From positions 1 to 53,368 of the forward strand of contig CANPVU010000009.1 of assembly GCA_947581765.1 (NCBI GenBank): 53,368 bases of DNA, given 5' to 3'. The position numbers and the translations under genes are program-made. The stretch is from an uncultured Bacilli bacterium (GTDB lineage: Bacteria; Bacillota_I; Bacilli_A; RF39; UBA660). This document shows positions 1 through 53,368 of this stretch, piece after piece. The notes under the pieces were generated by a model, which saw only the letters and a list, made by a program, of their open reading frames with translations, was not told the DNA's origin and ran no database searches. How positions within the stretch are numbered: the first letter of the stretch is position 1; each line of letters begins with the position of its first letter.

Positions 1-72
1 GTTCTTACATTTTCATTATACAACACTTTTTTGAAAAAAGAAAGAGTATTGAACACTTTGTCAACACTCTGA

Positions 73-102
73 AAAAAATGTAATGATCATTACATTTTTT
101 TT
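73..102. terminator. Palindromic terminator upstream of ppdK
   Basis: A 14-bp perfect palindrome (AAAAAATGTAATGA and its complement) runs straight into a T tract. A-rich on one side and T-rich on the other, it could stop transcription from either strand. It probably ends a gene lying left of the window. Confidence 0.7.
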
Positions 103-260
103 AATAAAAATAATAATTATTGTTGATATACAAATATTGTATTATGGTTTAAAAATAGGTTTAGCTATAATATATTTTATAAAAAGTATAAATAAGAAAT
201 AGTAATATTATTCATTCTCAAGAGAAAATTAATTTTATCCTTTAATTCTTAATAATAAAA

Positions 261-269
261 TGATATAAT
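261..269 (+). promoter_or_regulatory. Extended -10 promoter of ppdK
   Basis: TGATATAAT is an extended -10 box (TGn plus TATAAT). No good -35 is seen 17 bp upstream. The AAGGAGGAAATAC ribosome site and ATG of ppdK follow about 20 bp later, giving a short leader. The same nonamer precedes several other genes here. Confidence 0.6.
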
Positions 270-297
270 TAAGATATAGATAATAAGGAGGAAATAC

Positions 298-2940
298 ATG
301 AAATTTGTATATTTATTTAGTGAAGGTAATGCAAGTATGCGTAACTTATTAGGTGGTAAAGGTGCTAATTTAGCTGAAATGACTAATTTAGGATTACCTA
401 TTCCACAGGGATTTACTGTAACTACTGATGCATGTAATGATTATTATAAAAATGATAAAAATTTATCAGATGAAGTTATTAATCAAATTTTTGAATCATT
501 ACATGCCTTAGAACAGATAGAGGGTAAAAAATTTGGTGATAATACTAATCCATTATTAGTATCTGTTAGAAGTGGTGCTCCAGCATCAATGCCAGGAATG
601 ATGGATACAATACTTAATTTAGGATTAAATGATATTGCAGTAGAAGCTTTTGCTGCTAAAACAAATAATCCTAGATTTGCATATGATTCATATAGAAGAT
701 TTATACAAATGTATTCGGATGTAGTAATGGAAGTACCAAAATCATATTTTGAAAAAATTATTGATGAGGTAAAACAAAGTAAGGGTATAAAGTATGATAC
801 AGAACTTGATGTAGAAGATTTAAAAAATTTAGTTATTCGTTTTAAAGAAATATATAAACAGAATATGAATGGTGAGGAATTCCCACAAAATCCTAATGAA
901 CAATTAATAGGAGCAGTTAAAGCAGTATTTAAATCTTGGGATAATCCAAGAGCTATAGTATATAGAAGAATGAATGATATAGATAGTAGTCTTGGTACAG
1001 CAGTTAATGTTCAAACAATGGTATTTGGTAATATGGGTAATACATCAGGAACAGGAGTAGCATTTACAAGAAATCCATCTACAGGAGAAAAAGGTATATT
1101 TGGAGAATACTTAATAAATGCACAGGGTGAAGATGTAGTAGCAGGTGTTAGAACTCCACAACCAATTACTAAGTTAAAAGAAGATTTACCAGAATGTTAT
1201 AATGAATTTATAAGACTAGCTACAATGCTTGAAAATCACTACAAAGATATGCAAGATATGGAATTTACTATTCAAGAGGGGAAATTATATTTCTTACAGA
1301 CTAGAAATGGAAAGAGAACTGCTAGGGCAGCAATTAAAATTGCATGTGACCTTGTAGATGAGAATATGATTACTAAAGATGAAGCATTACTTAGAATAGA
1401 TGCTAAATCATTAGATCAACTATTGCACCCTATGTTTGATGAAGAATCACTTGCAGAGGGTGAAGTAATAGGACAAGGTCTACCTGCATCTCCAGGGGCA
1501 GCAGCAGGTAGAATAGTATTTAATGCAATAGATGCTAAAAAGTATGGTATTAAAGGTCAAGGACAAAGAGTTATACTTGTTAGATTAGAAACTACTCCAG
1601 AAGATATTGAAGGTATGGTAGCTAGTCAGGGTATATTAACAGTTAGGGGTGGAATGACATCTCATGCAGCTGTTGTAGCACGTGGTATGGGGACTTGTTG
1701 TGTATCTGGTTGTGGAAATATTGAAATTGATGAAGAAAATAAAACATTTAAATTAGGTGGATATACATTTAAAGAGGGTGATTATATATCTTTAGATGGT
1801 TCTACTGGAAAAATATATAAAGGTGATATAAAAACTGTAGATGCAACTGTAAGTGGTGATTTTGGGAGAATAATGTCTTGGGCAGATGAAAGAAGAAAAT
1901 TAGGTGTAAGAGCAAATGCTGATAATCCAAGGGATACTAAAAAAGCATTAGAACTTGGAGCTCAAGGTATAGGATTATGTCGTAGTGAGCATATGTTCTT
2001 TGATGAAGAACGTATTCCAAAAATTAGAAAAATGATTTTATCTGATACTAAGGAAGAAAGAGAACAAGCATTAAACGAATTAATTCCTTTTCAAAAAGGG
2101 GATTATAAAGCTATGTATAAAGAAGTAAAAGAATTACCTATGACAGTTAGATATTTAGACCCTCCTTTACATGAATTCTTACCAAAAGAAGAATATGAAT
2201 TAGAAATACTTGCTAAAGATATGAATGTGTCAGTAGAAAAATTAAAAAATAAATGCAAAGAATTACAAGAAGTAAATCCTATGATGGGACATAGAGGTTG
2301 TAGATTAGCTGTTACATATCCAGAGATTGCAGTAATGCAAACAAGAGCATTAGTAGAAGCTGCTATAGAAGTTAATCAAGAGTTAAATATTAATATTGAA
2401 CCTGAAATAATGATTCCTTTAATTGTTGATTTAAAAGAACTTCAATTTGTTAAAAAGATAATAGTAGATACTATAGAAACAATAAAAAAAGAAAAAAATG
2501 TTGATATAAAATATCATATAGGTACTATGATAGAAGTACCAAGAGCTGCACTTCTTGCAGATGAAATAGCTAAAGATGCAGAATTCTTCTCATTTGGAAC
2601 AAATGATTTAACACAGTTAACATATGGATTTTCAAGGGATGATGCAGGAAAATTCTTAGATTCATATTATCAAAATAAAGTCTTTGAATCAGATCCATTT
2701 GCTAAAGTAGATGATAGTGGGGTTGGATTGTTAGTTGCAACAGCAGCAGAAATGGGAAGAAAAGTTAGACCTAATATTGAACTTGGTGTTTGTGGAGAAC
2801 ATGGTGGAGATCCTAGTAGTATAGAGTTCTTTAACGAAGTAGGACTTACTTATGTTTCATGTAGTCCATTTAGAGTTCCTATTGCTCGTCTAGCTGCAGC
2901 ACAGGCTGCTATTAAGTCTGGAATTGAAAACTCTAACTAG
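298..2940 (+). CDS. ppdK: Pyruvate, phosphate dikinase
   Basis: Interconverts pyruvate, ATP and phosphate with phosphoenolpyruvate, AMP and pyrophosphate in the cytoplasm, linking glycolysis and gluconeogenesis. At 880 residues it has the usual full length. The order is an N-terminal ATP-grasp nucleotide-binding domain (about 1-340), a swivelling phosphohistidine domain with GGMTSHAAVVARG (catalytic His about 456), and a C-terminal PEP/pyruvate TIM barrel ending near GVCGEHGGDP (catalytic Cys about 832). The start is set by AAGGAGG 9 bp upstream. It appears monocistronic, with its own promoter and terminator. No PDRP-type regulatory protein lies beside it. Confidence 0.97.
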   Translation: MKFVYLFSEGNASMRNLLGGKGANLAEMTNLGLPIPQGFTVTTDACNDYYKNDKNLSDEVINQIFESLHALEQIEGKKFGDNTNPLLVSVRSGAPASMPGMMDTILNLGLNDIAVEAFAAKTNNPRFAYDSYRRFIQMYSDVVMEVPKSYFEKIIDEVKQSKGIKYDTELDVEDLKNLVIRFKEIYKQNMNGEEFPQNPNEQLIGAVKAVFKSWDNPRAIVYRRMNDIDSSLGTAVNVQTMVFGNMGNTSGTGVAFTRNPSTGEKGIFGEYLINAQGEDVVAGVRTPQPITKLKEDLPECYNEFIRLATMLENHYKDMQDMEFTIQEGKLYFLQTRNGKRTARAAIKIACDLVDENMITKDEALLRIDAKSLDQLLHPMFDEESLAEGEVIGQGLPASPGAAAGRIVFNAIDAKKYGIKGQGQRVILVRLETTPEDIEGMVASQGILTVRGGMTSHAAVVARGMGTCCVSGCGNIEIDEENKTFKLGGYTFKEGDYISLDGSTGKIYKGDIKTVDATVSGDFGRIMSWADERRKLGVRANADNPRDTKKALELGAQGIGLCRSEHMFFDEERIPKIRKMILSDTKEEREQALNELIPFQKGDYKAMYKEVKELPMTVRYLDPPLHEFLPKEEYELEILAKDMNVSVEKLKNKCKELQEVNPMMGHRGCRLAVTYPEIAVMQTRALVEAAIEVNQELNINIEPEIMIPLIVDLKELQFVKKIIVDTIETIKKEKNVDIKYHIGTMIEVPRAALLADEIAKDAEFFSFGTNDLTQLTYGFSRDDAGKFLDSYYQNKVFESDPFAKVDDSGVGLLVATAAEMGRKVRPNIELGVCGEHGGDPSSIEFFNEVGLTYVSCSPFRVPIARLAAAQAAIKSGIENSN

Positions 2941-3030
2941 AAAATCCTTAAAATAGCATTATTTATTGAGATTATTCATTATCTCTATTAAATAATATAA
3001 AGGTAAAAAATTAATATTTTAATAAAAAAT

Positions 3031-3074
3031 AAAGACTAAGATGACAAATATGTCGCATATCTTAGTCTTTTTTT
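3031..3074 (+). terminator. Rho-independent terminator after ppdK
   Basis: AAAGACTAAGAT pairs perfectly with ATCTTAGTCTTT; an inner GACA/TGTC extends the stem, and a T tract follows. It lies about 90 bp after the ppdK stop. Confidence 0.85.
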
Positions 3075-3171
3075 GCTTTTATGCGATGAAAAATGGAGGT
3101 AATGAAAAATGCGAATATTATATACAAAACCAGAGTTAAAAAATTTATCTTAAGGCTCAAGAATATCATTT

Positions 3172-3276
3172 GCTAGACAGTTTAGACTCATGACAAAACA
3201 CGAAATATCAGAAAAAGCTAGGATTAAATGGAGAATGATGAATAAATCAACATATAGCAAATTTGCTTATTTGTGA
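3172..3276 (+). pseudogene. Transposase N-terminal remnant
   Basis: A start-less frame reads ARQFRLMTKHEISEKARIKW and a few more residues before stopping. As I recall it, this resembles the helix-turn-helix N-terminus of integrase-core (IS481-like) transposases, in which a TKxEIxxKARxK pattern precedes the DNA-recognition region. The rest of the gene is absent and stops lie just upstream (3151) and downstream, so this is decayed. A GGAGGT with a 14-codon frame at 3109 lies in front and may be the original start in another phase. The family call rests on memory of the motif, so it is tentative. Confidence 0.45.
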
Positions 3277-3386
3277 TATAATATTGACATGTAGAAATTT
3301 TAATAAAAAATAGGAAATTTATATATAGAAGTTAAAGTATATTTTGAGTGCAAAAAACTTAATTGATAATACAAGAAGTGATTATA

Positions 3387-3563
3387 ATGAGTTCTTTTTT
3401 GAAAGAAGAGATTTATCAAGAGGGGATTTTCTGTATAAAAAAACCAGATTATATTGTTATATTTGAAGAATCAAGAATAAAGAAAATTTCTTTAGAAGCT
3501 GATAAAGATTTTAATATTCCAATAGTTAAGATTAATAGAGAAAAATGTGAAGAAAATGAATAG
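3387..3563 (+). CDS. Hypothetical small protein, 58 residues
   Basis: Not recognised. The encoded protein begins MSSFLKEEIYQEGIF, is mixed-charge and has no signal peptide, membrane segment or cysteine pattern pointing to a function. I chose ATG 3387 over an upstream in-frame ATT/ATG (3363) because AGAAGTGATTATA before it resembles the local ribosome-site pattern (GTGATTATATG). It ends 18 bp before the next gene and probably shares its transcript. Being short and in an accessory stretch, it may also be a remnant. Confidence 0.5.
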   Translation: MSSFLKEEIYQEGIFCIKKPDYIVIFEESRIKKISLEADKDFNIPIVKINREKCEENE

Positions 3564-3581
3564 TGAGGGTGTATCTAAAAA

Positions 3582-4220
3582 ATGAAAACAAGTAAAGAAA
3601 AAGAGGCTATTGTAAAAAATTATAAAACAAGTTTAATAATTAATAGTAATTACTTGCAAAAGAAGTATCTAAAGGTAATGTTCGGAAATAAAGGGGTTAA
3701 TTTTGATTATAAAATAGATGAAGTAAATGTTGCTAATAATTGGAATCCGGATACTTTTGATCCAAAAGAAATGGGAGGTTTTAATTTTAGTACAGAAGAT
3801 AAAATATTAAGATGGTTAGTCCGTGGAGATACAATTTATGATGTTATAATACCAAAAGATGCTGAAGTAATTGATTGTCCTAGTGAATCAGCACCACATG
3901 GAGTATTTAGAAGTAATAAAATAATATTAACAAATCCTAAACCTATGACTGATGAATTGGCAATGAAATTTTATTTAAAATCAGATTTGCCAGAAAAATC
4001 TTACTATAAATCTTTAGCAGGTTGTGCTATTAGAGGATATAAAAATACTTGCCTGAAAATAATTGATGATAGAGTTAATAAAGATAATATAGATTTGGTT
4101 TTGAGTGAAATTGATGATTTTGTTAATCCTTATTCATCTGTGGGAACAGCTGAAAATGGATTAGAAGTATATAATGAAGTGATGAGTATTTTAAATAATA
4201 TAAAATTATCTCAAAATTAA
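3582..4220 (+). CDS. Conserved-looking hypothetical protein, 212 residues
   Basis: Soluble protein with no signal peptide or membrane segment. A central block (about 80-150) contains WLVRGDTIYDVIIPKDAEV and a following AP-HGVFRSNKIILTNP stretch; these ordered motifs look conserved, and I have the impression of similar proteins in gut Firmicutes, but I cannot name a family or reaction. Glycine-led GGGTGT about 10 bp upstream serves as ribosome site. It follows the 58-residue gene by 18 bp and sits among accessory genes next to a transposase remnant, so it may have been acquired by transfer. Confidence 0.7.
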   Translation: MKTSKEKEAIVKNYKTSLIINSNYLQKKYLKVMFGNKGVNFDYKIDEVNVANNWNPDTFDPKEMGGFNFSTEDKILRWLVRGDTIYDVIIPKDAEVIDCPSESAPHGVFRSNKIILTNPKPMTDELAMKFYLKSDLPEKSYYKSLAGCAIRGYKNTCLKIIDDRVNKDNIDLVLSEIDDFVNPYSSVGTAENGLEVYNEVMSILNNIKLSQN

Positions 4221-4287
4221 TTTTTCTACAACAAATCCTTAATTTTATATAGGAAAATAAATAAAATGAAAGTTAGGGAGTGATTTT

Positions 4288-4389
4288 GTGAAGAATTTTG
4301 AATTTACGATTAATTGTATGAAATGGAACGTAGAATTTCCACTTATTCATCATTTTCTTATTGATATAGATAAGGAAGAAGACCTTTAA
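4288..4389 (+). CDS. Possible small protein, 33 residues, GTG start
   Basis: A GTG-initiated frame preceded by GGGAGTGA at ideal spacing encodes a 33-residue peptide beginning VKNFEFTINCMKWNVEF and ending acidic (DIDKEEDL). Not recognised. It ends 18 bp before the CYTH gene, whose ribosome site follows directly, so it may be translated from the same mRNA. It could also be the C-terminal stub of a lost gene. The ribosome site is the main evidence that it is real. Confidence 0.4.
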   Translation: MKNFEFTINCMKWNVEFPLIHHFLIDIDKEEDL

Positions 4390-4407
4390 CAAAGGAGAGT
4401 GAAATAA

Positions 4408-5049
4408 ATGGAGTACGAGGTAAGATTTTATTATGAAACAGGAGATTTAATTAATATATTAGAGCATTTAAAAAAAGAGGTAGGTTTAAAACAACAACTT
4501 AGAACTTATGAAAAAACAATTCAGTATAATCATTGTGATGAAAGATATAATTTTTATAGTCAAGAAATTGATGGGAGATTTAGGGTTAGGATATCATCAA
4601 ATGACAATGAAACAAAATGTAAACTTAGTTGGAAAAGAAGATTAAAAAATACTACTGAAACTGAAGTGAATAAAGAAGAAGAAAAAGAGGTAAGAATTGA
4701 TGCTACTGATATAGATAATTTTTTGTTTATAGTACGTAATGTTATGCATTTTACTGCTGTTGAAAGTTATGAAAGATATAGAACTGTATTTGAAAACGAT
4801 GAAGTAGAAATATCTGTAGATGAATATCCTTTTGGTGTATGCGTAGAAATAGAAAATAAAAGTACTACAAAAAAGCCTGAAGATATTGTTAAAAAATGGG
4901 TTAATCGAATCGGATTAAATATTAATGATGCATACAGATTATCTTGGGATGATAAATATTTAGAACTTTGTGAAGAGCAGGGAATAGAAAGATTTAATGA
5001 AGTAACTTTTGACAAACCAATGCCTTCTGTAAAGATAAAAAATGATTAA
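4408..5049 (+). CDS. CYTH domain protein (triphosphate phosphohydrolase-like)
   Basis: CYTH proteins bind triphosphate-containing ligands in a beta tunnel and hydrolyse tripolyphosphate or thiamine triphosphate, or act as class IV adenylate cyclases. The diagnostic ExExR/K is at the N-terminus (MEYEVR, E2, E4, R6). Further charged strands follow in CYTH order: GRFRVRISS near 52-60, KLSWKRRL near 72-79, EVEISVDEYPFGVCVEIE near 130-148. At 213 residues the length is normal. AAAGGAGAGTG sits 9 bp upstream. Substrate cannot be told from sequence. It is the best-defined gene of a small accessory stretch. Confidence 0.75.
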   Translation: MEYEVRFYYETGDLINILEHLKKEVGLKQQLRTYEKTIQYNHCDERYNFYSQEIDGRFRVRISSNDNETKCKLSWKRRLKNTTETEVNKEEEKEVRIDATDIDNFLFIVRNVMHFTAVESYERYRTVFENDEVEISVDEYPFGVCVEIENKSTTKKPEDIVKKWVNRIGLNINDAYRLSWDDKYLELCEEQGIERFNEVTFDKPMPSVKIKND

Positions 5050-5052
5050 TAA

Positions 5053-5214
5053 AAAAATGGTTCAAATAAATTAATAGATTATGAGTTATTTGAAAATATA
5101 CAAAAAACATTTTCATCTTTTTTAAGATGGGGAATTTCAATAAAAAAAGATAATAAAGTAGGATTTATAGATAAAATAGGAAACTTAGTATTTTTCAAAA
5201 ATAAAATTGCTTGA
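5053..5214 (+). pseudogene. WG-repeat protein fragment
   Basis: An open frame without start codon follows the CYTH stop and ends in RWGISIKKDNKVGFIDKIG plus a dozen residues. The W-G...GFID-G-pattern is that of WG (KWG) beta repeats, of which only about one copy remains. It probably is the tail of a deleted repeat protein; a coincidental frame is possible. Confidence 0.35.
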
Positions 5215-5228
5215 AATAGCAATTTTTT
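5203..5228 (+). terminator. Rho-independent terminator
   Basis: AAAATTGC and GCAATTTT pair around an 8-nt loop and lead into a T run. The hairpin covers the end of the WG fragment and would stop transcripts from the CYTH gene. Confidence 0.7.
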
Positions 5229-5331
5229 GTTATAAATTTAGATTAAAATAGATATATTTTTGTTTGAAAAAATATATAAAAAGGTAGTTGAAAAGTGTTT
5301 AATTATACACAAGACAACTTAATTTTTCTAT

Positions 5332-5360
5332 TTACTTAAGTTATATTTATATATTATAAT
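5332..5360 (+). promoter_or_regulatory. Promoter candidate for pfkB-like gene
   Basis: TATAAT at 5355-5360 stands 17 bp after a weak TTACTT. The ribosome site GGTGATT and ATG follow at once, so the mRNA leader would be very short. Confidence 0.4.
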
Positions 5361-5375
5361 TGTAATGGTGATTAT

Positions 5376-6272
5376 ATGAAATTTTTGTGTATAGGAAATT
5401 GTGCTTATGATATAACTTTTCCTTTGGAAGATTATCCTAAAGAAAATTTAAAGTATAAGTGTAAAGAGGTAATAGAGTGTGGAGGAGGAACAGCAAGTAA
5501 CACAGCTTGTTTATTATCAAAATGGGGGTGTGAATCATATCTGGTAAGTATTGTAGGTAATGATATATATGGTAAAAAAATAATGAATGAATTAGAAAGT
5601 TTTGGAGTAAATACAAAATATATTCAAGTGGATGATAGTTATGATACGATTGTAAGTAATGTCATTGTAAATAAACAAAATGCTAGTCGTACAATTATTT
5701 CGAGTGATTTAAATAATAAAAAAATTGAAAATATTGATATAGATATAGTACCGGATATAATTTTAATAGATGGAAGTCAATCAAAAATTTCAAAGGAGAT
5801 TTTTGATAAATTTAATGATGCAGTAAAGGTTGTTGATGCACAGTCTGTAAATGATGATGTAATAAAATTATGTCATATTTCGGATTATGTTGTATGTTCT
5901 AAAAACTTCATGGAAATAGTTAGCAATACTAAATTAGACGATGTTTCAAATTTAGAAGTTGCTTTTAAAATTTTAGAGGATAAATTTAAAACTAAAATAG
6001 TTGTTACTTTAGAATCACTTGGAAGTGCGTATAGGAATGAATTAGGTAATATAATAATTGTTCCTTCAATAAGTGTACAATCAAAAGATACAACTGGTGC
6101 TGGAGATCTTTTTCATGGAAGCTTCATATATGGTTTATCTTTAGGATGGGATATGTATAAAATACTTAGATTTTCTAATATTGTAGGTGCTTTATCTACA
6201 ACAAAATATGGTGGTAGAAATTCAATTTTTAGTTTAAAAGAAGTAGAGAGTGTATATAATGAATTTAGATGA
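5376..6272 (+). CDS. PfkB/ribokinase-family carbohydrate kinase
   Basis: Phosphorylates a sugar or nucleoside with ATP in the cytoplasm; the substrate is not determinable. At 298 residues it has the family's length. Visible are the N-terminal GGGTASNTACLLSKWG substrate/dimer motif (about 36-51) and the C-terminal signature DTTGAGD (238-244) with catalytic Asp244 and the anion-hole glycines. ATG follows AATGGTGATTAT. The 3' end overlaps the Smr gene by 14 bp, so the two are translationally coupled. Compared with known kinases the middle is divergent, which is why I give no gene name. Confidence 0.88.
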   Translation: MKFLCIGNCAYDITFPLEDYPKENLKYKCKEVIECGGGTASNTACLLSKWGCESYLVSIVGNDIYGKKIMNELESFGVNTKYIQVDDSYDTIVSNVIVNKQNASRTIISSDLNNKKIENIDIDIVPDIILIDGSQSKISKEIFDKFNDAVKVVDAQSVNDDVIKLCHISDYVVCSKNFMEIVSNTKLDDVSNLEVAFKILEDKFKTKIVVTLESLGSAYRNELGNIIIVPSISVQSKDTTGAGDLFHGSFIYGLSLGWDMYKILRFSNIVGALSTTKYGGRNSIFSLKEVESVYNEFR

Positions 6273-6534
6273 TGTTGTTTTTATTGATTCATTGCCTACC
6301 TTGGATTTGCATGGCTTTGATTCAGATTATGCTAGAGTAAAAATTAATGAATTTATAGATGATAATTATATTATGGGAAATAGCATAGTTGTTATTGTAC
6401 ATGGAATTGGTAGTGGTGTTATAAAAAAAGTTACGCAAGATACTTTATCAAGAAATAAAAAAGTTCTATCACATAAAATATTTATGAATAATGTTGGATG
6501 TACTATTGCGCAAATTACCAAAAAGAGTGCTTGA
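6259..6534 (+). CDS. Smr-domain protein
   Basis: Stand-alone Smr (small MutS-related) domain, found in nucleases acting on branched or stalled nucleic acids and at the C-terminus of MutS2. Both hallmark motifs are present: LDLHG near residue 16 and VHGIGSGVIK near 50 (HGxGxG). Full domain length is about 90 residues, so this is not a truncated MutS2. ATG 6259 was chosen over GTG 6250 because AGAGAGTG lies at better spacing. It overlaps the kinase gene. The -35 box of the next promoter overlaps its stop codon. Confidence 0.85.
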   Translation: MNLDDVVFIDSLPTLDLHGFDSDYARVKINEFIDDNYIMGNSIVVIVHGIGSGVIKKVTQDTLSRNKKVLSHKIFMNNVGCTIAQITKKSA

Positions 6535-6559
6535 CATCATATAAAAAAAATGTTATTAT
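6531..6559 (+). promoter_or_regulatory. Strong promoter of the repeat surface protein
   Basis: Perfect TTGACA (6531-6536), 17-bp spacer, and TGT-TATTAT (6554-6559, extended -10). The -35 overlaps the smr stop codon. It gives the surface-protein gene its own transcript. Confidence 0.8.
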
Positions 6560-6591
6560 AGACAACATCTTGTTAATGGGGGGAGTTTTGT

Positions 6592-8928
6592 ATGTACGAA
6601 GAACGACGAGAGACAATTTCAATAAGAGATATTATATTGCAAGTGCTTTTAATTATTTTATTTGTACTTCTATTAATTTGGATATTTCCTACTAAGGGAT
6701 ATTTTAAAAAATGGTTCAATAATGATGTAAAAACAGAAGAGACTACAAAAATAGAAGCAAGTTCTGATGACATAGATAGATTAGCTGTATTATATAATCA
6801 AATATTTGCTAATAATATATATGCTATGAAAGAAGCAGCTATTGGTTATTATACAAACGAAAGATTGCCACAAACTGTTGGTGATACAAAATCAATGACA
6901 TTAGGTGAAATGTATGAGAAGCATTTAGTACTAAAATTAATGGATAAAGATGGAAATTATTGTGATGAAGAAAAATCTTATGTATCTATAACAAAGTACG
7001 AAGATGAATTCCAAATGAAAGTTAATTTAAGTTGTGGTGATATAGAAGATTATATTATTGTTTATTTAGGATGTTATGATTATTGTGATGCTACTGGAGT
7101 ATGTGAAAAACAAGTTCCAGTTACTCCTTCAAGTAATTCTAATATCCCAAGTGGTAATTACAGTAACCCAACTAGTACACCAAGTAGCAATAAAGTAAGT
7201 AATCCTACTAGTGTACCAAGTAGTAATAAACAAAGTAATCCTACTAGTACACCAAATAGTAATCCAGCAAGCAATCCTACTAGTACACCAAATAGTAATT
7301 CAACAAGCAATCCTACTAGTACGCCAAATAGTAATCCAACAAGTGACCCAACTAGTACACCAAATAGCAATCCTACAAGTAATCCAAATATTTGTGATTA
7401 TAATAGTATTGATCAATTAAGTATTATATTTAATACAATGGGTGGAAATAAAATAGATGCAGTTACTTTTGATAGATTAGGTAATGAGATAGGAATTTCA
7501 ATGCCTGTACCAGTTAGAAATGGATATGTTTTTGAGGGTTGGTATGCTGATTCAGACTATAACACAAAAATAAATATTAACTCATCAAAATCTAAAGATA
7601 TTGATAAGTTATCTATATTCTATCTTTATCAAAACTATAGAGATAATCAAAAATGTATAGAAAAGACAGTTGGAAGTGCTGTTGTTTATGCAAAATGGAG
7701 TAAAAATAACGAATATGTTTGTGAGTATAACAAACAAACAGGTGGATATTGGGGTTCTTATGGTGATTGGTCACAATGGTCTACACAACCAGTAGCATCT
7801 TCTGATTCAGTATTTGTTGAAACAGAAACAAGAAGAGAAGTTACTGGATATAAATATGAACAAGTAGCAGTAGGAACTAAATTAGAAACATATATAGAAG
7901 GTTATGAAGATGAACAATATATATCTGGATATAACGTTGAGAAATATATTGAAAAATATCAAACAAAGAAAGTAGTAACTGGTTATAAAGATGTAAAATA
8001 TATTTCAGATTATAAAGAAGAAAAGTATATTTCTGGATATAAAGATGAACAATATATATCTGGATATAAAAATGAAAAATATGTTTCTGGTTATACAACA
8101 CAAAAATATGTATCAGATTATAAAGAAGAGAAATATATTTCTGGATATAATTATGAGAAGTATGTATCAAAATATGTAACACAAAAAGTTAAAGTTGGAA
8201 CTGAAAAAGTTCAAACTGGAACAACAACTAAGACAACAACAGAAAAAGTACCTGCAGGCACAACAAAAGTATATGTTAAGACATCAAGTGGTTATACTGT
8301 ACCAAGTAATACATCAAATCGTTATTACGAAGTAATTGGAACTAAGACATCACAATCTTGTTCAGGATGCGTTACAAAGACAGTTTATACATGGAGAGAG
8401 TATAAGATTGTTACAGTATATAAGAGTCAAAAGAAAACAGAAACAGTTCCAGTATATTCTACTGTAGATAAATATGAGGAAAGAAAAGTACCAGTATATG
8501 CAACTAAGAAAGTACCAGTATACAGTACAAAGAAAACTCCAATTTATGAAACAAAACAGGTACCAGTATATGATGTTAAAAAAGTACCAGTATATGCAAC
8601 TAAGAAAGTACCAGTATACAGTACAAAGAAAACTCCAATTTATAGTACTAAAAAAGTACCAGTATATGGTGTAGAAAGAGTGCCAGTGTATGCAACAAGA
8701 AAGACACCAATATATTCTACAAGAAAAGTTGCAATTTATGGAACAAGAGAAGTAACAGTTTATCAAAAAGTTAAAGTTTCAATTTATAGTGATGTAACAT
8801 ATTATCGTTATAGAGTTAGAAAATATTTTGGAGGAACAAGTGAAACAAGATGGAGCACTTGTGATCCAGTTGACAGTTCATTGTTAAATGACGGATTTAC
8901 ATTAACTGGTAATAGAAAAGAAGTATAA
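6592..8928 (+). CDS. Membrane-anchored repeat surface protein, 778 residues
   Basis: Probably displayed outside the cell. Order of parts: short basic N-terminus; one membrane helix (about 15-36, LQVLLIILFVLLLIWIF); a compact domain to about 175 with paired cysteines; a Ser/Asn/Pro/Thr linker of about ten SNPTSTPNSN-like units (190-266); an InlB B-repeat-like (Flg_new) domain with FNTMGG and FEGWYADSDY and VVYAKW (275-385); a WGSYGDWSQWS motif; about thirteen GYKxExYIS units (417-527); a CSGC pair; and about fifteen 8-residue KVPVYSTK-like units (about 617-735). Beta-strand-like alternation suggests a long fibre or stalk. GGGGGGAG precedes the ATG. Ligand unknown; no LPXTG sorting signal. Confidence 0.85.
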   Translation: MYEERRETISIRDIILQVLLIILFVLLLIWIFPTKGYFKKWFNNDVKTEETTKIEASSDDIDRLAVLYNQIFANNIYAMKEAAIGYYTNERLPQTVGDTKSMTLGEMYEKHLVLKLMDKDGNYCDEEKSYVSITKYEDEFQMKVNLSCGDIEDYIIVYLGCYDYCDATGVCEKQVPVTPSSNSNIPSGNYSNPTSTPSSNKVSNPTSVPSSNKQSNPTSTPNSNPASNPTSTPNSNSTSNPTSTPNSNPTSDPTSTPNSNPTSNPNICDYNSIDQLSIIFNTMGGNKIDAVTFDRLGNEIGISMPVPVRNGYVFEGWYADSDYNTKININSSKSKDIDKLSIFYLYQNYRDNQKCIEKTVGSAVVYAKWSKNNEYVCEYNKQTGGYWGSYGDWSQWSTQPVASSDSVFVETETRREVTGYKYEQVAVGTKLETYIEGYEDEQYISGYNVEKYIEKYQTKKVVTGYKDVKYISDYKEEKYISGYKDEQYISGYKNEKYVSGYTTQKYVSDYKEEKYISGYNYEKYVSKYVTQKVKVGTEKVQTGTTTKTTTEKVPAGTTKVYVKTSSGYTVPSNTSNRYYEVIGTKTSQSCSGCVTKTVYTWREYKIVTVYKSQKKTETVPVYSTVDKYEERKVPVYATKKVPVYSTKKTPIYETKQVPVYDVKKVPVYATKKVPVYSTKKTPIYSTKKVPVYGVERVPVYATRKTPIYSTRKVAIYGTREVTVYQKVKVSIYSDVTYYRYRVRKYFGGTSETRWSTCDPVDSSLLNDGFTLTGNRKEV
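7162..7389 (+). repeat. Coding tandem repeat, S-N-P-T-S-T-P linker
   Basis: Degenerate 24-30-bp units encode about ten copies of a SNPTSTPNSN-like peptide, a flexible, possibly glycosylated linker between the membrane-proximal domain and the InlB-like domain. Such tracts commonly change copy number. Confidence 0.85.
7843..8172 (+). repeat. Coding tandem repeat, GYKxExYIS units
   Basis: About thirteen 8-9-codon units encode GYKDEQYIS/DYKEEKYIS variants. Lys/Glu alternate with Tyr/Ile/Val, the look of short beta strands. Confidence 0.85.
8446..8799 (+). repeat. Coding tandem repeat, KVPVYxTK units
   Basis: About fifteen 24-bp units encode KKVPVYAT/KKVPVYST/KKTPIYST variants. The unit phase is exact (8 codons) except at the ends. 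Confidence 0.88.
8484..8643 (+). repeat. Recent 96-bp duplication inside the KVPVY repeats
   Basis: Bases 8484-8547 (64 nt) recur identically at 8580-8643, an offset of 96 bp, which is four 8-codon units. Perfect identity in a degenerate array points to recent in-frame slippage or recombination. Confidence 0.85.
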
Positions 8929-8946
8929 TGTAAATATCAAACAGTA

Positions 8947-8971
8947 AAGAAGCTCCTTTTGGCTTCTTTTT
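8947..8971 (+). terminator. Rho-independent terminator after surface protein
   Basis: AAGAAGC and GCTTCTT pair around TCCTTTTG and end in a T run. The next promoter begins immediately after. Confidence 0.8.
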
Positions 8972-8973
8972 GT

Positions 8974-9002
8974 TTGACAACACCGGGTTAATATGTTATC
9001 AT
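8974..9002 (+). promoter_or_regulatory. Promoter for the 139-residue protein gene
   Basis: Perfect TTGACA (8974-8979), 17-bp spacer, TATCAT (8997-9002). It starts three bases after the preceding terminator. Confidence 0.75.
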
Positions 9003-9054
9003 AATTTTAGAATAAGAATAATATAATATTATAATAGGAAGGGGCATGCCATGA

Positions 9055-9474
9055 ATGAAAAGTGCATATTTATTTGACTATGTTAACGAAAATGAGTTTA
9101 AAAAACTAGAACGTTCAATAAAGAAATATAACATGCTTGCCTATAAGAAATTATATTTTTCATATTATCCTTCATTAAAAGAAGGCAATTTTTTAGGAAA
9201 ATTGATTTCTACAAATAAAGAAAATGGTACTAAAACATATGAATTAAAACTGCCTACAGATGCACTATTTTCAAAGGTACATGGTGATATTAAATTATAT
9301 TATTTAGTATATGAAAAAGAAAAAATAGTTATGTTGGATAAATTTGAACCACAAGAAATTTTAAGTGAAGGACACGCAAGTGAGTTAGTTACTTATAAAG
9401 GGGTAATGGTTTCAAAACAGCATGCTGAAAAAGACATGTTTAAAATTAATTTGTTAAATATGATTGAGAAATAG
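9055..9474 (+). CDS. Hypothetical protein, 139 residues
   Basis: Not recognised. A soluble, Lys-rich and Tyr-rich protein (MKSAYLFDYVNENEF at the start) with no signal peptide, membrane helix or metal motif. ATG 9055 is used because GGAAGGGG lies about 10 bp upstream; an overlapping ATG at 9051 is in a closed frame. It has its own promoter and terminator, so it is a single-gene unit and probably a real, expressed gene. The predicted strands in the middle (GTKTYELKLPTDALF) suggest a small beta-rich fold, but no function is claimed. Confidence 0.7.
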   Translation: MKSAYLFDYVNENEFKKLERSIKKYNMLAYKKLYFSYYPSLKEGNFLGKLISTNKENGTKTYELKLPTDALFSKVHGDIKLYYLVYEKEKIVMLDKFEPQEILSEGHASELVTYKGVMVSKQHAEKDMFKINLLNMIEK

Positions 9475-9498
9475 AGATTGTTTACCTCTATTTTTTTT
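9470..9498 (+). terminator. Rho-independent terminator
   Basis: AATAGAG pairs with CTCTATT across a 9-nt loop and runs into eight or more T. The stem includes the stop codon of the preceding gene. Confidence 0.8.
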
Positions 9499-9506
9499 GA
9501 TATAAT
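9498..9506 (+). promoter_or_regulatory. Extended -10 promoter of the cyclophilin gene
   Basis: TGATATAAT abuts the previous terminator. With the ATG only 16 bp further, transcription would start at about the AGGTGATG ribosome site, leaving almost no leader. Confidence 0.55.
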
Positions 9507-9521
9507 AAATTAGGTGATGTT

Positions 9522-10148
9522 ATGAAAAAAATATTTTTAATAATAAGTTGTTTGACTCTTGTATTTTGTTTTACTGCTTGTAGTAAAGATAAAAAGAAAA
9601 CTAATGAAATAGAAGAGAAGTCAAATAGTCAAGAGGAGGAAAAATATATGACTGGAAAACATAATGTAAAAATAGAAATAGAAGATTATGGAGATATTAC
9701 CTTAGAATTAGATGCTGATGTAGCACCAATTACAGTTACTAATTTTATAAATTTAGTAAATGACAAATTTTATGATGGGCTTACTTTCCATAGAATTATA
9801 TCTGGATTTATGATTCAAGGTGGAGATCCAGAAGGTAATGGTACTGGTGGTTCAGATAAAGAAATTAAAGGGGAATTTAGTGCTAATGGTGTTAAAAATG
9901 ATATCTCCCATAAAAGAGGTGTTATATCTATGGCAAGAGCACAATCATATGATAGTGCTAGTAGTCAATTCTTTATAGTTCATGAAGATTCAACTTTCTT
10001 AGATGGACAATATGCTGCTTTTGGACATGTAACTGATGGAATGGAAGTAGTTGATAAGATTTGTGAGAAAGTTAAAGTTGAAGATGATAATGGTACAGTT
10101 TTAAGTAAAAATCAACCAAAAATTAAAAAGATTACTGTTATAGATTAG
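9522..10148 (+). CDS. Cyclophilin-type peptidyl-prolyl isomerase, lipoprotein
   Basis: Catalyses cis-trans isomerisation of prolyl bonds; as an exported lipoprotein it would help fold secreted proteins at the outer face of the membrane. The N-terminus is a lipoprotein signal with FTAC (acylated Cys20), then a charged linker, then a complete cyclophilin domain (about 45-208). Visible signatures are FHRIISGFMIQGGDP (catalytic Arg in HR), SQFFIVHED and LDGQYAAFGHV. The usual second-shell Met-Ala-Arg (ISMARA) is intact. AGGTGATG ribosome site fixes the start. galE follows 12 bp later, probably co-transcribed. Confidence 0.92.
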   Translation: MKKIFLIISCLTLVFCFTACSKDKKKTNEIEEKSNSQEEEKYMTGKHNVKIEIEDYGDITLELDADVAPITVTNFINLVNDKFYDGLTFHRIISGFMIQGGDPEGNGTGGSDKEIKGEFSANGVKNDISHKRGVISMARAQSYDSASSQFFIVHEDSTFLDGQYAAFGHVTDGMEVVDKICEKVKVEDDNGTVLSKNQPKIKKITVID

Positions 10149-10160
10149 GAGATGTTAAAT

Positions 10161-11159
10161 ATGAAAATATTAGTAACAGGTGGATGTGGATATATAGGAA
10201 GTCATACATGTTGTGAATTATTAGATAATGGATACGATGTAGTTATAGTTGATAATCTTTGTAATTCAAAAGAAGAAGTAATTGATAAAATAAAAGAAAT
10301 TACTGGAAAAGATGTAACCTTTTACAAAGGTGATGTTTGTGATAAAGAATTATTAAATAAAATTTTTGATGAACAAGAGATTAGCTCAGTTATACATTTT
10401 GCTGGTTTAAAGGCTGTTGGAGAATCAGTTCAAAAGCCATTACTATATTATAGAAATAATTTAGATTCAACACTTACTTTATTAGAAGTAATGAGTGAAC
10501 ATAATTGTAAAAAAATAGTATTCTCATCAAGTGCTACTGTATATGGGTCACCTAAGTCTTTACCTATTAAAGAGGATTTTGATTTATCAACTACAAATCC
10601 ATATGGTTCAACTAAATTATATATAGAGGGTATATTAAAAGATTTGTATACTTCAGATAATGAATGGAGTATTGCTATATTACGTTATTTTAACCCAATA
10701 GGAGCACATAAAAGTGGACTAATAGGTGAAAATCCTAATGGTATTCCAAATAATTTAATGCCATATATATTAAAAGTTGCAACAGGGCAATTAGAAATAT
10801 TAAGTGTATTTGGAAATGATTACAATACTAAAGATGGTACTGGGGTAAGAGATTATATTCATGTTGTAGATTTAGCTAAAGGACATATTAAAGCTATAGA
10901 AAAAGTATTAAATACTACAGGAGTAGATTGTTATAATTTAGGTACAGGAGTAGGGTACAGTGTACTAGATATAGTTAATACTTTTGAAAAAGTTAATGGG
11001 GTAAAAGTTAATTATAAGATAGCACCTCGTAGACCTGGTGATATTGCTGCTTGTTATGCAGATCCAAGCTATGCTAAAGAAAAATTAGGATGGACTGCAA
11101 CCTTAAATATAGAGGATATGTGCCGTGATGGTTACAATTTTATAAAGAAAAACAATTAG
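10161..11159 (+). CDS. galE: UDP-glucose 4-epimerase
   Basis: Interconverts UDP-glucose and UDP-galactose (or the N-acetyl forms) using bound NAD, feeding galactose use and envelope polymers. A short-chain dehydrogenase fold is shown by TGGCGYIGSHT (residues 6-16) for NAD binding, SSSATVYGS with the catalytic Ser region, and YGSTK with Tyr148 and Lys152. RRPGDIAACYADPS near the C-terminus is the typical epimerase sugar-binding end. Length, 332 residues, is standard. ATG 10161 is preferred over 10152 because TTAGGAG lies 8 bp before it and overlaps the earlier ATG. The metallophosphatase follows after 8 bp. Confidence 0.93.
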   Translation: MKILVTGGCGYIGSHTCCELLDNGYDVVIVDNLCNSKEEVIDKIKEITGKDVTFYKGDVCDKELLNKIFDEQEISSVIHFAGLKAVGESVQKPLLYYRNNLDSTLTLLEVMSEHNCKKIVFSSSATVYGSPKSLPIKEDFDLSTTNPYGSTKLYIEGILKDLYTSDNEWSIAILRYFNPIGAHKSGLIGENPNGIPNNLMPYILKVATGQLEILSVFGNDYNTKDGTGVRDYIHVVDLAKGHIKAIEKVLNTTGVDCYNLGTGVGYSVLDIVNTFEKVNGVKVNYKIAPRRPGDIAACYADPSYAKEKLGWTATLNIEDMCRDGYNFIKKNN

Positions 11160-11167
11160 GAATATTT

Positions 11168-12133
11168 ATGAATAAAGAACAAAGCAAAACACAGATTATT
11201 CAACCTGGAGAAAGAATTGGACTTATAGCAGATTGCCATGGAATGTTAGAACCCTTAAAAGTAGTATTAGAAGATATGAAAAAAAGGGGTATAACAAAAA
11301 TTTATTCATTAGGTGATAATATTGGTACAGGAGTAAATCCTAGTGAAGTGATGGATTTATTAGATGAGTATAAAGTAATATCTATTGCAGGAAATTCTGA
11401 GGACTATATTACTTTTGGCATTGAACCCTTTTCTAAGTACATAAATGAAAGAAGTTCTAGAGGAAAAGAGAGAATAAAAAATATAGAATGGACTAAAGCT
11501 CAATTAAGTGGTGAACAAATTGAAAAAATTAAATTATTTCCAAGATCTATTGATTTAATTATTGGTGGTAAAAAAGTTGCTTTATGTCATTTTTTTACTG
11601 ATGTTAGATTTTCTTTTGGACATTTTGGGGCTAAAAAATATCAAGAATCTATTGCTTCAAATGATATAAGCTATTTAAATGAGTTTTATAATATTACAAA
11701 TTCTAATCAAGAAAAAGAATATATATTAAATCAAATATCGTGGTTTAATTTAATGTGGGATGAAAAGATAGAAAATCCATATATAAGAAGTCTTAATGAT
11801 GCATTAAAAAGACCGTTATTTGATGGTAAAAAAATACAATATTATGATGCAATATTTCAAGGACATGTACACTGGAAATTATATGATTTAAATCATGATG
11901 AATTAGTACCAGATATTTATTCTATTAGAGCTGTAGGTATGGGAGCTAGAGAAGAAAATTTGGATTTTGATAAAGCTTCATATGTTATTTTAACAGCGCT
12001 TACCGATGGCTTTGATATAGAAGAAGTATGTAATTTAGAATATGATAAAGAAAAAATGAAAAAGAAAATACTAAATTCTGATGGCAATAATCCATCAATT
12101 AGGCTATTTACAGGGATTGATAAGCCTAATTAG
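11168..12133 (+). CDS. Calcineurin-like metallophosphoesterase
   Basis: Dinuclear-metal phosphoesterase of the YfcE/MJ0936-like class; substrate unknown. Metal ligands appear in order: IADCHG (about 20-25, with Cys where Thr is common), SLGDNIGTG (47-54), AGNSEDY (77-83, the GNxE variant of GNHE), CHF (near 139) and QGHVHWKL (near 237). At 321 residues it is longer than minimal members, with an insertion at 150-230. Weak AGGAATATTT is the ribosome site. It is the last gene of the cyclophilin-galE group, ending at a clear terminator. Confidence 0.85.
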   Translation: MNKEQSKTQIIQPGERIGLIADCHGMLEPLKVVLEDMKKRGITKIYSLGDNIGTGVNPSEVMDLLDEYKVISIAGNSEDYITFGIEPFSKYINERSSRGKERIKNIEWTKAQLSGEQIEKIKLFPRSIDLIIGGKKVALCHFFTDVRFSFGHFGAKKYQESIASNDISYLNEFYNITNSNQEKEYILNQISWFNLMWDEKIENPYIRSLNDALKRPLFDGKKIQYYDAIFQGHVHWKLYDLNHDELVPDIYSIRAVGMGAREENLDFDKASYVILTALTDGFDIEEVCNLEYDKEKMKKKILNSDGNNPSIRLFTGIDKPN

Positions 12134-12142
12134 TTAAGTATG

Positions 12143-12168
12143 AAAGAACAAATATTGTTCTTTTTTTT
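12143..12168 (+). terminator. Rho-independent terminator
   Basis: AAAGAACAA and TTGTTCTTT pair around ATA, followed by eight T in all. It ends the cyclophilin-galE-metallophosphatase group. Confidence 0.85.
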
Positions 12169-12196
12169 AAAACTTCACATAATTTTAACATATTAT

Positions 12197-12205
12197 TGAT
12201 ACAAT
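12197..12205 (+). promoter_or_regulatory. Extended -10 promoter of relQ
   Basis: TGATACAAT matches the local extended -10 pattern, and the GAGGTGAT ribosome site lies 7 bp after it. Confidence 0.5.
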
Positions 12206-12212
12206 GAATATG

Positions 12213-12219
12213 AGGTGAT
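12213..12219 (+). promoter_or_regulatory. Ribosome binding site upstream of relQ
   Basis: AGGTGAT, the genome's usual ribosome site, has no in-frame ATG, GTG or TTG behind it. The relQ frame offers ATT at 12225, 5 bases after it. TTG at 12226 is in another frame and closes after seven codons; one extra A in the A run at 12231-12235 would join it to relQ. Confidence 0.5.
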
Positions 12220-12263
12220 AAAGTATTGAGAAAAATGTTTATGAGATAGAAAAATTAAATACA

Positions 12264-12836
12264 ATGATGATTAAATATATTGCAGCACTTAAAGTTTTAG
12301 AAACACAATTAGATATATTAAGTGATGACTTTAAATATATTAAGGATTATAATCCTATAGAACACATCAAAACTAGAATAAAGAGTGCTGATAGTATTAT
12401 AGATAAATTAGAACGTAAGAACTTAGATTTTACTATAGATAATATTGAAAATAATATTTTTGATATAGTAGGAGCTAGAATAATATGCTCTTTTGAAACT
12501 GATGTATATGATTTGATTGATGTTATAAAAAAATCAAGTATAATAAAGGTTATAAAAGAAAAAGATTATATAAAAAATCCAAAGGATAGTGGATATAGAA
12601 GTTACCATTTAATAGTTGAAATACCTGTAGAATTAATTAATGATACATATAAAGTAAAGGCAGAAATACAGATTAGAACTATGGCTATGGATTTATGGGC
12701 AAGTTTAGAACATAAAATAAAATATAAGTCCAAAAAGATTATAGATGATTATGTTAATATAACATTTAAACAATCTTCCGAACTTTTATATGAACTAGAT
12801 AATACAATGGATAATATTTTAAATAAGGAGAGTTAA
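12264..12836 (+). CDS. relQ: Small alarmone synthetase (RelQ-type)
   Basis: Single-domain (p)ppGpp synthetase: transfers pyrophosphate from ATP to GDP or GTP in the stringent response, without a hydrolase domain. Signatures are IKTRIKSADSI (ATP-site basic helix), DIVGARIIC, KDSGYRSYHLIVEIP (the SGYRSxH guanosine motif) and EIQIRTMAMDLWASLEH. Length fits RelQ (about 190-215). I give the first ATG, 12264, but no ribosome site precedes it. The good AGGTGAT at 12213 favours an ATT start at 12225, adding 13 residues that are open and in frame. Own promoter at 12197. A 41-residue basic frame follows 3 bp later. Confidence 0.9.
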   Translation: MMIKYIAALKVLETQLDILSDDFKYIKDYNPIEHIKTRIKSADSIIDKLERKNLDFTIDNIENNIFDIVGARIICSFETDVYDLIDVIKKSSIIKVIKEKDYIKNPKDSGYRSYHLIVEIPVELINDTYKVKAEIQIRTMAMDLWASLEHKIKYKSKKIIDDYVNITFKQSSELLYELDNTMDNILNKES

Positions 12837-12839
12837 ATT

Positions 12840-12965
12840 TTGAAAAAAAGTAGAATGTATGAATATATTTTAAATTTCAAAAAATTATTCATGAAATTAT
12901 TTTTAAAAAGAAATTTAAAACAATTAGATTACGTAAGAGTATTATACTTACCTAAAATAAGTTAA
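12840..12965 (+). CDS. Possible basic small protein, 41 residues
   Basis: A TTG-initiated frame 3 bp after relQ, behind AAGGAGAG at about 10 bp, encodes a very basic amphipathic peptide (LKKSRMYEYILNFKKLFMKL and onward) rich in Lys, Leu and Phe. Not recognised. An internal ATG at 12855 is another start. Position and ribosome site suggest co-translation with relQ; the low complexity leaves the possibility of chance. Confidence 0.35.
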   Translation: MKKSRMYEYILNFKKLFMKLFLKRNLKQLDYVRVLYLPKIS

Positions 12966-12968
12966 TAA

Positions 12969-12995
12969 AAAGCCATGGAATTAATCCATGGCTTT
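12969..12995. terminator. Hairpin terminator after relQ
   Basis: Perfect 11-bp stem AAAGCCATGGA / TCCATGGCTTT with a 5-nt loop. Only three T follow on the plus strand, so it is a modest terminator or a structural element. It lies 1 bp from the left arm of the next inverted repeat. Confidence 0.6.
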
Positions 12996-12996
12996 A

Positions 12997-13169
12997 ACTA
13001 TCTTTAGTTGTTTAAAACAATAACAACAACAATAATAATAAAACACCTTTTTAACTGTAATCTGTAATTTGTAAGATGTAAAAATATAAAAAAATTGTAA
13101 ATTGTAAAGTTGTAAATAATTTTAACTTTATTTACCAAAAATAATTAAAAATTAACAACTAAAGATAGT
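12997..13169. repeat. 173-bp element bounded by 16-bp perfect inverted repeats
   Basis: ACTATCTTTAGTTGTT at 12997-13012 is exactly complementary to 13154-13169. No gene lies inside. The inside is CAA- and TGTAA-rich and almost free of G on one half. The arrangement fits a miniature inverted-repeat element or a long-armed RNA structure; no clear target-site duplication is seen. Confidence 0.65.
13056..13115. repeat. TGTAA iterons, 7-bp period
   Basis: TGTAA starts at 13056, 13063, 13070 and 13077, exactly 7 bp apart, then again at 13096, 13103 and 13111. These seven copies fall inside the inverted-repeat element. They could be a protein-binding array or simple-sequence slippage. Confidence 0.6.
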
Positions 13170-13227
13170 ATAGGCTGTAATTCTAATCCATTTAACTTAC
13201 TTGATAACTTTGTAAGCACCTATTTTT

Positions 13228-13734
13228 TTATAATTCTATATCAAATTCTATAGAATTTAATTTAGATATTTCAAAGTCAGTATCTTGAATCTTCTTTTCG
13301 ATTCTATCATATTCTTCTTGAAGTTTTTTTGAATCAAAATTAATTGTTTTTGATTCGAAATAAGAATTATGAACTTCTGTGATTCTTTGCTTTGTATTCT
13401 TTTTTGTTAATAAAGAACTGTATATTACTTTCATCTTTCTAAGGTTAGCATTATCTACAATTGCTTCTTGTATTGTACGACCATCTGATAGTTTAAGACT
13501 ATTATTTTTTTCGTACATAATAGATTTTATTTTAGTTAATTTTTGTTGTGATTCATTATAATTTTTGAATGCTGTTTCAAAATCTTCTTTTCTATCCTCA
13601 ATTACATTGATTGTACCATCAAGTTCTTGAGTTGATATGCTGTAAGCATAATCTTTAAGAGCATATCCATATTCTGTGAACTTTCTTTCCTCATCATTTG
13701 CAATATTCATAAGATTAGATAAATTAGTTTTCAT
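13228..13734 (-). CDS. DIP1984-family protein
   Basis: Soluble, largely helical/coiled-coil protein. The C-terminal half has LSDGRTIQEAIVDNANLRK, then a basic region and a heptad-rich end, which matches the DIP1984 (septicolysin-like) family as I remember it; the function of that family is not established. At 168 residues the length is typical. A strong AGGAGGGATTAT precedes the ATG on the minus strand. It is a lone minus-strand gene in an accessory region, with the inverted-repeat element downstream. Confidence 0.7.
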   Translation of the reverse strand: MKTNLSNLMNIANDEERKFTEYGYALKDYAYSISTQELDGTINVIEDRKEDFETAFKNYNESQQKLTKIKSIMYEKNNSLKLSDGRTIQEAIVDNANLRKMKVIYSSLLTKKNTKQRITEVHNSYFESKTINFDSKKLQEEYDRIEKKIQDTDFEISKLNSIEFDIEL

Positions 13735-14002
13735 ATAATCCCTCCTAACAAAAACTATACCTTTAAATCAAAGACGTGTATATTACTAAATACCATAAAA
13801 ATGAGTCTAAGTCAATAATAAACTTAAAAAATATATAATTTTTATTAGTATTAACCAGGTTTAACAGCTAATTTAATAATAGGGGACGTTTATTTAATAA
13901 CTATAATATTTCTTTTTTACTTATCAAATTTATAAAAAATTAATTTAAAATATTACATATAATTTAATTATTTGGAGAATAATTACTCTTTTGTCATAAT
14001 AA

Positions 14003-14227
14003 TTAAAAATCTTTACTCCAATCTTCGTTGGGATCATATCCATTTTCTTTTTCCCATAAAATATGATTATCTCTTGCATTTTTTATAGCAGGGCAGCCAT
14101 TATTAGATGTAGCACTCGCTCCATCTGTTACAACAAAAAATGGTACATTATATTTTTGAGCAAGTATTTTTACGTCTTGACAAAATTGCCTTGCTTTTTC
14201 TATTTGTTTATTACTTTTATTGTTCAT
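14003..14227 (-). CDS. Conserved hypothetical small protein, 74 residues
   Basis: Starts MNNKSNKQIEKARQFCQDVK and contains FFVVTDGASATSNNGCPAIK and ends EKENGYDPNEDWSKDF. The pattern looks like a small family common in gut Firmicutes and their mobile elements, but I cannot name it or give it a function. TTGGAGGTAGCTAT gives a strong ribosome site. Both flanks (13735-14002 and 14228-14506) are A+T-rich with nothing I can identify, fitting an accessory location. Confidence 0.7.
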   Translation of the reverse strand: MNNKSNKQIEKARQFCQDVKILAQKYNVPFFVVTDGASATSNNGCPAIKNARDNHILWEKENGYDPNEDWSKDF

Positions 14228-14506
14228 ATAGCTACCTCCAATAATTTTTTTATATTCAACTTTTTTCCAAGTTTCTTATCTATCTGGTGTGATAGACGTA
14301 GTAATCTACAATTTTTCACCTAGTCAACGATTTTGATATATAAAACTCAATTCTTACCTAACATTCTATCATAATTATTAAAAATTTTTTATTATTTTTT
14401 AATCTTTACCAGCTTTAGTTTTACTATTTTTTAAAATAGATAATTTCATTAAATATAATATTGTACAATAAATTTATAAATAATTATACATTAATTTTTA
14501 AAAATA

Positions 14507-14515
14507 TGATACAAT
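14507..14515 (+). promoter_or_regulatory. Extended -10 promoter of DUF4177 gene
   Basis: TGATACAAT lies 25 bp before the chosen ATG. The 14228-14506 stretch before it shows no gene, repeat or convincing hairpin. Confidence 0.5.
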
Positions 14516-14539
14516 TATTTATGAGAGAATGGTGTGTTA

Positions 14540-14743
14540 ATGTACGAGTTCAAAACTGAATTACTAGAATCTAGTTTAAAATTGGGATTTAACGACAGTG
14601 CTAGTCCAAAGGACCTTGAAAAACTAGATGAATTTTTAAATCAACAGCAAGAAGAAGGTTGGGAATTAGTAACTTATTCCTATATGACAAATGCTTTTGG
14701 AGCTAAAAGTGCGTTTGCAATAACTTTTAAACGTAAAAAATAA
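14540..14743 (+). CDS. DUF4177 protein
   Basis: Small beta-rich protein of the DUF4177 family, recognised by the pattern MYEFKTELL...LDEFLNQQQEEGWELVTY...FAITFKRKK: an N-terminal strand, a helix, the QEEGWELV turn and a C-terminal strand ending in basic residues. Function is unknown; the family often occurs singly next to unrelated genes. ATG 14540 gives the 67-residue standard length; GTG 14534 in frame would add two residues. Own promoter and terminator. Confidence 0.82.
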   Translation: MYEFKTELLESSLKLGFNDSASPKDLEKLDEFLNQQQEEGWELVTYSYMTNAFGAKSAFAITFKRKK

Positions 14744-14751
14744 TGAATATT

Positions 14752-14785
14752 AGATGACTACCTTTCAAAGTCATCTTTTTCTTTT
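14752..14785 (+). terminator. Rho-independent terminator
   Basis: AGATGACT / AGTCATCT stem, 9-nt loop, then TTTTCTTTT. Confidence 0.85.
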
Positions 14786-14846
14786 ATTAAGATGAAAGAA
14801 TTTCCTAGTATTATCATTCTTGGATATGTTTCAGTTTTTTATGTAA

Positions 14847-15029
14847 AAAGAGGATTATTCTAAGATTTTTGAAATAGAAGTAAAAGGAAAAGTTACAGAC
14901 AAGGCAGTTAAAGAAGAGTTAATAATACAAGTTACAACTCATAAAGAAGACACTTTAGTAGCTAACAAAAGTTTTGAAACATCATGGAAAAGATTTTTAG
15001 GAAGCACATTTCAAGATAGAACTTCATGA
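14847..15029 (+). pseudogene. Gene fragment without start
   Basis: An open frame of about 60 codons reads KIFEIEVKGKVTDKAVKEEL and onward to SWKRFLGSTFQDRTS. Its codon use resembles real genes, but it has no start or ribosome site, and a stop lies just upstream where another frame carries an ATG. It is probably the tail of a decayed gene. Family not recognised. Confidence 0.45.
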
Positions 15030-15083
15030 TGGAAAAATTAACTGTTCATTACTATTATACTGATTGTTAAGTATGTTATTAAT

Positions 15084-15124
15084 AAAAGAAGATTTTAAGC
15101 ATTAATACTTAAAATCTTCTTTTT
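15084..15124. terminator. Bidirectional terminator, 16-bp perfect stem
   Basis: AAAAGAAGATTTTAAG pairs without mismatch to its complement across an 8-nt loop, with T tracts in both directions. It serves the minus-strand 391-residue gene and stops readthrough from the plus strand. Confidence 0.9.
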
Positions 15125-15154
15125 CAATTTCTTCTTTGTCAAATAATTAAATAC

Positions 15155-16330
15155 TTATTTACGAGTTTGATAACTTTTTTCTAATTTTCTTTGTAGTCTT
15201 AATTGCTTTACTTCCTCATCTTTTTCCTTTTTTTGTTCTTCTGTTAACTCACTCTGATTTATTCGACTATATAAAACATTAACTAATCTTTGATGAAGTT
15301 CATCTTCTTCAGGCGTATAAAAAGTAGCATCATTATTATGTTGTGTCATTATAAGTTCTTGAATTGTTATTGTAGAAAGTTTTTCATATTTACTTGCTCT
15401 TGATCCATATCCAATATAGCAAACCAAATTTTTATCTCCACCTGCTTTAATATATTCATTCACAAATAATCTAAGTCCTGGATCAGAACTATCAACACCA
15501 TATGCCATTGGTATATCAATATTTCTACCAAATTCTTTTGCAAACAAGAAAGCCCTACGAGGTCCAAATCTATTTCCACCACGTTCAATAATTCTATACA
15601 TTACACAATTTAACATTTCTTCTCTTTGATAAACACAATTATCATAATCTTTAATTGCTTTTTCAAATTCATTGTTCTCTGGAAATTTTACATCTCTTTC
15701 CTTTAACATATTAACTATTTCTTTTATATTTTTACCTTCTAATTCTTCATTAGATATTCCATGTATTACACAATCCATATATTCAGCCATTTCAACAAAG
15801 CCATTACGAGTTAAGTGTAAATGTGCGATACCATGTCCAAGATTCCAATAAACAATATTTGGATATTTAGGTCTTGAAAATACATATCTTTCACTCCATG
15901 AAAGTGAATTAATAAATGCTTTAGTATTGTAAAATTCAGCCCAGTCTAAATCTTTAATCTCTGAATCTTCGTCTAATATATCATTTATATATTGGTTATT
16001 TTTAAACATAACTTCATTTATATCAATTTGTTCTTGTGATGAGCCAGGCATTATTCTATTTATCTCATAATCTGGATATCTTAATTCATACCAAACTGCC
16101 ATTTTTTCAATAAAATTTCTCATATCAATAGGAATTAAATATTCTCCTATATCAGTATAATTACCTTTAACCATATTTTCAGTAAACCAATCGATAAATT
16201 CATCTACTTTATCATCTAATACGACCATTTTAGAATTTTTTAAATGGCCTGCAAGTGCTTTAGCAGATTCACTCGTAAACGCTCCTTTTATTTTTTCTCT
16301 TAATTTTATTAATTCCTCTTTTATATCCAT
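15155..16330 (-). CDS. Uncharacterised protein, 391 residues
   Basis: Not recognised. Soluble, no signal peptide. Helical N-terminus (1-60), a mixed middle region with WNLGHGIAHLHLTRNGF near 175, a histidine cluster (HGxxHxH) that could bind a metal, a basic GGNRFGPRRAFLFAKEFG segment near 260, and a charged coiled-coil tail rich in Lys/Glu (360-391). GGAGGTTTACTTT is the ribosome site on the minus strand. It stands alone between a strong terminator and a decayed gene, consistent with accessory cargo; no enzymatic role is claimed. Confidence 0.7.
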   Translation of the reverse strand: MDIKEELIKLREKIKGAFTSESAKALAGHLKNSKMVVLDDKVDEFIDWFTENMVKGNYTDIGEYLIPIDMRNFIEKMAVWYELRYPDYEINRIMPGSSQEQIDINEVMFKNNQYINDILDEDSEIKDLDWAEFYNTKAFINSLSWSERYVFSRPKYPNIVYWNLGHGIAHLHLTRNGFVEMAEYMDCVIHGISNEELEGKNIKEIVNMLKERDVKFPENNEFEKAIKDYDNCVYQREEMLNCVMYRIIERGGNRFGPRRAFLFAKEFGRNIDIPMAYGVDSSDPGLRLFVNEYIKAGGDKNLVCYIGYGSRASKYEKLSTITIQELIMTQHNNDATFYTPEEDELHQRLVNVLYSRINQSELTEEQKKEKDEEVKQLRLQRKLEKSYQTRK

Positions 16331-16368
16331 AAAGTAAACCTCCCTTAACTACTACTATTTTAACATAT

Positions 16369-16564
16369 TTATCGTTCAAAATAATCACTTTTGTCATTAT
16401 TTTTATTATTTTGTATTATACTAATATTATTGTCATCAATTATATCTTCATCATATAATTCGTTGATAAAGATATCATATTTATCGTTAGAGAAGAATTT
16501 ATCTTTTAAGAACTCTATAAATTCTATTCTTTAATCCATTATCAATTATTGATAATATTTTCAT
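16369..16564 (-). pseudogene. Frameshifted small gene
   Basis: Two overlapping minus-strand frames join into one protein if one frameshift near AAGAATAGAATTT is allowed: MKILSIIDNGLKN, then EFIEFLKDKFFSNDKYDIF and onward to SDYFER before the stop. Neither frame alone is complete, and no ribosome site precedes the ATG. It lies 38 bp downstream-side of the 391-residue gene start, in the intergenic space. Family not recognised. Confidence 0.45.
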
Positions 16565-16578
16565 AAAAGTTATGAATC

Positions 16579-16607
16579 TTGTTGTATGGATGAAAATATG
16601 TTACAAT
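16579..16607 (+). promoter_or_regulatory. Promoter of the 198-residue gene
   Basis: TTGTTG (16579-16584), 17-bp spacer, TACAAT (16602-16607). GGAGGT and the ATG follow at 16652-16666. Confidence 0.6.
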
Positions 16608-16663
16608 ATTCACAATGAAGAGAAGCTTTAAAGTTACATCTTTAAAAAATGGAGGTTTTTAAA

Positions 16664-17260
16664 ATGCCCTTAGCATATCCCTTAGTATATATCGATGAAA
16701 ATTTAAATAATATTATTCAAAATCCAGACAACGTTTTGTATTTAAGACCATATGATATAGGATGCAAGCGAGCATTATTTGCTATAGTTAAAGAAGATAA
16801 AGGAGTTTATAAGAAAGTTCAACTCACTAAAGAACAGTCTAATATGTCTTTTCCTTTTGAACCTATATATTGGTTCTATAATGGTCCGGGACATCGCCTT
16901 TTAAAAGATTTTATATCTTTTTATAACAAACTTGCTTTAAATACAACAAATTTAGATGGATTTAAGACTAAAACACTAGAAAATAAAATCTATAACGTTG
17001 GTGTATTTGCAACATTTAATGATGGTTCAGCAACTTTTGTTATACGAGAAAGTGAAAAAAAATTTGATAGAAAGGGTGGAATACAATCATACATAGATTT
17101 ATTAAAACAGTATAAAGAATATAATCCACAATATGATACTTATGAAATTATAGAATTTCATAGTGTTAATAATGATACCTTTATAATACCTGAACTTCAA
17201 AATAGAGTAGAAGAACGCTCAAAAGTAAAAAAACTAACAAGAAATAATAAGAGACTATAA
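16664..17260 (+). CDS. Hypothetical protein, 198 residues
   Basis: Not recognised. Soluble, basic C-terminus (KVKKLTRNNKRL). Visible stretches are LAYPLVYIDENLNNII at the start, PFEPIYWFYNGPGHRLLKDF near 65-84 and GVFATFNDGSATFVIRES near 110-127; the last looks like paired beta strands. ATG 16664 (MPLAYP) is chosen because GGAGGT lies 7 bp before it, while the earlier in-frame ATG at 16649 overlaps that site. Single-gene unit with promoter and terminator in an accessory region. Confidence 0.65.
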   Translation: MPLAYPLVYIDENLNNIIQNPDNVLYLRPYDIGCKRALFAIVKEDKGVYKKVQLTKEQSNMSFPFEPIYWFYNGPGHRLLKDFISFYNKLALNTTNLDGFKTKTLENKIYNVGVFATFNDGSATFVIRESEKKFDRKGGIQSYIDLLKQYKEYNPQYDTYEIIEFHSVNNDTFIIPELQNRVEERSKVKKLTRNNKRL

Positions 17261-17308
17261 AAAAGATGGTAATGAAAAAGTTTATTTATCAAAATCATCT
17301 TTTTTTTA
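17261..17308 (+). terminator. Rho-independent terminator
   Basis: AAAAGATG pairs with CATCTTTT; the long loop is partly structured and a T run follows. Confidence 0.6.
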
Positions 17309-17412
17309 GATTTTTTATTAACAAGTTGTACCACTTAAATTAAGTTTAATATTCATTGGAATATTTGATGTGAATGTCGTCCTCTGATCTTGAGAAAGAA
17401 AAGAGGGATACA

Positions 17413-17490
17413 ATGAAAAAAAGAACTTTTATTGTAAAAGCCCTTCGTCTTGTTGCTATCATTTTATTACCAATTTCTATTGTACTGTGA
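17413..17490 (+). CDS. Possible hydrophobic small peptide, 25 residues
   Basis: A frame after AGAGGGATACA encodes MKKRTFIVKALRLVAIILLP and five more residues: basic N-terminus followed by a short membrane helix. It lies directly upstream of a second 25-residue hydrophobic peptide, with the latter's -35 box inside this frame's end. It could be a second toxin, a decayed copy, or chance. Confidence 0.35.
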   Translation: MKKRTFIVKALRLVAIILLPISIVL

Positions 17491-17508
17491 ACTAATGTTT
17501 GATATAAT
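17480..17508 (+). promoter_or_regulatory. Promoter of the small membrane toxin
   Basis: TTGTAC (17480-17485), 17-bp spacer, TGA-TATAAT (17503-17508) with the extended TG. Transcription should begin near 17515, giving a leader of about 70 nt, long for this region. Confidence 0.7.
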
Positions 17509-17544
17509 ATTACTAGATACATTTGGAATATATCAGATGCTTTC

Positions 17545-17575
17545 CCTTTCTATTTATCAAAGGATAAAAGAAAGG
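17545..17575 (+). promoter_or_regulatory. 5' UTR hairpin masking the toxin ribosome site
   Basis: CCTTTCT-A-TTTATC pairs with GATAAAAGAAAGG around an AAAG loop: a 13-bp stem with one bulged A. The 3' arm contains the first half of the AAAGGTGGCGAT ribosome site of the toxin, so the mRNA as folded should be poorly translated. Confidence 0.7.
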
Positions 17576-17586
17576 TGGCGATACTT

Positions 17587-17664
17587 ATGACAAAAAGAGA
17601 ATTTTCTCAATTTATTATAATATTACTCCTATTCTTAGTCGTAATTATTTTACTTCTAAAATAG
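17587..17664 (+). CDS. Small membrane peptide, predicted type I toxin, 25 residues
   Basis: Encodes MTKREFSQFIIILLLFLVVI plus ILLLK: a charged head, one membrane helix and a terminal Lys, the build of Fst/TxpA/holin-like type I toxins that depolarise the membrane when unregulated. The ribosome site AAAGGTGGCGAT is strong but folded into a hairpin. Leader bases 17533-17541 (TCAGATGCT) are complementary to the left arm of the 3' hairpin (17669-17677), allowing fold-back inhibition. An antisense transcript appears to be encoded across the 3' end. No sequence family is claimed; toxicity is inferred from architecture. Confidence 0.55.
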   Translation: MTKREFSQFIIILLLFLVVIILLLK

Positions 17665-17668
17665 CAAA

Positions 17669-17704
17669 AGCATCTGATTTCAACATTTGTTGATTTCAGA
17701 TGCT
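17669..17704. terminator. Stem-loop at toxin 3' end and antisense terminator
   Basis: AGCATCTG/CAGATGCT with an inner CAACA/TTG pair forms a long stem. On the minus strand TTTTGCTATTTT follows, so it can terminate a leftward antisense RNA. On the plus strand it is the 3' structural hairpin whose left arm matches the toxin leader. Confidence 0.7.
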
Positions 17705-17713
17705 ATCCTAAAT

Positions 17714-17757
17714 AAGGGATTGCATTTGATTAGCCCAATCAAATGTATCCTTTTTTA
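17714..17757 (+). terminator. Terminator of the toxin mRNA
   Basis: AAGGGAT-TG-CATTTGATT pairs with AATCAAATG-T-ATCCTT across AGCCC, then a T run. It lies 10 bp after the first 3' stem-loop. Confidence 0.85.
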
Positions 17758-17784
17758 TTTTATGCAAGTTTCCTTGACATATTC

Positions 17785-17813
17785 ATAGTAACATAAAAAA
17801 GAACTTTTTACAA
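17785..17813 (-). promoter_or_regulatory. Candidate promoter of antisense RNA
   Basis: On the minus strand TTGTAA (17808-17813), 17-bp spacer, TGT-TACTAT (17785-17790) with extended TG. It overlaps the terminator of the tRNA transcript, so one signal may matter more than the other. Confidence 0.45.
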
Positions 17814-17818
17814 GTTCT
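17795..17818 (-). terminator. Terminator of the tRNA transcript
   Basis: On the minus strand AGAACTT / AAGTTCT with a 5-nt loop leads into six T. It lies about 40 bp after the tRNA-Leu 3' end. Confidence 0.75.
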
Positions 17819-17856
17819 CTATATTAAATTCGAAAAAGTTCGAACAGATTTGTTAC

Positions 17857-17941
17857 TGGTGCAAGTGAAGGGACTTGAACCCCCATGGATCACTCCGCTA
17901 GATCCTAAGTCTAGTGCGTCTGCCAATTTCGCCACACTTGC
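17857..17941 (-). tRNA. tRNA-Leu (anticodon UAG)
   Basis: 85 nt including an encoded CCA. Acceptor GCAAGTG/CACTTGC with discriminator A; anticodon stem CTAGA/TCTAG around CTTAGGA, so anticodon TAG (reads CUA/CUN); a long variable arm as expected of class II tRNA; T loop GGTTCAAGTCC. It is 3 bp from the tRNA-Ile2 gene and co-transcribed with it. Confidence 0.95.
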
Positions 17942-17944
17942 AAG

Positions 17945-18021
17945 TGGTGGATCTTGTAGGACTCGAACCTACGACCGCCCGGTTATGAGCCGGATGCTCT
18001 AACCAACTGAGCTAAAGATCC
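17945..18021 (-). tRNA. tRNA with CAU anticodon, probably tRNA-Ile2
   Basis: 77 nt with encoded CCA; acceptor GGATCTT/AAGATCC, D loop AGCTCAGTTGGTTAGAGC, anticodon loop CTCATAA, T arm GTAGGTTCGAGTCCTAC. The CAT anticodon means Met or lysidine-modified Ile (AUA). The body, notably the T arm and CTCATAA loop, matches my memory of Bacillus tRNA-Ile2 better than its elongator tRNA-Met, which would fit heavy AUA use here. The tRNA is certain; its amino acid is likely, not certain. Confidence 0.85.
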
Positions 18022-18040
18022 ATGTCACATTGACTTCTTA

Positions 18041-18069
18041 AATATAACATAATTATTAATCGAATGCAA
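18041..18069 (-). promoter_or_regulatory. Promoter of the tRNA pair
   Basis: On the minus strand TTGCAT (18064-18069), 17-bp spacer, TATATT (18041-18046), about 20 bp before the tRNA-Ile2 5' end. Confidence 0.65.
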
Positions 18070-18112
18070 TAGTATTTTAAAAAAATTTGAAAAAAAATAG
18101 ATATTTTTTTAT

Positions 18113-18141
18113 TTGACAAAATACTTTATAAGTGGTATTAT
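18113..18141 (+). promoter_or_regulatory. Promoter of the 558-residue lipoprotein
   Basis: Perfect TTGACA (18113-18118), 17-bp spacer, TATTAT (18136-18141). It diverges from the tRNA promoter about 45 bp away. Confidence 0.78.
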
Positions 18142-18170
18142 AAGACCCATCTTATGGGAGAGGGGATATA

Positions 18171-19847
18171 ATGGATAATAGTATTAAAAATTTGAAAATA
18201 AGTAAGGGTATAAAAAACTTTTTTAACAAGGTAAATAAAAAAGTAGTAGCACTTGCTACTACAGCAGCACTTTTAATAACTCCACTTGTTGGATGTGGCA
18301 ATAATGATAAAAAAGCTGCAGTTAATACTGATAGTACAGTAACAACAACTAATACAACAGAAACACCATCATTAAATTCGCAAGAAACAACTGATACAGC
18401 TTTAAATAATAATTCAGCTAATTCAGCATGGAATACTTTTGAAGAAAATGCTTGGAATACGGTTAAAGATAAAATAAATAATCCTAATAGAGATAGTTTT
18501 GATACAACTTTGTATATATTAAATAGTGATTATTTAAAAGCTACAAATGCACAAGTTTTATATGATTATTTTGATAGAAGTAATGGTATTGATATTGAAG
18601 ATGAGATGAATCAATCATATAATGTTTTATCTCAAATTCGTGAATATAATATTTCATTAACTGATAGTAATAACTTTTACTCTTTTAGAAATTTATTCAT
18701 GACTGCTAATGAAAAAGATTCTAAAGTTTTATCATATCTTGAAGATAGCGCACGAGAGATGTTAAATTTATCAAAGGTTGAAAATCCAACTCAAGAACAA
18801 ATTGATAGAGTAGAGAGTATATTTAATGAAGTTAAAGAATTTACTTTAGGAACAGGTAAAATTTTGGATGTTGCTGAAGTTGAATTATCTAAAGGTGCTA
18901 TATTTGCAGCTGAAAATATAATGCAAGATATCTCAGTTTCATCTAGAAATTATATTAGTGAAGAAAGAAGAAATGAAGTTGATTTAAGCTTAAATGCTCA
19001 TAATGTTCTATCTCAAATTGAAATAGATTGGGCATCTTTAAGTGGAGCAGCAGATGCATTAAATCCTCCAACTTCATTAGAAGGTGCAAGTAAGGTTAAA
19101 GATATGGTATTTAATCAACTTGGATTATTGAGTAAAGAAGTATCATTTATGGGAGTAACAGAAGAAGAGTCATTTGCACTTTATACAATAGCTAATATAG
19201 ATTATTTTGTAAAAGATTCTAATAATGTAGCTGTATTTAATACTTTTATGTATCCATCTGGATTTGATTTAACAAATACATTACATTTAGCAGAGAGTGC
19301 TGTTTCTAAAATTGAAATGTATAATATGAGTGTAACTGATTCTAGTAAATTATATAATTATGGACATTACTTTATTGAAAGTAAAGAAGATATTCTTTCT
19401 GTAGATGCTATCGTAAAAGAAGTACATACTCTTCATGTTGGTTCAGAAAATCAAGTAGAAGAATCAATAAAAAAATTGTTAGATTATTCTGCATATGCTA
19501 GTGAATCTTATATTACTGCACGTGTTGCTGTTTCTGATAAGGAATCAACAGGATATGAAGAAATCAAATTAGATAAAAATGCTTTAAATAAAGGTGGAGC
19601 ACAAGTAGTTAACTGGATTACATATTATGGATTGTTAAATAATAAGTCTAAAATTGATAATCAGGTTTACTCTGATATGATGGAATTAGTAGATGGTACT
19701 ACAACAATATCAGCTGTAGATGATGAGATAGCACTTATGATAGATGGTGTATGTGCTAGTAAAAATAGTGCTGTTTATGATTATCAAATGGGTGATAATG
19801 CATATGTTTACACTACACAACCATCAACATATTATTCGGAAAAATAG
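18171..19847 (+). CDS. Large lipoprotein, 558 residues, unknown function
   Basis: Exported and membrane-anchored, by its signal: an unusually long 25-residue basic N-region, then VVALATTAALLITPLVGC, with lipobox LVGC (Cys about 42). A Ser/Thr/Asn-rich linker of about 50 residues follows, then an acidic helical body (105-558) with two internally similar parts: YDYFDRSNGIDIEDEMNQSY...SQIREYNISLTDSNNFYSFR near 125-165 and FNTFMYPSGFDLTNTLHLAE...SKIEMYNMSVTDSSKLYNYG near 355-400, suggesting an ancient duplication. No family recognised. AGAGGGGATATA precedes the ATG. Strong own promoter and terminator. Confidence 0.82.
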   Translation: MDNSIKNLKISKGIKNFFNKVNKKVVALATTAALLITPLVGCGNNDKKAAVNTDSTVTTTNTTETPSLNSQETTDTALNNNSANSAWNTFEENAWNTVKDKINNPNRDSFDTTLYILNSDYLKATNAQVLYDYFDRSNGIDIEDEMNQSYNVLSQIREYNISLTDSNNFYSFRNLFMTANEKDSKVLSYLEDSAREMLNLSKVENPTQEQIDRVESIFNEVKEFTLGTGKILDVAEVELSKGAIFAAENIMQDISVSSRNYISEERRNEVDLSLNAHNVLSQIEIDWASLSGAADALNPPTSLEGASKVKDMVFNQLGLLSKEVSFMGVTEEESFALYTIANIDYFVKDSNNVAVFNTFMYPSGFDLTNTLHLAESAVSKIEMYNMSVTDSSKLYNYGHYFIESKEDILSVDAIVKEVHTLHVGSENQVEESIKKLLDYSAYASESYITARVAVSDKESTGYEEIKLDKNALNKGGAQVVNWITYYGLLNNKSKIDNQVYSDMMELVDGTTTISAVDDEIALMIDGVCASKNSAVYDYQMGDNAYVYTTQPSTYYSEK

Positions 19848-19869
19848 AATGACAAAAGTCATTCTTTTA
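19846..19869 (+). terminator. Rho-independent terminator
   Basis: AGAATGAC / GTCATTCT with AAAA loop, then TTTATT; begins in the stop codon of the lipoprotein gene. Confidence 0.8.
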
Positions 19870-19920
19870 TTATGCTAATTATATAAGATTAATTTTGTTC
19901 TGTTATTCTTACTTTTATTA

Positions 19921-19929
19921 TGATATAAT
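19921..19929 (+). promoter_or_regulatory. Extended -10 promoter of cysS
   Basis: TGATATAAT, 49 bp before the cysS ATG. No T-box leader is present between them. Confidence 0.6.
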
Positions 19930-19977
19930 TTAGTAGTAAATGATTATATAATTAAATTTAATAGAATGGGTGATATT

Positions 19978-21360
19978 ATGAAGTTGTATAACACATTAAC
20001 ACATAGTGTTGAGAAATTTGTACCAATAGATGAAAATGAGGTTAAGATGTATACATGTGGTCCTACTGTGTATCATTTTGCTCATATAGGAAATCTTAGA
20101 ACATATATATTTGAGGATATATTAGAAAAATCATTAAAATTTCTTGGATATAATGTTAAACGATGTATGAATATCACTGATGTAGGACATCTTACTAGCG
20201 ATTCTGATTCTGGTGAAGATAAGATGTTAAAAGGGGCTAAAAGGGAACATAAAACTGTTTTACAAATAGCTGATTATTATACTGAAGAATTTAAAAAAGA
20301 TTGTAAAAAACTTAATATTAGATGGCCTGATATTGTTTCGCCAGCTACAAAAAATATTGATGAATATATAAAAATAATATCAAAATTATTAGATGATGGT
20401 TATGCATATTTATCTGGTGGAAATGTATATTTTGATACATCAAAATTAAATGATTATTACGTTTTAACTAATCATAAGGAAGATGAAATGGTAGTTGGAG
20501 TAAGAGAAGGAGTAGAAGAGGATTTTAATAAAAGAAATCAAGCTGATTTTGTATTATGGTTTACAAAATCTAAATTTGATGATCAGGAATTAAAATGGGA
20601 TAGCCCTTGGGGATATGGTTATCCAGGATGGCATATTGAATGTAGTGGAATAAGTATTAAGTATTTAGGAGAATATTTAGATATTCATTGTGGAGGAATT
20701 GATAATATATTTCCTCATCATACTAACGAAATAGCACAATCTGAGAGTTATTTAGGACATAAATGGTGTAATTATTGGGTTCATGGAGAACATTTAAACG
20801 ATCAAAGTGGTAAAATGTCAAAAAGTAAGGGAGAATTTTTAACAGTATCGTTATTAGAAAGTAAGGGATATAATCCATTAGTATATCGTTTTATGTGCTT
20901 AAATTCTCATTACAGAAAAGTCTTAGTATTTTCGTATGATATACTAGATAATATGCAACAAGCGTATTCTAAATTAAAAAGTAGAATTTCTAATTTAGGA
21001 AATGAAGAGGATAGTAGTGATACAGATAAATATATGAATGAATTTAAAGAAGCATTAGCAGATGATTTAAATACTTCTTTAGCTATTACAATTGTATATG
21101 ATGTTTTAAAAAGTGATTTAACAAATGCCAAGAAAAAATATTTAATAAAGAAATTTGATGAGGTTTTATCATTAAATTTAGTTGATGAAGATGAAAAAGT
21201 ACATGAGCTTGATGAATATATAAAAAAGCAAATAGAACTTAGAAATAATGCAAAAAAAGAAAAAGATTTTGCACTCGCAGATCAAATTAGAAACGAATTA
21301 TTAGAAAAAGGAATAATACTTAAGGATACACGTGAGGGTACGAAATATGAGGTGAAATAA
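19978..21360 (+). CDS. cysS: Cysteine--tRNA ligase
   Basis: Charges tRNA-Cys with cysteine. Class I synthetase with the zinc-side Cys and HIGH-type motif in MYTCGPTVYHFAHIGNLR (about 24-41), CSGISIKYLG and DIHCGGIDNIFPHHTNE (zinc ligands and active site) and GKMSKSKGEFL (KMSKS loop). At 460 residues it is full length. ATG 19978 is preferred over ATG 19966 because GGGTGATATT lies directly before it. It is followed 2 bp later by the YugP-like gene, so the two share a transcript. No T-box, unlike many Firmicutes cysS genes. Confidence 0.96.
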   Translation: MKLYNTLTHSVEKFVPIDENEVKMYTCGPTVYHFAHIGNLRTYIFEDILEKSLKFLGYNVKRCMNITDVGHLTSDSDSGEDKMLKGAKREHKTVLQIADYYTEEFKKDCKKLNIRWPDIVSPATKNIDEYIKIISKLLDDGYAYLSGGNVYFDTSKLNDYYVLTNHKEDEMVVGVREGVEEDFNKRNQADFVLWFTKSKFDDQELKWDSPWGYGYPGWHIECSGISIKYLGEYLDIHCGGIDNIFPHHTNEIAQSESYLGHKWCNYWVHGEHLNDQSGKMSKSKGEFLTVSLLESKGYNPLVYRFMCLNSHYRKVLVFSYDILDNMQQAYSKLKSRISNLGNEEDSSDTDKYMNEFKEALADDLNTSLAITIVYDVLKSDLTNAKKKYLIKKFDEVLSLNLVDEDEKVHELDEYIKKQIELRNNAKKEKDFALADQIRNELLEKGIILKDTREGTKYEVK

Positions 21361-21362
21361 TA

Positions 21363-22040
21363 ATGTCTTTTTTAATATTTGATATATTAGTATTAATTAT
21401 TATATTAGTAAGTGTAATTTCATATTTTAGTACTAATAGTATTTATAAAAAGTATAAAAAGATAGATAATATTCAAAATTTAAGTGGTAGCGAAGTAGCA
21501 GAAAAAATATTATCTAAAAACAATCTTGATAATGTATATGTTGTTGAAACAAAGTATATATTAGAACAAGGATATGATAGTAATAGAAAAGTAATTAGGT
21601 TACCAAAAGATGTATTTGATGGAACATCTATATCTGATATGTTATTATCTGCTATAGAATGTAGTGCTGCTATAGAACATAAAAATGGTAACTCATTATT
21701 AAAATTGAGAAATTTATTAATACCTATAATAAATATTATTACATATATATCTTATATAGGTATTGTTGCAAGTTCTATTCTAAGAGATTTTAAATTTTTA
21801 AGATATAGTTTAATTACTTTGGGTATAACAGTAATAGTTCAGTTATTATTTATATCACTAGAAAGAAGAAAAATAGAAAGTGCTATTAGTTATTTAAAAG
21901 AAGATAATATGCTAAGTGATGATGAGGCTAATATGATAGATGATAAAGTCATTAATACATTGTCATATAAATATATAGGTTATCCAATAATTCTTATTAT
22001 TGCACTTATAAATTTTATAAAAAGTAAATTTGATAATTAG
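21363..22040 (+). CDS. YugP-like membrane protein lacking the zinc motif
   Basis: Resembles membrane zinc metallopeptidases of the YugP family (Zn_peptidase_2): N-terminal membrane helix (about 3-22), the strand YDSNRKVIRLPKDVF, then a helix that carries HECGHA in active members, LLxLRNLLIP, and three further membrane helices (115-135, 143-160, 205-220). Here the motif reads IECSAA (98-103): both zinc histidines are replaced (by Ile98 and Ala102), only Glu99 and Cys100 remain. It is therefore probably an inactive relative with a structural or binding role. It follows cysS by 2 bp. Confidence 0.75.
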   Translation: MSFLIFDILVLIIILVSVISYFSTNSIYKKYKKIDNIQNLSGSEVAEKILSKNNLDNVYVVETKYILEQGYDSNRKVIRLPKDVFDGTSISDMLLSAIECSAAIEHKNGNSLLKLRNLLIPIINIITYISYIGIVASSILRDFKFLRYSLITLGITVIVQLLFISLERRKIESAISYLKEDNMLSDDEANMIDDKVINTLSYKYIGYPIILIIALINFIKSKFDN

Positions 22041-22068
22041 ATTACTAACTTCAAATTTACTTTTTTTT
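22021..22068 (+). terminator. Rho-independent terminator
   Basis: AAAGTAAATTTG at the end of the YugP-like gene pairs perfectly (12 bp) with CAAATTTACTTT after it; T run follows. Confidence 0.85.
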
Positions 22069-22109
22069 AATAAAGTGCTATTATATTTAAAGTTTAGGTG
22101 GGGGTATAA

Positions 22110-23384
22110 ATGAATTACGAACAAGTAATAAACGAAATAGACTATTTAATCAATGATTCAAAAATAGATGATAGAGTAATTATTGATAGATTAAAATCTT
22201 TCTTATCAATTATGCAGACAAATAAATTATATAAAACAAGAATTGGTCAAATTGAAAATTCGGATATAATAGGTATGATTGAAAATGAGATAGATATACA
22301 ATTAAATGAATTAAAAAAAGAGAAAGAAAGAATTATATTAAAAAATAGTCAGTATTATCCATATTGTGGTAGTAAGAGTCTAGATAGTATTGTTTATTCT
22401 ATTAAGAACTTAAAAGAACTAAAAGGTAGGGTTAGAACATTGCTTTATGAATATGTAGCTAAGAAATGTAATTATGATTTGAATTTACAAAATCAGTTAT
22501 CTTGCCAATGTTATGAAGATATAATTGATAGTAAAGATTTTCACGAAAATTATTACTTTGGACAAATAATATATAGTGATACTAATATTCATGTAAACGT
22601 TTTAAATAAAATAATGTCTATACTCATAAATAAAAAATTAATAGGTGAGTTAAGTAAAATAATAAATTTAGATTGTGATATACGTAGTACAAGAGAAAAT
22701 GTAGAGAATTTAGAATTGTTGAAGAAAAATTTTGATTTAATAAGTGAAGAAATTAAATTAGAAAAAAAGGTTTCAGCTTATGTTACAACAATGCTTGATT
22801 TAACAAGCAAATTAGAAGGCAAATTAACTGTTAAAATGGAAAATTTAAGTTCTAATAAATTAAAGAAACATATTTTTAGAAAAGAGATATCAAAATTAAA
22901 AATTAAAATAGATAAGCTTAAGTTAAAAATTGATAAAATGTATGAAATGATGATGGTTGAACATAACAAGATGACTAATATAATAGCAACATTAACTAAT
23001 GAAGGAATAAATGTCTCTAAAATAAATGATTCTTATACTAGTAAATCTAAAATCGAAAGTGATTATGAAAGTCAAAGTAGTCTTTTAAACAATTTATTAA
23101 AGCAAAAAGAAGAATGTATGAATAATTTATCTAGTCAAGCTATTACATTGATTGAAAATGAATATTGTACAATTAAAAATATTGTATTAAATATAGATAA
23201 TAGCCAATCTTCAAAAATAAATTTTTATATAATTTATGTTTTAAGTATGATTAATAACATAAATTGTGAACAACAAGAATTAGAGCTTCCTAAAATAACA
23301 GAAGAAGAATATAAATCATATTTTAAAGGACAAATTAATGAAATAATTTCAAATAATTCAAAAAAAGTATTAATTAATAAATAA
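22110..23384 (+). CDS. Coiled-coil protein, 424 residues, unknown
   Basis: Not recognised. Almost entirely helical, no signal peptide or membrane helix. A Lys-rich repeated-heptad segment (KLKIKIDKLKLKIDKM, about 265-285) and flanking helices indicate a long coiled coil. Cysteines are scattered (PYCGS near 88, LSCQCYE near 133) without a clear zinc pattern. AGGTGGGGGTATAA gives a strong ribosome site. It lies immediately before the ClpX-like gene in the same orientation, separated by a terminator and promoter; a functional link with that ATPase is possible but only positional. Confidence 0.75.
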   Translation: MNYEQVINEIDYLINDSKIDDRVIIDRLKSFLSIMQTNKLYKTRIGQIENSDIIGMIENEIDIQLNELKKEKERIILKNSQYYPYCGSKSLDSIVYSIKNLKELKGRVRTLLYEYVAKKCNYDLNLQNQLSCQCYEDIIDSKDFHENYYFGQIIYSDTNIHVNVLNKIMSILINKKLIGELSKIINLDCDIRSTRENVENLELLKKNFDLISEEIKLEKKVSAYVTTMLDLTSKLEGKLTVKMENLSSNKLKKHIFRKEISKLKIKIDKLKLKIDKMYEMMMVEHNKMTNIIATLTNEGINVSKINDSYTSKSKIESDYESQSSLLNNLLKQKEECMNNLSSQAITLIENEYCTIKNIVLNIDNSQSSKINFYIIYVLSMINNINCEQQELELPKITEEEYKSYFKGQINEIISNNSKKVLINK

Positions 23385-23394
23385 TACTTTTTTT
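23360..23394 (+). terminator. Rho-independent terminator
   Basis: AAAAAAGTATTA pairs with the downstream AATACTTTTTT; the stem covers the end of the coiled-coil gene. Confidence 0.75.
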
Positions 23395-23414
23395 GTATAA
23401 AAAATTTAAGTCTA

Positions 23415-23423
23415 TGATATAAT
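23415..23423 (+). promoter_or_regulatory. Extended -10 promoter of clpX-like gene
   Basis: TGATATAAT, 23 bp before the ATG, followed by AGGGGCGATGGT as ribosome site. Confidence 0.6.
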
Positions 23424-23445
23424 AATAACTTATAGGGGCGATGGT

Positions 23446-25062
23446 ATGAAAAATCAAAAAAAGAAAGATGTATATGCTATGATATATAAAAGACAATTAA
23501 TATCAGATGACCTTATTATTTTTTTACCATGTAGTTGTTCTTTTGGAGTATTTGATCCTAGTGATAACTCATTTATAGATAATATAGGTAATCCTTATTA
23601 TGAATGTGATAATTATGATATTGTAACTTCTAGTATTGATCTTACATATTACTATGATATAACACCTAAAGATTTAAAAAATATGTATAATGTATCTGAT
23701 GAGAAGGAAGCATTAGAAAAATTTAGTGATAATTTAAGAGGTAGTTTATTAATTGGTATTATAGATAACTATAATGAAAAAATTGATTTATGTTCTATTT
23801 CTTATGATACAATAGTAGCGCTTTCTAAAGAAATTTTATATAGTACAGATGATAATGATGAAACAGTTACACTTACAAGTATGCAATTAGAAGATATTCT
23901 TCAATTTACAGATATAAAAAAGTTGAAGGATAAATTATCTGAATTTTTGAAAAGAACTAAAGCTTTAAAACAACTAAAAGAAGAAAAAGGAGTTGAACAA
24001 GTAGTGACAAATGCTACTGGAACAAAAGTCACTTACTTTGATGTAAAACAAAAATCAGATAATGAAGCAAAAGAACCTCAAGTAGGAACTGCATCTTCTC
24101 AAATATCAGCAAAAGAAGTTTATGATTTTGTAACAAGTTCATTAGTTGGGCAGGACGATGCTGTTGAAGATATGATAAGTTCAATTATAAATAATATGAA
24201 TGCTACTAATCCTAGTGAGATAATTAAACCATTATTAATTGGACCAACAGGTAGTGGTAAAAGTTTGTTATTTGATTTACTTGAAAAAATACTTGATATT
24301 CCAGTAATAAGTATTGATTGTAATTTATTAGTTCAATCAGGTTATGAAGGACAGAATATAGATGATGTACTTAAAAACTTGTATCATATGTGTAACAAAG
24401 ATATATCAAAAGTTAATAGAGCAATAGTTTTCTTTGATGAAATAGATAAACTTGCAGCAAAAGGTGCTGGTGTTAGTGATATAGGAGTACAACAAGCTTT
24501 ATTAAAATTTATAGAAGGTAGTAAGTATGTTGTAGAAATAGATAAATTTTCTGAACAAAGAGTTGTAATTGATACTAGTATGATGAGTATTGTAGCAGGT
24601 GGTGCTTTTGAAACATTGTTTGAAAAGAAAAAGAAGACAATTGGTTTTGATAATACTAAAGTAAATAGTAATCCTAAAATAACTCCTAAAGATATTATAG
24701 ATTTTGGAATGATATCAGAATTAATTGGAAGATTTAATTTAATAGTTCAATATAATGAAATAACAGAAGAAATGATATATGAACAATTAAATAGAAGTAT
24801 GTTATCTCCAATTAGAATAAAAAAACAGTTTTTCTTAAAAAATTATAATGCAACTTTAACATTTGAGGAATCTTATTTAGAAAAATTATGTGCATTAGCA
24901 CTCCAAGAAAAATCTGGTTTTAGGGGAATAAAAAGAACTATAAATAATTCTTTAAAGAAAGTAGAATTTGAATTACAATGTGAGCCTTTGGGTTCTAAGA
25001 TAATTATTATTTCTAAGGAAACGTTAGATGATCCAAAATGTTATAGATTAATAAAAAAATAA
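23446..25062 (+). CDS. ClpX-like AAA+ ATPase with a novel N-terminal domain
   Basis: An ATP-driven unfoldase-type ring protein. Residues 1-200 match nothing I know and replace the ClpX zinc-binding domain. From about 215 the order follows ClpX: LVGQDDAVEDM, Walker A GPTGSGKS (266-273), pore loop GYEG (299-302; ClpX has GYVG), Walker B FFDEID (D331, E332), GVQQALLKFIEGS, KTIGFDN with IGF (399-401), the ClpP-docking tripeptide in ClpX, then sensor 2 GFRGIKR (491-497). The catalytic set is intact. N-terminal CSCSF suggests metal or substrate binding. It may deliver special substrates to ClpP; clpP is not in the window. Confidence 0.85.
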   Translation: MKNQKKKDVYAMIYKRQLISDDLIIFLPCSCSFGVFDPSDNSFIDNIGNPYYECDNYDIVTSSIDLTYYYDITPKDLKNMYNVSDEKEALEKFSDNLRGSLLIGIIDNYNEKIDLCSISYDTIVALSKEILYSTDDNDETVTLTSMQLEDILQFTDIKKLKDKLSEFLKRTKALKQLKEEKGVEQVVTNATGTKVTYFDVKQKSDNEAKEPQVGTASSQISAKEVYDFVTSSLVGQDDAVEDMISSIINNMNATNPSEIIKPLLIGPTGSGKSLLFDLLEKILDIPVISIDCNLLVQSGYEGQNIDDVLKNLYHMCNKDISKVNRAIVFFDEIDKLAAKGAGVSDIGVQQALLKFIEGSKYVVEIDKFSEQRVVIDTSMMSIVAGGAFETLFEKKKKTIGFDNTKVNSNPKITPKDIIDFGMISELIGRFNLIVQYNEITEEMIYEQLNRSMLSPIRIKKQFFLKNYNATLTFEESYLEKLCALALQEKSGFRGIKRTINNSLKKVEFELQCEPLGSKIIIISKETLDDPKCYRLIKK

Positions 25063-25093
25063 AAGTATAGATAATCAAACTATACTTTTTTTA
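25061..25093. terminator. Bidirectional terminator between convergent genes
   Basis: AAAAGTATAG / CTATACTTTT, 10-bp stem with A and T tracts on both sides, between the ClpX-like gene and the minus-strand HIT gene. Confidence 0.85.
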
Positions 25094-25097
25094 TGAA

Positions 25098-25463
25098 TTA
25101 TTGTGTAATTTTATTGTATATTTCTTCTACTTCAATTAACTCTTCTTCATTATCATAAACAGGAATTATATGTAAGTGGAAATGTTTAACTTCTTGTGGT
25201 TTACCGTTATTTTGTGCTAAAGTGTATCCTTTTATATTAAGTTTATTTTGTAGTGTTTTAGCTATTTCTTTAGCTATTTGAAATATATGTAATAAAACAT
25301 TATCATCTATTGTTGTAATATCTAGAGTATGTTCTTTAGGAACAATAAGCGTATGTCCATTACTTTTAGGATTAACATCTAAAAAAGCAATTACAGTGTC
25401 ATCTTCATATATTTTATAACATGGAATTTCTCCGTTAACTATCTTACAAAAAATACAATCCAT
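25098..25463 (-). CDS. HIT-family nucleotide hydrolase/transferase
   Basis: Histidine-triad protein of the HinT class, hydrolysing adenosine phosphoramidates or related nucleotides. MDCIFCKIVNGEIPCYKIYED carries the N-terminal CxxC (zinc in many HinT), NPKSNGHTLIVPKEH is the conserved strand-turn, and HFHLHIIPV (about 98-106) is the histidine triad with the catalytic His in the middle. At 121 residues it is full length. On the minus strand, GGAGAGTGATAAA precedes the ATG. It is divergent from the suf operon (107 bp apart). Confidence 0.93.
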   Translation of the reverse strand: MDCIFCKIVNGEIPCYKIYEDDTVIAFLDVNPKSNGHTLIVPKEHTLDITTIDDNVLLHIFQIAKEIAKTLQNKLNIKGYTLAQNNGKPQEVKHFHLHIIPVYDNEEELIEVEEIYNKITQ

Positions 25464-25570
25464 TTTATCACTCTCCAGTATAATTATAACATATAAAATA
25501 TAATATTTGTTTAATCAAAATGTTTATTTTTAATTTAATATTTAGTATAATTAAATACGGAGATGATTCT

Positions 25571-26359
25571 GTGAATACATTAAAAATTATAGATTTAAAA
25601 GTGCAGGTTGAGGATAAAGTAATTTTGGATGGATTTAATCTTGAAATTAAAAGTGGTGAGACTCATGTAATTATGGGACCAAATGGAACTGGAAAAAGTA
25701 CTTTATCTAAAGTAATAATGGGTGATACTAAATACAAGATTTTACAAGGAGATATTTTATTTAATGATGAAAGTATACTTTCTATGACAACAGATAAAAG
25801 AGCAAGACTAGGTTTATTTTTGACAATGCAATCACCAATTACTGTTGAAGGTGTTAGTAATGCTGAATTTTTAAGAGTTGCTGTACAAGGTAAAGAACAG
25901 AAAAATTTTAAATTATTACAATTTGTTAAAGATGTAGAATCTACTTCTTTAAAGTTAAACTTTTCTAAAGATTTTATACATAGAGGATTAAATGAAGGTT
26001 TTAGTGGCGGAGAACGTAAAAAAAATGAAATATTACAAATGTACATGTTAAAGCCAAAAATTGTTATATTAGATGAAATAGATTCGGGATTAGATGTAGA
26101 TAGTTTAAAGATTGTTGGAGAAAATGTAACAGAATATAAAAACAAAGAGAATTGTGGATTACTAGTTATAACTCACTATCAAAGATTATTAGATTACATA
26201 AAACCAGACTTTGTACATATTATGATGAATGGTAAAATTGTAAAAAGTGGTTCGTCATCATTAGTTAAGTATATAGAGGATAACGGATATTCAGAATTTG
26301 AAGAAAAAAAACAAATAACTGGTACTTGTATCGTGAAGGATTTTTTAGAAAATGAATAA
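25571..26359 (+). CDS. sufC: SufC, Fe-S assembly ATPase
   Basis: Cytoplasmic ABC-type ATPase that drives the SufB/D scaffold in iron-sulfur cluster assembly. Walker A GPNGTGKST (36-44), Q-loop MQSPITVEGVSN, ABC signature FSGGERKKNE, Walker B IVILDEIDSGLD and switch His in ITHYQRLL are all intact. GTG 25571 is preferred over ATG 25520: CGGAGATGATT lies just before it and the resulting 262 residues match the family length. The stop overlaps the next gene by 8 bp, so translation is coupled. First gene of a three-gene suf operon. Confidence 0.93.
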   Translation: MNTLKIIDLKVQVEDKVILDGFNLEIKSGETHVIMGPNGTGKSTLSKVIMGDTKYKILQGDILFNDESILSMTTDKRARLGLFLTMQSPITVEGVSNAEFLRVAVQGKEQKNFKLLQFVKDVESTSLKLNFSKDFIHRGLNEGFSGGERKKNEILQMYMLKPKIVILDEIDSGLDVDSLKIVGENVTEYKNKENCGLLVITHYQRLLDYIKPDFVHIMMNGKIVKSGSSSLVKYIEDNGYSEFEEKKQITGTCIVKDFLENE

Positions 26360-27149
26360 GATATTAATAGATAAAGAAGAAATTATATTACAGAAAATTA
26401 CAAAAAGTATAGAAGTTACCTCAAATATACGTACAAATGTATTTGGAATAACAAAATTAATTATTAATGTATTTAAAAATTGTGATATACAATTAGATAG
26501 TAATTTAGATAATTCAAAAGTAGATATAGTATTTAATTTAAAACCTAATGTTAATTTAAATTTATATGAATATAAACAAGGTAATAAATCAAAAGTACAA
26601 TATACATTTAATTTAGCAGAAAAAAGTAGTATTAATATTGAAAAATTTGTAAATTCTAATAATCCAAGGGAAATGGTTATAGTAAATTTAGATGGTTGCA
26701 AAAGTAGTATCATTTATAATTTTAAATCTCTTGCTACTACTAAAGAGTCTTATGATATAGTTGTTAATCATAATAATAGTGAGTCAAAAAGTGAAATTAG
26801 AAATAATGCTGTATGCTTAGATGGCGGAAAAGTATCATTTCATGTATCAGGTTATGTAGATAAAGGATATAAAAATTGTGTTGTAAATCAAAATAATCAT
26901 ATTATTAATTTAACGGATAATAAGTGTGAAATTAGGCCAAATTTATACATAAATGAGTATGATACACAGGCAAATCATTCAGCACTTATTGGTGGATTTA
27001 ATAACGAGGAATTATTTTACTTACAAAGCAGAGGAATATCATTAAAAGATGCAAGTAAATTATTAATTAGAGGTTTCTTATTAAGTAATTTGAAAAATAA
27101 ACGTATTATAAAAATTATTTTACAAAAAATAAAAGAATATTGGAGGTGA
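26352..27149 (+). CDS. sufD: Short SufD/SufB-like scaffold protein
   Basis: Scaffold partner of SufC for Fe-S cluster assembly. The right-handed beta-helix core and C-terminal helices are recognisable: CEIRPNLYINEYDTQANHSA (with the conserved His), ELFYLQSRGISLKDASKLLI and RGFLLSNLK. SRGI...A-KLLIRGFL is closer to SufD than SufB. At 265 residues it is about 160-200 shorter than usual SufB or SufD, lacking the N-terminal helical part. It overlaps sufC by 8 bp and ends inside the sufS ribosome site. No second SufB/SufD or SufU is in the window. Confidence 0.82.
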   Translation: MNKILIDKEEIILQKITKSIEVTSNIRTNVFGITKLIINVFKNCDIQLDSNLDNSKVDIVFNLKPNVNLNLYEYKQGNKSKVQYTFNLAEKSSINIEKFVNSNNPREMVIVNLDGCKSSIIYNFKSLATTKESYDIVVNHNNSESKSEIRNNAVCLDGGKVSFHVSGYVDKGYKNCVVNQNNHIINLTDNKCEIRPNLYINEYDTQANHSALIGGFNNEELFYLQSRGISLKDASKLLIRGFLLSNLKNKRIIKIILQKIKEYWR

Positions 27150-27150
27150 T
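27142..27150 (+). promoter_or_regulatory. Ribosome binding site of sufS
   Basis: GGAGGTGAT is the strongest Shine-Dalgarno in the window. In other genes AGGTGATATT is followed directly by ATG; here ATT is followed by ATA. The site shows where sufS must start despite the missing ATG. Confidence 0.85.
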
Positions 27151-27153
27151 ATT

Positions 27154-28344
27154 ATAAATAGAGATGATTTTAATCTTTTAAAAAGTGGAATAATCTATTT
27201 TGACAATGGAGCAACTACATTAAAACCATATATATTATCTGAAACTATATCAGATTATTATAATAATTATAGTGCTAATGCTCACAGAGGAGATTATGAT
27301 ATAAGTTTAAAAGTTGATGAAGAATATGAAAAAAGTAGATTTTTAGTTAGTGAATTTATTAATGCCGATGTAAATGAAATAATATTTACGAATAATGCTA
27401 CTGACTCATTAAATAAAATTGTACTTGGTTATTTTGATTCTTATTTAAATGAAGGTGATGAGGTATTAATAACTGAAAGTGAACATGCATCTAATGTATT
27501 ACCTTGGTTTGAGTTAGCAAAAAGAAAAGGAATTGTTGTAAAATATATTCCATTAACAGAAGAACATACTGTTACATTAGAAAATGTAAAAAAGAGTGTA
27601 ACTAGAAATACAAAAGTTATATCTTTAGCTCATATTACTAATGTAATAGGTGATGTAAGACCAATAGGTGATATTACTTCGTTTGCTCACATGAATAATA
27701 TTTTAGTTGTAGTAGATGGAGCACAGTCAGTACCTCATATGAAAGTGGATGTAAAAGAACTTGATGTAGATTTTCTAGCATTTTCTGCTCATAAAATGTG
27801 TGGCCCAACTGGAGTTGGTGTATTATATGGTAAATATGATTTATTAAAAAAAATGAAACCACTTATAGTAGGTGGAGGAATGAATGGAAACTTTGATTCT
27901 GATGGAGAAGTTTTATACCATGAACCGCCACATTTTTATGAAGCAGGTACTCCTAATATTGCAGGTGTAATAGGTTTTGGAAAAGTAATAGAGTATTTAA
28001 ATAAAATTGGAATGGATAATATACATAGTTATGAATTAGAATTAAAAAAGTATGCTATTAGTAAATTAAAGCAATTAGATAACATAATACTTTATAATGA
28101 ATCTTCAAAATCTGGTATAATAACATTTAATTATAAAGGTATTTTTTCTCAAGATTTAGCAATTTATTTAAATAAATATAAAGTATGTGTTAGAGCAGGA
28201 AATCATTGTGCTAAAATGTTAAAAAATGAAATAAATATTAAAAATACTTGTAGAATGAGTTTATATTTTTATAATACAAAAGAAGAAATAGATATATTAA
28301 TAGAATTATTAAGTAATCCAAATATAAAGGATGAAATCTTATAA
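27154..28344 (+). CDS. sufS: SufS cysteine desulfurase, ATA start
   Basis: PLP enzyme that takes sulfur from cysteine as a persulfide for Fe-S clusters and thio-modifications (for example MnmA). From ATA 27154 the frame encodes 396 residues, as expected of SufS: IYFDNGATTLKP, SANAHRGDYDIS, TESEHASNVLPW (cofactor-stacking His), VVVDGAQSVPHM, SAHKMCGPTG (PLP Lys214), RAGNHCAK (active Cys352). No in-frame ATG, GTG or TTG occurs until ATG 27691, which would delete nearly half the protein including the N-terminal cofactor region. GGAGGTGAT sits 3 bases before ATA. Translation therefore seems to start at ATA (or ATT 27151), or the ATG is mutated. Confidence 0.9.
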   Translation: MNRDDFNLLKSGIIYFDNGATTLKPYILSETISDYYNNYSANAHRGDYDISLKVDEEYEKSRFLVSEFINADVNEIIFTNNATDSLNKIVLGYFDSYLNEGDEVLITESEHASNVLPWFELAKRKGIVVKYIPLTEEHTVTLENVKKSVTRNTKVISLAHITNVIGDVRPIGDITSFAHMNNILVVVDGAQSVPHMKVDVKELDVDFLAFSAHKMCGPTGVGVLYGKYDLLKKMKPLIVGGGMNGNFDSDGEVLYHEPPHFYEAGTPNIAGVIGFGKVIEYLNKIGMDNIHSYELELKKYAISKLKQLDNIILYNESSKSGIITFNYKGIFSQDLAIYLNKYKVCVRAGNHCAKMLKNEINIKNTCRMSLYFYNTKEEIDILIELLSNPNIKDEIL

Positions 28345-28409
28345 TATATACTGAAATAATTATTTTCGGTTTCTTATATATAATTAAATTATTTAATAAT
28401 TATAAAATG

Positions 28410-28434
28410 AGAGGTGATTTATTACCTCTTTTTT
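28410..28434 (+). terminator. Terminator of the suf operon
   Basis: AGAGGT / ACCTCT with an 8-nt loop, then a T run, about 65 bp after sufS. Confidence 0.75.
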
Positions 28435-28442
28435 GATACAAT
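28434..28442 (+). promoter_or_regulatory. Extended -10 promoter
   Basis: TGATACAAT directly behind the suf terminator; AGAGGTAAATAAA and GTG 28467 follow. Confidence 0.5.
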
Positions 28443-28466
28443 ATACGTAGAAAAGAGGTAAATAAA

Positions 28467-28760
28467 GTGGATAAAAATGATGAAATAACTATCAAATTTA
28501 TAAATATAAAAGATAATAAAATTTTATCTAATAAATTAAATAATGAACTACCTACTATACATATAAAAGAAGAATTCTATAATTTAGAAAATATTAAATA
28601 CTATCTTTCTTTATATCTTAATATTACAATAGATAATATTAGACAAATAAAAGATAATTATTTCTATTTTGATGTTAATGAAAATATTTTAGACTATAAT
28701 TATAGTGATGTAGAAGTAATTAATGATATAAAACTAATGGAAATTTTAAATAATATATAA
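28467..28760 (+). CDS. Hypothetical protein, 97 residues
   Basis: Not recognised. Acidic, Asn- and Ile-rich, soluble. The pattern of a strand-rich start (DEITIKFINIKDNKIL) followed by IKYYLSLYLNITIDNIRQIK is reminiscent of a ubiquitin-like beta-grasp fold, though this is only an impression. GTG start supported by AGAGGT 8 bp upstream. It lies after sufS but has its own promoter and lacks the cysteines of SufU or SufA, so it should not be read as a Suf component. Its last codons form the left arm of a strong hairpin. Confidence 0.6.
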   Translation: MDKNDEITIKFINIKDNKILSNKLNNELPTIHIKEEFYNLENIKYYLSLYLNITIDNIRQIKDNYFYFDVNENILDYNYSDVEVINDIKLMEILNNI

Positions 28761-28799
28761 TTGTGTGAATTTGACACAATTATATATATGTGATACCAT
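28753..28799 (+). promoter_or_regulatory. Hairpin overlapping a TTGACA promoter
   Basis: ATATATAATTGTGT (28753-28766) and its perfect complement (28774-28787) flank a 7-nt loop. The right arm contains most of a promoter: TTGACA (28771-28776), 17-bp spacer, TACCAT (28794-28799), leading to the 300-residue gene. The symmetry could be an operator, or a terminator for the 97-residue gene (no T run follows). Confidence 0.6.
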
Positions 28800-28842
28800 A
28801 AACAACCATAAGTTATTTATTTTAATAAGAAGTGGTGATTTT

Positions 28843-29745
28843 ATGAATTACACTGTAATTAGTTTAGAAAAAAGAAAAAAAGAGTTAAATTTTTTATTAG
28901 AAGATAATAATACGCAACAGTTAATAAATATATCATTCAAAAAACATTTTATTCCTAATAGAAAACCTGAACTTGAAAATGAAATAAGACAACAAAATAC
29001 TAATTGGACTTTTTCAAAAAAATTATTATCAAATACAGATGGACCTGGAAAAATATTAAAATCAAAAAATATTCCAACAGAATTACAAAATGAAGAATTT
29101 TATTTACTACTTATTGATTATTATGGATTAACTTTAGGATATTTTGATGAAGAAGAAATAACATATGAAATGTGCTTATGTGCTGTTACAAATGATCCTA
29201 TGGCATTAAGAAATGTGCCTAATAATTTGATGGATGAAAAAATAATTGAAATAGCACTTTTAAAAAATGGTGTTACTTTACAATATATTCCAAAAGAATT
29301 AAGAACTAAAAATTATTGTAATATAGCTTTCCACTCTAGTCCAAATTCATTAAGATATATTCCAGCAGAATTTAAAACTTATGAGATGTGTGTAAATGCA
29401 GTAATAAGAGATATGTTTTGTATATATTATGTTCCAGATGAATATTTACTTGCTGTATATAAAGAAGCTATTATAGATAGAAAATTAGCACTACCACAAT
29501 TTGATGGTGGAAGAAAAAGTTATAATAAAGCATATATGTACAAAGATATAGTAAGCAAAATAAAATTGTTTTTACAAAGGGAAACTTCGATTGAAACATC
29601 ACTTTTAGATTCTAATTTAAATTTAAGTGAGATATTAGAGGAAACTGAGAATATTAAACAATTACTTAATAGGAAGAAAGAATTAATTGATGAGGTAAAA
29701 GAAATAGATTCACAGTTACATAAAATGTCTAAAATAAAAAAATAA
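28843..29745 (+). CDS. DUF4116-like helical-repeat protein
   Basis: Soluble. Residues 95-195 hold four repeats of about 22 residues with the rhythm TYEMCLCAVTNDPMALRNVP, NGVTLQYIPKELRT, SPNSLRYIPAEFKT, DMFCIYYVPDEY: a helix ending in A-x-x-x-x, then the Y/N-x-P turn typical of DUF4116 repeats. A charged coiled-coil closes the protein (250-300, LNRKKELIDEVKEID). Function unknown; such repeats usually bind other proteins. ATG 28843 is chosen because AGTGGTGATTTT precedes it; an earlier in-frame ATG at 28765 lies inside the hairpin. Confidence 0.72.
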   Translation: MNYTVISLEKRKKELNFLLEDNNTQQLINISFKKHFIPNRKPELENEIRQQNTNWTFSKKLLSNTDGPGKILKSKNIPTELQNEEFYLLLIDYYGLTLGYFDEEEITYEMCLCAVTNDPMALRNVPNNLMDEKIIEIALLKNGVTLQYIPKELRTKNYCNIAFHSSPNSLRYIPAEFKTYEMCVNAVIRDMFCIYYVPDEYLLAVYKEAIIDRKLALPQFDGGRKSYNKAYMYKDIVSKIKLFLQRETSIETSLLDSNLNLSEILEETENIKQLLNRKKELIDEVKEIDSQLHKMSKIKK

Positions 29746-29767
29746 GTCTACAAATGTAGACTTTTGT
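29744..29767 (+). terminator. Rho-independent terminator
   Basis: AAGTCTAC / GTAGACTT with AAAT loop, then TT-G-TT; begins in the stop of the DUF4116-like gene. Confidence 0.7.
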
Positions 29768-29790
29768 TGTATAATTAAATTGGTGATTAA

Positions 29791-31617
29791 ATGGCAATTA
29801 TTAAATTATTAGACGAAATATTAGCAAATAAAATAGCAGCAGGAGAAGTTGTTGAAAGATGTTCTTCTGTAGTTAAAGAATTAGTAGAAAACAGTATAGA
29901 TGCTAAAAGTGATGATATTAGGGTAGAATTAATTGAATCTGGTATTAAAGAAATAAAAGTAATAGATAATGGAAAAGGTATGGATAAGGAGGATGCTATT
30001 AATTGTTTTAATAGACATGCTACAAGTAAGATCTACGATGAAGATGACTTATACCATATATCTACTTTAGGATTTAGAGGTGAAGCACTTGCTTCAATAG
30101 CATCTGTTTGTAAAGTAAAATTAATTACTTCACAAGGTGGGGTTGGAACTACTGTTGTAATTGAAGGTGGAAAGATTAAATCTGTTTTAAATAGTGATGC
30201 AAGAACAGGTACAGTAATAATAGTAAATGATATATTTTATAATACTCCAGCAAGATTAAAACATTTAAAAAGTTTATATACTGAATTAGCAAATATAACA
30301 GAATATATGAATAAATTAGCACTTTCAAGGCCAGATATTAGATTTACTTTAATAAATGATGGAAAAGTTATACTTAAAACAGATGGGTCAAATAATTTAT
30401 TAAAAGTTATTAATTATATATATGGTTTGTCAATCACTAAAAAAATGTTAGCTATTAATGGAGAAAATAATGATTATCAAGTAGAAGGATATACTTCTCT
30501 TCCAGAGATACATAGAGCTAATAGAAATGCCATGATAACAATAGTAAATGGAAGAATAGTAAAAAATGCTGAATTAAATAGATATATAAATGAAGCATAC
30601 CATTCATATAAACCTGATAATAGATATCCAGTTACAATATTAAATATAAAAGTTGATACATCATTAGTAGATGTAAATATTCATCCTACAAAGATGGATG
30701 TAAAATTTAGTAAGCAAGATAGTTTAAATGAATTAGTTTTTAATATGATAAGGAATAAAATAAGTGAAAAGACACTTATACCACATATCGAAACTAAAAA
30801 AGATGAAAAAAAAGAAAGATTGCAGGAACAAGTTCTTGAATTTGATATTCCAAAAGAAGAAGAAAAAGTTATAGATAAACCTATACAAAAACAAAGTAAG
30901 CTAAAATTAGATTTTGATAAACCTTTGTATGATGAAACTAATTTGATTATAAATGATGATTTTATAAATGAAAAAGAAGAGGAATACATTGTACATGATG
31001 ATGTTAAAGATAAAGTACCTATTATGTATCCTATAGGACAAGTACATGGTACTTATATAATATGTCAAAATGAAAATGGAATGTATATAATTGATCAACA
31101 TGCGGCTAAAGAAAGAGTCAATTATGAGATTGTAAGAGAGAAAATGAGTGAAAGAAAGCATGAAAGTATGCAAATGTTAGTTCCTCTTACTATAGAGTTT
31201 TCGAATAATGAATATATGGTATTAAAAGAGAATTTACAAATACTTACTGATATGGGATTTATAATAGAAGAATTTGGTATTAATTCTATTATAATTAAAG
31301 CTCATCCTGTATGGTTACAGTCTTCTATATGGGTACATAAAGGAGATATAGAAGATGTAATAAAAGAGATGATTGATATGGTAATTAAACGAGAAAAAAG
31401 CTTTAATTTAGATAGATTTTATGATCATATATGTGCTACTGTAGCATGTAAGATGAGTATTAAAGCAAATACTAGTATTACGTTAGATGAGATGCAAAGT
31501 TTAATTGATGAATTAAGAGAATGTAAAAATCCATATAATTGTCCACATGGTAGACCAACTATAGTATTTTATACCAAGTTAGATTTAGAAAAAATGTTTA
31601 AGAGAAGTGGATTTTAA
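29791..31617 (+). CDS. mutL: DNA mismatch repair protein MutL
   Basis: Couples MutS mismatch recognition to strand incision. N-terminal GHKL ATPase (1-320): LVENSIDAKSD with catalytic Glu, DNGKGM, ATSKI, GFRGEALASI, then NVHPTK-type DVNIHPTKMDVKFS. A charged linker (330-405) leads to the endonuclease/dimer domain: DQHAAKERVNYE (435-446, the metal-dependent nicking motif of MutL from bacteria without MutH), ACKMSIKA and NCPHGRPT. All key residues are kept, so it should nick DNA. 608 residues, normal. TTGGTGATTAA is the ribosome site. mutS is not in the window. Confidence 0.96.
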   Translation: MAIIKLLDEILANKIAAGEVVERCSSVVKELVENSIDAKSDDIRVELIESGIKEIKVIDNGKGMDKEDAINCFNRHATSKIYDEDDLYHISTLGFRGEALASIASVCKVKLITSQGGVGTTVVIEGGKIKSVLNSDARTGTVIIVNDIFYNTPARLKHLKSLYTELANITEYMNKLALSRPDIRFTLINDGKVILKTDGSNNLLKVINYIYGLSITKKMLAINGENNDYQVEGYTSLPEIHRANRNAMITIVNGRIVKNAELNRYINEAYHSYKPDNRYPVTILNIKVDTSLVDVNIHPTKMDVKFSKQDSLNELVFNMIRNKISEKTLIPHIETKKDEKKERLQEQVLEFDIPKEEEKVIDKPIQKQSKLKLDFDKPLYDETNLIINDDFINEKEEEYIVHDDVKDKVPIMYPIGQVHGTYIICQNENGMYIIDQHAAKERVNYEIVREKMSERKHESMQMLVPLTIEFSNNEYMVLKENLQILTDMGFIIEEFGINSIIIKAHPVWLQSSIWVHKGDIEDVIKEMIDMVIKREKSFNLDRFYDHICATVACKMSIKANTSITLDEMQSLIDELRECKNPYNCPHGRPTIVFYTKLDLEKMFKRSGF

Positions 31618-31643
31618 AAATAGTATAAAATTTATTTTGTTTA

Positions 31644-31652
31644 TGATATAAT
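31644..31652 (+). promoter_or_regulatory. Extended -10 promoter of frr
   Basis: TGATATAAT about 55 bp before the frr start. Confidence 0.6.
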
Positions 31653-31707
31653 TAATACAGATAATTTAGTAATATAAAATTATTAAAATATGAAGGAGAA
31701 AAAAATT

Positions 31708-32250
31708 ATGGATGATATTTTATTAGAAACAGAAGAAAAAATGGAAGAAGCAATTAGTAATATGGAAAAAAGATTTACTAATATACGTGCTGGAAGAGCA
31801 AATCCTGCTATGTTAGATGGTGTTTTAGTTAATTATTATGGTACTGATACACCATTAAAACAACTTGCTACTATATCTATTCCTGAGGCACGTCAATTAT
31901 GTATTAAACCTTTTGATAAAGGTAGTATAGGTAATATAGAAAAAGCTATATTAGCAGCAAATATAGGTATTACTCCTAATAATAATGGAGAAATGATAAT
32001 ATTAAATATACCAGCACTTACAGAAGAGACTAGAAGAGAATATGTTAAACAAGTTAAAAGTTATGCAGAGGATTGTAGAATTGCTCTTAGAAATATCAGA
32101 CAAGATGCAAATAAGAGTGTTAATGCTTTAGAGCTTTCTTCAGATGATATTAAATTTGGTGAAGAAGATGTACAAGAATTAATAAATAAATATAATAAAA
32201 TTGTAGATGAAAAATTTAAGGAAAAAGAACAAGAATTAATGACAGTTTAA
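31708..32250 (+). CDS. frr: Ribosome recycling factor
   Basis: Splits post-termination ribosomes with EF-G so they can be reused. The hallmark N-terminal helix MEEAISNMEKRFTNIRAGRA-NP, YYGTDTPLKQLATIS, and the C-terminal VKQVKSYAEDCRIALRNIRQ-DA helix are conserved; tRNA-mimic two-domain length of 180 residues is normal. ATG 31708 is chosen: GAAGGAG lies 10 bp upstream, while ATG 31690 in frame contains that site. It stands alone here, without the usual pyrH and tsf neighbours. Confidence 0.96.
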   Translation: MDDILLETEEKMEEAISNMEKRFTNIRAGRANPAMLDGVLVNYYGTDTPLKQLATISIPEARQLCIKPFDKGSIGNIEKAILAANIGITPNNNGEMIILNIPALTEETRREYVKQVKSYAEDCRIALRNIRQDANKSVNALELSSDDIKFGEEDVQELINKYNKIVDEKFKEKEQELMTV

Positions 32251-32262
32251 TTCTTTTTTTAT
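32231..32262 (+). terminator. Terminator of frr
   Basis: AAGAATTAA / TTAATTCTT with a 7-nt loop and T run; overlaps the last codons of frr. Confidence 0.8.
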
Positions 32263-32293
32263 TAATAATTTTATTGTTTAAAACATTATTATT

Positions 32294-32302
32294 TGATATA
32301 AT
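32294..32302 (+). promoter_or_regulatory. Extended -10 promoter of the AI-2E-type gene operon
   Basis: TGATATAAT 17 bp before the ATG, directly followed by AAGGTGATATT. It would drive the gene cluster from 32319 to 37406. Confidence 0.6.
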
Positions 32303-32318
32303 TACATAAGGTGATATT

Positions 32319-33527
32319 ATGTTTGAGGAAAAAGAAACAAAAAGCAGGGGAAAAGTAAATTATAAAAGAATAAATGAGCTTGTAAAAGTTTCTCATAACG
32401 TATTAAACGTAGTATATATATTAGTTTTATTTGCGTGTGTTTATATAGGACTTAGAGTGTTTAAAGAATTAAATATCATGAAATATGTATTAGAGATAAT
32501 TCAAATATTAAGTCCACTTTTTATAGGATTAGTTATAGCTTGGTTATTTAATCCAGTTGTTAACTATTTTAGAAAAAAGGGTGTAAAAAGAGTCATTGGC
32601 GTAGTAATTATATATATATTATTTCTAGGAATAATAGCATTAATAGTTGGTTCAATACTTCCTATACTATATGATCAAATAATAGCATTTATTAAAACTA
32701 TACCTAATTTATTTAAGAGTATTGAAGCATTCTTTGATAATACTTTAAGTAAATTACAAGGAATAGAAGGACTTGATATAGATGCTATAAAAAGTAATAT
32801 TATTGAACAATTAGAAAAAACATCTACAGATTTAACATCTGGTTTATCAACTTATATTGTAAATATAATTAAAGCATTAGTATCTGGTATATCAAGTTTT
32901 GTAGTTGGATTAGTAATTGGATTTTTCTTTTTACTTAGTTTTGAAAATGTTGGTGAAACAATTCAATCTTTAATTCCTAAAAAATTTAGAAAAGAAACAT
33001 CAAATTTAGCAGATACAATTAATGGGTCACTTAGAAATTATGTTACTGGTGTATTAATAGATGCTACTGTAGTGTTTGGAATATGTTCTATAGCATTTGG
33101 ATTAATAGGACTTAAAGCACCATTATTATTTGCAGTATTTTGTGCTATAACAAATGTAATACCATATGTAGGTCCTTATATTGGAGCAGTGCCAGCTGTA
33201 ATAGTTGCTTTTTCAATGAGTCCTACAATAGGTATATTAACTTTAGTAGCAATTTTAGTTATTCAATTCTTTGAAGGAAATTTCTTACAAGAATATATTA
33301 TGAGTAAAACAACAAAGTTACATCCAGTAACAATTATAATGGGATTACTTGTATTCGGCCATTATTGGGGAATCATTGGTATGGTAATTTCTACACCACT
33401 TATTTCCGTTGTAAAACAAATATGGTTATTCTTTGATGAAAAATATGATATTATAAAAGATGATGACGATGATGAATTAGCAACAGAAACTAAAAATACA
33501 AAAGAGAAATTAGTGGAGGAAAAATAA
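32319..33527 (+). CDS. AI-2E family (PerM/YdiK-like) membrane transporter
   Basis: Polytopic membrane protein of the AI-2 exporter/PerM family. About eight hydrophobic helices: two near 28-70, ILSPLFIGLVIAWLFNPVV, two near 95-120, an amphipathic stretch, LVVGLVIGFFFLLSF near 200, and the last four between 240 and 380. The conserved NVIPYVGPYIGAVPAVIVA and PVTIIMGLLVFGHYWGIIGM are clear family marks. 402 residues with an acidic tail (DDDDD). Substrate not determinable; members move diverse solutes or Na+. First gene of a run; the next starts immediately after its stop. Confidence 0.9.
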   Translation: MFEEKETKSRGKVNYKRINELVKVSHNVLNVVYILVLFACVYIGLRVFKELNIMKYVLEIIQILSPLFIGLVIAWLFNPVVNYFRKKGVKRVIGVVIIYILFLGIIALIVGSILPILYDQIIAFIKTIPNLFKSIEAFFDNTLSKLQGIEGLDIDAIKSNIIEQLEKTSTDLTSGLSTYIVNIIKALVSGISSFVVGLVIGFFFLLSFENVGETIQSLIPKKFRKETSNLADTINGSLRNYVTGVLIDATVVFGICSIAFGLIGLKAPLLFAVFCAITNVIPYVGPYIGAVPAVIVAFSMSPTIGILTLVAILVIQFFEGNFLQEYIMSKTTKLHPVTIIMGLLVFGHYWGIIGMVISTPLISVVKQIWLFFDEKYDIIKDDDDDELATETKNTKEKLVEEK

Positions 33528-34070
33528 ATGGGAAAAGTAATTGCAATAGTTGGAATGTGTGGTTCCGGTAAATCAATAGCAACAGAAATTTTGGAAAATG
33601 AACTTGGTTATAAAAAAGTATATTTTGGTGGAGTGACAATGGAGAAGATTAAAGAAGAAAATTTAGAAGTTACTCCTGAAAACGAAAAATATATAAGGGA
33701 AAAATTAAGAAGTGAACTAGGTATGGGAGCGTTTGCAAAAATACTTTTACCAAGAATTAAAGAATATTCTAAAGATAATGATGTAGTTTTAGATGGACTA
33801 TATTCATGGGATGAATATAAAATATTATCTGAAGAAATAGATAATATTAAAGTGATTGCTGTGGTAGTTGATAAAAATATTAGATATTCAAGATTAAACG
33901 AAAGACAGATAAGAGGATTAAGTATAGAACAAGCAATGAATCGTGATATATCTGAAATAGAAAATATTGCTAAAGGAGGCCCAATAGCATTCGCAGATTA
34001 TTTCATTTTAAATAATGGAGATATGGATTTGTATAGAAATAGATTATTAGAAATAATAAATGAAATATAG
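33528..34070 (+). CDS. P-loop nucleoside/CoA kinase-like protein
   Basis: Small P-loop kinase with Walker A GMCGSGKS (9-16), an AVVVDKNIRYSRLNERQIRG LID-like basic segment and a C-terminal ADYFILNNGD end. ELGMGAFAKILLPRIKEY and VVLDGLYSWDEYKIL match dephospho-CoA kinase-like and UPF0200-type P-loop proteins better than adenylate kinase. Canonical CoaE motifs are only partly present, so the substrate is open. It starts directly after the transporter stop and 11 bp before alaS, suggesting co-translation. Ribosome site GGAGGAAAAATA overlaps the upstream gene. Confidence 0.75.
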   Translation: MGKVIAIVGMCGSGKSIATEILENELGYKKVYFGGVTMEKIKEENLEVTPENEKYIREKLRSELGMGAFAKILLPRIKEYSKDNDVVLDGLYSWDEYKILSEEIDNIKVIAVVVDKNIRYSRLNERQIRGLSIEQAMNRDISEIENIAKGGPIAFADYFILNNGDMDLYRNRLLEIINEI

Positions 34071-34081
34071 AAGGTGATATT

Positions 34082-35824
34082 ATGAATTTAAAAGATTTAT
34101 ACCTAGATTTTTTCGAAAGTAAAGGTCATAAGAGAATACCTAGTGCACCTGTTGTACCAGAAAATGATCCATCAGTATTATTTAATACAGCAGGTATGCA
34201 ACCATTAATACCATATTTAATGGGACAACCACATCCATATGGAAAAAGATTATGTTCTGTTCAAAAATGTATGAGAACTGTTGATTTAGATGAAGTAGGG
34301 GATAAAACACATCATACCTTTTTTGAAATGTTAGGAAATTGGAGTTTAGGAGATTATTTTAAAACTGAATCAATTGAATGGAGCTTTGAATTCTTAACTA
34401 AAGTATTAAAAATTCCTACTAAAAGATTAGCTGTGACAGTATTTGCTGGTAATGAATTATTACCATTTGATCAGGAAACTCATGATAAATGGTTAAGCTT
34501 GGGAATAAGTGAAGATAGAATTGCTCCTACTAAAGACGATAATTTTTGGATAGCAGGAGAAGTTGGACCATGTGGAACGGATTCTGAAATTTTTTATTTT
34601 AGAAGTGATGATGAAATACCTGATAAATTTGATCCAGAGGATGATAGATGGGTTGAAATATGGAATAATGTATTTATGCAATATAATAAAACTATAGATA
34701 ATAAATTAACAGATTTACCTAATAAAAATGTTGATACTGGTATGGGTGTTGAACGTGTTGTTGCAATATTAGAAGGTGTAAATGATAACTATTTATCTAG
34801 TATATGGAAAGATGTAATTGATAAAATATGTGAAATTTCTAATTTATCTTACGAAGGTAATGAATATAGTATGCGTATTGTAGCAGATCATATTAGGACA
34901 GCTGTTTTTATAGCTAGTGATCCATCTGGTATAAAACCAAGTAATACTGATCAAGGATACATACTAAGAAGATTAATAAGACGTGCAATTAGACATGCTA
35001 AACAATTAAATATAGATATAAATAGTAATTGGGAAGAAGAAATAGCTAAAATAATTATTGATAAATATAAAAAGTACTATACTGAATTAGATGAAAATGC
35101 AAGTGTAGCACTTAATGTATTAAAAGATGAAAAAAATAAATTCAGTCGTACTTTAGAAAAAGGTTTAAGAGAATTTGAAAAAGTATCTAGAAATAATAAA
35201 GATATAGATGCAACTGATGCATTCCATCTATATGACACATATGGTTTTCCAATAGAGCTTACAGAAGAATTAGCTAAAGAAAAAGGATTAAAAGTAGATA
35301 TTGAAGGATTTAAAATTAAATTTAAGGAACATCAAGAATTATCACGTACTGCTTCTGCTGGAAAATTTAAAGGTGGTTTAGCAGGAAATAGTGAAATTGA
35401 AACAAAGTATCATACAGCAACTCATTTACTTAATGCTGCATTAAAAATTGTAGTTGGTCCAGATACTCATCAAAGAGGTTCTAATATTACATCAGAAAGA
35501 ATGAGATTCGATTTTAATTGTGATCATAAATTAACAGATGAAGAAAAAAATAGGGTAGAAGAGTTAGTTAATAAGTGGATAGATGAAAGATTAGATGTAA
35601 CTGTTACAAAGATGAAAAAAGAAGATGCCTTAAAATCTGGTGCAGAATGTATGTTTATTGAAAAATATCCAGATATAGTTACTGTATATAGTATTGGCGA
35701 TATATCAAAAGAATTATGTGGTGGTCCACATGTAAAAAATACTAGTGAATTAGGACATTTTAAAATTAAGAAAGAAGAAGCTAGTAGTGCTGGTATAAGA
35801 CGTATTAAAGCAATATTACAGTAG
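34082..35824 (+). CDS. alaS: Alanine--tRNA ligase lacking the C-terminal region
   Basis: Charges tRNA-Ala and edits Ser/Gly mischarging. The class II catalytic domain (1-about 230; FNTAGMQPLIPYLMGQ, KCMRTVDLDEVGDKTHHTFF, NIDTGMGVERV), the tRNA-binding domain (to about 420) and the editing domain are present; zinc/editing ligands are H444, H448, C546 and H550. At 580 residues, the DHHA1 and C-Ala domains (about 300 residues) are missing; the next gene starts 1 bp after the stop, so it is not a local frameshift. The editing motif is CGGPH, not the usual CGGTH. It appears to be the short AlaRS form seen in some reduced bacteria; whether it is the only alaS is unknown. Confidence 0.9.
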   Translation: MNLKDLYLDFFESKGHKRIPSAPVVPENDPSVLFNTAGMQPLIPYLMGQPHPYGKRLCSVQKCMRTVDLDEVGDKTHHTFFEMLGNWSLGDYFKTESIEWSFEFLTKVLKIPTKRLAVTVFAGNELLPFDQETHDKWLSLGISEDRIAPTKDDNFWIAGEVGPCGTDSEIFYFRSDDEIPDKFDPEDDRWVEIWNNVFMQYNKTIDNKLTDLPNKNVDTGMGVERVVAILEGVNDNYLSSIWKDVIDKICEISNLSYEGNEYSMRIVADHIRTAVFIASDPSGIKPSNTDQGYILRRLIRRAIRHAKQLNIDINSNWEEEIAKIIIDKYKKYYTELDENASVALNVLKDEKNKFSRTLEKGLREFEKVSRNNKDIDATDAFHLYDTYGFPIELTEELAKEKGLKVDIEGFKIKFKEHQELSRTASAGKFKGGLAGNSEIETKYHTATHLLNAALKIVVGPDTHQRGSNITSERMRFDFNCDHKLTDEEKNRVEELVNKWIDERLDVTVTKMKKEDALKSGAECMFIEKYPDIVTVYSIGDISKELCGGPHVKNTSELGHFKIKKEEASSAGIRRIKAILQ

Positions 35825-35825
35825 T

Positions 35826-37406
35826 ATGGAAAAAGTAAATTATCAATTAAAATTAGATGAAATAATTAAAAGTTTAGATGGTAAAACACCTAAACTTTTA
35901 TTACATGCTTGTTGTGGACCATGTAGTAGTTATGTACTAGAATACTTAAGCAATTATTTTGAAATAACAATTCTATTTTATAATCCAAATATATATCCTA
36001 AAGAAGAATATGAAAGAAGATTATCTGAATTAGAAATATTTTTACCAAAAGTAAATTATAAAAATAAGGTAAATTTAATTAAAGATGAATATATACCTAG
36101 TGATTACTATAATTCAGTTAAAGGATTAGAATTATTAGGTGAAAAAAGTCAAAGATGTTTTGAATGTTATAAATTAAGACTTTTAAAAGCTGTTAAATAT
36201 GCAAAAGACAATGGATATGATTATTTTACAACGACATTATCTATTAGTCCTTATAAAATTAGTAGTTGGATTAATGAAATAGGACAGGACTTAGAAAAAG
36301 AATATAATATAAAATATTTATATTCTGATTTTAAAAAGAATAATGGTTATAAAAGATCACAGGAATTATCTAGACAATATGGAATGTATAGACAAAATTA
36401 TTGTGGATGTTCTTTTTCTAAAAGAGAACGAGAAAAATTTGAAGAAGATAGAATTAATGATATGTTTAGTAAAGTATTACAATTATATAATTTAGGTAAT
36501 ATTATAAAAGATAAAACTAAATTAAGTGGTGGAATAACTAATCAAGTATATAAAATAGATACAGATAAAGAAAGCTATATAGTTAAAATATTAACTACTA
36601 AAGATATAAATAGATATGAAATATCAGAAAATATTTCTTCTGTAGCGCATAATAATGGTATAGAATCATTGTGTGCTATTAAATTAAATGATAAATATGT
36701 TACTAATATAAATGGATTAAATATATGCGTATATCCTTATTTTGATGGTAAAGTGCTTCTTACAAAGGAATTAACATTGGAACATGTAAGATTACTTGCT
36801 AATAGTCTTTCAAGGCTACATGCGATTAAAATTGAAAATAAAATAGATGTTATTAAGTATGAAAAGCATGACTTAAAATATTTATATTCTAAACTATCTA
36901 ATAAAGAATGTTTTAAATTATTCATTGATAATTATAATAAAATTAGTAATATATATGATAAAGTATATGATTCATATATTAGGTTATCTAATAATTATTC
37001 ATATGTACATAGAGATTTTAATAGAAAAAATGTATTATGGAATTCTATGAATTATAAAATAATTGATTGGGAAACCTCTACAATAGGTAATCCAAGTATA
37101 GACTTTTTTAACAGTGCATGGTTTTTAACTAATGATATAGAAGAAGATAAATTTAATACGTTTGTAAAAGAATATTTAAAAAATAATAAGTTATATGATG
37201 ACTATAACTTATCTATATATGCAGCATTAATAGAAGAATGTAATTGGTTAGTTTTCTCTATTAAAAGAGCACTTAGAATAAATACTAATGATGAATATGA
37301 AATAAAAATGGGACAAGATTCTATAAATAGTAGTGTAACAGAAATATTAAATTATTATAGTAAAATAGATTTAATGCTAAAATTACTAGATAATATTAAA
37401 AAATAA
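35826..37406 (+). CDS. Fusion of QueH epoxyqueuosine reductase and an APH/LicA-like kinase
   Basis: Residues 1-215 are QueH (DUF208), which reduces epoxyqueuosine to queuosine in tRNA: HACCGPCSS (C29, C30, C33), RCFECY (C111, C114), and NYCGCSFS near 195, all Fe-S/catalytic cysteines kept. Residues 218-526 are an aminoglycoside-phosphotransferase/choline-kinase-like kinase: LSGGITNQVYKI (Gly loop), VHRDFNRKNVLW (His395, Asp397, Asn402), IIDWE (Asp414). Both halves look complete and are in one frame with no stop, so a single two-domain protein is likely. The kinase substrate is unknown. It starts 1 bp after alaS, probably coupled, and ends at a terminator. Confidence 0.88.
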   Translation: MEKVNYQLKLDEIIKSLDGKTPKLLLHACCGPCSSYVLEYLSNYFEITILFYNPNIYPKEEYERRLSELEIFLPKVNYKNKVNLIKDEYIPSDYYNSVKGLELLGEKSQRCFECYKLRLLKAVKYAKDNGYDYFTTTLSISPYKISSWINEIGQDLEKEYNIKYLYSDFKKNNGYKRSQELSRQYGMYRQNYCGCSFSKREREKFEEDRINDMFSKVLQLYNLGNIIKDKTKLSGGITNQVYKIDTDKESYIVKILTTKDINRYEISENISSVAHNNGIESLCAIKLNDKYVTNINGLNICVYPYFDGKVLLTKELTLEHVRLLANSLSRLHAIKIENKIDVIKYEKHDLKYLYSKLSNKECFKLFIDNYNKISNIYDKVYDSYIRLSNNYSYVHRDFNRKNVLWNSMNYKIIDWETSTIGNPSIDFFNSAWFLTNDIEEDKFNTFVKEYLKNNKLYDDYNLSIYAALIEECNWLVFSIKRALRINTNDEYEIKMGQDSINSSVTEILNYYSKIDLMLKLLDNIKK

Positions 37407-37407
37407 T

Positions 37408-37444
37408 AAAAGCCTCATTCATTTGTACATGAATGGGCTTTTTA
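37408..37444. terminator. Bidirectional terminator
   Basis: AAAGCC / GGCTTT with an inner CATTCAT/ATGAATG stem, and A/T tracts both sides. It serves the QueH-kinase gene and the minus-strand lipoprotein gene. Confidence 0.85.
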
Positions 37445-37459
37445 TATAATTTTTAATAC

Positions 37460-37903
37460 TTAATTACATATATATTCTTTTTCTTCTAAAACTTTTTTAT
37501 TTGCTTCATAATCTTCTGAACCATTAAACCCTAGTTCTTCTTTTTCTTCTTGTGTCAATACATTATAATCAAATAATATTTTAAAATTAAATGACCTATC
37601 AGATTCTTTATTAGAATTAATAGTAACACCTTTATATTTTTTATATTCATTTTCATATTGTTGTTTTATTGAATCGTAAAATGTTTGTGACATATTAATT
37701 GTAGTATCATCTAAAGAAAAGTCTAATCTAATATCTAAATTATTTATTTTATTTTTATCAAATGTTATGTTATATGTTTGAGTCATTTCAACACCTTGGG
37801 TAACACTAGATGATTTTTTACATTCTAATTTTTTTTCTTTACTACATCCAGTAGATAATAAAATTACAATAAATATAGTAAAAATACTAAACACTTTTCT
37901 CAT
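37460..37903 (-). CDS. Lipoprotein, 147 residues, paralogue of the next
   Basis: Membrane-anchored exported protein: IFIVILLSTGC gives a lipobox (Cys about 20). The mature part carries the pattern C...GVEMTQTYNITFDKNKINNL...YDSIKQQYENEYKKYKGVTI...GSEDYEANKKVLEEKEYIC, shared with the protein from 38151-38807 and faintly like the DUF1307 (YehR) lipoprotein fold, which I cannot confirm. Two cysteines, near residue 27 and the C-terminus, could pair. Ribosome site GGAGGTACAAAG on the minus strand. Function unknown. Confidence 0.78.
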   Translation of the reverse strand: MRKVFSIFTIFIVILLSTGCSKEKKLECKKSSSVTQGVEMTQTYNITFDKNKINNLDIRLDFSLDDTTINMSQTFYDSIKQQYENEYKKYKGVTINSNKESDRSFNFKILFDYNVLTQEEKEELGFNGSEDYEANKKVLEEKEYICN

Positions 37904-38115
37904 CTTTGTACCTCCATAGTAAATAATTAATATAAACTTAATACTACCTATTAAATATTATATCAGAAAAATATATAAATTAGAATATATAATAAAATTA
38001 ATTTTCTTCTTGAAAATTAATAGAAGTATTACAATTACTTTTATGTAATAATTAAATTTTCATGGTTTAATCATACTAATTTATTTTACCTATTAATTTT
38101 ATGAATAAAAAAATA

Positions 38116-38139
38116 AAGTAAATCTAAATCGATTTACTT
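38116..38139 (-). terminator. Terminator of the 218-residue lipoprotein gene
   Basis: On the minus strand AAGTAAATC / GATTTACTT with a 6-nt loop leads into a T-rich run (TTATTTTTTT). Confidence 0.75.
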
Positions 38140-38150
38140 CATATTCATTT

Positions 38151-38807
38151 TTATTTACAAACGTATCCTTGTCTTTCAAAAGCTGCTTTATTTACTTCAT
38201 AATTTTCTGAACCACCCATACCCATAGCAATTTTGTCTGTTGATGATAATTTAGTAAAATCCATACTTATAGTAATTCTTCCTTTAGTTGAAGATGTTTG
38301 ATTAGCAGAAATTGTTACTCCTTGATATTTACCATATTGTGTATTATATTGATTTTTTAAAGTATTAAAGTAAGTTGCTGATGCACTTGCAAGATTACTT
38401 GGTAATTCAATATCCATATATATAATCATACTTGTTACTTTATCACCTTGGAATGTAACATCGTTAATTTGAGTAATTTTAACACCATTATTAGAATTCA
38501 TTGTAGTTGAACAATTTAATTTTTTTACACCTGAATTACTTGGTATATTATTTGATGTATTACTTACTACATTAGAATTACTTGTTATATTAGGATTACT
38601 TACTACATTAGAATTACTTACTATATTAGAGTTACTTACTATATTACTTGTTATGTTACTATTAGAGTTACTCATTACATCACTTGTTGTGTTACTATTT
38701 GATGCGTTTGATTCTGGGTTAGTTGGTTCTTCTTTTCCTTTATCAAAACAACCTGTTAATAAAGTTATCATGAAAATAATTGCAAAATATTTAAAATACT
38801 TCTTCAT
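38151..38807 (-). CDS. Lipoprotein, 218 residues, with Asn/Ser/Val repeat linker
   Basis: Lipobox LLTGC (Cys about 20). Residues 28-95 are a repeat linker of about eight SNSNVVSN/SNSNITSN-like hexa- or octapeptides. The C-terminal domain (96-218) matches the 147-residue lipoprotein along its length: GVKITQINDVTFQGDKVTS, YFNTLKNQYNTQYGKYQGVT, MGGSENYEVNKAAFERQGY and a terminal Cys. The two are tandem paralogues of which this one gained a spacer. GGAGGAGTGATAAAAT precedes the ATG on the minus strand. Function unknown. Confidence 0.8.
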   Translation of the reverse strand: MKKYFKYFAIIFMITLLTGCFDKGKEEPTNPESNASNSNTTSDVMSNSNSNITSNIVSNSNIVSNSNVVSNPNITSNSNVVSNTSNNIPSNSGVKKLNCSTTMNSNNGVKITQINDVTFQGDKVTSMIIYMDIELPSNLASASATYFNTLKNQYNTQYGKYQGVTISANQTSSTKGRITISMDFTKLSSTDKIAMGMGGSENYEVNKAAFERQGYVCK

Positions 38808-38892
38808 ATTTTATCACTCCTCCAGAATCATTCTAACAAATATAATTGGAAAAGTACAACGATATTTATAATTATTATCTATATTTTACAAA

Positions 38893-40110
38893 TTATTTAC
38901 TATTTAATAAATTTATTTTATCATATATATTTTTTTTATTTAATTCATATTTTGATGTATCTTTTGGAACGTAGTATTTTCTATTTTTTATTTTATCTGG
39001 TAAATATTGTTGTTTTACATAGGCATGAGGATAGTCATGAGGATATTTATATCCTATAGCAGACGTTTTAATATGTGATGGAACATTGCCAGTATCATTA
39101 TTTTCTATATCTTTTAATGCTTCATCAATAGCTAAAATAGCACTGTTTGATTTAGGAGAAAGTGCTAAATCTATTACCATTACTGCAAGAGGTATGCGAG
39201 CTTCTGGTAGCCCTAATCTTTCACAAGTGTTTATACAAGCATCAACTCTCATTCCCATATCAGGATTTGCAAGTCCTATATCTTCATATGCAATAACACT
39301 CATACGTCTATATATTATATCTAAATCTTCTGCCTCTATTAATCGTGCTAAATAATATATAGCAGCATTAACGTCAGATCCTCTAATACTTTTTTGAAAA
39401 GCACTTATTACATCATAATGTCCATCTTCATTTTTATCATGAAAAAATACAGGTTTACTATTAACTGATTTTACAACATCCTCATCTATTTTAAAATCAT
39501 TAGTAGAATAATATGCTACTTCAAGTAAATTATATGCATTTCTCATATCTCCATTAGATATTGCTGCTATTCTTTTAATAGCATCTTCAGTTATACTTAT
39601 ATTTGGTAAATATTCACTATTTTTAGCTTTATTTAATCCTTCAATTACATCTTCTAAATCTAACTCTTTAAGTTCAAATATTTGACATCTACTTCTAATT
39701 GCAGGATTTATTTTATGGTATGGATTAGATGTAGTCATTCCTATTAATGTTATTAATCCATTTTCTAAATATGGAAGTAATAAATCTTGTTTATCCTTAT
39801 TTAATCTATGTATCTCATCCATTATCACTACTATACCTTTATACATTTTAGCTTCTTCTATTACAATATCAAAATCTTTTTTATTATTTATAGTAGCATT
39901 TAACATTCTATATTGTAAATTTAGTTCATTAACTATAGCAAGTGCCATACTTGTTTTTCCTGTTCCTGGTTTACCATATAATATCATCGAAAATATTCTT
40001 TTATTTTTAATTAGATTACTTAATATTTTATTTTCACCAAGTAAATGTTTTTGACCTAAAATATCTTTACTTGTCTTAGGTCTCATTTTAATTGCTAATG
40101 GTTCATTCAT
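38893..40110 (-). CDS. rarA: RarA (MgsA) replication-associated recombination ATPase
   Basis: AAA+ ATPase of the clamp-loader branch that acts at stalled replication forks. N-terminal MRPKTSKDILGQKHLLGENK, Walker A GKPGTGKTSMA (about 45-55), Walker B IVVIMDEIHRLNK, sensor 1 MTTSNP, NPAIRSRCQIFEL, then the RarA C-terminal tetramerisation domain beginning HYDVISAFQKSIRGSDVNAA and ending KIKNRKYYVPKD. All ATPase residues are kept; 405 residues is normal. GGTGATATT precedes the ATG on the minus strand. Confidence 0.95.
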   Translation of the reverse strand: MNEPLAIKMRPKTSKDILGQKHLLGENKILSNLIKNKRIFSMILYGKPGTGKTSMALAIVNELNLQYRMLNATINNKKDFDIVIEEAKMYKGIVVIMDEIHRLNKDKQDLLLPYLENGLITLIGMTTSNPYHKINPAIRSRCQIFELKELDLEDVIEGLNKAKNSEYLPNISITEDAIKRIAAISNGDMRNAYNLLEVAYYSTNDFKIDEDVVKSVNSKPVFFHDKNEDGHYDVISAFQKSIRGSDVNAAIYYLARLIEAEDLDIIYRRMSVIAYEDIGLANPDMGMRVDACINTCERLGLPEARIPLAVMVIDLALSPKSNSAILAIDEALKDIENNDTGNVPSHIKTSAIGYKYPHDYPHAYVKQQYLPDKIKNRKYYVPKDTSKYELNKKNIYDKINLLNSK

Positions 40111-40186
40111 AATATCACCAATATTTATTTTATCATATTTATGTTGTATATTAAAAAGAATTAAACTGTTATTTTATATTTAAATA

Positions 40187-40195
40187 TGTTATAAT
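40187..40195 (+). promoter_or_regulatory. Extended -10 promoter of the Xer gene operon
   Basis: TGTTATAAT, about 60 bp before the recombinase ATG, which follows AAAGGAAGTAATAAC. Confidence 0.5.
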
Positions 40196-40254
40196 CAAGT
40201 TGGTAGATAGGTAATACTAGTTTAATATTTATAATAAAAAAAGGAAGTAATAAC

Positions 40255-41127
40255 ATGGTAAATGAAATAGATTTATTCTGCAATTACTTACTTATAGATA
40301 AGAAGTACAGTAAAAATACTATTGAATCTTATAGAAGTGATTTAGATAAATTAGATAAATTTATTAATAAAAAAGTTGCATTAATAACAGAAGATGATAT
40401 TAAAAAATATCTAAAATATTTACATGATAATAATGAATCTAAAAGAACAATAGCACGTAATATATCAGCACTTAGAACATATTATAAATTTTTAATGATT
40501 GAAAAAAAGGTAAATAGAAATCCATTAGAAAATATTGAAATGCCTAAATTAGATAGAAAATTACCTAATACATTAGATGAAACTGATATAGATAAATTAC
40601 TAGATATTAAACTTGTAGACCAATTTAGTTATAGAAATAAAGCTATGCTTGAGCTTATGTATGCTACTGGACTTAGAGTTAGTGAATTAATTAATCTAAA
40701 AATTCACGATGTTGATATTGATATGGCACTTGTAAGGACTATGGGTAAGGGGAGTAAAGAAAGAATAATTCCTATAGGGGATTATGCATTATACTTTTTA
40801 AAAGAATACTTAATAAAGTATAGGAGTGGAATGTTAAAAAAAGAATATAATGATTATCTATTTTTGAATAATCATGGTAAACAAATGACTAGACAAGGAT
40901 TCTTTAAAATTTTAAAGAAAATTGCTACTGAAAATAAAATAAATAAAGATTTTTCTCCACATACTATTAGACATTCTTTTGCAACCCATTTACTTAATAA
41001 TGGTGCAGATTTAAGAAGCATACAAGAATTATTAGGGCATAGTGATATAACTACTACTCAAATATATACTCATGTATCAAATAGACAATTAAGGGAAAAC
41101 TATGATGAGTTTCACCCACATAGTTAA
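40255..41127 (+). CDS. XerC/XerD-type tyrosine recombinase
   Basis: Resolves chromosome dimers at dif. A SAM-like N-terminal arm-binding domain (1-95) and the catalytic domain with Arg141 (ATGLRVSEL), His236 and Arg239 (HTIRHSFATHLL), His262 (LLGHSDI) and nucleophile Tyr271 (TQIYTHV). 290 residues is the XerC/D size. All five residues are present, so it should be active. It stands first in a group with the phosphohexomutase and a lipoprotein rather than beside integrase cargo, which favours a housekeeping Xer over a mobile-element integrase. Confidence 0.93.
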   Translation: MVNEIDLFCNYLLIDKKYSKNTIESYRSDLDKLDKFINKKVALITEDDIKKYLKYLHDNNESKRTIARNISALRTYYKFLMIEKKVNRNPLENIEMPKLDRKLPNTLDETDIDKLLDIKLVDQFSYRNKAMLELMYATGLRVSELINLKIHDVDIDMALVRTMGKGSKERIIPIGDYALYFLKEYLIKYRSGMLKKEYNDYLFLNNHGKQMTRQGFFKILKKIATENKINKDFSPHTIRHSFATHLLNNGADLRSIQELLGHSDITTTQIYTHVSNRQLRENYDEFHPHS

Positions 41128-41144
41128 TGTAGAAAGAGGTAAAT

Positions 41145-42521
41145 ATGCAAATAGTTAAAATTAATGATGAAATATTTAGAGAATATGATGTTAGAGGAAT
41201 ATATCCAACAGATCTTAATATTGATGTAGCATACACTTTTGGTAAAAGTTTTGGAAGTTATATTCAAAAAGATGGTAATAATGTTGTTATTGTAGGAAAT
41301 GATAATAGACTTTCTGGAGGTGAATTATCTTCAGGATTAATAAATGGATTATTAAGTAGTGGTGTTAACGTAATTAATTTAGGATTAGTTACTACTCCTA
41401 TGTATTATTATGCTAAAAAGAAAAATAATATTGAAGCAGGAATAATGATTACAGCAAGTCATAATCCTAAAGAATATAATGGATTTAAAATATCATTTAA
41501 TTCATCTGGTAATGCTTGTGGTAAGGAAATTACTGATTTTAGAGATTTTACAAATGAAAAAAAATACATGGATGGTAATGGTAATTTAAGTAATTTAGAT
41601 ATAAGAAGTGATTATTTAAATCTAATAAAAAATAGTGTTAATTTGGGTGATAGAAAGATAAAAGTTGTTTACGATTGTGGTAATGGTACTGGTTCAATAA
41701 TCGTAAAAGATATACTAGATATGTTTAATATTGAGTATGAATTATTATATTGTGACTCAGATCCAAATTTCCCTAATCATCATCCAGATCCTTGCGTACA
41801 TGCTAATATGATTGATTTAGCTAATAAGGTAAAAGAATTAGGATATGATTTAGGAATAGGTATAGATGGTGATGCTGATAGGGTAGGAGTAGTAGATGAA
41901 AATGGTAATATAATTAGTACAGACTTATTAATGATTATAGTATATAGATACCTAGCAGATAAAATAACTGATAAAAAGGCTATATATGATGTAAAATGCT
42001 CTAAATCTTTAATTGATGAATTAGATAAATTAGGATATAAACAAACTATGAATAGAACTGGAAATTCATATCAAAATAGAGCAATCAATGAAGGTAATTA
42101 TAAATTTGGTGGAGAATACTCTGGACATGTTTGGTTTAATGATAAATTTCCTGGATTTGATGATGGAATATATGCTGGACTTAGAATAATTGAAATATTG
42201 TCTAATACTGATAAAAAAATATCAGAATTATTAGATGGAATTAATCATTACTATTCAACAGAAGAATTAAAATTCCATGCTGATGATTCAATTAAATTTG
42301 ATGTAGTAGAAAAGATGAAACAATATTGTATAAATAATAATTATGATATAATTACAATAGATGGTGTTCGTATTACATTTGATGATTCGTGGGCACTTGT
42401 TAGATGTTCTAATACAGGACCTAATATAACAGCTAGATTTGAAGCAATAAGTGAGGAAAGATTAGAAAGTATACAAAAAGAATTTACTGATAAATTAAAT
42501 GAATTTTTAAATGAGGTATAA
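41145..42521 (+). CDS. Phosphomannomutase/phosphoglucomutase
   Basis: Interconverts hexose 1- and 6-phosphates, supplying nucleotide sugars together with GalE. Alpha-D-phosphohexomutase four-domain layout: ITASHNPKEYNGFK (phosphoserine near 105), IGIDGDADRVGVVD (metal loop near 240), GGEYSGHVWF (sugar-binding near 325), and VRCSNTGPNITARFEA near the C-terminus (phosphate binding). 458 residues, normal for the ManB/AlgC group. AGAAAGAGGTAAAT precedes the ATG. It is 17 bp after the recombinase and 2 bp before a lipoprotein gene, probably one operon. Confidence 0.94.
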   Translation: MQIVKINDEIFREYDVRGIYPTDLNIDVAYTFGKSFGSYIQKDGNNVVIVGNDNRLSGGELSSGLINGLLSSGVNVINLGLVTTPMYYYAKKKNNIEAGIMITASHNPKEYNGFKISFNSSGNACGKEITDFRDFTNEKKYMDGNGNLSNLDIRSDYLNLIKNSVNLGDRKIKVVYDCGNGTGSIIVKDILDMFNIEYELLYCDSDPNFPNHHPDPCVHANMIDLANKVKELGYDLGIGIDGDADRVGVVDENGNIISTDLLMIIVYRYLADKITDKKAIYDVKCSKSLIDELDKLGYKQTMNRTGNSYQNRAINEGNYKFGGEYSGHVWFNDKFPGFDDGIYAGLRIIEILSNTDKKISELLDGINHYYSTEELKFHADDSIKFDVVEKMKQYCINNNYDIITIDGVRITFDDSWALVRCSNTGPNITARFEAISEERLESIQKEFTDKLNEFLNEV

Positions 42522-42523
42522 AA

Positions 42524-43222
42524 ATGTTAAAAAATAAAAAATTTTTAATATTACTAATACTTATTATTCCACTAATAATAACTTGTGGTTGTGGAAATAA
42601 AAAAATTACTAATGATGTATCAAAAACAAAAGATAATATGTTAAATAATTTGGATAATTTTAGTTTTAGTGCATCTATAACTGCACAGACAAGTTTTGTA
42701 GATATTACAATTAATCTTAATTGTATTCAAGATAATAAAAATAAAATGCAATATTGTAAAACATCTACATTAGGAATTGTAGATACAGAACAATATATTG
42801 ATTTTAATAATAAAAAGTCTTATAGAATGACTTCTACATTATTAGGTGGTTCTGAAGATAATGGTAAATGGATTACTGAAGACTATAAAGGAAGTACTAC
42901 TATAACTGATTCTTGGATAGGACTAAATGATTATGTAGATGATTTAACTGTAACTGATGGAAATGATGGTAAATTATATAAAGGTAAAATAAGTTCTAAA
43001 AAGTTATCACAAGCTATATCTAAATCAGATGCTAAATCTAGTATTAAACCTATAAGTTCTAATAAAGATATACCTATAGAGATATTTGTAAATAAAGATG
43101 GATATATTGAAACAACTAATACTGAAATGGAATTTGCAGGAATAAAGGAAATAATAAGTATTAAATATAGTAATTTTAATACTGCTGGTAATGTAGTAAT
43201 ACCAAGTAGTGTTACACAATAA
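42524..43222 (+). CDS. Lipoprotein, 232 residues
   Basis: Exported lipoprotein: KKFLILLILIIPLIITCGC, with lipidated Cys about 21-23. The mature part has an alternating beta pattern (DNFSFSASITAQTSFVDITI, EQYIDFNNKKSYRMTS, YKGKISSKKLSQAI, EIFVNKDGYIET), which resembles the LolA/LppX-like curved-sheet lipoproteins of Gram-positives, though I cannot assign a family. GAGGTATAAAA is the ribosome site, overlapping the end of the phosphohexomutase gene, so the two are coupled. Possible role in envelope lipid or polymer handling is conjecture. Confidence 0.8.
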   Translation: MLKNKKFLILLILIIPLIITCGCGNKKITNDVSKTKDNMLNNLDNFSFSASITAQTSFVDITINLNCIQDNKNKMQYCKTSTLGIVDTEQYIDFNNKKSYRMTSTLLGGSEDNGKWITEDYKGSTTITDSWIGLNDYVDDLTVTDGNDGKLYKGKISSKKLSQAISKSDAKSSIKPISSNKDIPIEIFVNKDGYIETTNTEMEFAGIKEIISIKYSNFNTAGNVVIPSSVTQ

Positions 43223-43245
43223 AAAGTCAATTATGACTTTTTTTA
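43223..43245 (+). terminator. Rho-independent terminator
   Basis: AAAGTC / GACTTT with AATTAT loop, then T run; ends the Xer-mutase-lipoprotein operon. Confidence 0.8.
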
Positions 43246-43254
43246 TGCTATAAT
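43246..43254 (+). promoter_or_regulatory. Extended -10 promoter of the AlkD-like gene
   Basis: TGCTATAAT directly after the terminator; AGAGGAAATAGGGT and ATG follow. Confidence 0.55.
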
Positions 43255-43277
43255 GTATTTATGAGAGGAAATAGGGT

Positions 43278-43988
43278 ATGTATGAAGTATGGAATAAAGA
43301 AAATTATAATAAATTTATAGAATATTTATATAGTTTACAAGATTTGGAATATAAAGAATTTTCTAGTTCATTAATGCCAACTAATGATGAATATGAATTA
43401 ATTGGTATTAGATTTCCTATTTTAAAAGAAATAGCTAAAAAAATTTCAAAAAATAATTATATAGAATTTATAAATATAAATAATCATAAAATATTTGAAG
43501 AAATAATGATACATGGATTAATTATTGGATATTTAAATGAAGATATAAATATAATAATAAAGTTATCTAAAGAATATATTAAATATATCCAAAATTGGTC
43601 ATTATGTGACTCTTTTGTAGCAAATTTACATATTATGAATAAATATCCATCTGAAGGATTAAATCTCGTTAAATGGTGTTTAAAACATAAAATGCTATAC
43701 TATAAGAGAGTAGGGTATGTGTTATTACTAAATTATTTTGTTAAAGATGAATATCTTGATTTAATATTTAGTTTATGTGATACTAATGATAGTGATGAAT
43801 ATTATGTTAAAATGGCTATATCATGGTTAATAGCAGAATGCTATATATTTAATCCAAGTACAACTATTAACTATATAAAAAATAACAAATTAGATAAATG
43901 GACACATAATAAAGCAATCCAAAAGATAAGAGAATCTAGAAGAGTAAACGATTTAGAAAAACAGATGTTATTAAAATATAAAAAATAG
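43278..43988 (+). CDS. AlkD-like DNA alkylation repair protein
   Basis: HEAT-repeat (ALR) DNA glycosylase family that excises alkylated bases. Helical throughout; family marks are ELIGIRFPILKEIAKKI (near 37-53), IQNWSLCDSFVANL (about 110, the W-x-x-x-D), MLYYKRVGYVLLLNYF, SDEYYVKMAISWLIAECY and the end KWTHNKAIQKIRESRRV. 236 residues fits. Aromatic and Asp residues of the pocket are kept. Substrate range not predictable. A single-gene unit with its own promoter. Confidence 0.88.
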   Translation: MYEVWNKENYNKFIEYLYSLQDLEYKEFSSSLMPTNDEYELIGIRFPILKEIAKKISKNNYIEFININNHKIFEEIMIHGLIIGYLNEDINIIIKLSKEYIKYIQNWSLCDSFVANLHIMNKYPSEGLNLVKWCLKHKMLYYKRVGYVLLLNYFVKDEYLDLIFSLCDTNDSDEYYVKMAISWLIAECYIFNPSTTINYIKNNKLDKWTHNKAIQKIRESRRVNDLEKQMLLKYKK

Positions 43989-44003
43989 TAAAATTATAAT
44001 ATC

Positions 44004-44028
44004 AACTGTTGCATTTTTTGCAATAGTT
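44004..44028 (+). promoter_or_regulatory. Operator-like inverted repeat, upstream copy
   Basis: AACTGTTGCA, five T, then TGCAATAGTT: 25 bp, one mismatch between arms. It overlaps the -35 and spacer of the rhuM promoter. A near-identical site with the same spacing lies inside rhuM at 44250-44274. Confidence 0.65.
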
Positions 44029-44036
44029 GATATTAT
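44009..44036 (+). promoter_or_regulatory. Promoter candidate of rhuM-fic gene
   Basis: TTGCAT (44009-44014), 16-bp spacer, TATTAT (44031-44036). The operator-like repeat covers its -35, fitting repression. Confidence 0.5.
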
Positions 44037-44058
44037 TATAGAAAAGAAGTGTGTAGTA

Positions 44059-45021
44059 ATGAATGAACAAAATAAAAATGAAATAATTATATTTGAAAAT
44101 CAAGATGTAAAACTAGAAGTTAATATGAAAGATGAAACTGTATGGTTATCTTTAGATCAAATGGGAAAATTATTTGGTAGGGATAAATCTGTTATTTCAA
44201 GACATATAAAAAATGCTTTTGAAGAAGAACTATCAAATAGTAAAGATGGAACTGTTGCAAATTTTGCAACAGTTAAAAAAGAAGGAAATCGTGAAGTATC
44301 TAGAAATATAGAATATTACAATCTAGATGTTATAATTAGTGTTGGTTATCGTGTAAAATCAAATAATGGTGTAATTTTTAGAAAATGGGCTAATCAAGTA
44401 TTAAAAGATCATTTAATAAAAGGTTATTCAATAAATCAAAAAAGACTAGATTATTTAGAAAAAACAGTAAAATTAATAGGAATAGCAAATAGAATTGATG
44501 ATGAGTTACAAGAAAAAGATGCTAAAGAAATATTAAAAGTTTTAGCAAGCTATTCAAAAGCATTAGATATGCTAGATAATTATGATCACAGAACACTAGA
44601 AAAAATAGACGGTTTAACAGATGACAGAAAGATTACTTATGAAGAATGTAAAGAAATAATTGAAGAGCTTAGATTTAATCAAGATAGTAGTTTATTTGCT
44701 GTAGAAAGAGATAATGGACTACAATCTATTATAAATAATATATATCAAACTTTTAATGGTGATGATGTATACAAAAGTGTTGAAGAAAAAGCATCAAACT
44801 TCTTATACCTAATTGTTAAAAATCATACTTTCATCGATGGTAATAAGAGAATTGCTGCAACATTATTTATATATTTTCTTAATTTTTACAACATATTATA
44901 TAAAGATGATAATAAAGTAATAGATAATAATACATTAGCAGCTTTAACATTATTAATTGCAGAATCAAATCCAAAAGAAAAAGATATTATAATTGATTTA
45001 ATAATGAATTTTTTACATTAA
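44059..45021 (+). CDS. RhuM-family protein with C-terminal Fic/Doc domain
   Basis: Two domains. RhuM-type (1-150): VWLSLDQMGKLFGRDKSVIS, RHIKNAFEEEL, NIEYYNLDVIISVGYRVKS and FRKWANQVLKDHLIKGYSI. Fic/Doc-type (about 205-320): YLIVKNHTFIDGNKRIAATLF, the Doc-like HxFxDGNKR motif. Doc-type proteins phosphorylate EF-Tu or act as toxins; function here is unproven, and RhuM proteins are mainly of unknown function. No Phd-like antitoxin gene is adjacent. The first helix region (LFGRDKSVISRHI) could bind DNA, and two palindromes around the 5' end suggest self-repression. Confidence 0.85.
   Translation: MNEQNKNEIIIFENQDVKLEVNMKDETVWLSLDQMGKLFGRDKSVISRHIKNAFEEELSNSKDGTVANFATVKKEGNREVSRNIEYYNLDVIISVGYRVKSNNGVIFRKWANQVLKDHLIKGYSINQKRLDYLEKTVKLIGIANRIDDELQEKDAKEILKVLASYSKALDMLDNYDHRTLEKIDGLTDDRKITYEECKEIIEELRFNQDSSLFAVERDNGLQSIINNIYQTFNGDDVYKSVEEKASNFLYLIVKNHTFIDGNKRIAATLFIYFLNFYNILYKDDNKVIDNNTLAALTLLIAESNPKEKDIIIDLIMNFLH
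44250..44274 (+). promoter_or_regulatory. Operator-like inverted repeat, intragenic copy
   Basis: AACTGTTGCA, AATTT, TGCAACAGTT: 25 bp, perfect symmetry (12-bp arms, one central base) inside codons for TVANFATV. It shares half-sites and spacing with the copy at 44004-44028, 246 bp upstream. Confidence 0.65.
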
Positions 45022-45036
45022 AAAAGGAGTAAGTTT

Positions 45037-45303
45037 ATGGAAAAATTTGAATATATACCAAAAGGCGTTTGTTCTAAAAAAATGATATTTGAAATAGAAT
45101 ATAATTGTATTAAAAGTGTAAAAATTATTGGAGGATGTCCTGGTAATACATTAGGAGTGAGTATACTAGTAAAAGATAAAGATATAGATGAAGTTATTGA
45201 TAAATTAAAAGATATTAAATGTGGCTTAAAACCTACATCATGTCCTGCTGAACTTGCTAAAGCATTAATAAAATATAAAGAAGAAACTAATTGCAATTTG
45301 TAA
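45037..45303 (+). CDS. TSCPD-domain protein (TIGR03905-like)
   Basis: Small soluble protein with the pattern GVCSKKMIFEIEYNCIKSVK, GGCPGNTLGVS, and CGLKPTSCPAELAKAL; the TSCPD motif and four Cys match TIGR03905, related to the C-terminal zinc domain of NrdJ-type ribonucleotide reductases. Role unknown, possibly nucleotide or metal related. AAAGGAGTAAGTTT is the ribosome site. It starts 15 bp after rhuM and may be co-transcribed with it. 88 residues is the normal size. Confidence 0.85.
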   Translation: MEKFEYIPKGVCSKKMIFEIEYNCIKSVKIIGGCPGNTLGVSILVKDKDIDEVIDKLKDIKCGLKPTSCPAELAKALIKYKEETNCNL

Positions 45304-45371
45304 GATATGTATAGATTTTTTTATTGAAACATGTTATTATATTACACAAAAAAAGAGGGGGAGAAACTATA

Positions 45372-46328
45372 ATGAATCAATATGAAAATTTTTTATATAA
45401 TGTTGCTTCTACAATGCCCGATAGAGATGCACACTATCTATTATTTTCACATAGATATGTAGAAAGCTGTAAAGAGGGTGTTTATGTACCATGTAATGAT
45501 TTGATTAATCAACAACAAAGAGAAAGATATAACAAATATATCAATTTAATTACTTTAAAAAATATTTCACCATTTTATTTAGAATCTTTTAAAAAAGGTA
45601 ATAGGGAAGAGATATTTTTCATTTTTATTTATATTGTTGTGACTATTTTTGGAGAATCAGATAGCATTTCAGATGAGTTAAAAGTATTCTTATCTGGTAT
45701 TATTGAAAACGGATCTAATGAAGTTTTAGATGGGGTAACGTCAAAACTTATAAATACTAATACAAAAGATATATTATATATTACTCAAATACCAAGTGTA
45801 ACAAATTATTCTGCAATAGTATGTCTATTTCATGAATTTGTACATTTTCATTTTCAAAAAAATGATAGTTTATGTAGTGTTTTTCATCGAGGAGAAATAT
45901 TATCTATACTTGGTGAAAAAATTGCTTCATATTTCGTTGACAAACAAAATGTAGACGACAAATTTTCATATAAAATAGATATTGATAGGTTAGAATGTAT
46001 AAAGTGGCATTATACTAAAAAGTTAAATGAATTAAACATGCTAAAAATGTTTTCTAAAGAAACTTTTAATCCAAATATGAAAAGATTATATGAAGAATAT
46101 ATTAAATATTTTATTGATTTAGCACAATCATATGGAATTGGATTTTTATATGCAGAAAATTTATTTCAAATATTTTTAGATGATCCAAAAGAATTTACGA
46201 AAAATTTAAGAAAAGTTTTGTTATTTGAACAGTCAATTAACGATATGTTAGAACATTATGATATAAGCACTAATAATAAAAAAACGTTTGATAATGCAAA
46301 GATAAAAATAAAAACTTTATTAAAATAA
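45372..46328 (+). CDS. Putative zinc metallopeptidase-like protein (HEFVH)
   Basis: Not assigned to a family. Soluble, 318 residues, no signal peptide. VCLFHEFVHFHF gives HExxH (His154, Glu155, His158), the zincin motif, followed at 20-25 residues by GEILSILGEKIASYF, where a Glu could be the third ligand (gluzincin type). The rest is helical: an acidic N-terminus, a hydrophobic IFFIFIYIVVTIFG stretch near 80, and a Lys-rich tail. GAGGGGGAGAAACT precedes ATG 45372, preferred over the ATG at 45324, which lies before the ribosome site. It would be intracellular; substrate unknown. Confidence 0.65.
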   Translation: MNQYENFLYNVASTMPDRDAHYLLFSHRYVESCKEGVYVPCNDLINQQQRERYNKYINLITLKNISPFYLESFKKGNREEIFFIFIYIVVTIFGESDSISDELKVFLSGIIENGSNEVLDGVTSKLINTNTKDILYITQIPSVTNYSAIVCLFHEFVHFHFQKNDSLCSVFHRGEILSILGEKIASYFVDKQNVDDKFSYKIDIDRLECIKWHYTKKLNELNMLKMFSKETFNPNMKRLYEEYIKYFIDLAQSYGIGFLYAENLFQIFLDDPKEFTKNLRKVLLFEQSINDMLEHYDISTNNKKTFDNAKIKIKTLLK

Positions 46329-46379
46329 AAAAAGGGTTAGTTACAATATAAATTTGTATTTTCAACATAACTCTTTTTT
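46329..46379 (+). terminator. Terminator of the HEFVH gene
   Basis: AAAAAGGGTTA pairs with TAACTCTTTTT (one G-T) around a structured loop, with a T run. Confidence 0.6.
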
Positions 46380-46855
46380 CATTTATTTATAGAAGTTAAC
46401 ATAATATACATTATAGGATTTATTCGTTAATAAAATTATTAAGTAAATAAACTATTAATTTATATATTAATTCATATAACGTTGTGTAATACTATATATA
46501 ATATAAATTACATTTGATTGTATAATTATCCAATTATAATGCTAATATAATAACTAAATAAATAATAAATTAAATTATATTATATATGTAATTTTTTTAC
46601 ATTTTATATTTAATATGATAAATTTTTTTGTAAAATAAATTTATATATCATATATAATGCATATTTATTAATAAAATTATATAACGTATTTTATTTTTTT
46701 TGTATTTAAGTTTGAAATAAGATGAATAATTAATCAACTATTTAAATGTCGATGCAAAATATTGCGTCAAAATATACATATGAATTATAAATACATATAT
46801 AATAATTATATAAATATATTATAATTAAGTAATATATAACAAAGTAAAGTAGGGT
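46380..46855. other. A+T-rich non-coding stretch, 476 bp
   Basis: Nearly all A and T, no open frame of note, no tandem array, no tRNA-like or riboswitch-like fold that I can see. One GATGCAA/TTGCGTC imperfect inverted repeat lies near 46753-46771. One TTATCCAAT near 46527 is a poor DnaA-box match and unsupported. It may hold distal promoter parts of neither flank, as both flanking genes end here or run away from it. Confidence 0.7.
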
Positions 46856-46891
46856 AAGTCCCCTATTTTTTTTAAATTTAATAGGGGACTT
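46856..46891. terminator. Strong hairpin, GGGGACTT-type
   Basis: AAGTCCCCTATT / AATAGGGGACTT forms a perfect 12-bp stem with a 12-nt loop. The usual T tail is weak on both strands, so it may protect or process a 3' end rather than terminate. It lies about 28 bp past the end of the minus-strand regulator gene. Confidence 0.6.
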
Positions 46892-46918
46892 ATATACTAA
46901 AAAGTAATTAACAAGTAG

Positions 46919-47710
46919 TTAATTACCAACTTTTCTGGATTGAATTTCAGCAATTTTTTCAAATACTTCTGCAGCATTGTGTTCATTAATTTCAGTGTAA
47001 CCAAGTTCCTTAAGTGCTAAAACTTTGATATTATTTAATTCTAGAGTTCTACTAAGTTTTTCCTCACGTTTTTGTTCAATTTGATTAGTGAATCTTTTGT
47101 GACATTCTGCTAATTTTGTTTTAGAAGCTCCCCCACTGTTGTATAATACAAATGCAGAGTACATTATACTTTCAAAAATAAATTGTTCTTCTTCATTAAA
47201 TACAAATTCCATTGGCTTTACAAAACCAGTTTCTTTAGCAACATATCCTAGTATATACTTAAGTTCTTTTGATGTATCTAAAGATTGTAAGAAATGGTAT
47301 AAATATTCAATAGTATAGTGTCCATCTGAATTTTTATCTGATGAGTCATCTAATTTTTCTTTAATAAGATCTATTATATTAATTAATAACTCTTGATCCT
47401 TTTTATTTAAACCAGATAATATAGTGTTTGCAGATTCAATATTTGTAGTCATATCATTATCGTTACAAATACTATTTAATCTAACTTCAACTTCAGATAA
47501 ATAATCAGTATCTACTTTAATATCTTCTATTTCCTCTGAAGTTTTAACACCTAATAAGTTTAATAATAATACTTTTTTATCTTTTGGCCATTTATTTATA
47601 TCATCTAATTCTAGATAGTTATATATCATCTGTCTAGAAACTCCTAGAAATTTAGCTAATTTAACTTTTGAAATACCTAACTCTTTTAGTAAACTGTCTA
47701 ACCTTTCCAT
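46919..47710 (-). CDS. XRE-type helix-turn-helix protein, 263 residues
   Basis: Predicted DNA-binding regulator. The first 60 residues form an XRE-like HTH: LGISKVKLAKFLGVSRQMIY with recognition helix about 22-30, and a DDINKWPKDKKVLLLNLLGV ending. The rest (65-263) is acidic and helical without a known sensor domain; AKETGFVKPMEFVFNEEEQF and the Lys-rich helix EQKREEKLSRTLELN could form a dimer. AGGAGGGTATAAAG precedes the ATG on the minus strand. Autoregulation is possible; it is not adjacent to phage structural genes. Confidence 0.78.
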   Translation of the reverse strand: MERLDSLLKELGISKVKLAKFLGVSRQMIYNYLELDDINKWPKDKKVLLLNLLGVKTSEEIEDIKVDTDYLSEVEVRLNSICNDNDMTTNIESANTILSGLNKKDQELLINIIDLIKEKLDDSSDKNSDGHYTIEYLYHFLQSLDTSKELKYILGYVAKETGFVKPMEFVFNEEEQFIFESIMYSAFVLYNSGGASKTKLAECHKRFTNQIEQKREEKLSRTLELNNIKVLALKELGYTEINEHNAAEVFEKIAEIQSRKVGN

Positions 47711-47880
47711 CTTTATACCCTCCTAATATCATTATAGCATTAATATGTCAAATGTCAAGTGTAAAGTAATAGTTAACGATAGATTTTGTTTACATTTTTT
47801 ATTTTAAATATTTTTATATTAGTTATTTTTACACTATAAAAGAAAAAATAGCTAATTTATAAGCTATTATATTAATATAT

Positions 47881-48249
47881 TTATTTAAATTTTGACCCTA
47901 AATGAATGATTTTAAATATTATAGAATTAATTATGTAGTATATTAAATAGATTAAAAATTCAATACCATTATAAATAATAAGGCTAAAACAAATGGATTT
48001 AGATATATCATTTAAAAATATACATAATATTATACAAAGAATTACGGATAATAATATTTTATTTGAGTTATATAATAAAATATAAATTATATTTAGAAGA
48101 ATAGTTAGTATTGTAAATGTACTGTTTCCATTAAATAATCTATATAATATAAATAAATTATATATAAATATAATAGGTCTTAAGATAAAATATAAACTAT
48201 ATAGTGCAATTCCTAATTTAGTATCTTTATCAATGTTATTTTTTTTCAC
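47881..48249 (-). CDS. Small membrane protein, 122 residues
   Basis: Not recognised. Four or so hydrophobic helices (about 12-35, 45-62, 65-82, 85-112) with few charges; probably in the cytoplasmic membrane. GTG start at 48249 (complement) follows GGGGAGGGCAAA, and the upstream neighbour mnmA ends 18 bp before it on the same strand, so they are likely co-transcribed. No family or transport motif is visible. Confidence 0.62.
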   Translation of the reverse strand: MKKNNIDKDTKLGIALYSLYFILRPIIFIYNLFILYRLFNGNSTFTILTILLNIIYILLYNSNKILLSVILCIILCIFLNDISKSICFSLIIYNGIEFLIYLIYYIINSIIFKIIHLGSKFK

Positions 48250-48267
48250 TTTGCCCTCCCCTTTTTA

Positions 48268-49371
48268 TTATAAATACCATAATTTTTCGTTATTTTTTCT
48301 TACTTCTTTGATTATACCTCCACCAATACATCTTTGGTTATCATATAATACGCATGCTTGACCAGGAGTTACAGATTTAACTCCTTGAGGATATTTAACT
48401 AATATAGTATCATCAGTTAAATATTCTAATTCAACATCATTATCCGGTTGCCTATATCTGAATTTAGCACTGCATTTTGTTGGTCTATCTTCACAGTTAA
48501 AGTTTATTGTATCAATAATACAAGAATCACTTATTAAATACTCTTCATGTCCATGGGCAACATACAAAATATTTTTATTTAAATCTTTTCCAACTACAAA
48601 TAATCTGTCTTTATTTCCGCCTATATTAAGTCCTCTTCTTTGACCTATAGTATAATACATTAAGCCAGTATGAGTACCAATTTCTTCATTAGAATAAATA
48701 TCTACTATTTTACCTGATTTATTTGGTAAATAATTTTGTAAGAACTTGCTAAAGTTTCTTTCTCCAATAAAACATATACCTGTAGAATCCTTTTTGCTTG
48801 CTGTTATTAATCCATACTCACTAGCAATTTTTCTAACCTCAGTTTTTTCTAAATCACCAAGTGGAAATAATACATTTGATAATTGATCTTTTGATACTTG
48901 TGAAAGAAAGTAAGTTTGATCTTTATTACTATCTTTACTTCTCATTAATTGTCCATTTTCTATTTTAGCATAATGTCCTGTAGCAATATAATCACAACCT
49001 AATTCTTTTGCTTTATTAGCAAACATATCAAATTTAATATATTTGTTACACATAATATCTGGATTAGGAGTTCTTCCTTTTTTTAATTCATCTAAAAAAT
49101 AAGTAAAAACATAATCCCAATATTCTTTTACAAAATCAACTCTATATAGTGGTATTCCAATTTTATTACAAACTTCTTTAGCATCGTTATAATCTTGTTC
49201 TTGTGGGCAAATATTATTATTTAAATCAGGATTTCCTAAATAATCTCCATTTAAGCTAGTATCCCAATTTCTCATAAATAATCCGATAACTTCATATCCT
49301 TGTTGTTTCAATAATAAAGCAGCAACACTACTATCTACTCCCCCACTAATACCAACTACAACCTTCTTCAT
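48268..49371 (-). CDS. mnmA: tRNA-specific 2-thiouridylase MnmA
   Basis: Adds sulfur at C2 of the wobble uridine of tRNA-Lys, Glu and Gln using persulfide from a cysteine desulfurase (here SufS is the candidate donor). PP-loop ATPase VGISGGVDSSVAALLL at the N-terminus, NPDIMCNKYIKF with the first catalytic Cys (about 107), KDSTGICFIGERNF with the second (about 199), and the C-terminal beta-barrel with GQRRGLNIGG and a QACVLYD end. 367 residues, full length. GTGATTTT precedes the ATG on the minus strand. No separate IscS-type desulfurase is seen near it. Confidence 0.96.
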   Translation of the reverse strand: MKKVVVGISGGVDSSVAALLLKQQGYEVIGLFMRNWDTSLNGDYLGNPDLNNNICPQEQDYNDAKEVCNKIGIPLYRVDFVKEYWDYVFTYFLDELKKGRTPNPDIMCNKYIKFDMFANKAKELGCDYIATGHYAKIENGQLMRSKDSNKDQTYFLSQVSKDQLSNVLFPLGDLEKTEVRKIASEYGLITASKKDSTGICFIGERNFSKFLQNYLPNKSGKIVDIYSNEEIGTHTGLMYYTIGQRRGLNIGGNKDRLFVVGKDLNKNILYVAHGHEEYLISDSCIIDTINFNCEDRPTKCSAKFRYRQPDNDVELEYLTDDTILVKYPQGVKSVTPGQACVLYDNQRCIGGGIIKEVRKNNEKLWYL

Positions 49372-49504
49372 AAAATCACCAACTATATTATAACATGTAA
49401 TAAAACAAGTACAAAATTAATTTTTTACATAAAATTAATTATAGATATAAATATTACTTAAATTATAATATTGTATTTTTATTTATTTGCTAAAAATACT
49501 AATA

Positions 49505-49530
49505 TAAAAAAAGTAAACAATGTTTACTTT
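49505..49530 (-). terminator. Palindromic terminator after decayed gene
   Basis: AAAGTAAACA / TGTTTACTTT with a one-base loop; on the minus strand T-rich sequence follows. Confidence 0.6.
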
Positions 49531-49690
49531 AAAATTCATATATTTTATCATTAATTATAGCCAATTTTCCAATACTATTATCATTTAATTTCCAATAATA
49601 TAAATCATTATTATAAGTGATAAAATAGTTTAAATTAATTGCTTTAATTTTTACTTAATTATTTGATAAATCAAATTCATTTTCTTTAAA
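49529..49690 (-). pseudogene. Decayed minus-strand gene fragment
   Basis: A frame reads ENEFDLSNN, a stop, then VKIKAINLNYFITYNNDLYY and WKLNDNSIGKLAIINDKIYEF to a stop at 49529. Codon use and the YYWKLNDNS-type beta pattern look gene-like, but there is no start and one in-frame stop. It lies just past the end of the spoIIM-like gene. Family not recognised. Confidence 0.4.
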
Positions 49691-49730
49691 ATTAGAGCAT
49701 ATTTATTATTTTTTTTAAAATTAGAGGCAT
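49685..49730. repeat. Short direct repeat at spoIIM-like gene end
   Basis: TTTAAAATTAGAGCAT (49685-49700) and TTTAAAATTAGAGGCAT (49714-49730) lie 29 bp apart across the C-terminal codons and stop of the gene; the copies suggest local duplication that may have truncated or extended the coding end. Confidence 0.5.
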
Positions 49731-50303
49731 TACATATGTTTCGTAGAGTGTAGTTATAATAACTGTAATAATGCATAAAACAAATATTAAAAGGTATCTA
49801 TTTATAATTTTTTTAAAATCTATTGTTTTTTTATGAATTATGCAATCAATAATATGTTTGGATAATATTATTGAATATACCCCTAAGTACATATATGAAA
49901 TAAGATAAATAACTTGATGTGGAAGATTATATATAATACCGTATATTATACCTTTTGTTTTATATTTCATTATAAAACTAGATATAGTAAAACTTATTAA
50001 AAAAGATTTAATAAATAGAAGAAAAATAACTATAGGTATACCAATTATAGATATTCCTAAAATCCATATAATAACTATATATAATAAATTTACAATTATA
50101 TTATTAATTAAATCTAATTTAGGATTTATTGTTCCATATTCATTTATAAATCTATCTATAGATTCAACAATAGTACTTTTATCGCTATTATTAAGTACAG
50201 TCATAAAAATACTTCCTGTAATAATGCCAATAATACAAATAATTATTAAGAATAGTAGTGTCTTTTTGTCTACATTTAATAGTCTGTTTATTACTTTTTT
50301 CAT
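49692..50303 (-). CDS. SpoIIM-like (stage II sporulation M) membrane protein
   Basis: Membrane protein of the SpoIIM/DUF95 family. In spore formers SpoIIM works with SpoIID/P in forespore engulfment; relatives occur in non-sporulating bacteria. Hydrophobic helices at about 15-35, 70-90, 85-107 and 160-195; the family core is IIGIPIVIFLLFIKSFLISF followed by LPHQVIYLISYMYLGV. 203 residues is the usual size. No other sporulation gene is present here, so spore formation should not be inferred from it. No strong ribosome site; AGGTGAAATA on the minus strand precedes the ATG. Confidence 0.82.
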   Translation of the reverse strand: MKKVINRLLNVDKKTLLFLIIICIIGIITGSIFMTVLNNSDKSTIVESIDRFINEYGTINPKLDLINNIIVNLLYIVIIWILGISIIGIPIVIFLLFIKSFLISFTISSFIMKYKTKGIIYGIIYNLPHQVIYLISYMYLGVYSIILSKHIIDCIIHKKTIDFKKIINRYLLIFVLCIITVIITTLYETYVMPLILKKIINML

Positions 50304-50362
50304 TATTTCACCTACTTAATTATATTTAATTAAATATATAATATTACAAAAAAGTAAATATA

Positions 50363-50371
50363 TGCTATAAT
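50363..50371 (+). promoter_or_regulatory. Extended -10 promoter of a 31-residue membrane peptide
   Basis: TGCTATAAT, 17 bp before the ATG, with GAGGTG as ribosome site between them. Confidence 0.5.
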
Positions 50372-50388
50372 TTATATGAGGTGTACAA

Positions 50389-50484
50389 ATGAAAAAGGTT
50401 TTAAAAAAAGTACTTATAGTATTATTAGTTATAGGAATGGTAGTTACTATGGTAATTTTACCTGCATTAACTGCAATGAGATAG
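50389..50484 (+). CDS. Small membrane peptide, 31 residues
   Basis: Encodes MKKVLKKVLIVLLVIGMVVT and 11 more residues: basic head, one membrane helix. Promoter, GAGGTG ribosome site and terminator bracket it exactly, making a complete minimal gene. It differs from the toxin at 17587: no leader structure or antisense partner is evident. Function unknown; small membrane regulator or toxin are possible. It is divergent from the spoIIM-like gene. Confidence 0.55.
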   Translation: MKKVLKKVLIVLLVIGMVVTMVILPALTAMR

Positions 50485-50486
50485 AT

Positions 50487-50526
50487 AAAAAAACTATAAA
50501 GTTTGAGTTTACTTTATAGTTTTTAT
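50487..50526. terminator. Bidirectional terminator
   Basis: AAACTATAAAGT / ACTTTATAGTTT, 12-bp perfect stem with 8-nt loop; T runs in both directions, between the small peptide gene and mscL. Confidence 0.85.
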
Positions 50527-50909
50527 TTATTTTCTTTTAATAAGTCTCTAATTTCTTGTAATAAAATAATATCTTCGCTTTTTTCTTCAACAACTTCTTC
50601 TTTTTTTCTACCAATATTCATTATTTTATTAACTGTTTTTAAAATAAAGAATAGTATAGCTGCCATTATTAAGAAATTAATTATAGATGTAATAAAATGT
50701 CCCCAATTTAAATATTGTCCAGTATTAAATATTTCTAATTGACCTTTAATTTCACTTCCACCTATACAGTTTATTATTGGATTTATAAAGTCATCAGTAA
50801 GTGCTGTAACAATTGTTGTAAATGCACCACCTATTATAACACCGACAGCCATATCTAATACGTTTCCACGTAATATAAATTCTTTAAATTCTTTTATTAA
50901 TCCTTTCAT
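50523..50909 (-). CDS. mscL: Large-conductance mechanosensitive channel MscL
   Basis: Homopentameric channel in the membrane that opens on osmotic downshift. MKGLIKEFKEFILRGNVLDM then AVGVIIGGAFTTIVTALTDD form the N-terminal amphipathic and TM1 helices; a loop, then TM2 (WGHFITSIINFLIMAAILFF) and a charged C-terminal bundle (EEVVEEKSEDIILLQEIRDL). 128 residues, full length. GGAGGTATGTT is the minus-strand ribosome site. The C-terminal Glu/Lys helix is intact. Confidence 0.96.
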   Translation of the reverse strand: MKGLIKEFKEFILRGNVLDMAVGVIIGGAFTTIVTALTDDFINPIINCIGGSEIKGQLEIFNTGQYLNWGHFITSIINFLIMAAILFFILKTVNKIMNIGRKKEEVVEEKSEDIILLQEIRDLLKENK

Positions 50910-50955
50910 AACATACCTCCATATAAATTATATCAAATTTTATTATAAATACAAA

Positions 50956-51900
50956 CTACTTATAGCTTGATAATCTTAAATATTTTTCAAAATTTTCACT
51001 TATTTGAATTAATAACTCTTTCTTTCTAAGATCTTGTATCCAGTCTTTTGGAATTTTATTAGTATCATAATATATTCCTGCTAATGCACCAGTTAGAGCT
51101 CCTATTGTAGATGTATCATTGCCAATATTAGTAGTTGCTATTATACAATCCTTGTAATTATCTGACATTATAAAACACCATATTACACATTCTAATGTAT
51201 CAACTATAAAACTAGATGCGCTTATCTCATCTATTGATAATTCTGCTAGGTTGCCAATTAAAATTCTTGAAAAATATTCTAATGTACTGTTTGAGAACAT
51301 ACTGTAATCAATACTTTTTAATTTTTTTAATGCTATATATTTATTTTCTCCATTTAATATGAACATTAAATAGTGTACATATATATAACAAGCACAGATT
51401 GATATGCTGTGTTTATGTGTAATAGAACATACTTTACTAATTGTATCATAAACATCTTCTTTAGTGGCTTTATTTGCCATAAAATAATATGCAATTGGTA
51501 ACATCATTTTTAAAGAACTATTTCCATTATTTTCAAAGCCATCTTCACCGCATTCATATGCATTTTTTTCACGCTTTGTATATCTAATTAATGCTTTTAA
51601 TGTTGTTTTTCCAATCCCAAAAGATTCACAAACCGATGAATATTTATTACTTGTAAACCAACTAACGCAGTTTTCTGCAATAAAATTATAATTTAATCCT
51701 TTTTTTGTTATTGCATTTGTTGTTGCAAGCATTAATGATGTACTGTCGGTCCATGCGCCTTTTGGAAGTCCTTTTCCAATACTTGGACTCATTTTATATG
51801 TTGGATGCTCTAATAAATATTCTCTATTTTGTCCTTTTGTTGGCATACCTAACGCATCTCCTATTGCGTAGCCTATTATACCTTCTTTTACTCTATACAT
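50956..51900 (-). CDS. ADP-ribosylglycohydrolase-family protein, altered metal site
   Basis: Helical protein of the ARH/DraG family, which removes ADP-ribose from proteins or small molecules. The fold is clear: IIGYAIGDALGMPTKG (8-23), WTDSTSLML (50-58), and TTNIGNDTSTIGALTGALAGI near 256-276. But metal ligands differ: the second Asp of TDDT is Ser53, and in GNDTD the second Asp is Ser264. Two of the Mg-binding acids are thus lost, so activity may be changed or absent. 314 residues, normal size. No clear ribosome site on the minus strand. Confidence 0.85.
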   Translation of the reverse strand: MYRVKEGIIGYAIGDALGMPTKGQNREYLLEHPTYKMSPSIGKGLPKGAWTDSTSLMLATTNAITKKGLNYNFIAENCVSWFTSNKYSSVCESFGIGKTTLKALIRYTKREKNAYECGEDGFENNGNSSLKMMLPIAYYFMANKATKEDVYDTISKVCSITHKHSISICACYIYVHYLMFILNGENKYIALKKLKSIDYSMFSNSTLEYFSRILIGNLAELSIDEISASSFIVDTLECVIWCFIMSDNYKDCIIATTNIGNDTSTIGALTGALAGIYYDTNKIPKDWIQDLRKKELLIQISENFEKYLRLSSYK

Positions 51901-51955
51901 ACTATCATTCCCTACATAGATTTCTATGTATATTATATATTAATTTAAAATCAAA

Positions 51956-51981
51956 AACAATATCATTGTTATGATATTGTT
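51956..51981 (-). terminator. Terminator of the 247-residue lipoprotein gene
   Basis: AACAATATCAT / ATGATATTGTT, 11-bp stem, tetraloop, then TTT on the minus strand. Confidence 0.75.
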
Positions 51982-51984
51982 CTA

Positions 51985-52728
51985 TTAAGCAATTTTAAAG
52001 CTTACTAAATTTAAATTACTGTTTGAATCTTTTTTAAATTTATATGTAACTTTCGAAAATTTTGATTTATCTTCATCACTGATTGTATAAGTTTCAGAAT
52101 CACCTAAAGCTTTAACAACCTTTGTTTTATTAAAATCAGAGTATACAGTGTTGTTACTTATTACTCCAACATAAAATTCAGCAGTATACACATTATCAAT
52201 TACAGTAACATTGCCAATTTTAGATATTAATTTATCCTCACTTGTTTGTTCATTACAATCTGGTAATTCTTGAGAATAATATCCTTTATCAGCTTCAACA
52301 TAAATATAATTTGGACATCCACTTATATTATCATAATTTATTGTTGAAATACCAAATACTGAAGTAATTTGCTCACCAAGCTCATCACTTGGGATAAATG
52401 CATTAACATTTGTAATTCCTTTTGCAGCTAATTCATTTTTCTTCTCTTGTGAAACATTGTTTTCAACAACACGAGATGATGTTACAGCATCAATTGAATA
52501 TCTTAATTTATCTTCATTAGTATAATCATCAATTTTTGCTTCACCTTTCTTGTATAATTCTAATGTTTTAGGTAATTGTTCTAAAGTTATAACTTGATTT
52601 GATATTGTTTGTAAAACTATTTCATCTTCTACTTTTTCTGATTCCTTAGTAGTATTTTGCGTTGAATTACATCCAGTTAATAATACAATAAGAACAAATA
52701 CAAAAATAAATTTTTTAAATTTTTTCAT
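51985..52728 (-). CDS. Lipoprotein, 247 residues
   Basis: Exported lipoprotein: FVFVLIVLLTGC, lipobox Cys about 20. The mature part is acidic; SRVVENNVSQEKKNELAAKG near 85-105 is helical and the C-terminal 130 residues are strand-rich (NVYTAEFYVGVISNNTVYSD, YTISDEDKSKFSKVTYKFKK). Two cysteines, CPN and CNE near 138 and 158, may form a disulfide outside the cell. No family recognised. GAGAGGGTATATA precedes the ATG on the minus strand. Single gene with terminator; not related in sequence to the two paralogues at 37.5-38.8 kb. Confidence 0.75.
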   Translation of the reverse strand: MKKFKKFIFVFVLIVLLTGCNSTQNTTKESEKVEDEIVLQTISNQVITLEQLPKTLELYKKGEAKIDDYTNEDKLRYSIDAVTSSRVVENNVSQEKKNELAAKGITNVNAFIPSDELGEQITSVFGISTINYDNISGCPNYIYVEADKGYYSQELPDCNEQTSEDKLISKIGNVTVIDNVYTAEFYVGVISNNTVYSDFNKTKVVKALGDSETYTISDEDKSKFSKVTYKFKKDSNSNLNLVSFKIA

Positions 52729-52840
52729 TATATACCCTCTCTCTTATTCTACATATTTATAATATCATAAACTACAAATAAAAGCAATTACTTACTTTAT
52801 ATACTTTTAAAAAAATGGTATAGTATTTATGAGGTGCATT

Positions 52841-53299
52841 ATGAATATAAAAAATAGTAAATTTATTATACTAGAAGTAATTCCTACTAATTTAAAAAGT
52901 AAAAATGGTACTATTATTCAACTTTCTGCTTTAAAAATAGATAGTTTAAATTTAATAGATAGATTTGATTATAGATTATGTGATGAAAAAATACCTATTA
53001 TAGAAATGAAAAGTTTAATAAATTATGATAATGAATGCTTTAAATATGTAAATTCACAAGATGATATATTAGAGTCATTTAAAGTATTTATTGAAGATTG
53101 TCCATTATTAATCATTGATAATTCATATACTAGAGATTATATAAATATTTATAAAAATAATATATATTCGATATCAGATTATTTAGATATAGAATATAGT
53201 GATGAAATGATAGAACAGATAATAAATAAATTTAATTTACAAAATAGTAATCATATTGTTGATTTATTATATGAAGCTTTAATGATGAAGTACAAATAA
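52841..53299 (+). CDS. DnaQ/DEDD exonuclease-like protein, catalytic residues lost
   Basis: Resembles the 3'-5' exonuclease fold: an N-terminal strand FIILEVIPTN (where active enzymes have DxE), GTIIQLSALKI, a middle LLIIDNSYTRDYI (HN-x-x-F-D in active enzymes), then NHIVDLLYEALM (H-x-x-x-D-A). Only Glu12 of the first acid pair remains, and Leu11 replaces Asp. It is likely an inactive binding relative. ATG 52841 is chosen because TATGAGGTGCATT precedes it; ATG 52829 is in frame but overlaps that site. 152 residues. The fold call rests on pattern only. Confidence 0.55.
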   Translation: MNIKNSKFIILEVIPTNLKSKNGTIIQLSALKIDSLNLIDRFDYRLCDEKIPIIEMKSLINYDNECFKYVNSQDDILESFKVFIEDCPLLIIDNSYTRDYINIYKNNIYSISDYLDIEYSDEMIEQIINKFNLQNSNHIVDLLYEALMMKYK

Positions 53300-53304
53300 A
53301 AAAA

Positions 53305-53352
53305 TGACAAAATAAATTTTGTCATGCGACCCTTTTAGGGTCTTTTCTTTTT
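53305..53352 (+). terminator. Double hairpin terminator
   Basis: TGACAAAA/TTTTGTCA, then GACCC/GGGTC around TTTTA, then TTTTCTTTTT. The second hairpin is the stronger stop. The last 16 bases of the window hold nothing recognisable. Confidence 0.85.
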
Positions 53353-53368
53353 GGTTCAATTTATTGTA

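What the first reader, a model, noticed from the sequence alone, without database searches (positions are those of the whole stretch)
17480..17820. Undescribed type I toxin-antitoxin locus next to tRNA genes
Read directly: an extended -10 promoter; a 70-nt leader; a 13-bp hairpin (17545-17575) covering half the ribosome site; a 25-residue membrane peptide; TCAGATGCT in the leader (17533-17541) complementary to the 3' hairpin arm (17669-17677), so 5' and 3' ends can pair; two 3' stem-loops; and, on the other strand, a 17-bp-spaced promoter plus a hairpin-T-tract terminator delimiting an RNA of about 110 nt complementary to the toxin 3' end. Each element is known from TxpA/RatA, Fst and hok systems; the peptide itself matches none I recall. 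A second 25-residue hydrophobic frame (17413) may belong.
Basis: partly seen in the sequence, partly recalled or inferred. Interest (0 to 1): 0.78.

Follow-up and report, generated by a model that had tools for sequence, protein, structure and literature searches.

The report
SOS-linked antisense-controlled toxin cassette family
The stretch looks like a tiny membrane-toxin gene kept silent by its own folded messenger and by an antisense RNA, one of a large and apparently undescribed family of such cassettes in uncultured gut bacteria, many of which sit right behind transfer-RNA genes and carry what looks like a DNA-damage switch.

Summary
Window 17480-17818 is one intact copy of a multi-copy cassette. 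I collected 178 distinct copies; 116 carry one of five classes of 24-34-residue membrane peptide. The antisense-promoter module matched in 103 of 145 sampled genomes (one per genus) of this uncultured Bacilli family; the cassette matched nothing in the phage, plasmid and viral collections as searched. The peptide is under purifying selection (pooled dN/dS 0.21). The mRNA's extreme 5' end pairs with its extreme 3' end, and a second leader segment pairs with the 3' UTR; both helices change in compensation across copies. The antisense promoter is conserved up to its -35 box. Of 178 copies, 55 have a tRNA gene within 300 nt downstream, all in one orientation, 39 of them 104-110 nt away. Unforeseen: 46 of 101 toxin promoters carry the palindrome found before lexA in 18 of 18 relatives tested, suggesting SOS control. 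The 17413 frame is a truncated second cassette. Transcription and toxicity are untested. Verdict: most likely a new type I toxin-antitoxin family.

The parts
17341..17470 (+). Remnant of a class A cassette (leader and first 19-20 codons); its 3' half and antitoxin are gone; junction with the class B cassette at 17470/17471
   Evidence: Homology to complete class A copies stops at 17468-17470, and class B copies in two relatives are homologous from 17471
17413..17490 (+). Truncated class A frame, 25 codons and stop; complete class A peptides are about 30 residues
17480..17508 (+). Toxin promoter: TTGTAC, 17 bp, TATAAT
   Evidence: Sequence; TATAAT with at least 5 of 6 in 95 of 101 copies, 6-8 nt before stem I
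17489..17501 (+). LexA-type operator GAACTAATGTTTG between -35 and -10
   Evidence: 46 of 101 promoters; same box before lexA in 18 of 18 relatives
17515..17757 (+). Predicted toxin mRNA, about 240 nt
   Evidence: Promoter, T-tract 17751-17756, MFE z -8.8
17516..17526 (+). Stem I, 5' arm; pairs with 17739-17749
17739..17749 (+). Stem I, 3' arm, directly before the T-tract
17532..17540 (+). Stem II, leader arm; pairs with 17722-17730, alternatively with 17670-17678
17722..17730 (+). Stem II, 3' UTR arm
17545..17575 (+). Hairpin over the Shine-Dalgarno sequence (17571-17578)
17587..17664 (+). Toxin frame (class B), 25 residues, stop included
   Evidence: dN/dS 0.21; same peptide in 7 of 178 copies, window included
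17664..17778 (-). Predicted antitoxin RNA, about 115 nt, starting near 17778
   Evidence: Position of promoter and terminator; MFE z -4.5 for 17658-17775
17670..17703 (-). Antitoxin terminator hairpin, followed by TTTT on the minus strand
   Evidence: Class B copies: 8 of 12 pairs with a change on both sides
17765..17776 (-). Hairpin at the antitoxin 5' end, CAAG-GAAA-CTTG
   Evidence: 19 of the 24 copies that were not selected by a pattern holding it
17785..17813 (-). Antitoxin promoter: TTGTAA, 17 bp, TG-T-TACTAT
   Evidence: Conservation over 178 copies ends at the -35; weaker in 24 diverged copies
17800..17818 (-). Terminator-like hairpin AGAACTT-GTAAA-AAGTTCT plus T-tract, for transcription coming from the tRNA genes; overlaps the antitoxin -35
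   Evidence: Stem of 6 bp or more in 39 of 53 tRNA-adjacent and 29 of 77 other copies that could be scored
17857..17941 (-). tRNA-Leu(tag); its 3' end faces the cassette

Best explanation
A chromosomal type I toxin-antitoxin cassette of a new family. Proposed working: (1) LexA or a similar repressor holds down the promoter 17480-17508 and DNA damage releases it (inferred from the shared operator). (2) The mRNA of about 240 nt folds shut: 5' end with 3' end (stem I), leader with 3' UTR (stem II), and a local hairpin over the Shine-Dalgarno site (conserved pairing shown; silencing inferred). (3) A promoter downstream makes an antisense RNA of about 115 nt against the toxin 3' UTR; the duplex would be cut by RNase III, as in TxpA/RatA and BsrG/SR4 (conserved promoter and structure shown; transcription and action inferred). 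(4) mRNA that escapes yields a 25-residue single-pass membrane peptide that disturbs the membrane and stops growth (inferred). The cassette lies just behind a tRNA terminator, and cassettes with different peptides occupy the same tRNA site in sister species (shown).
For: Multi-copy family in relatives. Purifying selection: pooled dN/dS B 0.21, E 0.21, A 0.42, F 0.46, D 0.49, in each class lower than in both shifted frames. Stem I, all 113 copies that could be scored: own 3' end 11.0 of 12, 3' end of another class 9.5, shuffled leader 8.6. Stem II on 101 copies: 19.1, 13.4, 11.0. Covariation: percentage paired, doubly changed cells and covariation score reached by 0 of 500 shuffles in classes B, E and A. 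Antitoxin promoter and 5' hairpin conserved. LexA-type box; LexA with S24 peptidase domain in the own genome. Same tRNA-Leu site: class B in the window and at a contig end in G002, class E in G001, no cassette in G003, G005, G006, G008, G009, G011. No Rfam family at gathering threshold other than the tRNAs, only weak matches below it.
Against: No transcript and no toxicity data. In the folding model, trimming 40 nt from the 3' end frees the 5' end (unpaired 0.02 to 0.46, mean of 101 copies) but not the Shine-Dalgarno site (0.16 to 0.17; window 0.27 to 0.23), so a Hok-like trim-to-activate step is not supported by folding alone. Twelve of 113 copies (11 class A, 1 class E) gave no stem I partner near the expected 5' end and were dropped before the later counts, which therefore favour the model. 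55 of 101 promoters lack the LexA-type box; recA has it in 8 of 16 and uvrB in 0 of 17. In classes E and A two of five covariation measures did not exceed all shuffles. 60 of 178 copies had no frame that passed my rules, some of them at contig ends. Copies are related, so counts are not independent.
Confidence: 0.77

Rival explanations
1. An SOS-induced small membrane regulator, for example a division inhibitor acting during DNA repair (like YneA or SosA in other Gram-positives, recalled), tuned by an antisense RNA; not a toxin meant to kill or arrest by membrane damage.
For: LexA-type box in 46 of 101 promoters; short single-pass peptide under purifying selection.
Against: Many copies per genome, five peptide classes and patchy presence are odd for a housekeeping regulator; no such family matches; tight double lock on translation is typical of toxins.
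Confidence: 0.12
2. A selfish repeat: cassettes persist because loss of a cassette frees a stable toxin, and spread between terminators by recombination or an unknown transposition helper; no benefit to the host.
For: Multi-copy, exchange of class at one tRNA site, empty sites in sisters, truncated copy beside an intact one, many copies at contig ends.
Against: No transposase or target duplication was looked for systematically; a LexA-type operator points to host-linked regulation. Not exclusive of the main reading.
Confidence: 0.25
3. A structured non-coding RNA (or a terminator complex of the tRNA genes) with a fortuitous hydrophobic frame.
For: Extreme folding z-score and strong RNA covariation.
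Against: In-frame purifying selection in five classes with shifted frames as controls; Shine-Dalgarno site and start codon kept; most copies are not beside a tRNA (122 of 178).
Confidence: 0.04

Closest known systems
TxpA/RatA and BsrG/SR4 (Bacillus subtilis)
   Same: [quoted passage not shown] ribosome site in a short helix; membrane peptide; exchange of toxin type at conserved bsrG/bsrE loci is reported (passages and section 8 of PMC6562991).
   Different: No sequence family match; shorter peptide; paired 5' and 3' mRNA ends; LexA-type box; place behind terminators. That review says processing-activated long mRNAs are a Gram-negative feature.
Hok/Sok (enterobacteria)
   Same: mRNA shut by pairing of its 5' and 3' ends (passages of PMC8167048).
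   Different: No Pfam match; no mok-like coupled frame noticed; antisense RNA at the 3' end.
AapA/IsoA (Helicobacter and relatives)
   Same: 5'-3' long-distance interaction conserved at several chromosomal copies (passages of PMC6733600).
   Different: Unrelated peptides; antisense RNA covers only the 3' UTR here.
Fst/par (Enterococcus; features recalled)
   Same: Convergent transcripts; leader hairpin over the ribosome site.
   Different: Leader elements are inverted repeats of the 3' UTR pairing within the mRNA, not direct repeats that pair with the antitoxin.
TisB/IstR-1 (E. coli, SOS-induced)
   Same: LexA-type operator in the toxin promoter, motif level (TisB in passages of PMC8167048).
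   Different: Antitoxin overlaps the toxin 3' UTR; unrelated peptide; operator of Gram-positive type (recalled consensus).

Membership tests
Type I toxin-antitoxin (general) | Small hydrophobic membrane peptide under selection | tested here: met
   25 aa, charged start and long hydrophobic run; dN/dS 0.21
Type I toxin-antitoxin (general) | Antisense RNA overlapping the toxin mRNA | tested here: inconclusive
   Conserved promoter, 5' hairpin and terminator; no expression data
Type I toxin-antitoxin (general) | Peptide inhibits growth and the antisense RNA rescues | not testable with these tools
   Needs an experiment
Hok/Sok | Hok protein family match | tested here: not met
   No Pfam family for peptide B at E up to 10
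Hok/Sok | mRNA 5' and 3' ends paired | tested here: met
   (predicted and covarying)
Hok/Sok | 3' trimming opens translation | tested here: not met
   Folding model only: Shine-Dalgarno unpaired 0.16 full length, 0.17 trimmed
TxpA/BsrG group | Antitoxin complementary to the toxin mRNA 3' end | tested here: met
   Places of promoter and terminator
TxpA/BsrG group | Toxin sequence similarity | tested here: not met
   No Pfam or NCBIfam match over cut-off
AapA/IsoA | 5'-3' long-distance interaction | tested here: met
AapA/IsoA | Antisense RNA on the 5' part of the toxin mRNA (recalled) | tested here: not met
   Predicted antitoxin ends near 17664, at the stop codon
Fst/par | Direct repeats in leader and antitoxin region, shared bidirectional terminator (recalled) | tested here: not met
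   Repeats are inverted and pair within the mRNA; toxin T-tract lies 48 nt beyond the antitoxin's terminator hairpin
SOS-controlled toxin | LexA operator in the toxin promoter | tested here: met
   Motif level: 46 of 101 promoters, the window's included; lexA 18 of 18, recA 8 of 16, uvrB 0 of 17

The most novel reading that the evidence does not exclude
A modular toxin-antitoxin system of one uncultured gut clade: interchangeable toxin bodies on a common chassis (SOS-type promoter, self-closing mRNA ends, 3' antisense RNA), in which the terminator of the upstream tRNA or protein gene doubles as the -35 region of the antitoxin promoter, so that antitoxin supply is tied to transcription of stable-RNA genes, and cassettes swap by recombination at these terminators.
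Probability: 0.3. Interest if true: 0.82.

Novelty: new variant of a known kind. Interest (0 to 1): 0.68.

Why it matters
If true, one of the least studied large groups of gut bacteria carries up to a dozen or more copies per genome of an RNA-controlled membrane toxin that DNA damage could switch on. It would join two designs known apart: the closed 5'-3' mRNA of Hok and AapA, and the 3'-end antisense RNA of Bacillus systems. It also gives a natural series of five interchangeable peptides on one chassis for testing what makes such a peptide toxic and how antitoxins stay specific when many copies share a cell, and it offers a clear test of whether tRNA terminators serve as docking sites.

Tried and rejected
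Rejected: (a) the 17413 frame as a second partner: it is a truncated class A copy. (b) A phage or plasmid origin: no match in the phage and plasmid collections; the pattern scan of viral contigs gave 0, and the class B and class A peptide scans gave 324 and 170 pattern matches, none confirmed; other classes were not scanned there. (c) A known RNA family: no Rfam gathering hit but the tRNAs; below it, best E 0.089, a snoRNA model, taken as chance. (d) The simple idea that trimming of the 3' end exposes the ribosome site: not seen in the folding model. (e) uvrB as a further member of the regulon: 0 of 17. (f) A first hairpin search around the antitoxin -35 was anchored badly and picked AT-rich chance stems; redone with a fixed anchor. 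(g) A first look at lexA and recA promoters used the wrong strand for loci on the minus strand; redone. (h) The simple promoter/terminator scan found nothing.

Limits of the counts: the 178 copies were found by similarity to the window (53 copies) or by a DNA pattern (125 copies). The pattern fixes part of the module, including most of the antitoxin 5' hairpin, so the 168 of 178 for that hairpin is inflated; the fair figure is 19 of 24 copies outside the pattern. The promoter boxes lie outside the pattern.

Full report
What is there. Window 17480-17818 holds a promoter, a leader of about 72 nt, a 25-codon frame (MTKREFSQFIIILLLFLVVIILLLK), a 3' UTR with two possible stem-loops, a T-tract, and on the other strand a promoter and a terminator delimiting an RNA of about 115 nt. 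Two tRNA genes follow on the minus strand, tRNA-Leu at 17857-17941 and tRNA-Met at 17945-18021. The predicted mRNA folds far better than shuffled sequence (-74.1 kcal/mol, z -8.8, 0 of 200), the antisense RNA too (z -4.5). The simple consensus scan of the region reported neither promoters nor terminators.

It is one copy of a family. A DNA search of 57 genomes (own and relatives) found matches in 31, several with ten or more. From window, relatives and these records I took 185 copies, 178 after removing duplicates. Of these, 60 had no frame passing my rules, 2 could not be classed, and 116 fell into five peptide classes: A 35, B 30 (the window's), E 30, D 11, F 10; lengths 24-34 residues. In samples of the own family with one genome per genus, class B occurs in 41 of 145 and the antitoxin-promoter module in 103 of 145. 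Class E occurs in 74 of 146 genomes of the order sample; every listed match is in the own family. In a phylum sample class B occurs in 5 of 295, four of them in the own family and one weak (E 7e-4). No match in phages or plasmids, and none confirmed in viral contigs.

The frame is a gene. Pooled dN/dS is 0.21 (B), 0.21 (E), 0.42 (A), 0.46 (F) and 0.49 (D); in each class both shifted frames score higher.

The RNA structure is selected. Stem I joins the first nucleotides of the mRNA (17516-17526) to the last before the T-tract (17739-17749). Over 113 copies the own 3' end matches 11.0 of 12 positions, a 3' end of another class 9.5, a shuffled leader 8.6. In 12 of these 113 (11 class A, 1 class E) the best partner lay too far upstream to be the mRNA start; they were left out of later counts. 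Stem II joins leader 17532-17540 to 17722-17730; scores 19.1 own, 13.4 other class, 11.0 shuffled, on 101 copies. RNAalifold by itself finds both stems in class B, stem I in E and stem II in A. With named structures, cells paired are 98.6% (B), 94.4% (E) and 92.0% (A), falling below 50% when the partner is slid by 1-3 columns; doubly changed cells are 28, 37 and 39 against 7, 10 and 15 in shuffles, 0 of 500. Two other measures in E (107 and 460 of 500) and in A (30 and 192 of 500) were not exceptional.

The antitoxin. Over 178 copies the minus strand keeps TTGNNA, 17 bp, TG-T-TATNAT, and conservation ends at the -35. These boxes lie outside the selecting pattern; in 24 diverged copies they are weaker. 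A 5' hairpin is present in 19 of those 24, with compensating arms such as CAAG/CTTG and GAAG/CTTC. Because the antisense RNA copies the leader's sequence, it competes with the leader for the 3' UTR; repression would thus have to come from duplex cleavage, as described for TxpA/RatA (passages of PMC6562991), and not from blocking the start site. This is inference.

A DNA-damage switch. 46 of 101 toxin promoters hold [GA]AACN4GTT[TC], 40 of them at -26 to -28 from the mRNA start, between -35 and -10; shuffled promoters 31 of 10100. The window's is GAACTAATGTTTG at 17489-17501. All 18 own-family genomes tested have LexA, and all 18 lexA upstream regions carry the box, in the own genome AAACAAATGTTTG; recA 8 of 16; random windows of the same loci 82 of 1700; uvrB 0 of 17. 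The own LexA has 205 residues with DNA-binding and S24 peptidase domains. The Gram-positive LexA consensus is recalled, not from a call. The 55 promoters without the box include a second type with TTGTTCGCTTGTTTT near -35, which I cannot explain.

Place in the genome. Of 178 copies, 55 have a tRNA gene within 300 nt downstream, all 55 on the minus strand, 39 of them 104-110 nt from the end of stem I; 15 anticodons are involved. In the named loci of at least 3 kb, 39 of 123 copies lie within 400 nt of a tRNA, against 458 of 5400 random positions. Among copies without a tRNA, the next gene downstream, where one was found within 600 nt, lies on the minus strand in 55 of 70 (91 examined). A terminator-like hairpin overlaps the antitoxin -35: stem of 6 bp or more in 39 of 53 tRNA-adjacent and 29 of 77 other copies that could be scored (130 of 178), 52% against 13% when arms are swapped between copies. 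At the window's own tRNA-Leu site, sister species have class B (G002, cut by a contig end), class E (G001) or no cassette (G003, G005, G006, G008, G009, G011); G004, G007 and G010 gave no such site. So cassettes come, go and are exchanged at one site. In the window, a class A copy has lost its 3' half against the class B copy.

Mechanism and what is not shown. Shown by sequence: gene, paired ends, conserved antisense promoter, operator shared with lexA, and location. Inferred: silencing by the fold, RNase III-dependent antitoxin action, SOS induction, membrane toxicity. Against a Hok-like activation: trimming the 3' end opens the 5' end but not the Shine-Dalgarno site in the model.

Compared with the known. 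It works like a mix of TxpA/BsrG (3' antisense RNA) and Hok or AapA (closed 5'-3' mRNA; passages of PMC8167048 and PMC6733600), perhaps with TisB-like induction. It is a member of none of these by sequence. A 2025 paper states that type I systems are known from Proteobacteria, Firmicutes and Tenericutes (passages of PMC12390103), so the kind is expected in this part of the tree; this family I found in no paper. Searches: open-access papers only; T1TAdb itself could not be searched. The placement of the clade in GTDB order RF39 is recalled; the held part of PMC8035907 names other RF39 genera but not Ventrenecus.

Noticed in passing
window 17828-17846 and the downstream flanks of many tRNA-adjacent copies: A palindrome (ATTCGAAAAAGTTCGAAC here; ACTCGAA..TTCGAGT elsewhere) lies between the tRNA 3' end and the terminator hairpin, also at sites without a cassette in two sister species. 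Function unknown; possibly a recombination or processing element.
   Followed up: partly
60 nt upstream of class A, D and F copies, e.g. L084, L107, L142: A second toxin promoter type with TTGTTCGCTTGTTTT near the -35 and no LexA-type palindrome; regulator unknown.
   Followed up: no
G000:C14:37979-38303 (L065): A class E cassette in the window's own genome, next to a tRNA-Met, so at least two intact cassettes of different class coexist.
   Followed up: partly
contig ends in G002, G006, G007, G020, G028 (loci L033, L040, L042, L043, L045, L051, L059, L061): Many copies lie at contig ends, as expected if the repeats break assembly; true copy numbers are probably higher.
   Followed up: no
genome G178: Ten diverged class B-like frames in one genome, perhaps a further subfamily.
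   Followed up: no
window 18171-19847: Large putative lipoprotein (558 aa) beside the tRNA genes without a Pfam match; a relative lies at the same place in G003 (L204).
   Followed up: no
window 16649-17260: 203-residue protein upstream of the cassette without a Pfam match.
   Followed up: no

Follow-up and report, generated by a model that had tools for sequence, protein, structure and literature searches.

Organization of the locus

The window, by which we mean the whole stretch of 53,368 nucleotides that was analysed, contains an open frame in which a QueH domain is followed by a small-molecule kinase domain. As the original prediction had it, the frame is uninterrupted (526 codons, stop-free, in one MAG assembly) and starts 1 bp behind alaS, with the alaS stop at 35822-35824 and the ATG of the fused ORF at 35826. 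The features of the locus are as follows.

34082-35824, plus strand: alaS, short form, 580 aa, 1 bp 5' of the fused ORF (NCBIfam PRK01584, 5.9e-230)
35826-37406, plus strand: QueH-kinase fused ORF, 526 aa (single open frame)
35826-36440, plus strand: QueH half, epoxyqueuosine reductase domain, residues 1-205 (PF02677, 7lc5, genus QueH)
36441-36461, plus strand: seam, residues 206-212, EEDRIND (alignments, insertion scan)
36450-37403, plus strand: kinase half, APH/homoserine-kinase/choline-kinase fold, residues 209-526 (PF01636, AlphaFold2, PDB)
37414-37437, plus strand: terminator-like hairpin (intrinsic) with a T-run, just 3' of the fused ORF (sequence)
38893-40110, minus strand: rarA/mgsA-like AAA+ ATPase, convergent (PF12002, 1.5e-53)

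The alaS gene is of the PRK01584 type, with a tRNA_SAD editing domain at its end, and just 5' of it lies a small P-loop nucleotide-kinase-like protein (AAA_18/AAA_17; 33528-34070) of no specific family. Two lipoprotein-like ORFs (37460-37903 and 38151-38807 (-)) are found between the fusion and rarA. Neither had a Pfam match above cut-off, and the second contains an Asn/Ser-rich low-complexity stretch.

The sole source of the fusion is one MAG of an uncultured bacterium with a small genome (1.22 Mb in 37 contigs, 87% complete). Its genome record (G000:C9) carries the 526-aa frame without stops, as a self-match of the window ORF. Local reading covered the initial 20 kb of every other contig (40 kb for contig C1), and genome-wide statements below come from genome searches.

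The QueH domain

A Pfam domain search recovered both halves, each far above chance and with its catalytic motifs intact, which bears out the original description of a complete QueH joined to a complete kinase. For the first half, PF02677 (QueH) matched residues 24-201 over the entire profile (positions 1-175 of 175; 3.4e-67; 226.3 bits versus a cut-off of 23.5). The cysteine motifs C29-C30-G-P-C33, R-C111-x-x-C114 and C193-G-C195 are all present. The QueH of T. maritima (PDB 7lc5; 8.1e-33) aligned as a full-length domain with the CC, CxxC and CGC cysteines in common; CCAPD of the T. maritima protein is CCGPC in the fused QueH, a departure that the aligned standalone relatives share. Unlike known QueH, the fused protein runs on into a second enzyme.

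Within the genus, QueH was matched in 10 of the 11 other genomes (G010 gave no match), always as a standalone protein ~198-210 aa long. The QueH part of the fusion is 60-70% identical to these proteins, or 56% for a match in G009 that extends past the stop. The surroundings are conserved as well: across the genus queH comes after alaS, either immediately or separated from it by one small ORF, and in five relatives rarA is the immediate, convergent downstream neighbour of queH, so that rarA defines the distal border of the kinase insertion.

Of the queuosine-pathway genes named with the original prediction, tgt and queA were both found in the genome, which gives QueH its pathway partners, whereas QueT was not detected; nor was the QPTR transporter. 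A search of the genome for Qng1 returned no match, but neither did the same search of control genomes, so that this negative is uninformative. Given its family and intact motifs, the QueH half is predicted to reduce epoxyqueuosine in tRNA after the action of Tgt and QueA.

The kinase domain

The second half matched PF01636 (APH) over residues 232-451 (profile positions 4-226 of 239; 3e-15; 57.1 bits versus a cut-off of 23.2). Its motifs H395-R-D-F-N-R-K-N402 (HRDxxxxN) and D414-W-E416 (DWE) are intact. In alignment A2, H187, D189, N194 and D206 are invariant, and the catalytic positions are kept across 14 homologues. AlphaFold2 modelled the kinase half with a pLDDT of 91.8 and a pTM of 0.89. 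When this model was compared with the PDB, the leading matches were 2ppq, a homoserine kinase (Z 25.2, 3.6 A, 296 residues), and 3i0o, a spectinomycin phosphotransferase (Z 24.7, 2.9 A, 300 residues), closely followed by N-acetylhexosamine kinases, YihE and choline kinases. The protein thus shares with the APH superfamily (2ppq, 3i0o, N-acetylhexosamine kinase, choline kinase) a whole-domain fold at Z 20-25 as well as the HxDxxxxN and DWE motifs, but its identity to the solved structures is just 10-16%. NCBIfam gave no family at cut-off for this half; scores for thiamine kinase / homoserine kinase families were far below threshold (33.3 versus 299.45 bits and 31.4 versus 271 bits), and a GntI match was also sub-threshold. 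We suggest that the kinase half phosphorylates a small molecule unrelated to queuosine, perhaps an antibiotic-like compound or a metabolic alcohol. A model of both domains together was poor (pLDDT 66, pTM 0.48) and so is uninformative on domain contact. An anti-phage role was also considered, and PADLOC gave no match.

Choline had been put forward as one possible substrate, in which case the domain would be a choline kinase of the LicA type that supplies surface decoration by LicD. The fold is indeed shared with LicA (Z 20.3) and the genome contains five LicD genes. However, a separate bifunctional protein is encoded on contig C1, which also carries four of the LicD genes:

L130:1619-3214, minus strand: LicC-LicA bifunctional protein, G000:C1 (1jyk, 4r77, PF01633)

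This protein matched CTP:phosphocholine cytidylyltransferase (1jyk) at 7.2e-32 and LicA (4r77) at 6e-20. The Choline_kinase profile PF01633 detected it at 6.7e-17, whereas the window protein gave no match to that profile at E up to 1. The fused ORF is not beside licC or licD; its neighbours are alaS, the lipoprotein-like ORFs and rarA. Since the genome already has LicC-LicA, a second LicA would not be needed, and we regard a choline role as highly improbable. The LicC-LicA gene, with LicD genes elsewhere on C1, lies in a polysaccharide-like cluster, possibly for phosphocholine decoration.

The junction between the domains

The seam falls where two ordinary proteins would meet. It coincides with the natural end of QueH and with the natural start of the kinase: I210 of the fusion aligns with the initiator Met1 of the G051 kinase, which is standalone. 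A chimeric contig was ruled out, because the kinase is inserted between alaS and rarA, conserved flanks that border queH in the genus. Codon usage fits as well (0.55 and 0.47 for the two halves versus 0.43-0.54 for the window genes).

The two genes could also be separate in the cell, the MAG having dropped a single base at the seam (in the A5 homopolymer, for instance), so that a 205-aa QueH would be followed by a kinase translated from the ATG at 36462 by translational coupling. A one-base insertion at 36427-36441, the A5 run included, would end QueH at 205 aa. In an insertion scan, 21 of the 47 seam positions yielded a QueH of this length, which is the genus length, and for this reason an error has to be kept in view. 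The restriction of the fusion to one fragmented MAG points the same way. On the other side, chance alone readily places an out-of-frame stop nearby when the genome is AT-rich, and A5 runs are rarely miscalled by short-read assemblers. The Shine-Dalgarno energy before the ATG at 36462 was -1.5 kcal/mol, internal ATGs averaging -1.0 kcal/mol, and no Shine-Dalgarno above background was found there, unlike at most standalone relatives (-2.1 to -11.5 kcal/mol in eight standalone kinases). The kinase therefore seems dependent on translation of QueH. Overall, we consider a sequencing or assembly error unlikely, with roughly one chance in a handful of being correct.

Rarity of the fusion and other QueH fusions

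Recurrence in other genomes, on which the original prediction had staked the fusion, was not seen: a whole-protein search of 386 family and 395 class genomes (overlapping samples) gave no second QueH-kinase fusion among the matches listed. A two-domain match, had one existed, would be expected to rank high in such a listing, and its absence is a further point in favour of an error. The junction pattern was not seen in viral contigs, a negative that carries no weight, no plasmid or phage record covered 80% of the query, and the fusion has no close sister gene. The original prediction knew of no described QueH-kinase fusion; likewise, no mention was found in the published literature searched, and the architecture is apparently so far unreported.

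Nevertheless, QueH has acquired C-terminal partners elsewhere. QueH-TM-Amidase_3 proteins of 689 and 658 aa, 41% identical over their full length, are encoded in G252 and G333, two species of one genus:

L068:2308-4374 (G252), minus strand: QueH-Amidase_3, N-acetylmuramoyl-L-alanine amidase (Pfam; probable TM segment by eye)
L069:4154-6127 (G333), plus strand: QueH-Amidase_3, N-acetylmuramoyl-L-alanine amidase (Pfam; probable TM segment by eye)

In a third case, QueH is joined to a GNAT acetyltransferase in one frame of 385 aa (L120; G511:C79:13500-16800). All three resemble our protein in carrying an extra C-terminal enzyme in frame with QueH, and the partners are unrelated to the kinase. The existence of these proteins makes a kinase fusion plausible, which counts against the error explanation. 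The variety of partners (kinase, membrane amidase, GNAT) across genomes of this family and class suggests that QueH fuses with its neighbours by stop loss, and it makes guilt by fusion weak evidence of function for QueH.

Several other long frames were noted. N-terminally extended QueH proteins occur in L119 (G448; extension of ~245 aa) and L122 (G667; ~120 aa), the extensions having no Pfam match, and in G348 a 213-aa ORF lies inside a longer open frame. On inspection, the long open frames that contain QueH in G083 and G061 proved not to be fusions.

Genomic context of the kinase homologues

Homologues of the kinase (E <= 1e-15) were present in 27 of the 386 family genomes, this genome included; the kinase is a patchy accessory gene. 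The closest relatives among the matches listed, in G051 (52% identity) and G252 (46%), are standalone and lie at loci unrelated to queH. We read 27 kinase neighbourhoods of 2.4-11 kb each and found no QueH-like frame in any of them. Of the readings offered by the original prediction, the best is the one in which the kinase and QueH are just co-regulated. Other neighbours, named by eye, included GNAT-like proteins, P-loop kinases and a second kinase-like ORF. Of four frames of ~630 aa, three or more encode tandem APH-APH kinases (L101:4651-6543, L103, L104).

The kinase might instead act within the queuosine pathway, its substrate being a salvaged precursor, a nucleoside, or the tRNA or an intermediate, with the fusion channelling the step; the original prediction had also raised queuosine or a salvage intermediate as its substrate. 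To our knowledge no kinase is known in bacterial queuosine metabolism, and if this reading were true, the present one would be the first. The fusion to a queuosine enzyme is itself an argument in its favour, and the supply of preQ1 is unexplained, since neither of the known transporters, QueT and QPTR, was found in the genome. One homologue, in G337 (31% identity; locus L107:3858-6111), precedes tgt by 89 bp in the same orientation, and this part of the evidence would be a second trace of a link. At L107:3858-6111, the kinase homologue and tgt come after genes for ribosomal proteins L13 and S9 (named by eye).

Against this, tgt, queA and queH are all absent from the surroundings of 26 of the 27 kinase loci. 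By a rough estimate (54 neighbour slots and three queuosine genes among ~1,200), ~0.1-0.2 such neighbours would be expected by chance at 27 loci, and we take the single case observed to be within chance. Moreover, among the matches listed, the kinase is missing from most of the family genomes in which QueH was matched. The known salvage enzymes that free queuine, QueK and Qng1, are nucleoside hydrolases and QueL acts as a lyase, with no kinase among them (PMC11130926). The same classification rules out QueK as a queuosine kinase (PMC11130926). We judge a queuosine substrate weakly supported and improbable.

The neighbourhoods also bear on a regulatory role, in which the kinase, through phosphorylation of a protein or of tRNA, would control QueH or the translation machinery that adjoins it. 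Such a role could be read from a weak RIO1 profile match (22.8 bits versus a cut-off of 22) and from the YihE-like fold. Small-molecule kinases dominate the fold matches, however, and the homologues occur without QueH at the loci read, so this reading appears very unlikely, ranking only above the choline role.

Origin of the fused protein

The explanation that we favour as probable is that two complete neighbouring genes fused recently, in this lineage alone, giving two independent enzymes on one chain rather than a novel machinery for tRNA modification. We infer the following order of events. The queH gene would have been the last in an alaS operon when an accessory APH-type kinase gene arrived downstream, between queH and rarA. 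Loss of the queH stop and of a short spacer would then have produced a single polypeptide, and the kinase would have gained constant translation from the housekeeping alaS-queH operon. Chemical coupling of the two halves would not be required at any stage. Two observations count against a fusion of independent enzymes: its presence in a single genome and, as a weak hint of a queuosine link, the G337 homologue beside tgt.

In queuosine salvage, fusions of TGT to transporters have been taken as a functional clue, as the partner serves the same pathway (PMC11130926). Our protein likewise joins a queuosine-pathway enzyme to another domain, but, unlike in the TGT-transporter fusions, the relatives of the partner do not associate with queH. 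A fusion to a queuosine enzyme could flag a missing salvage step, and our survey suggests caution in reading it that way. The QueH-amidase fusion, being maintained in two species, may merit more attention than the kinase fusion. The QueH-Amidase_3 genes are followed by response-regulator-like and histidine-kinase-like ORFs.
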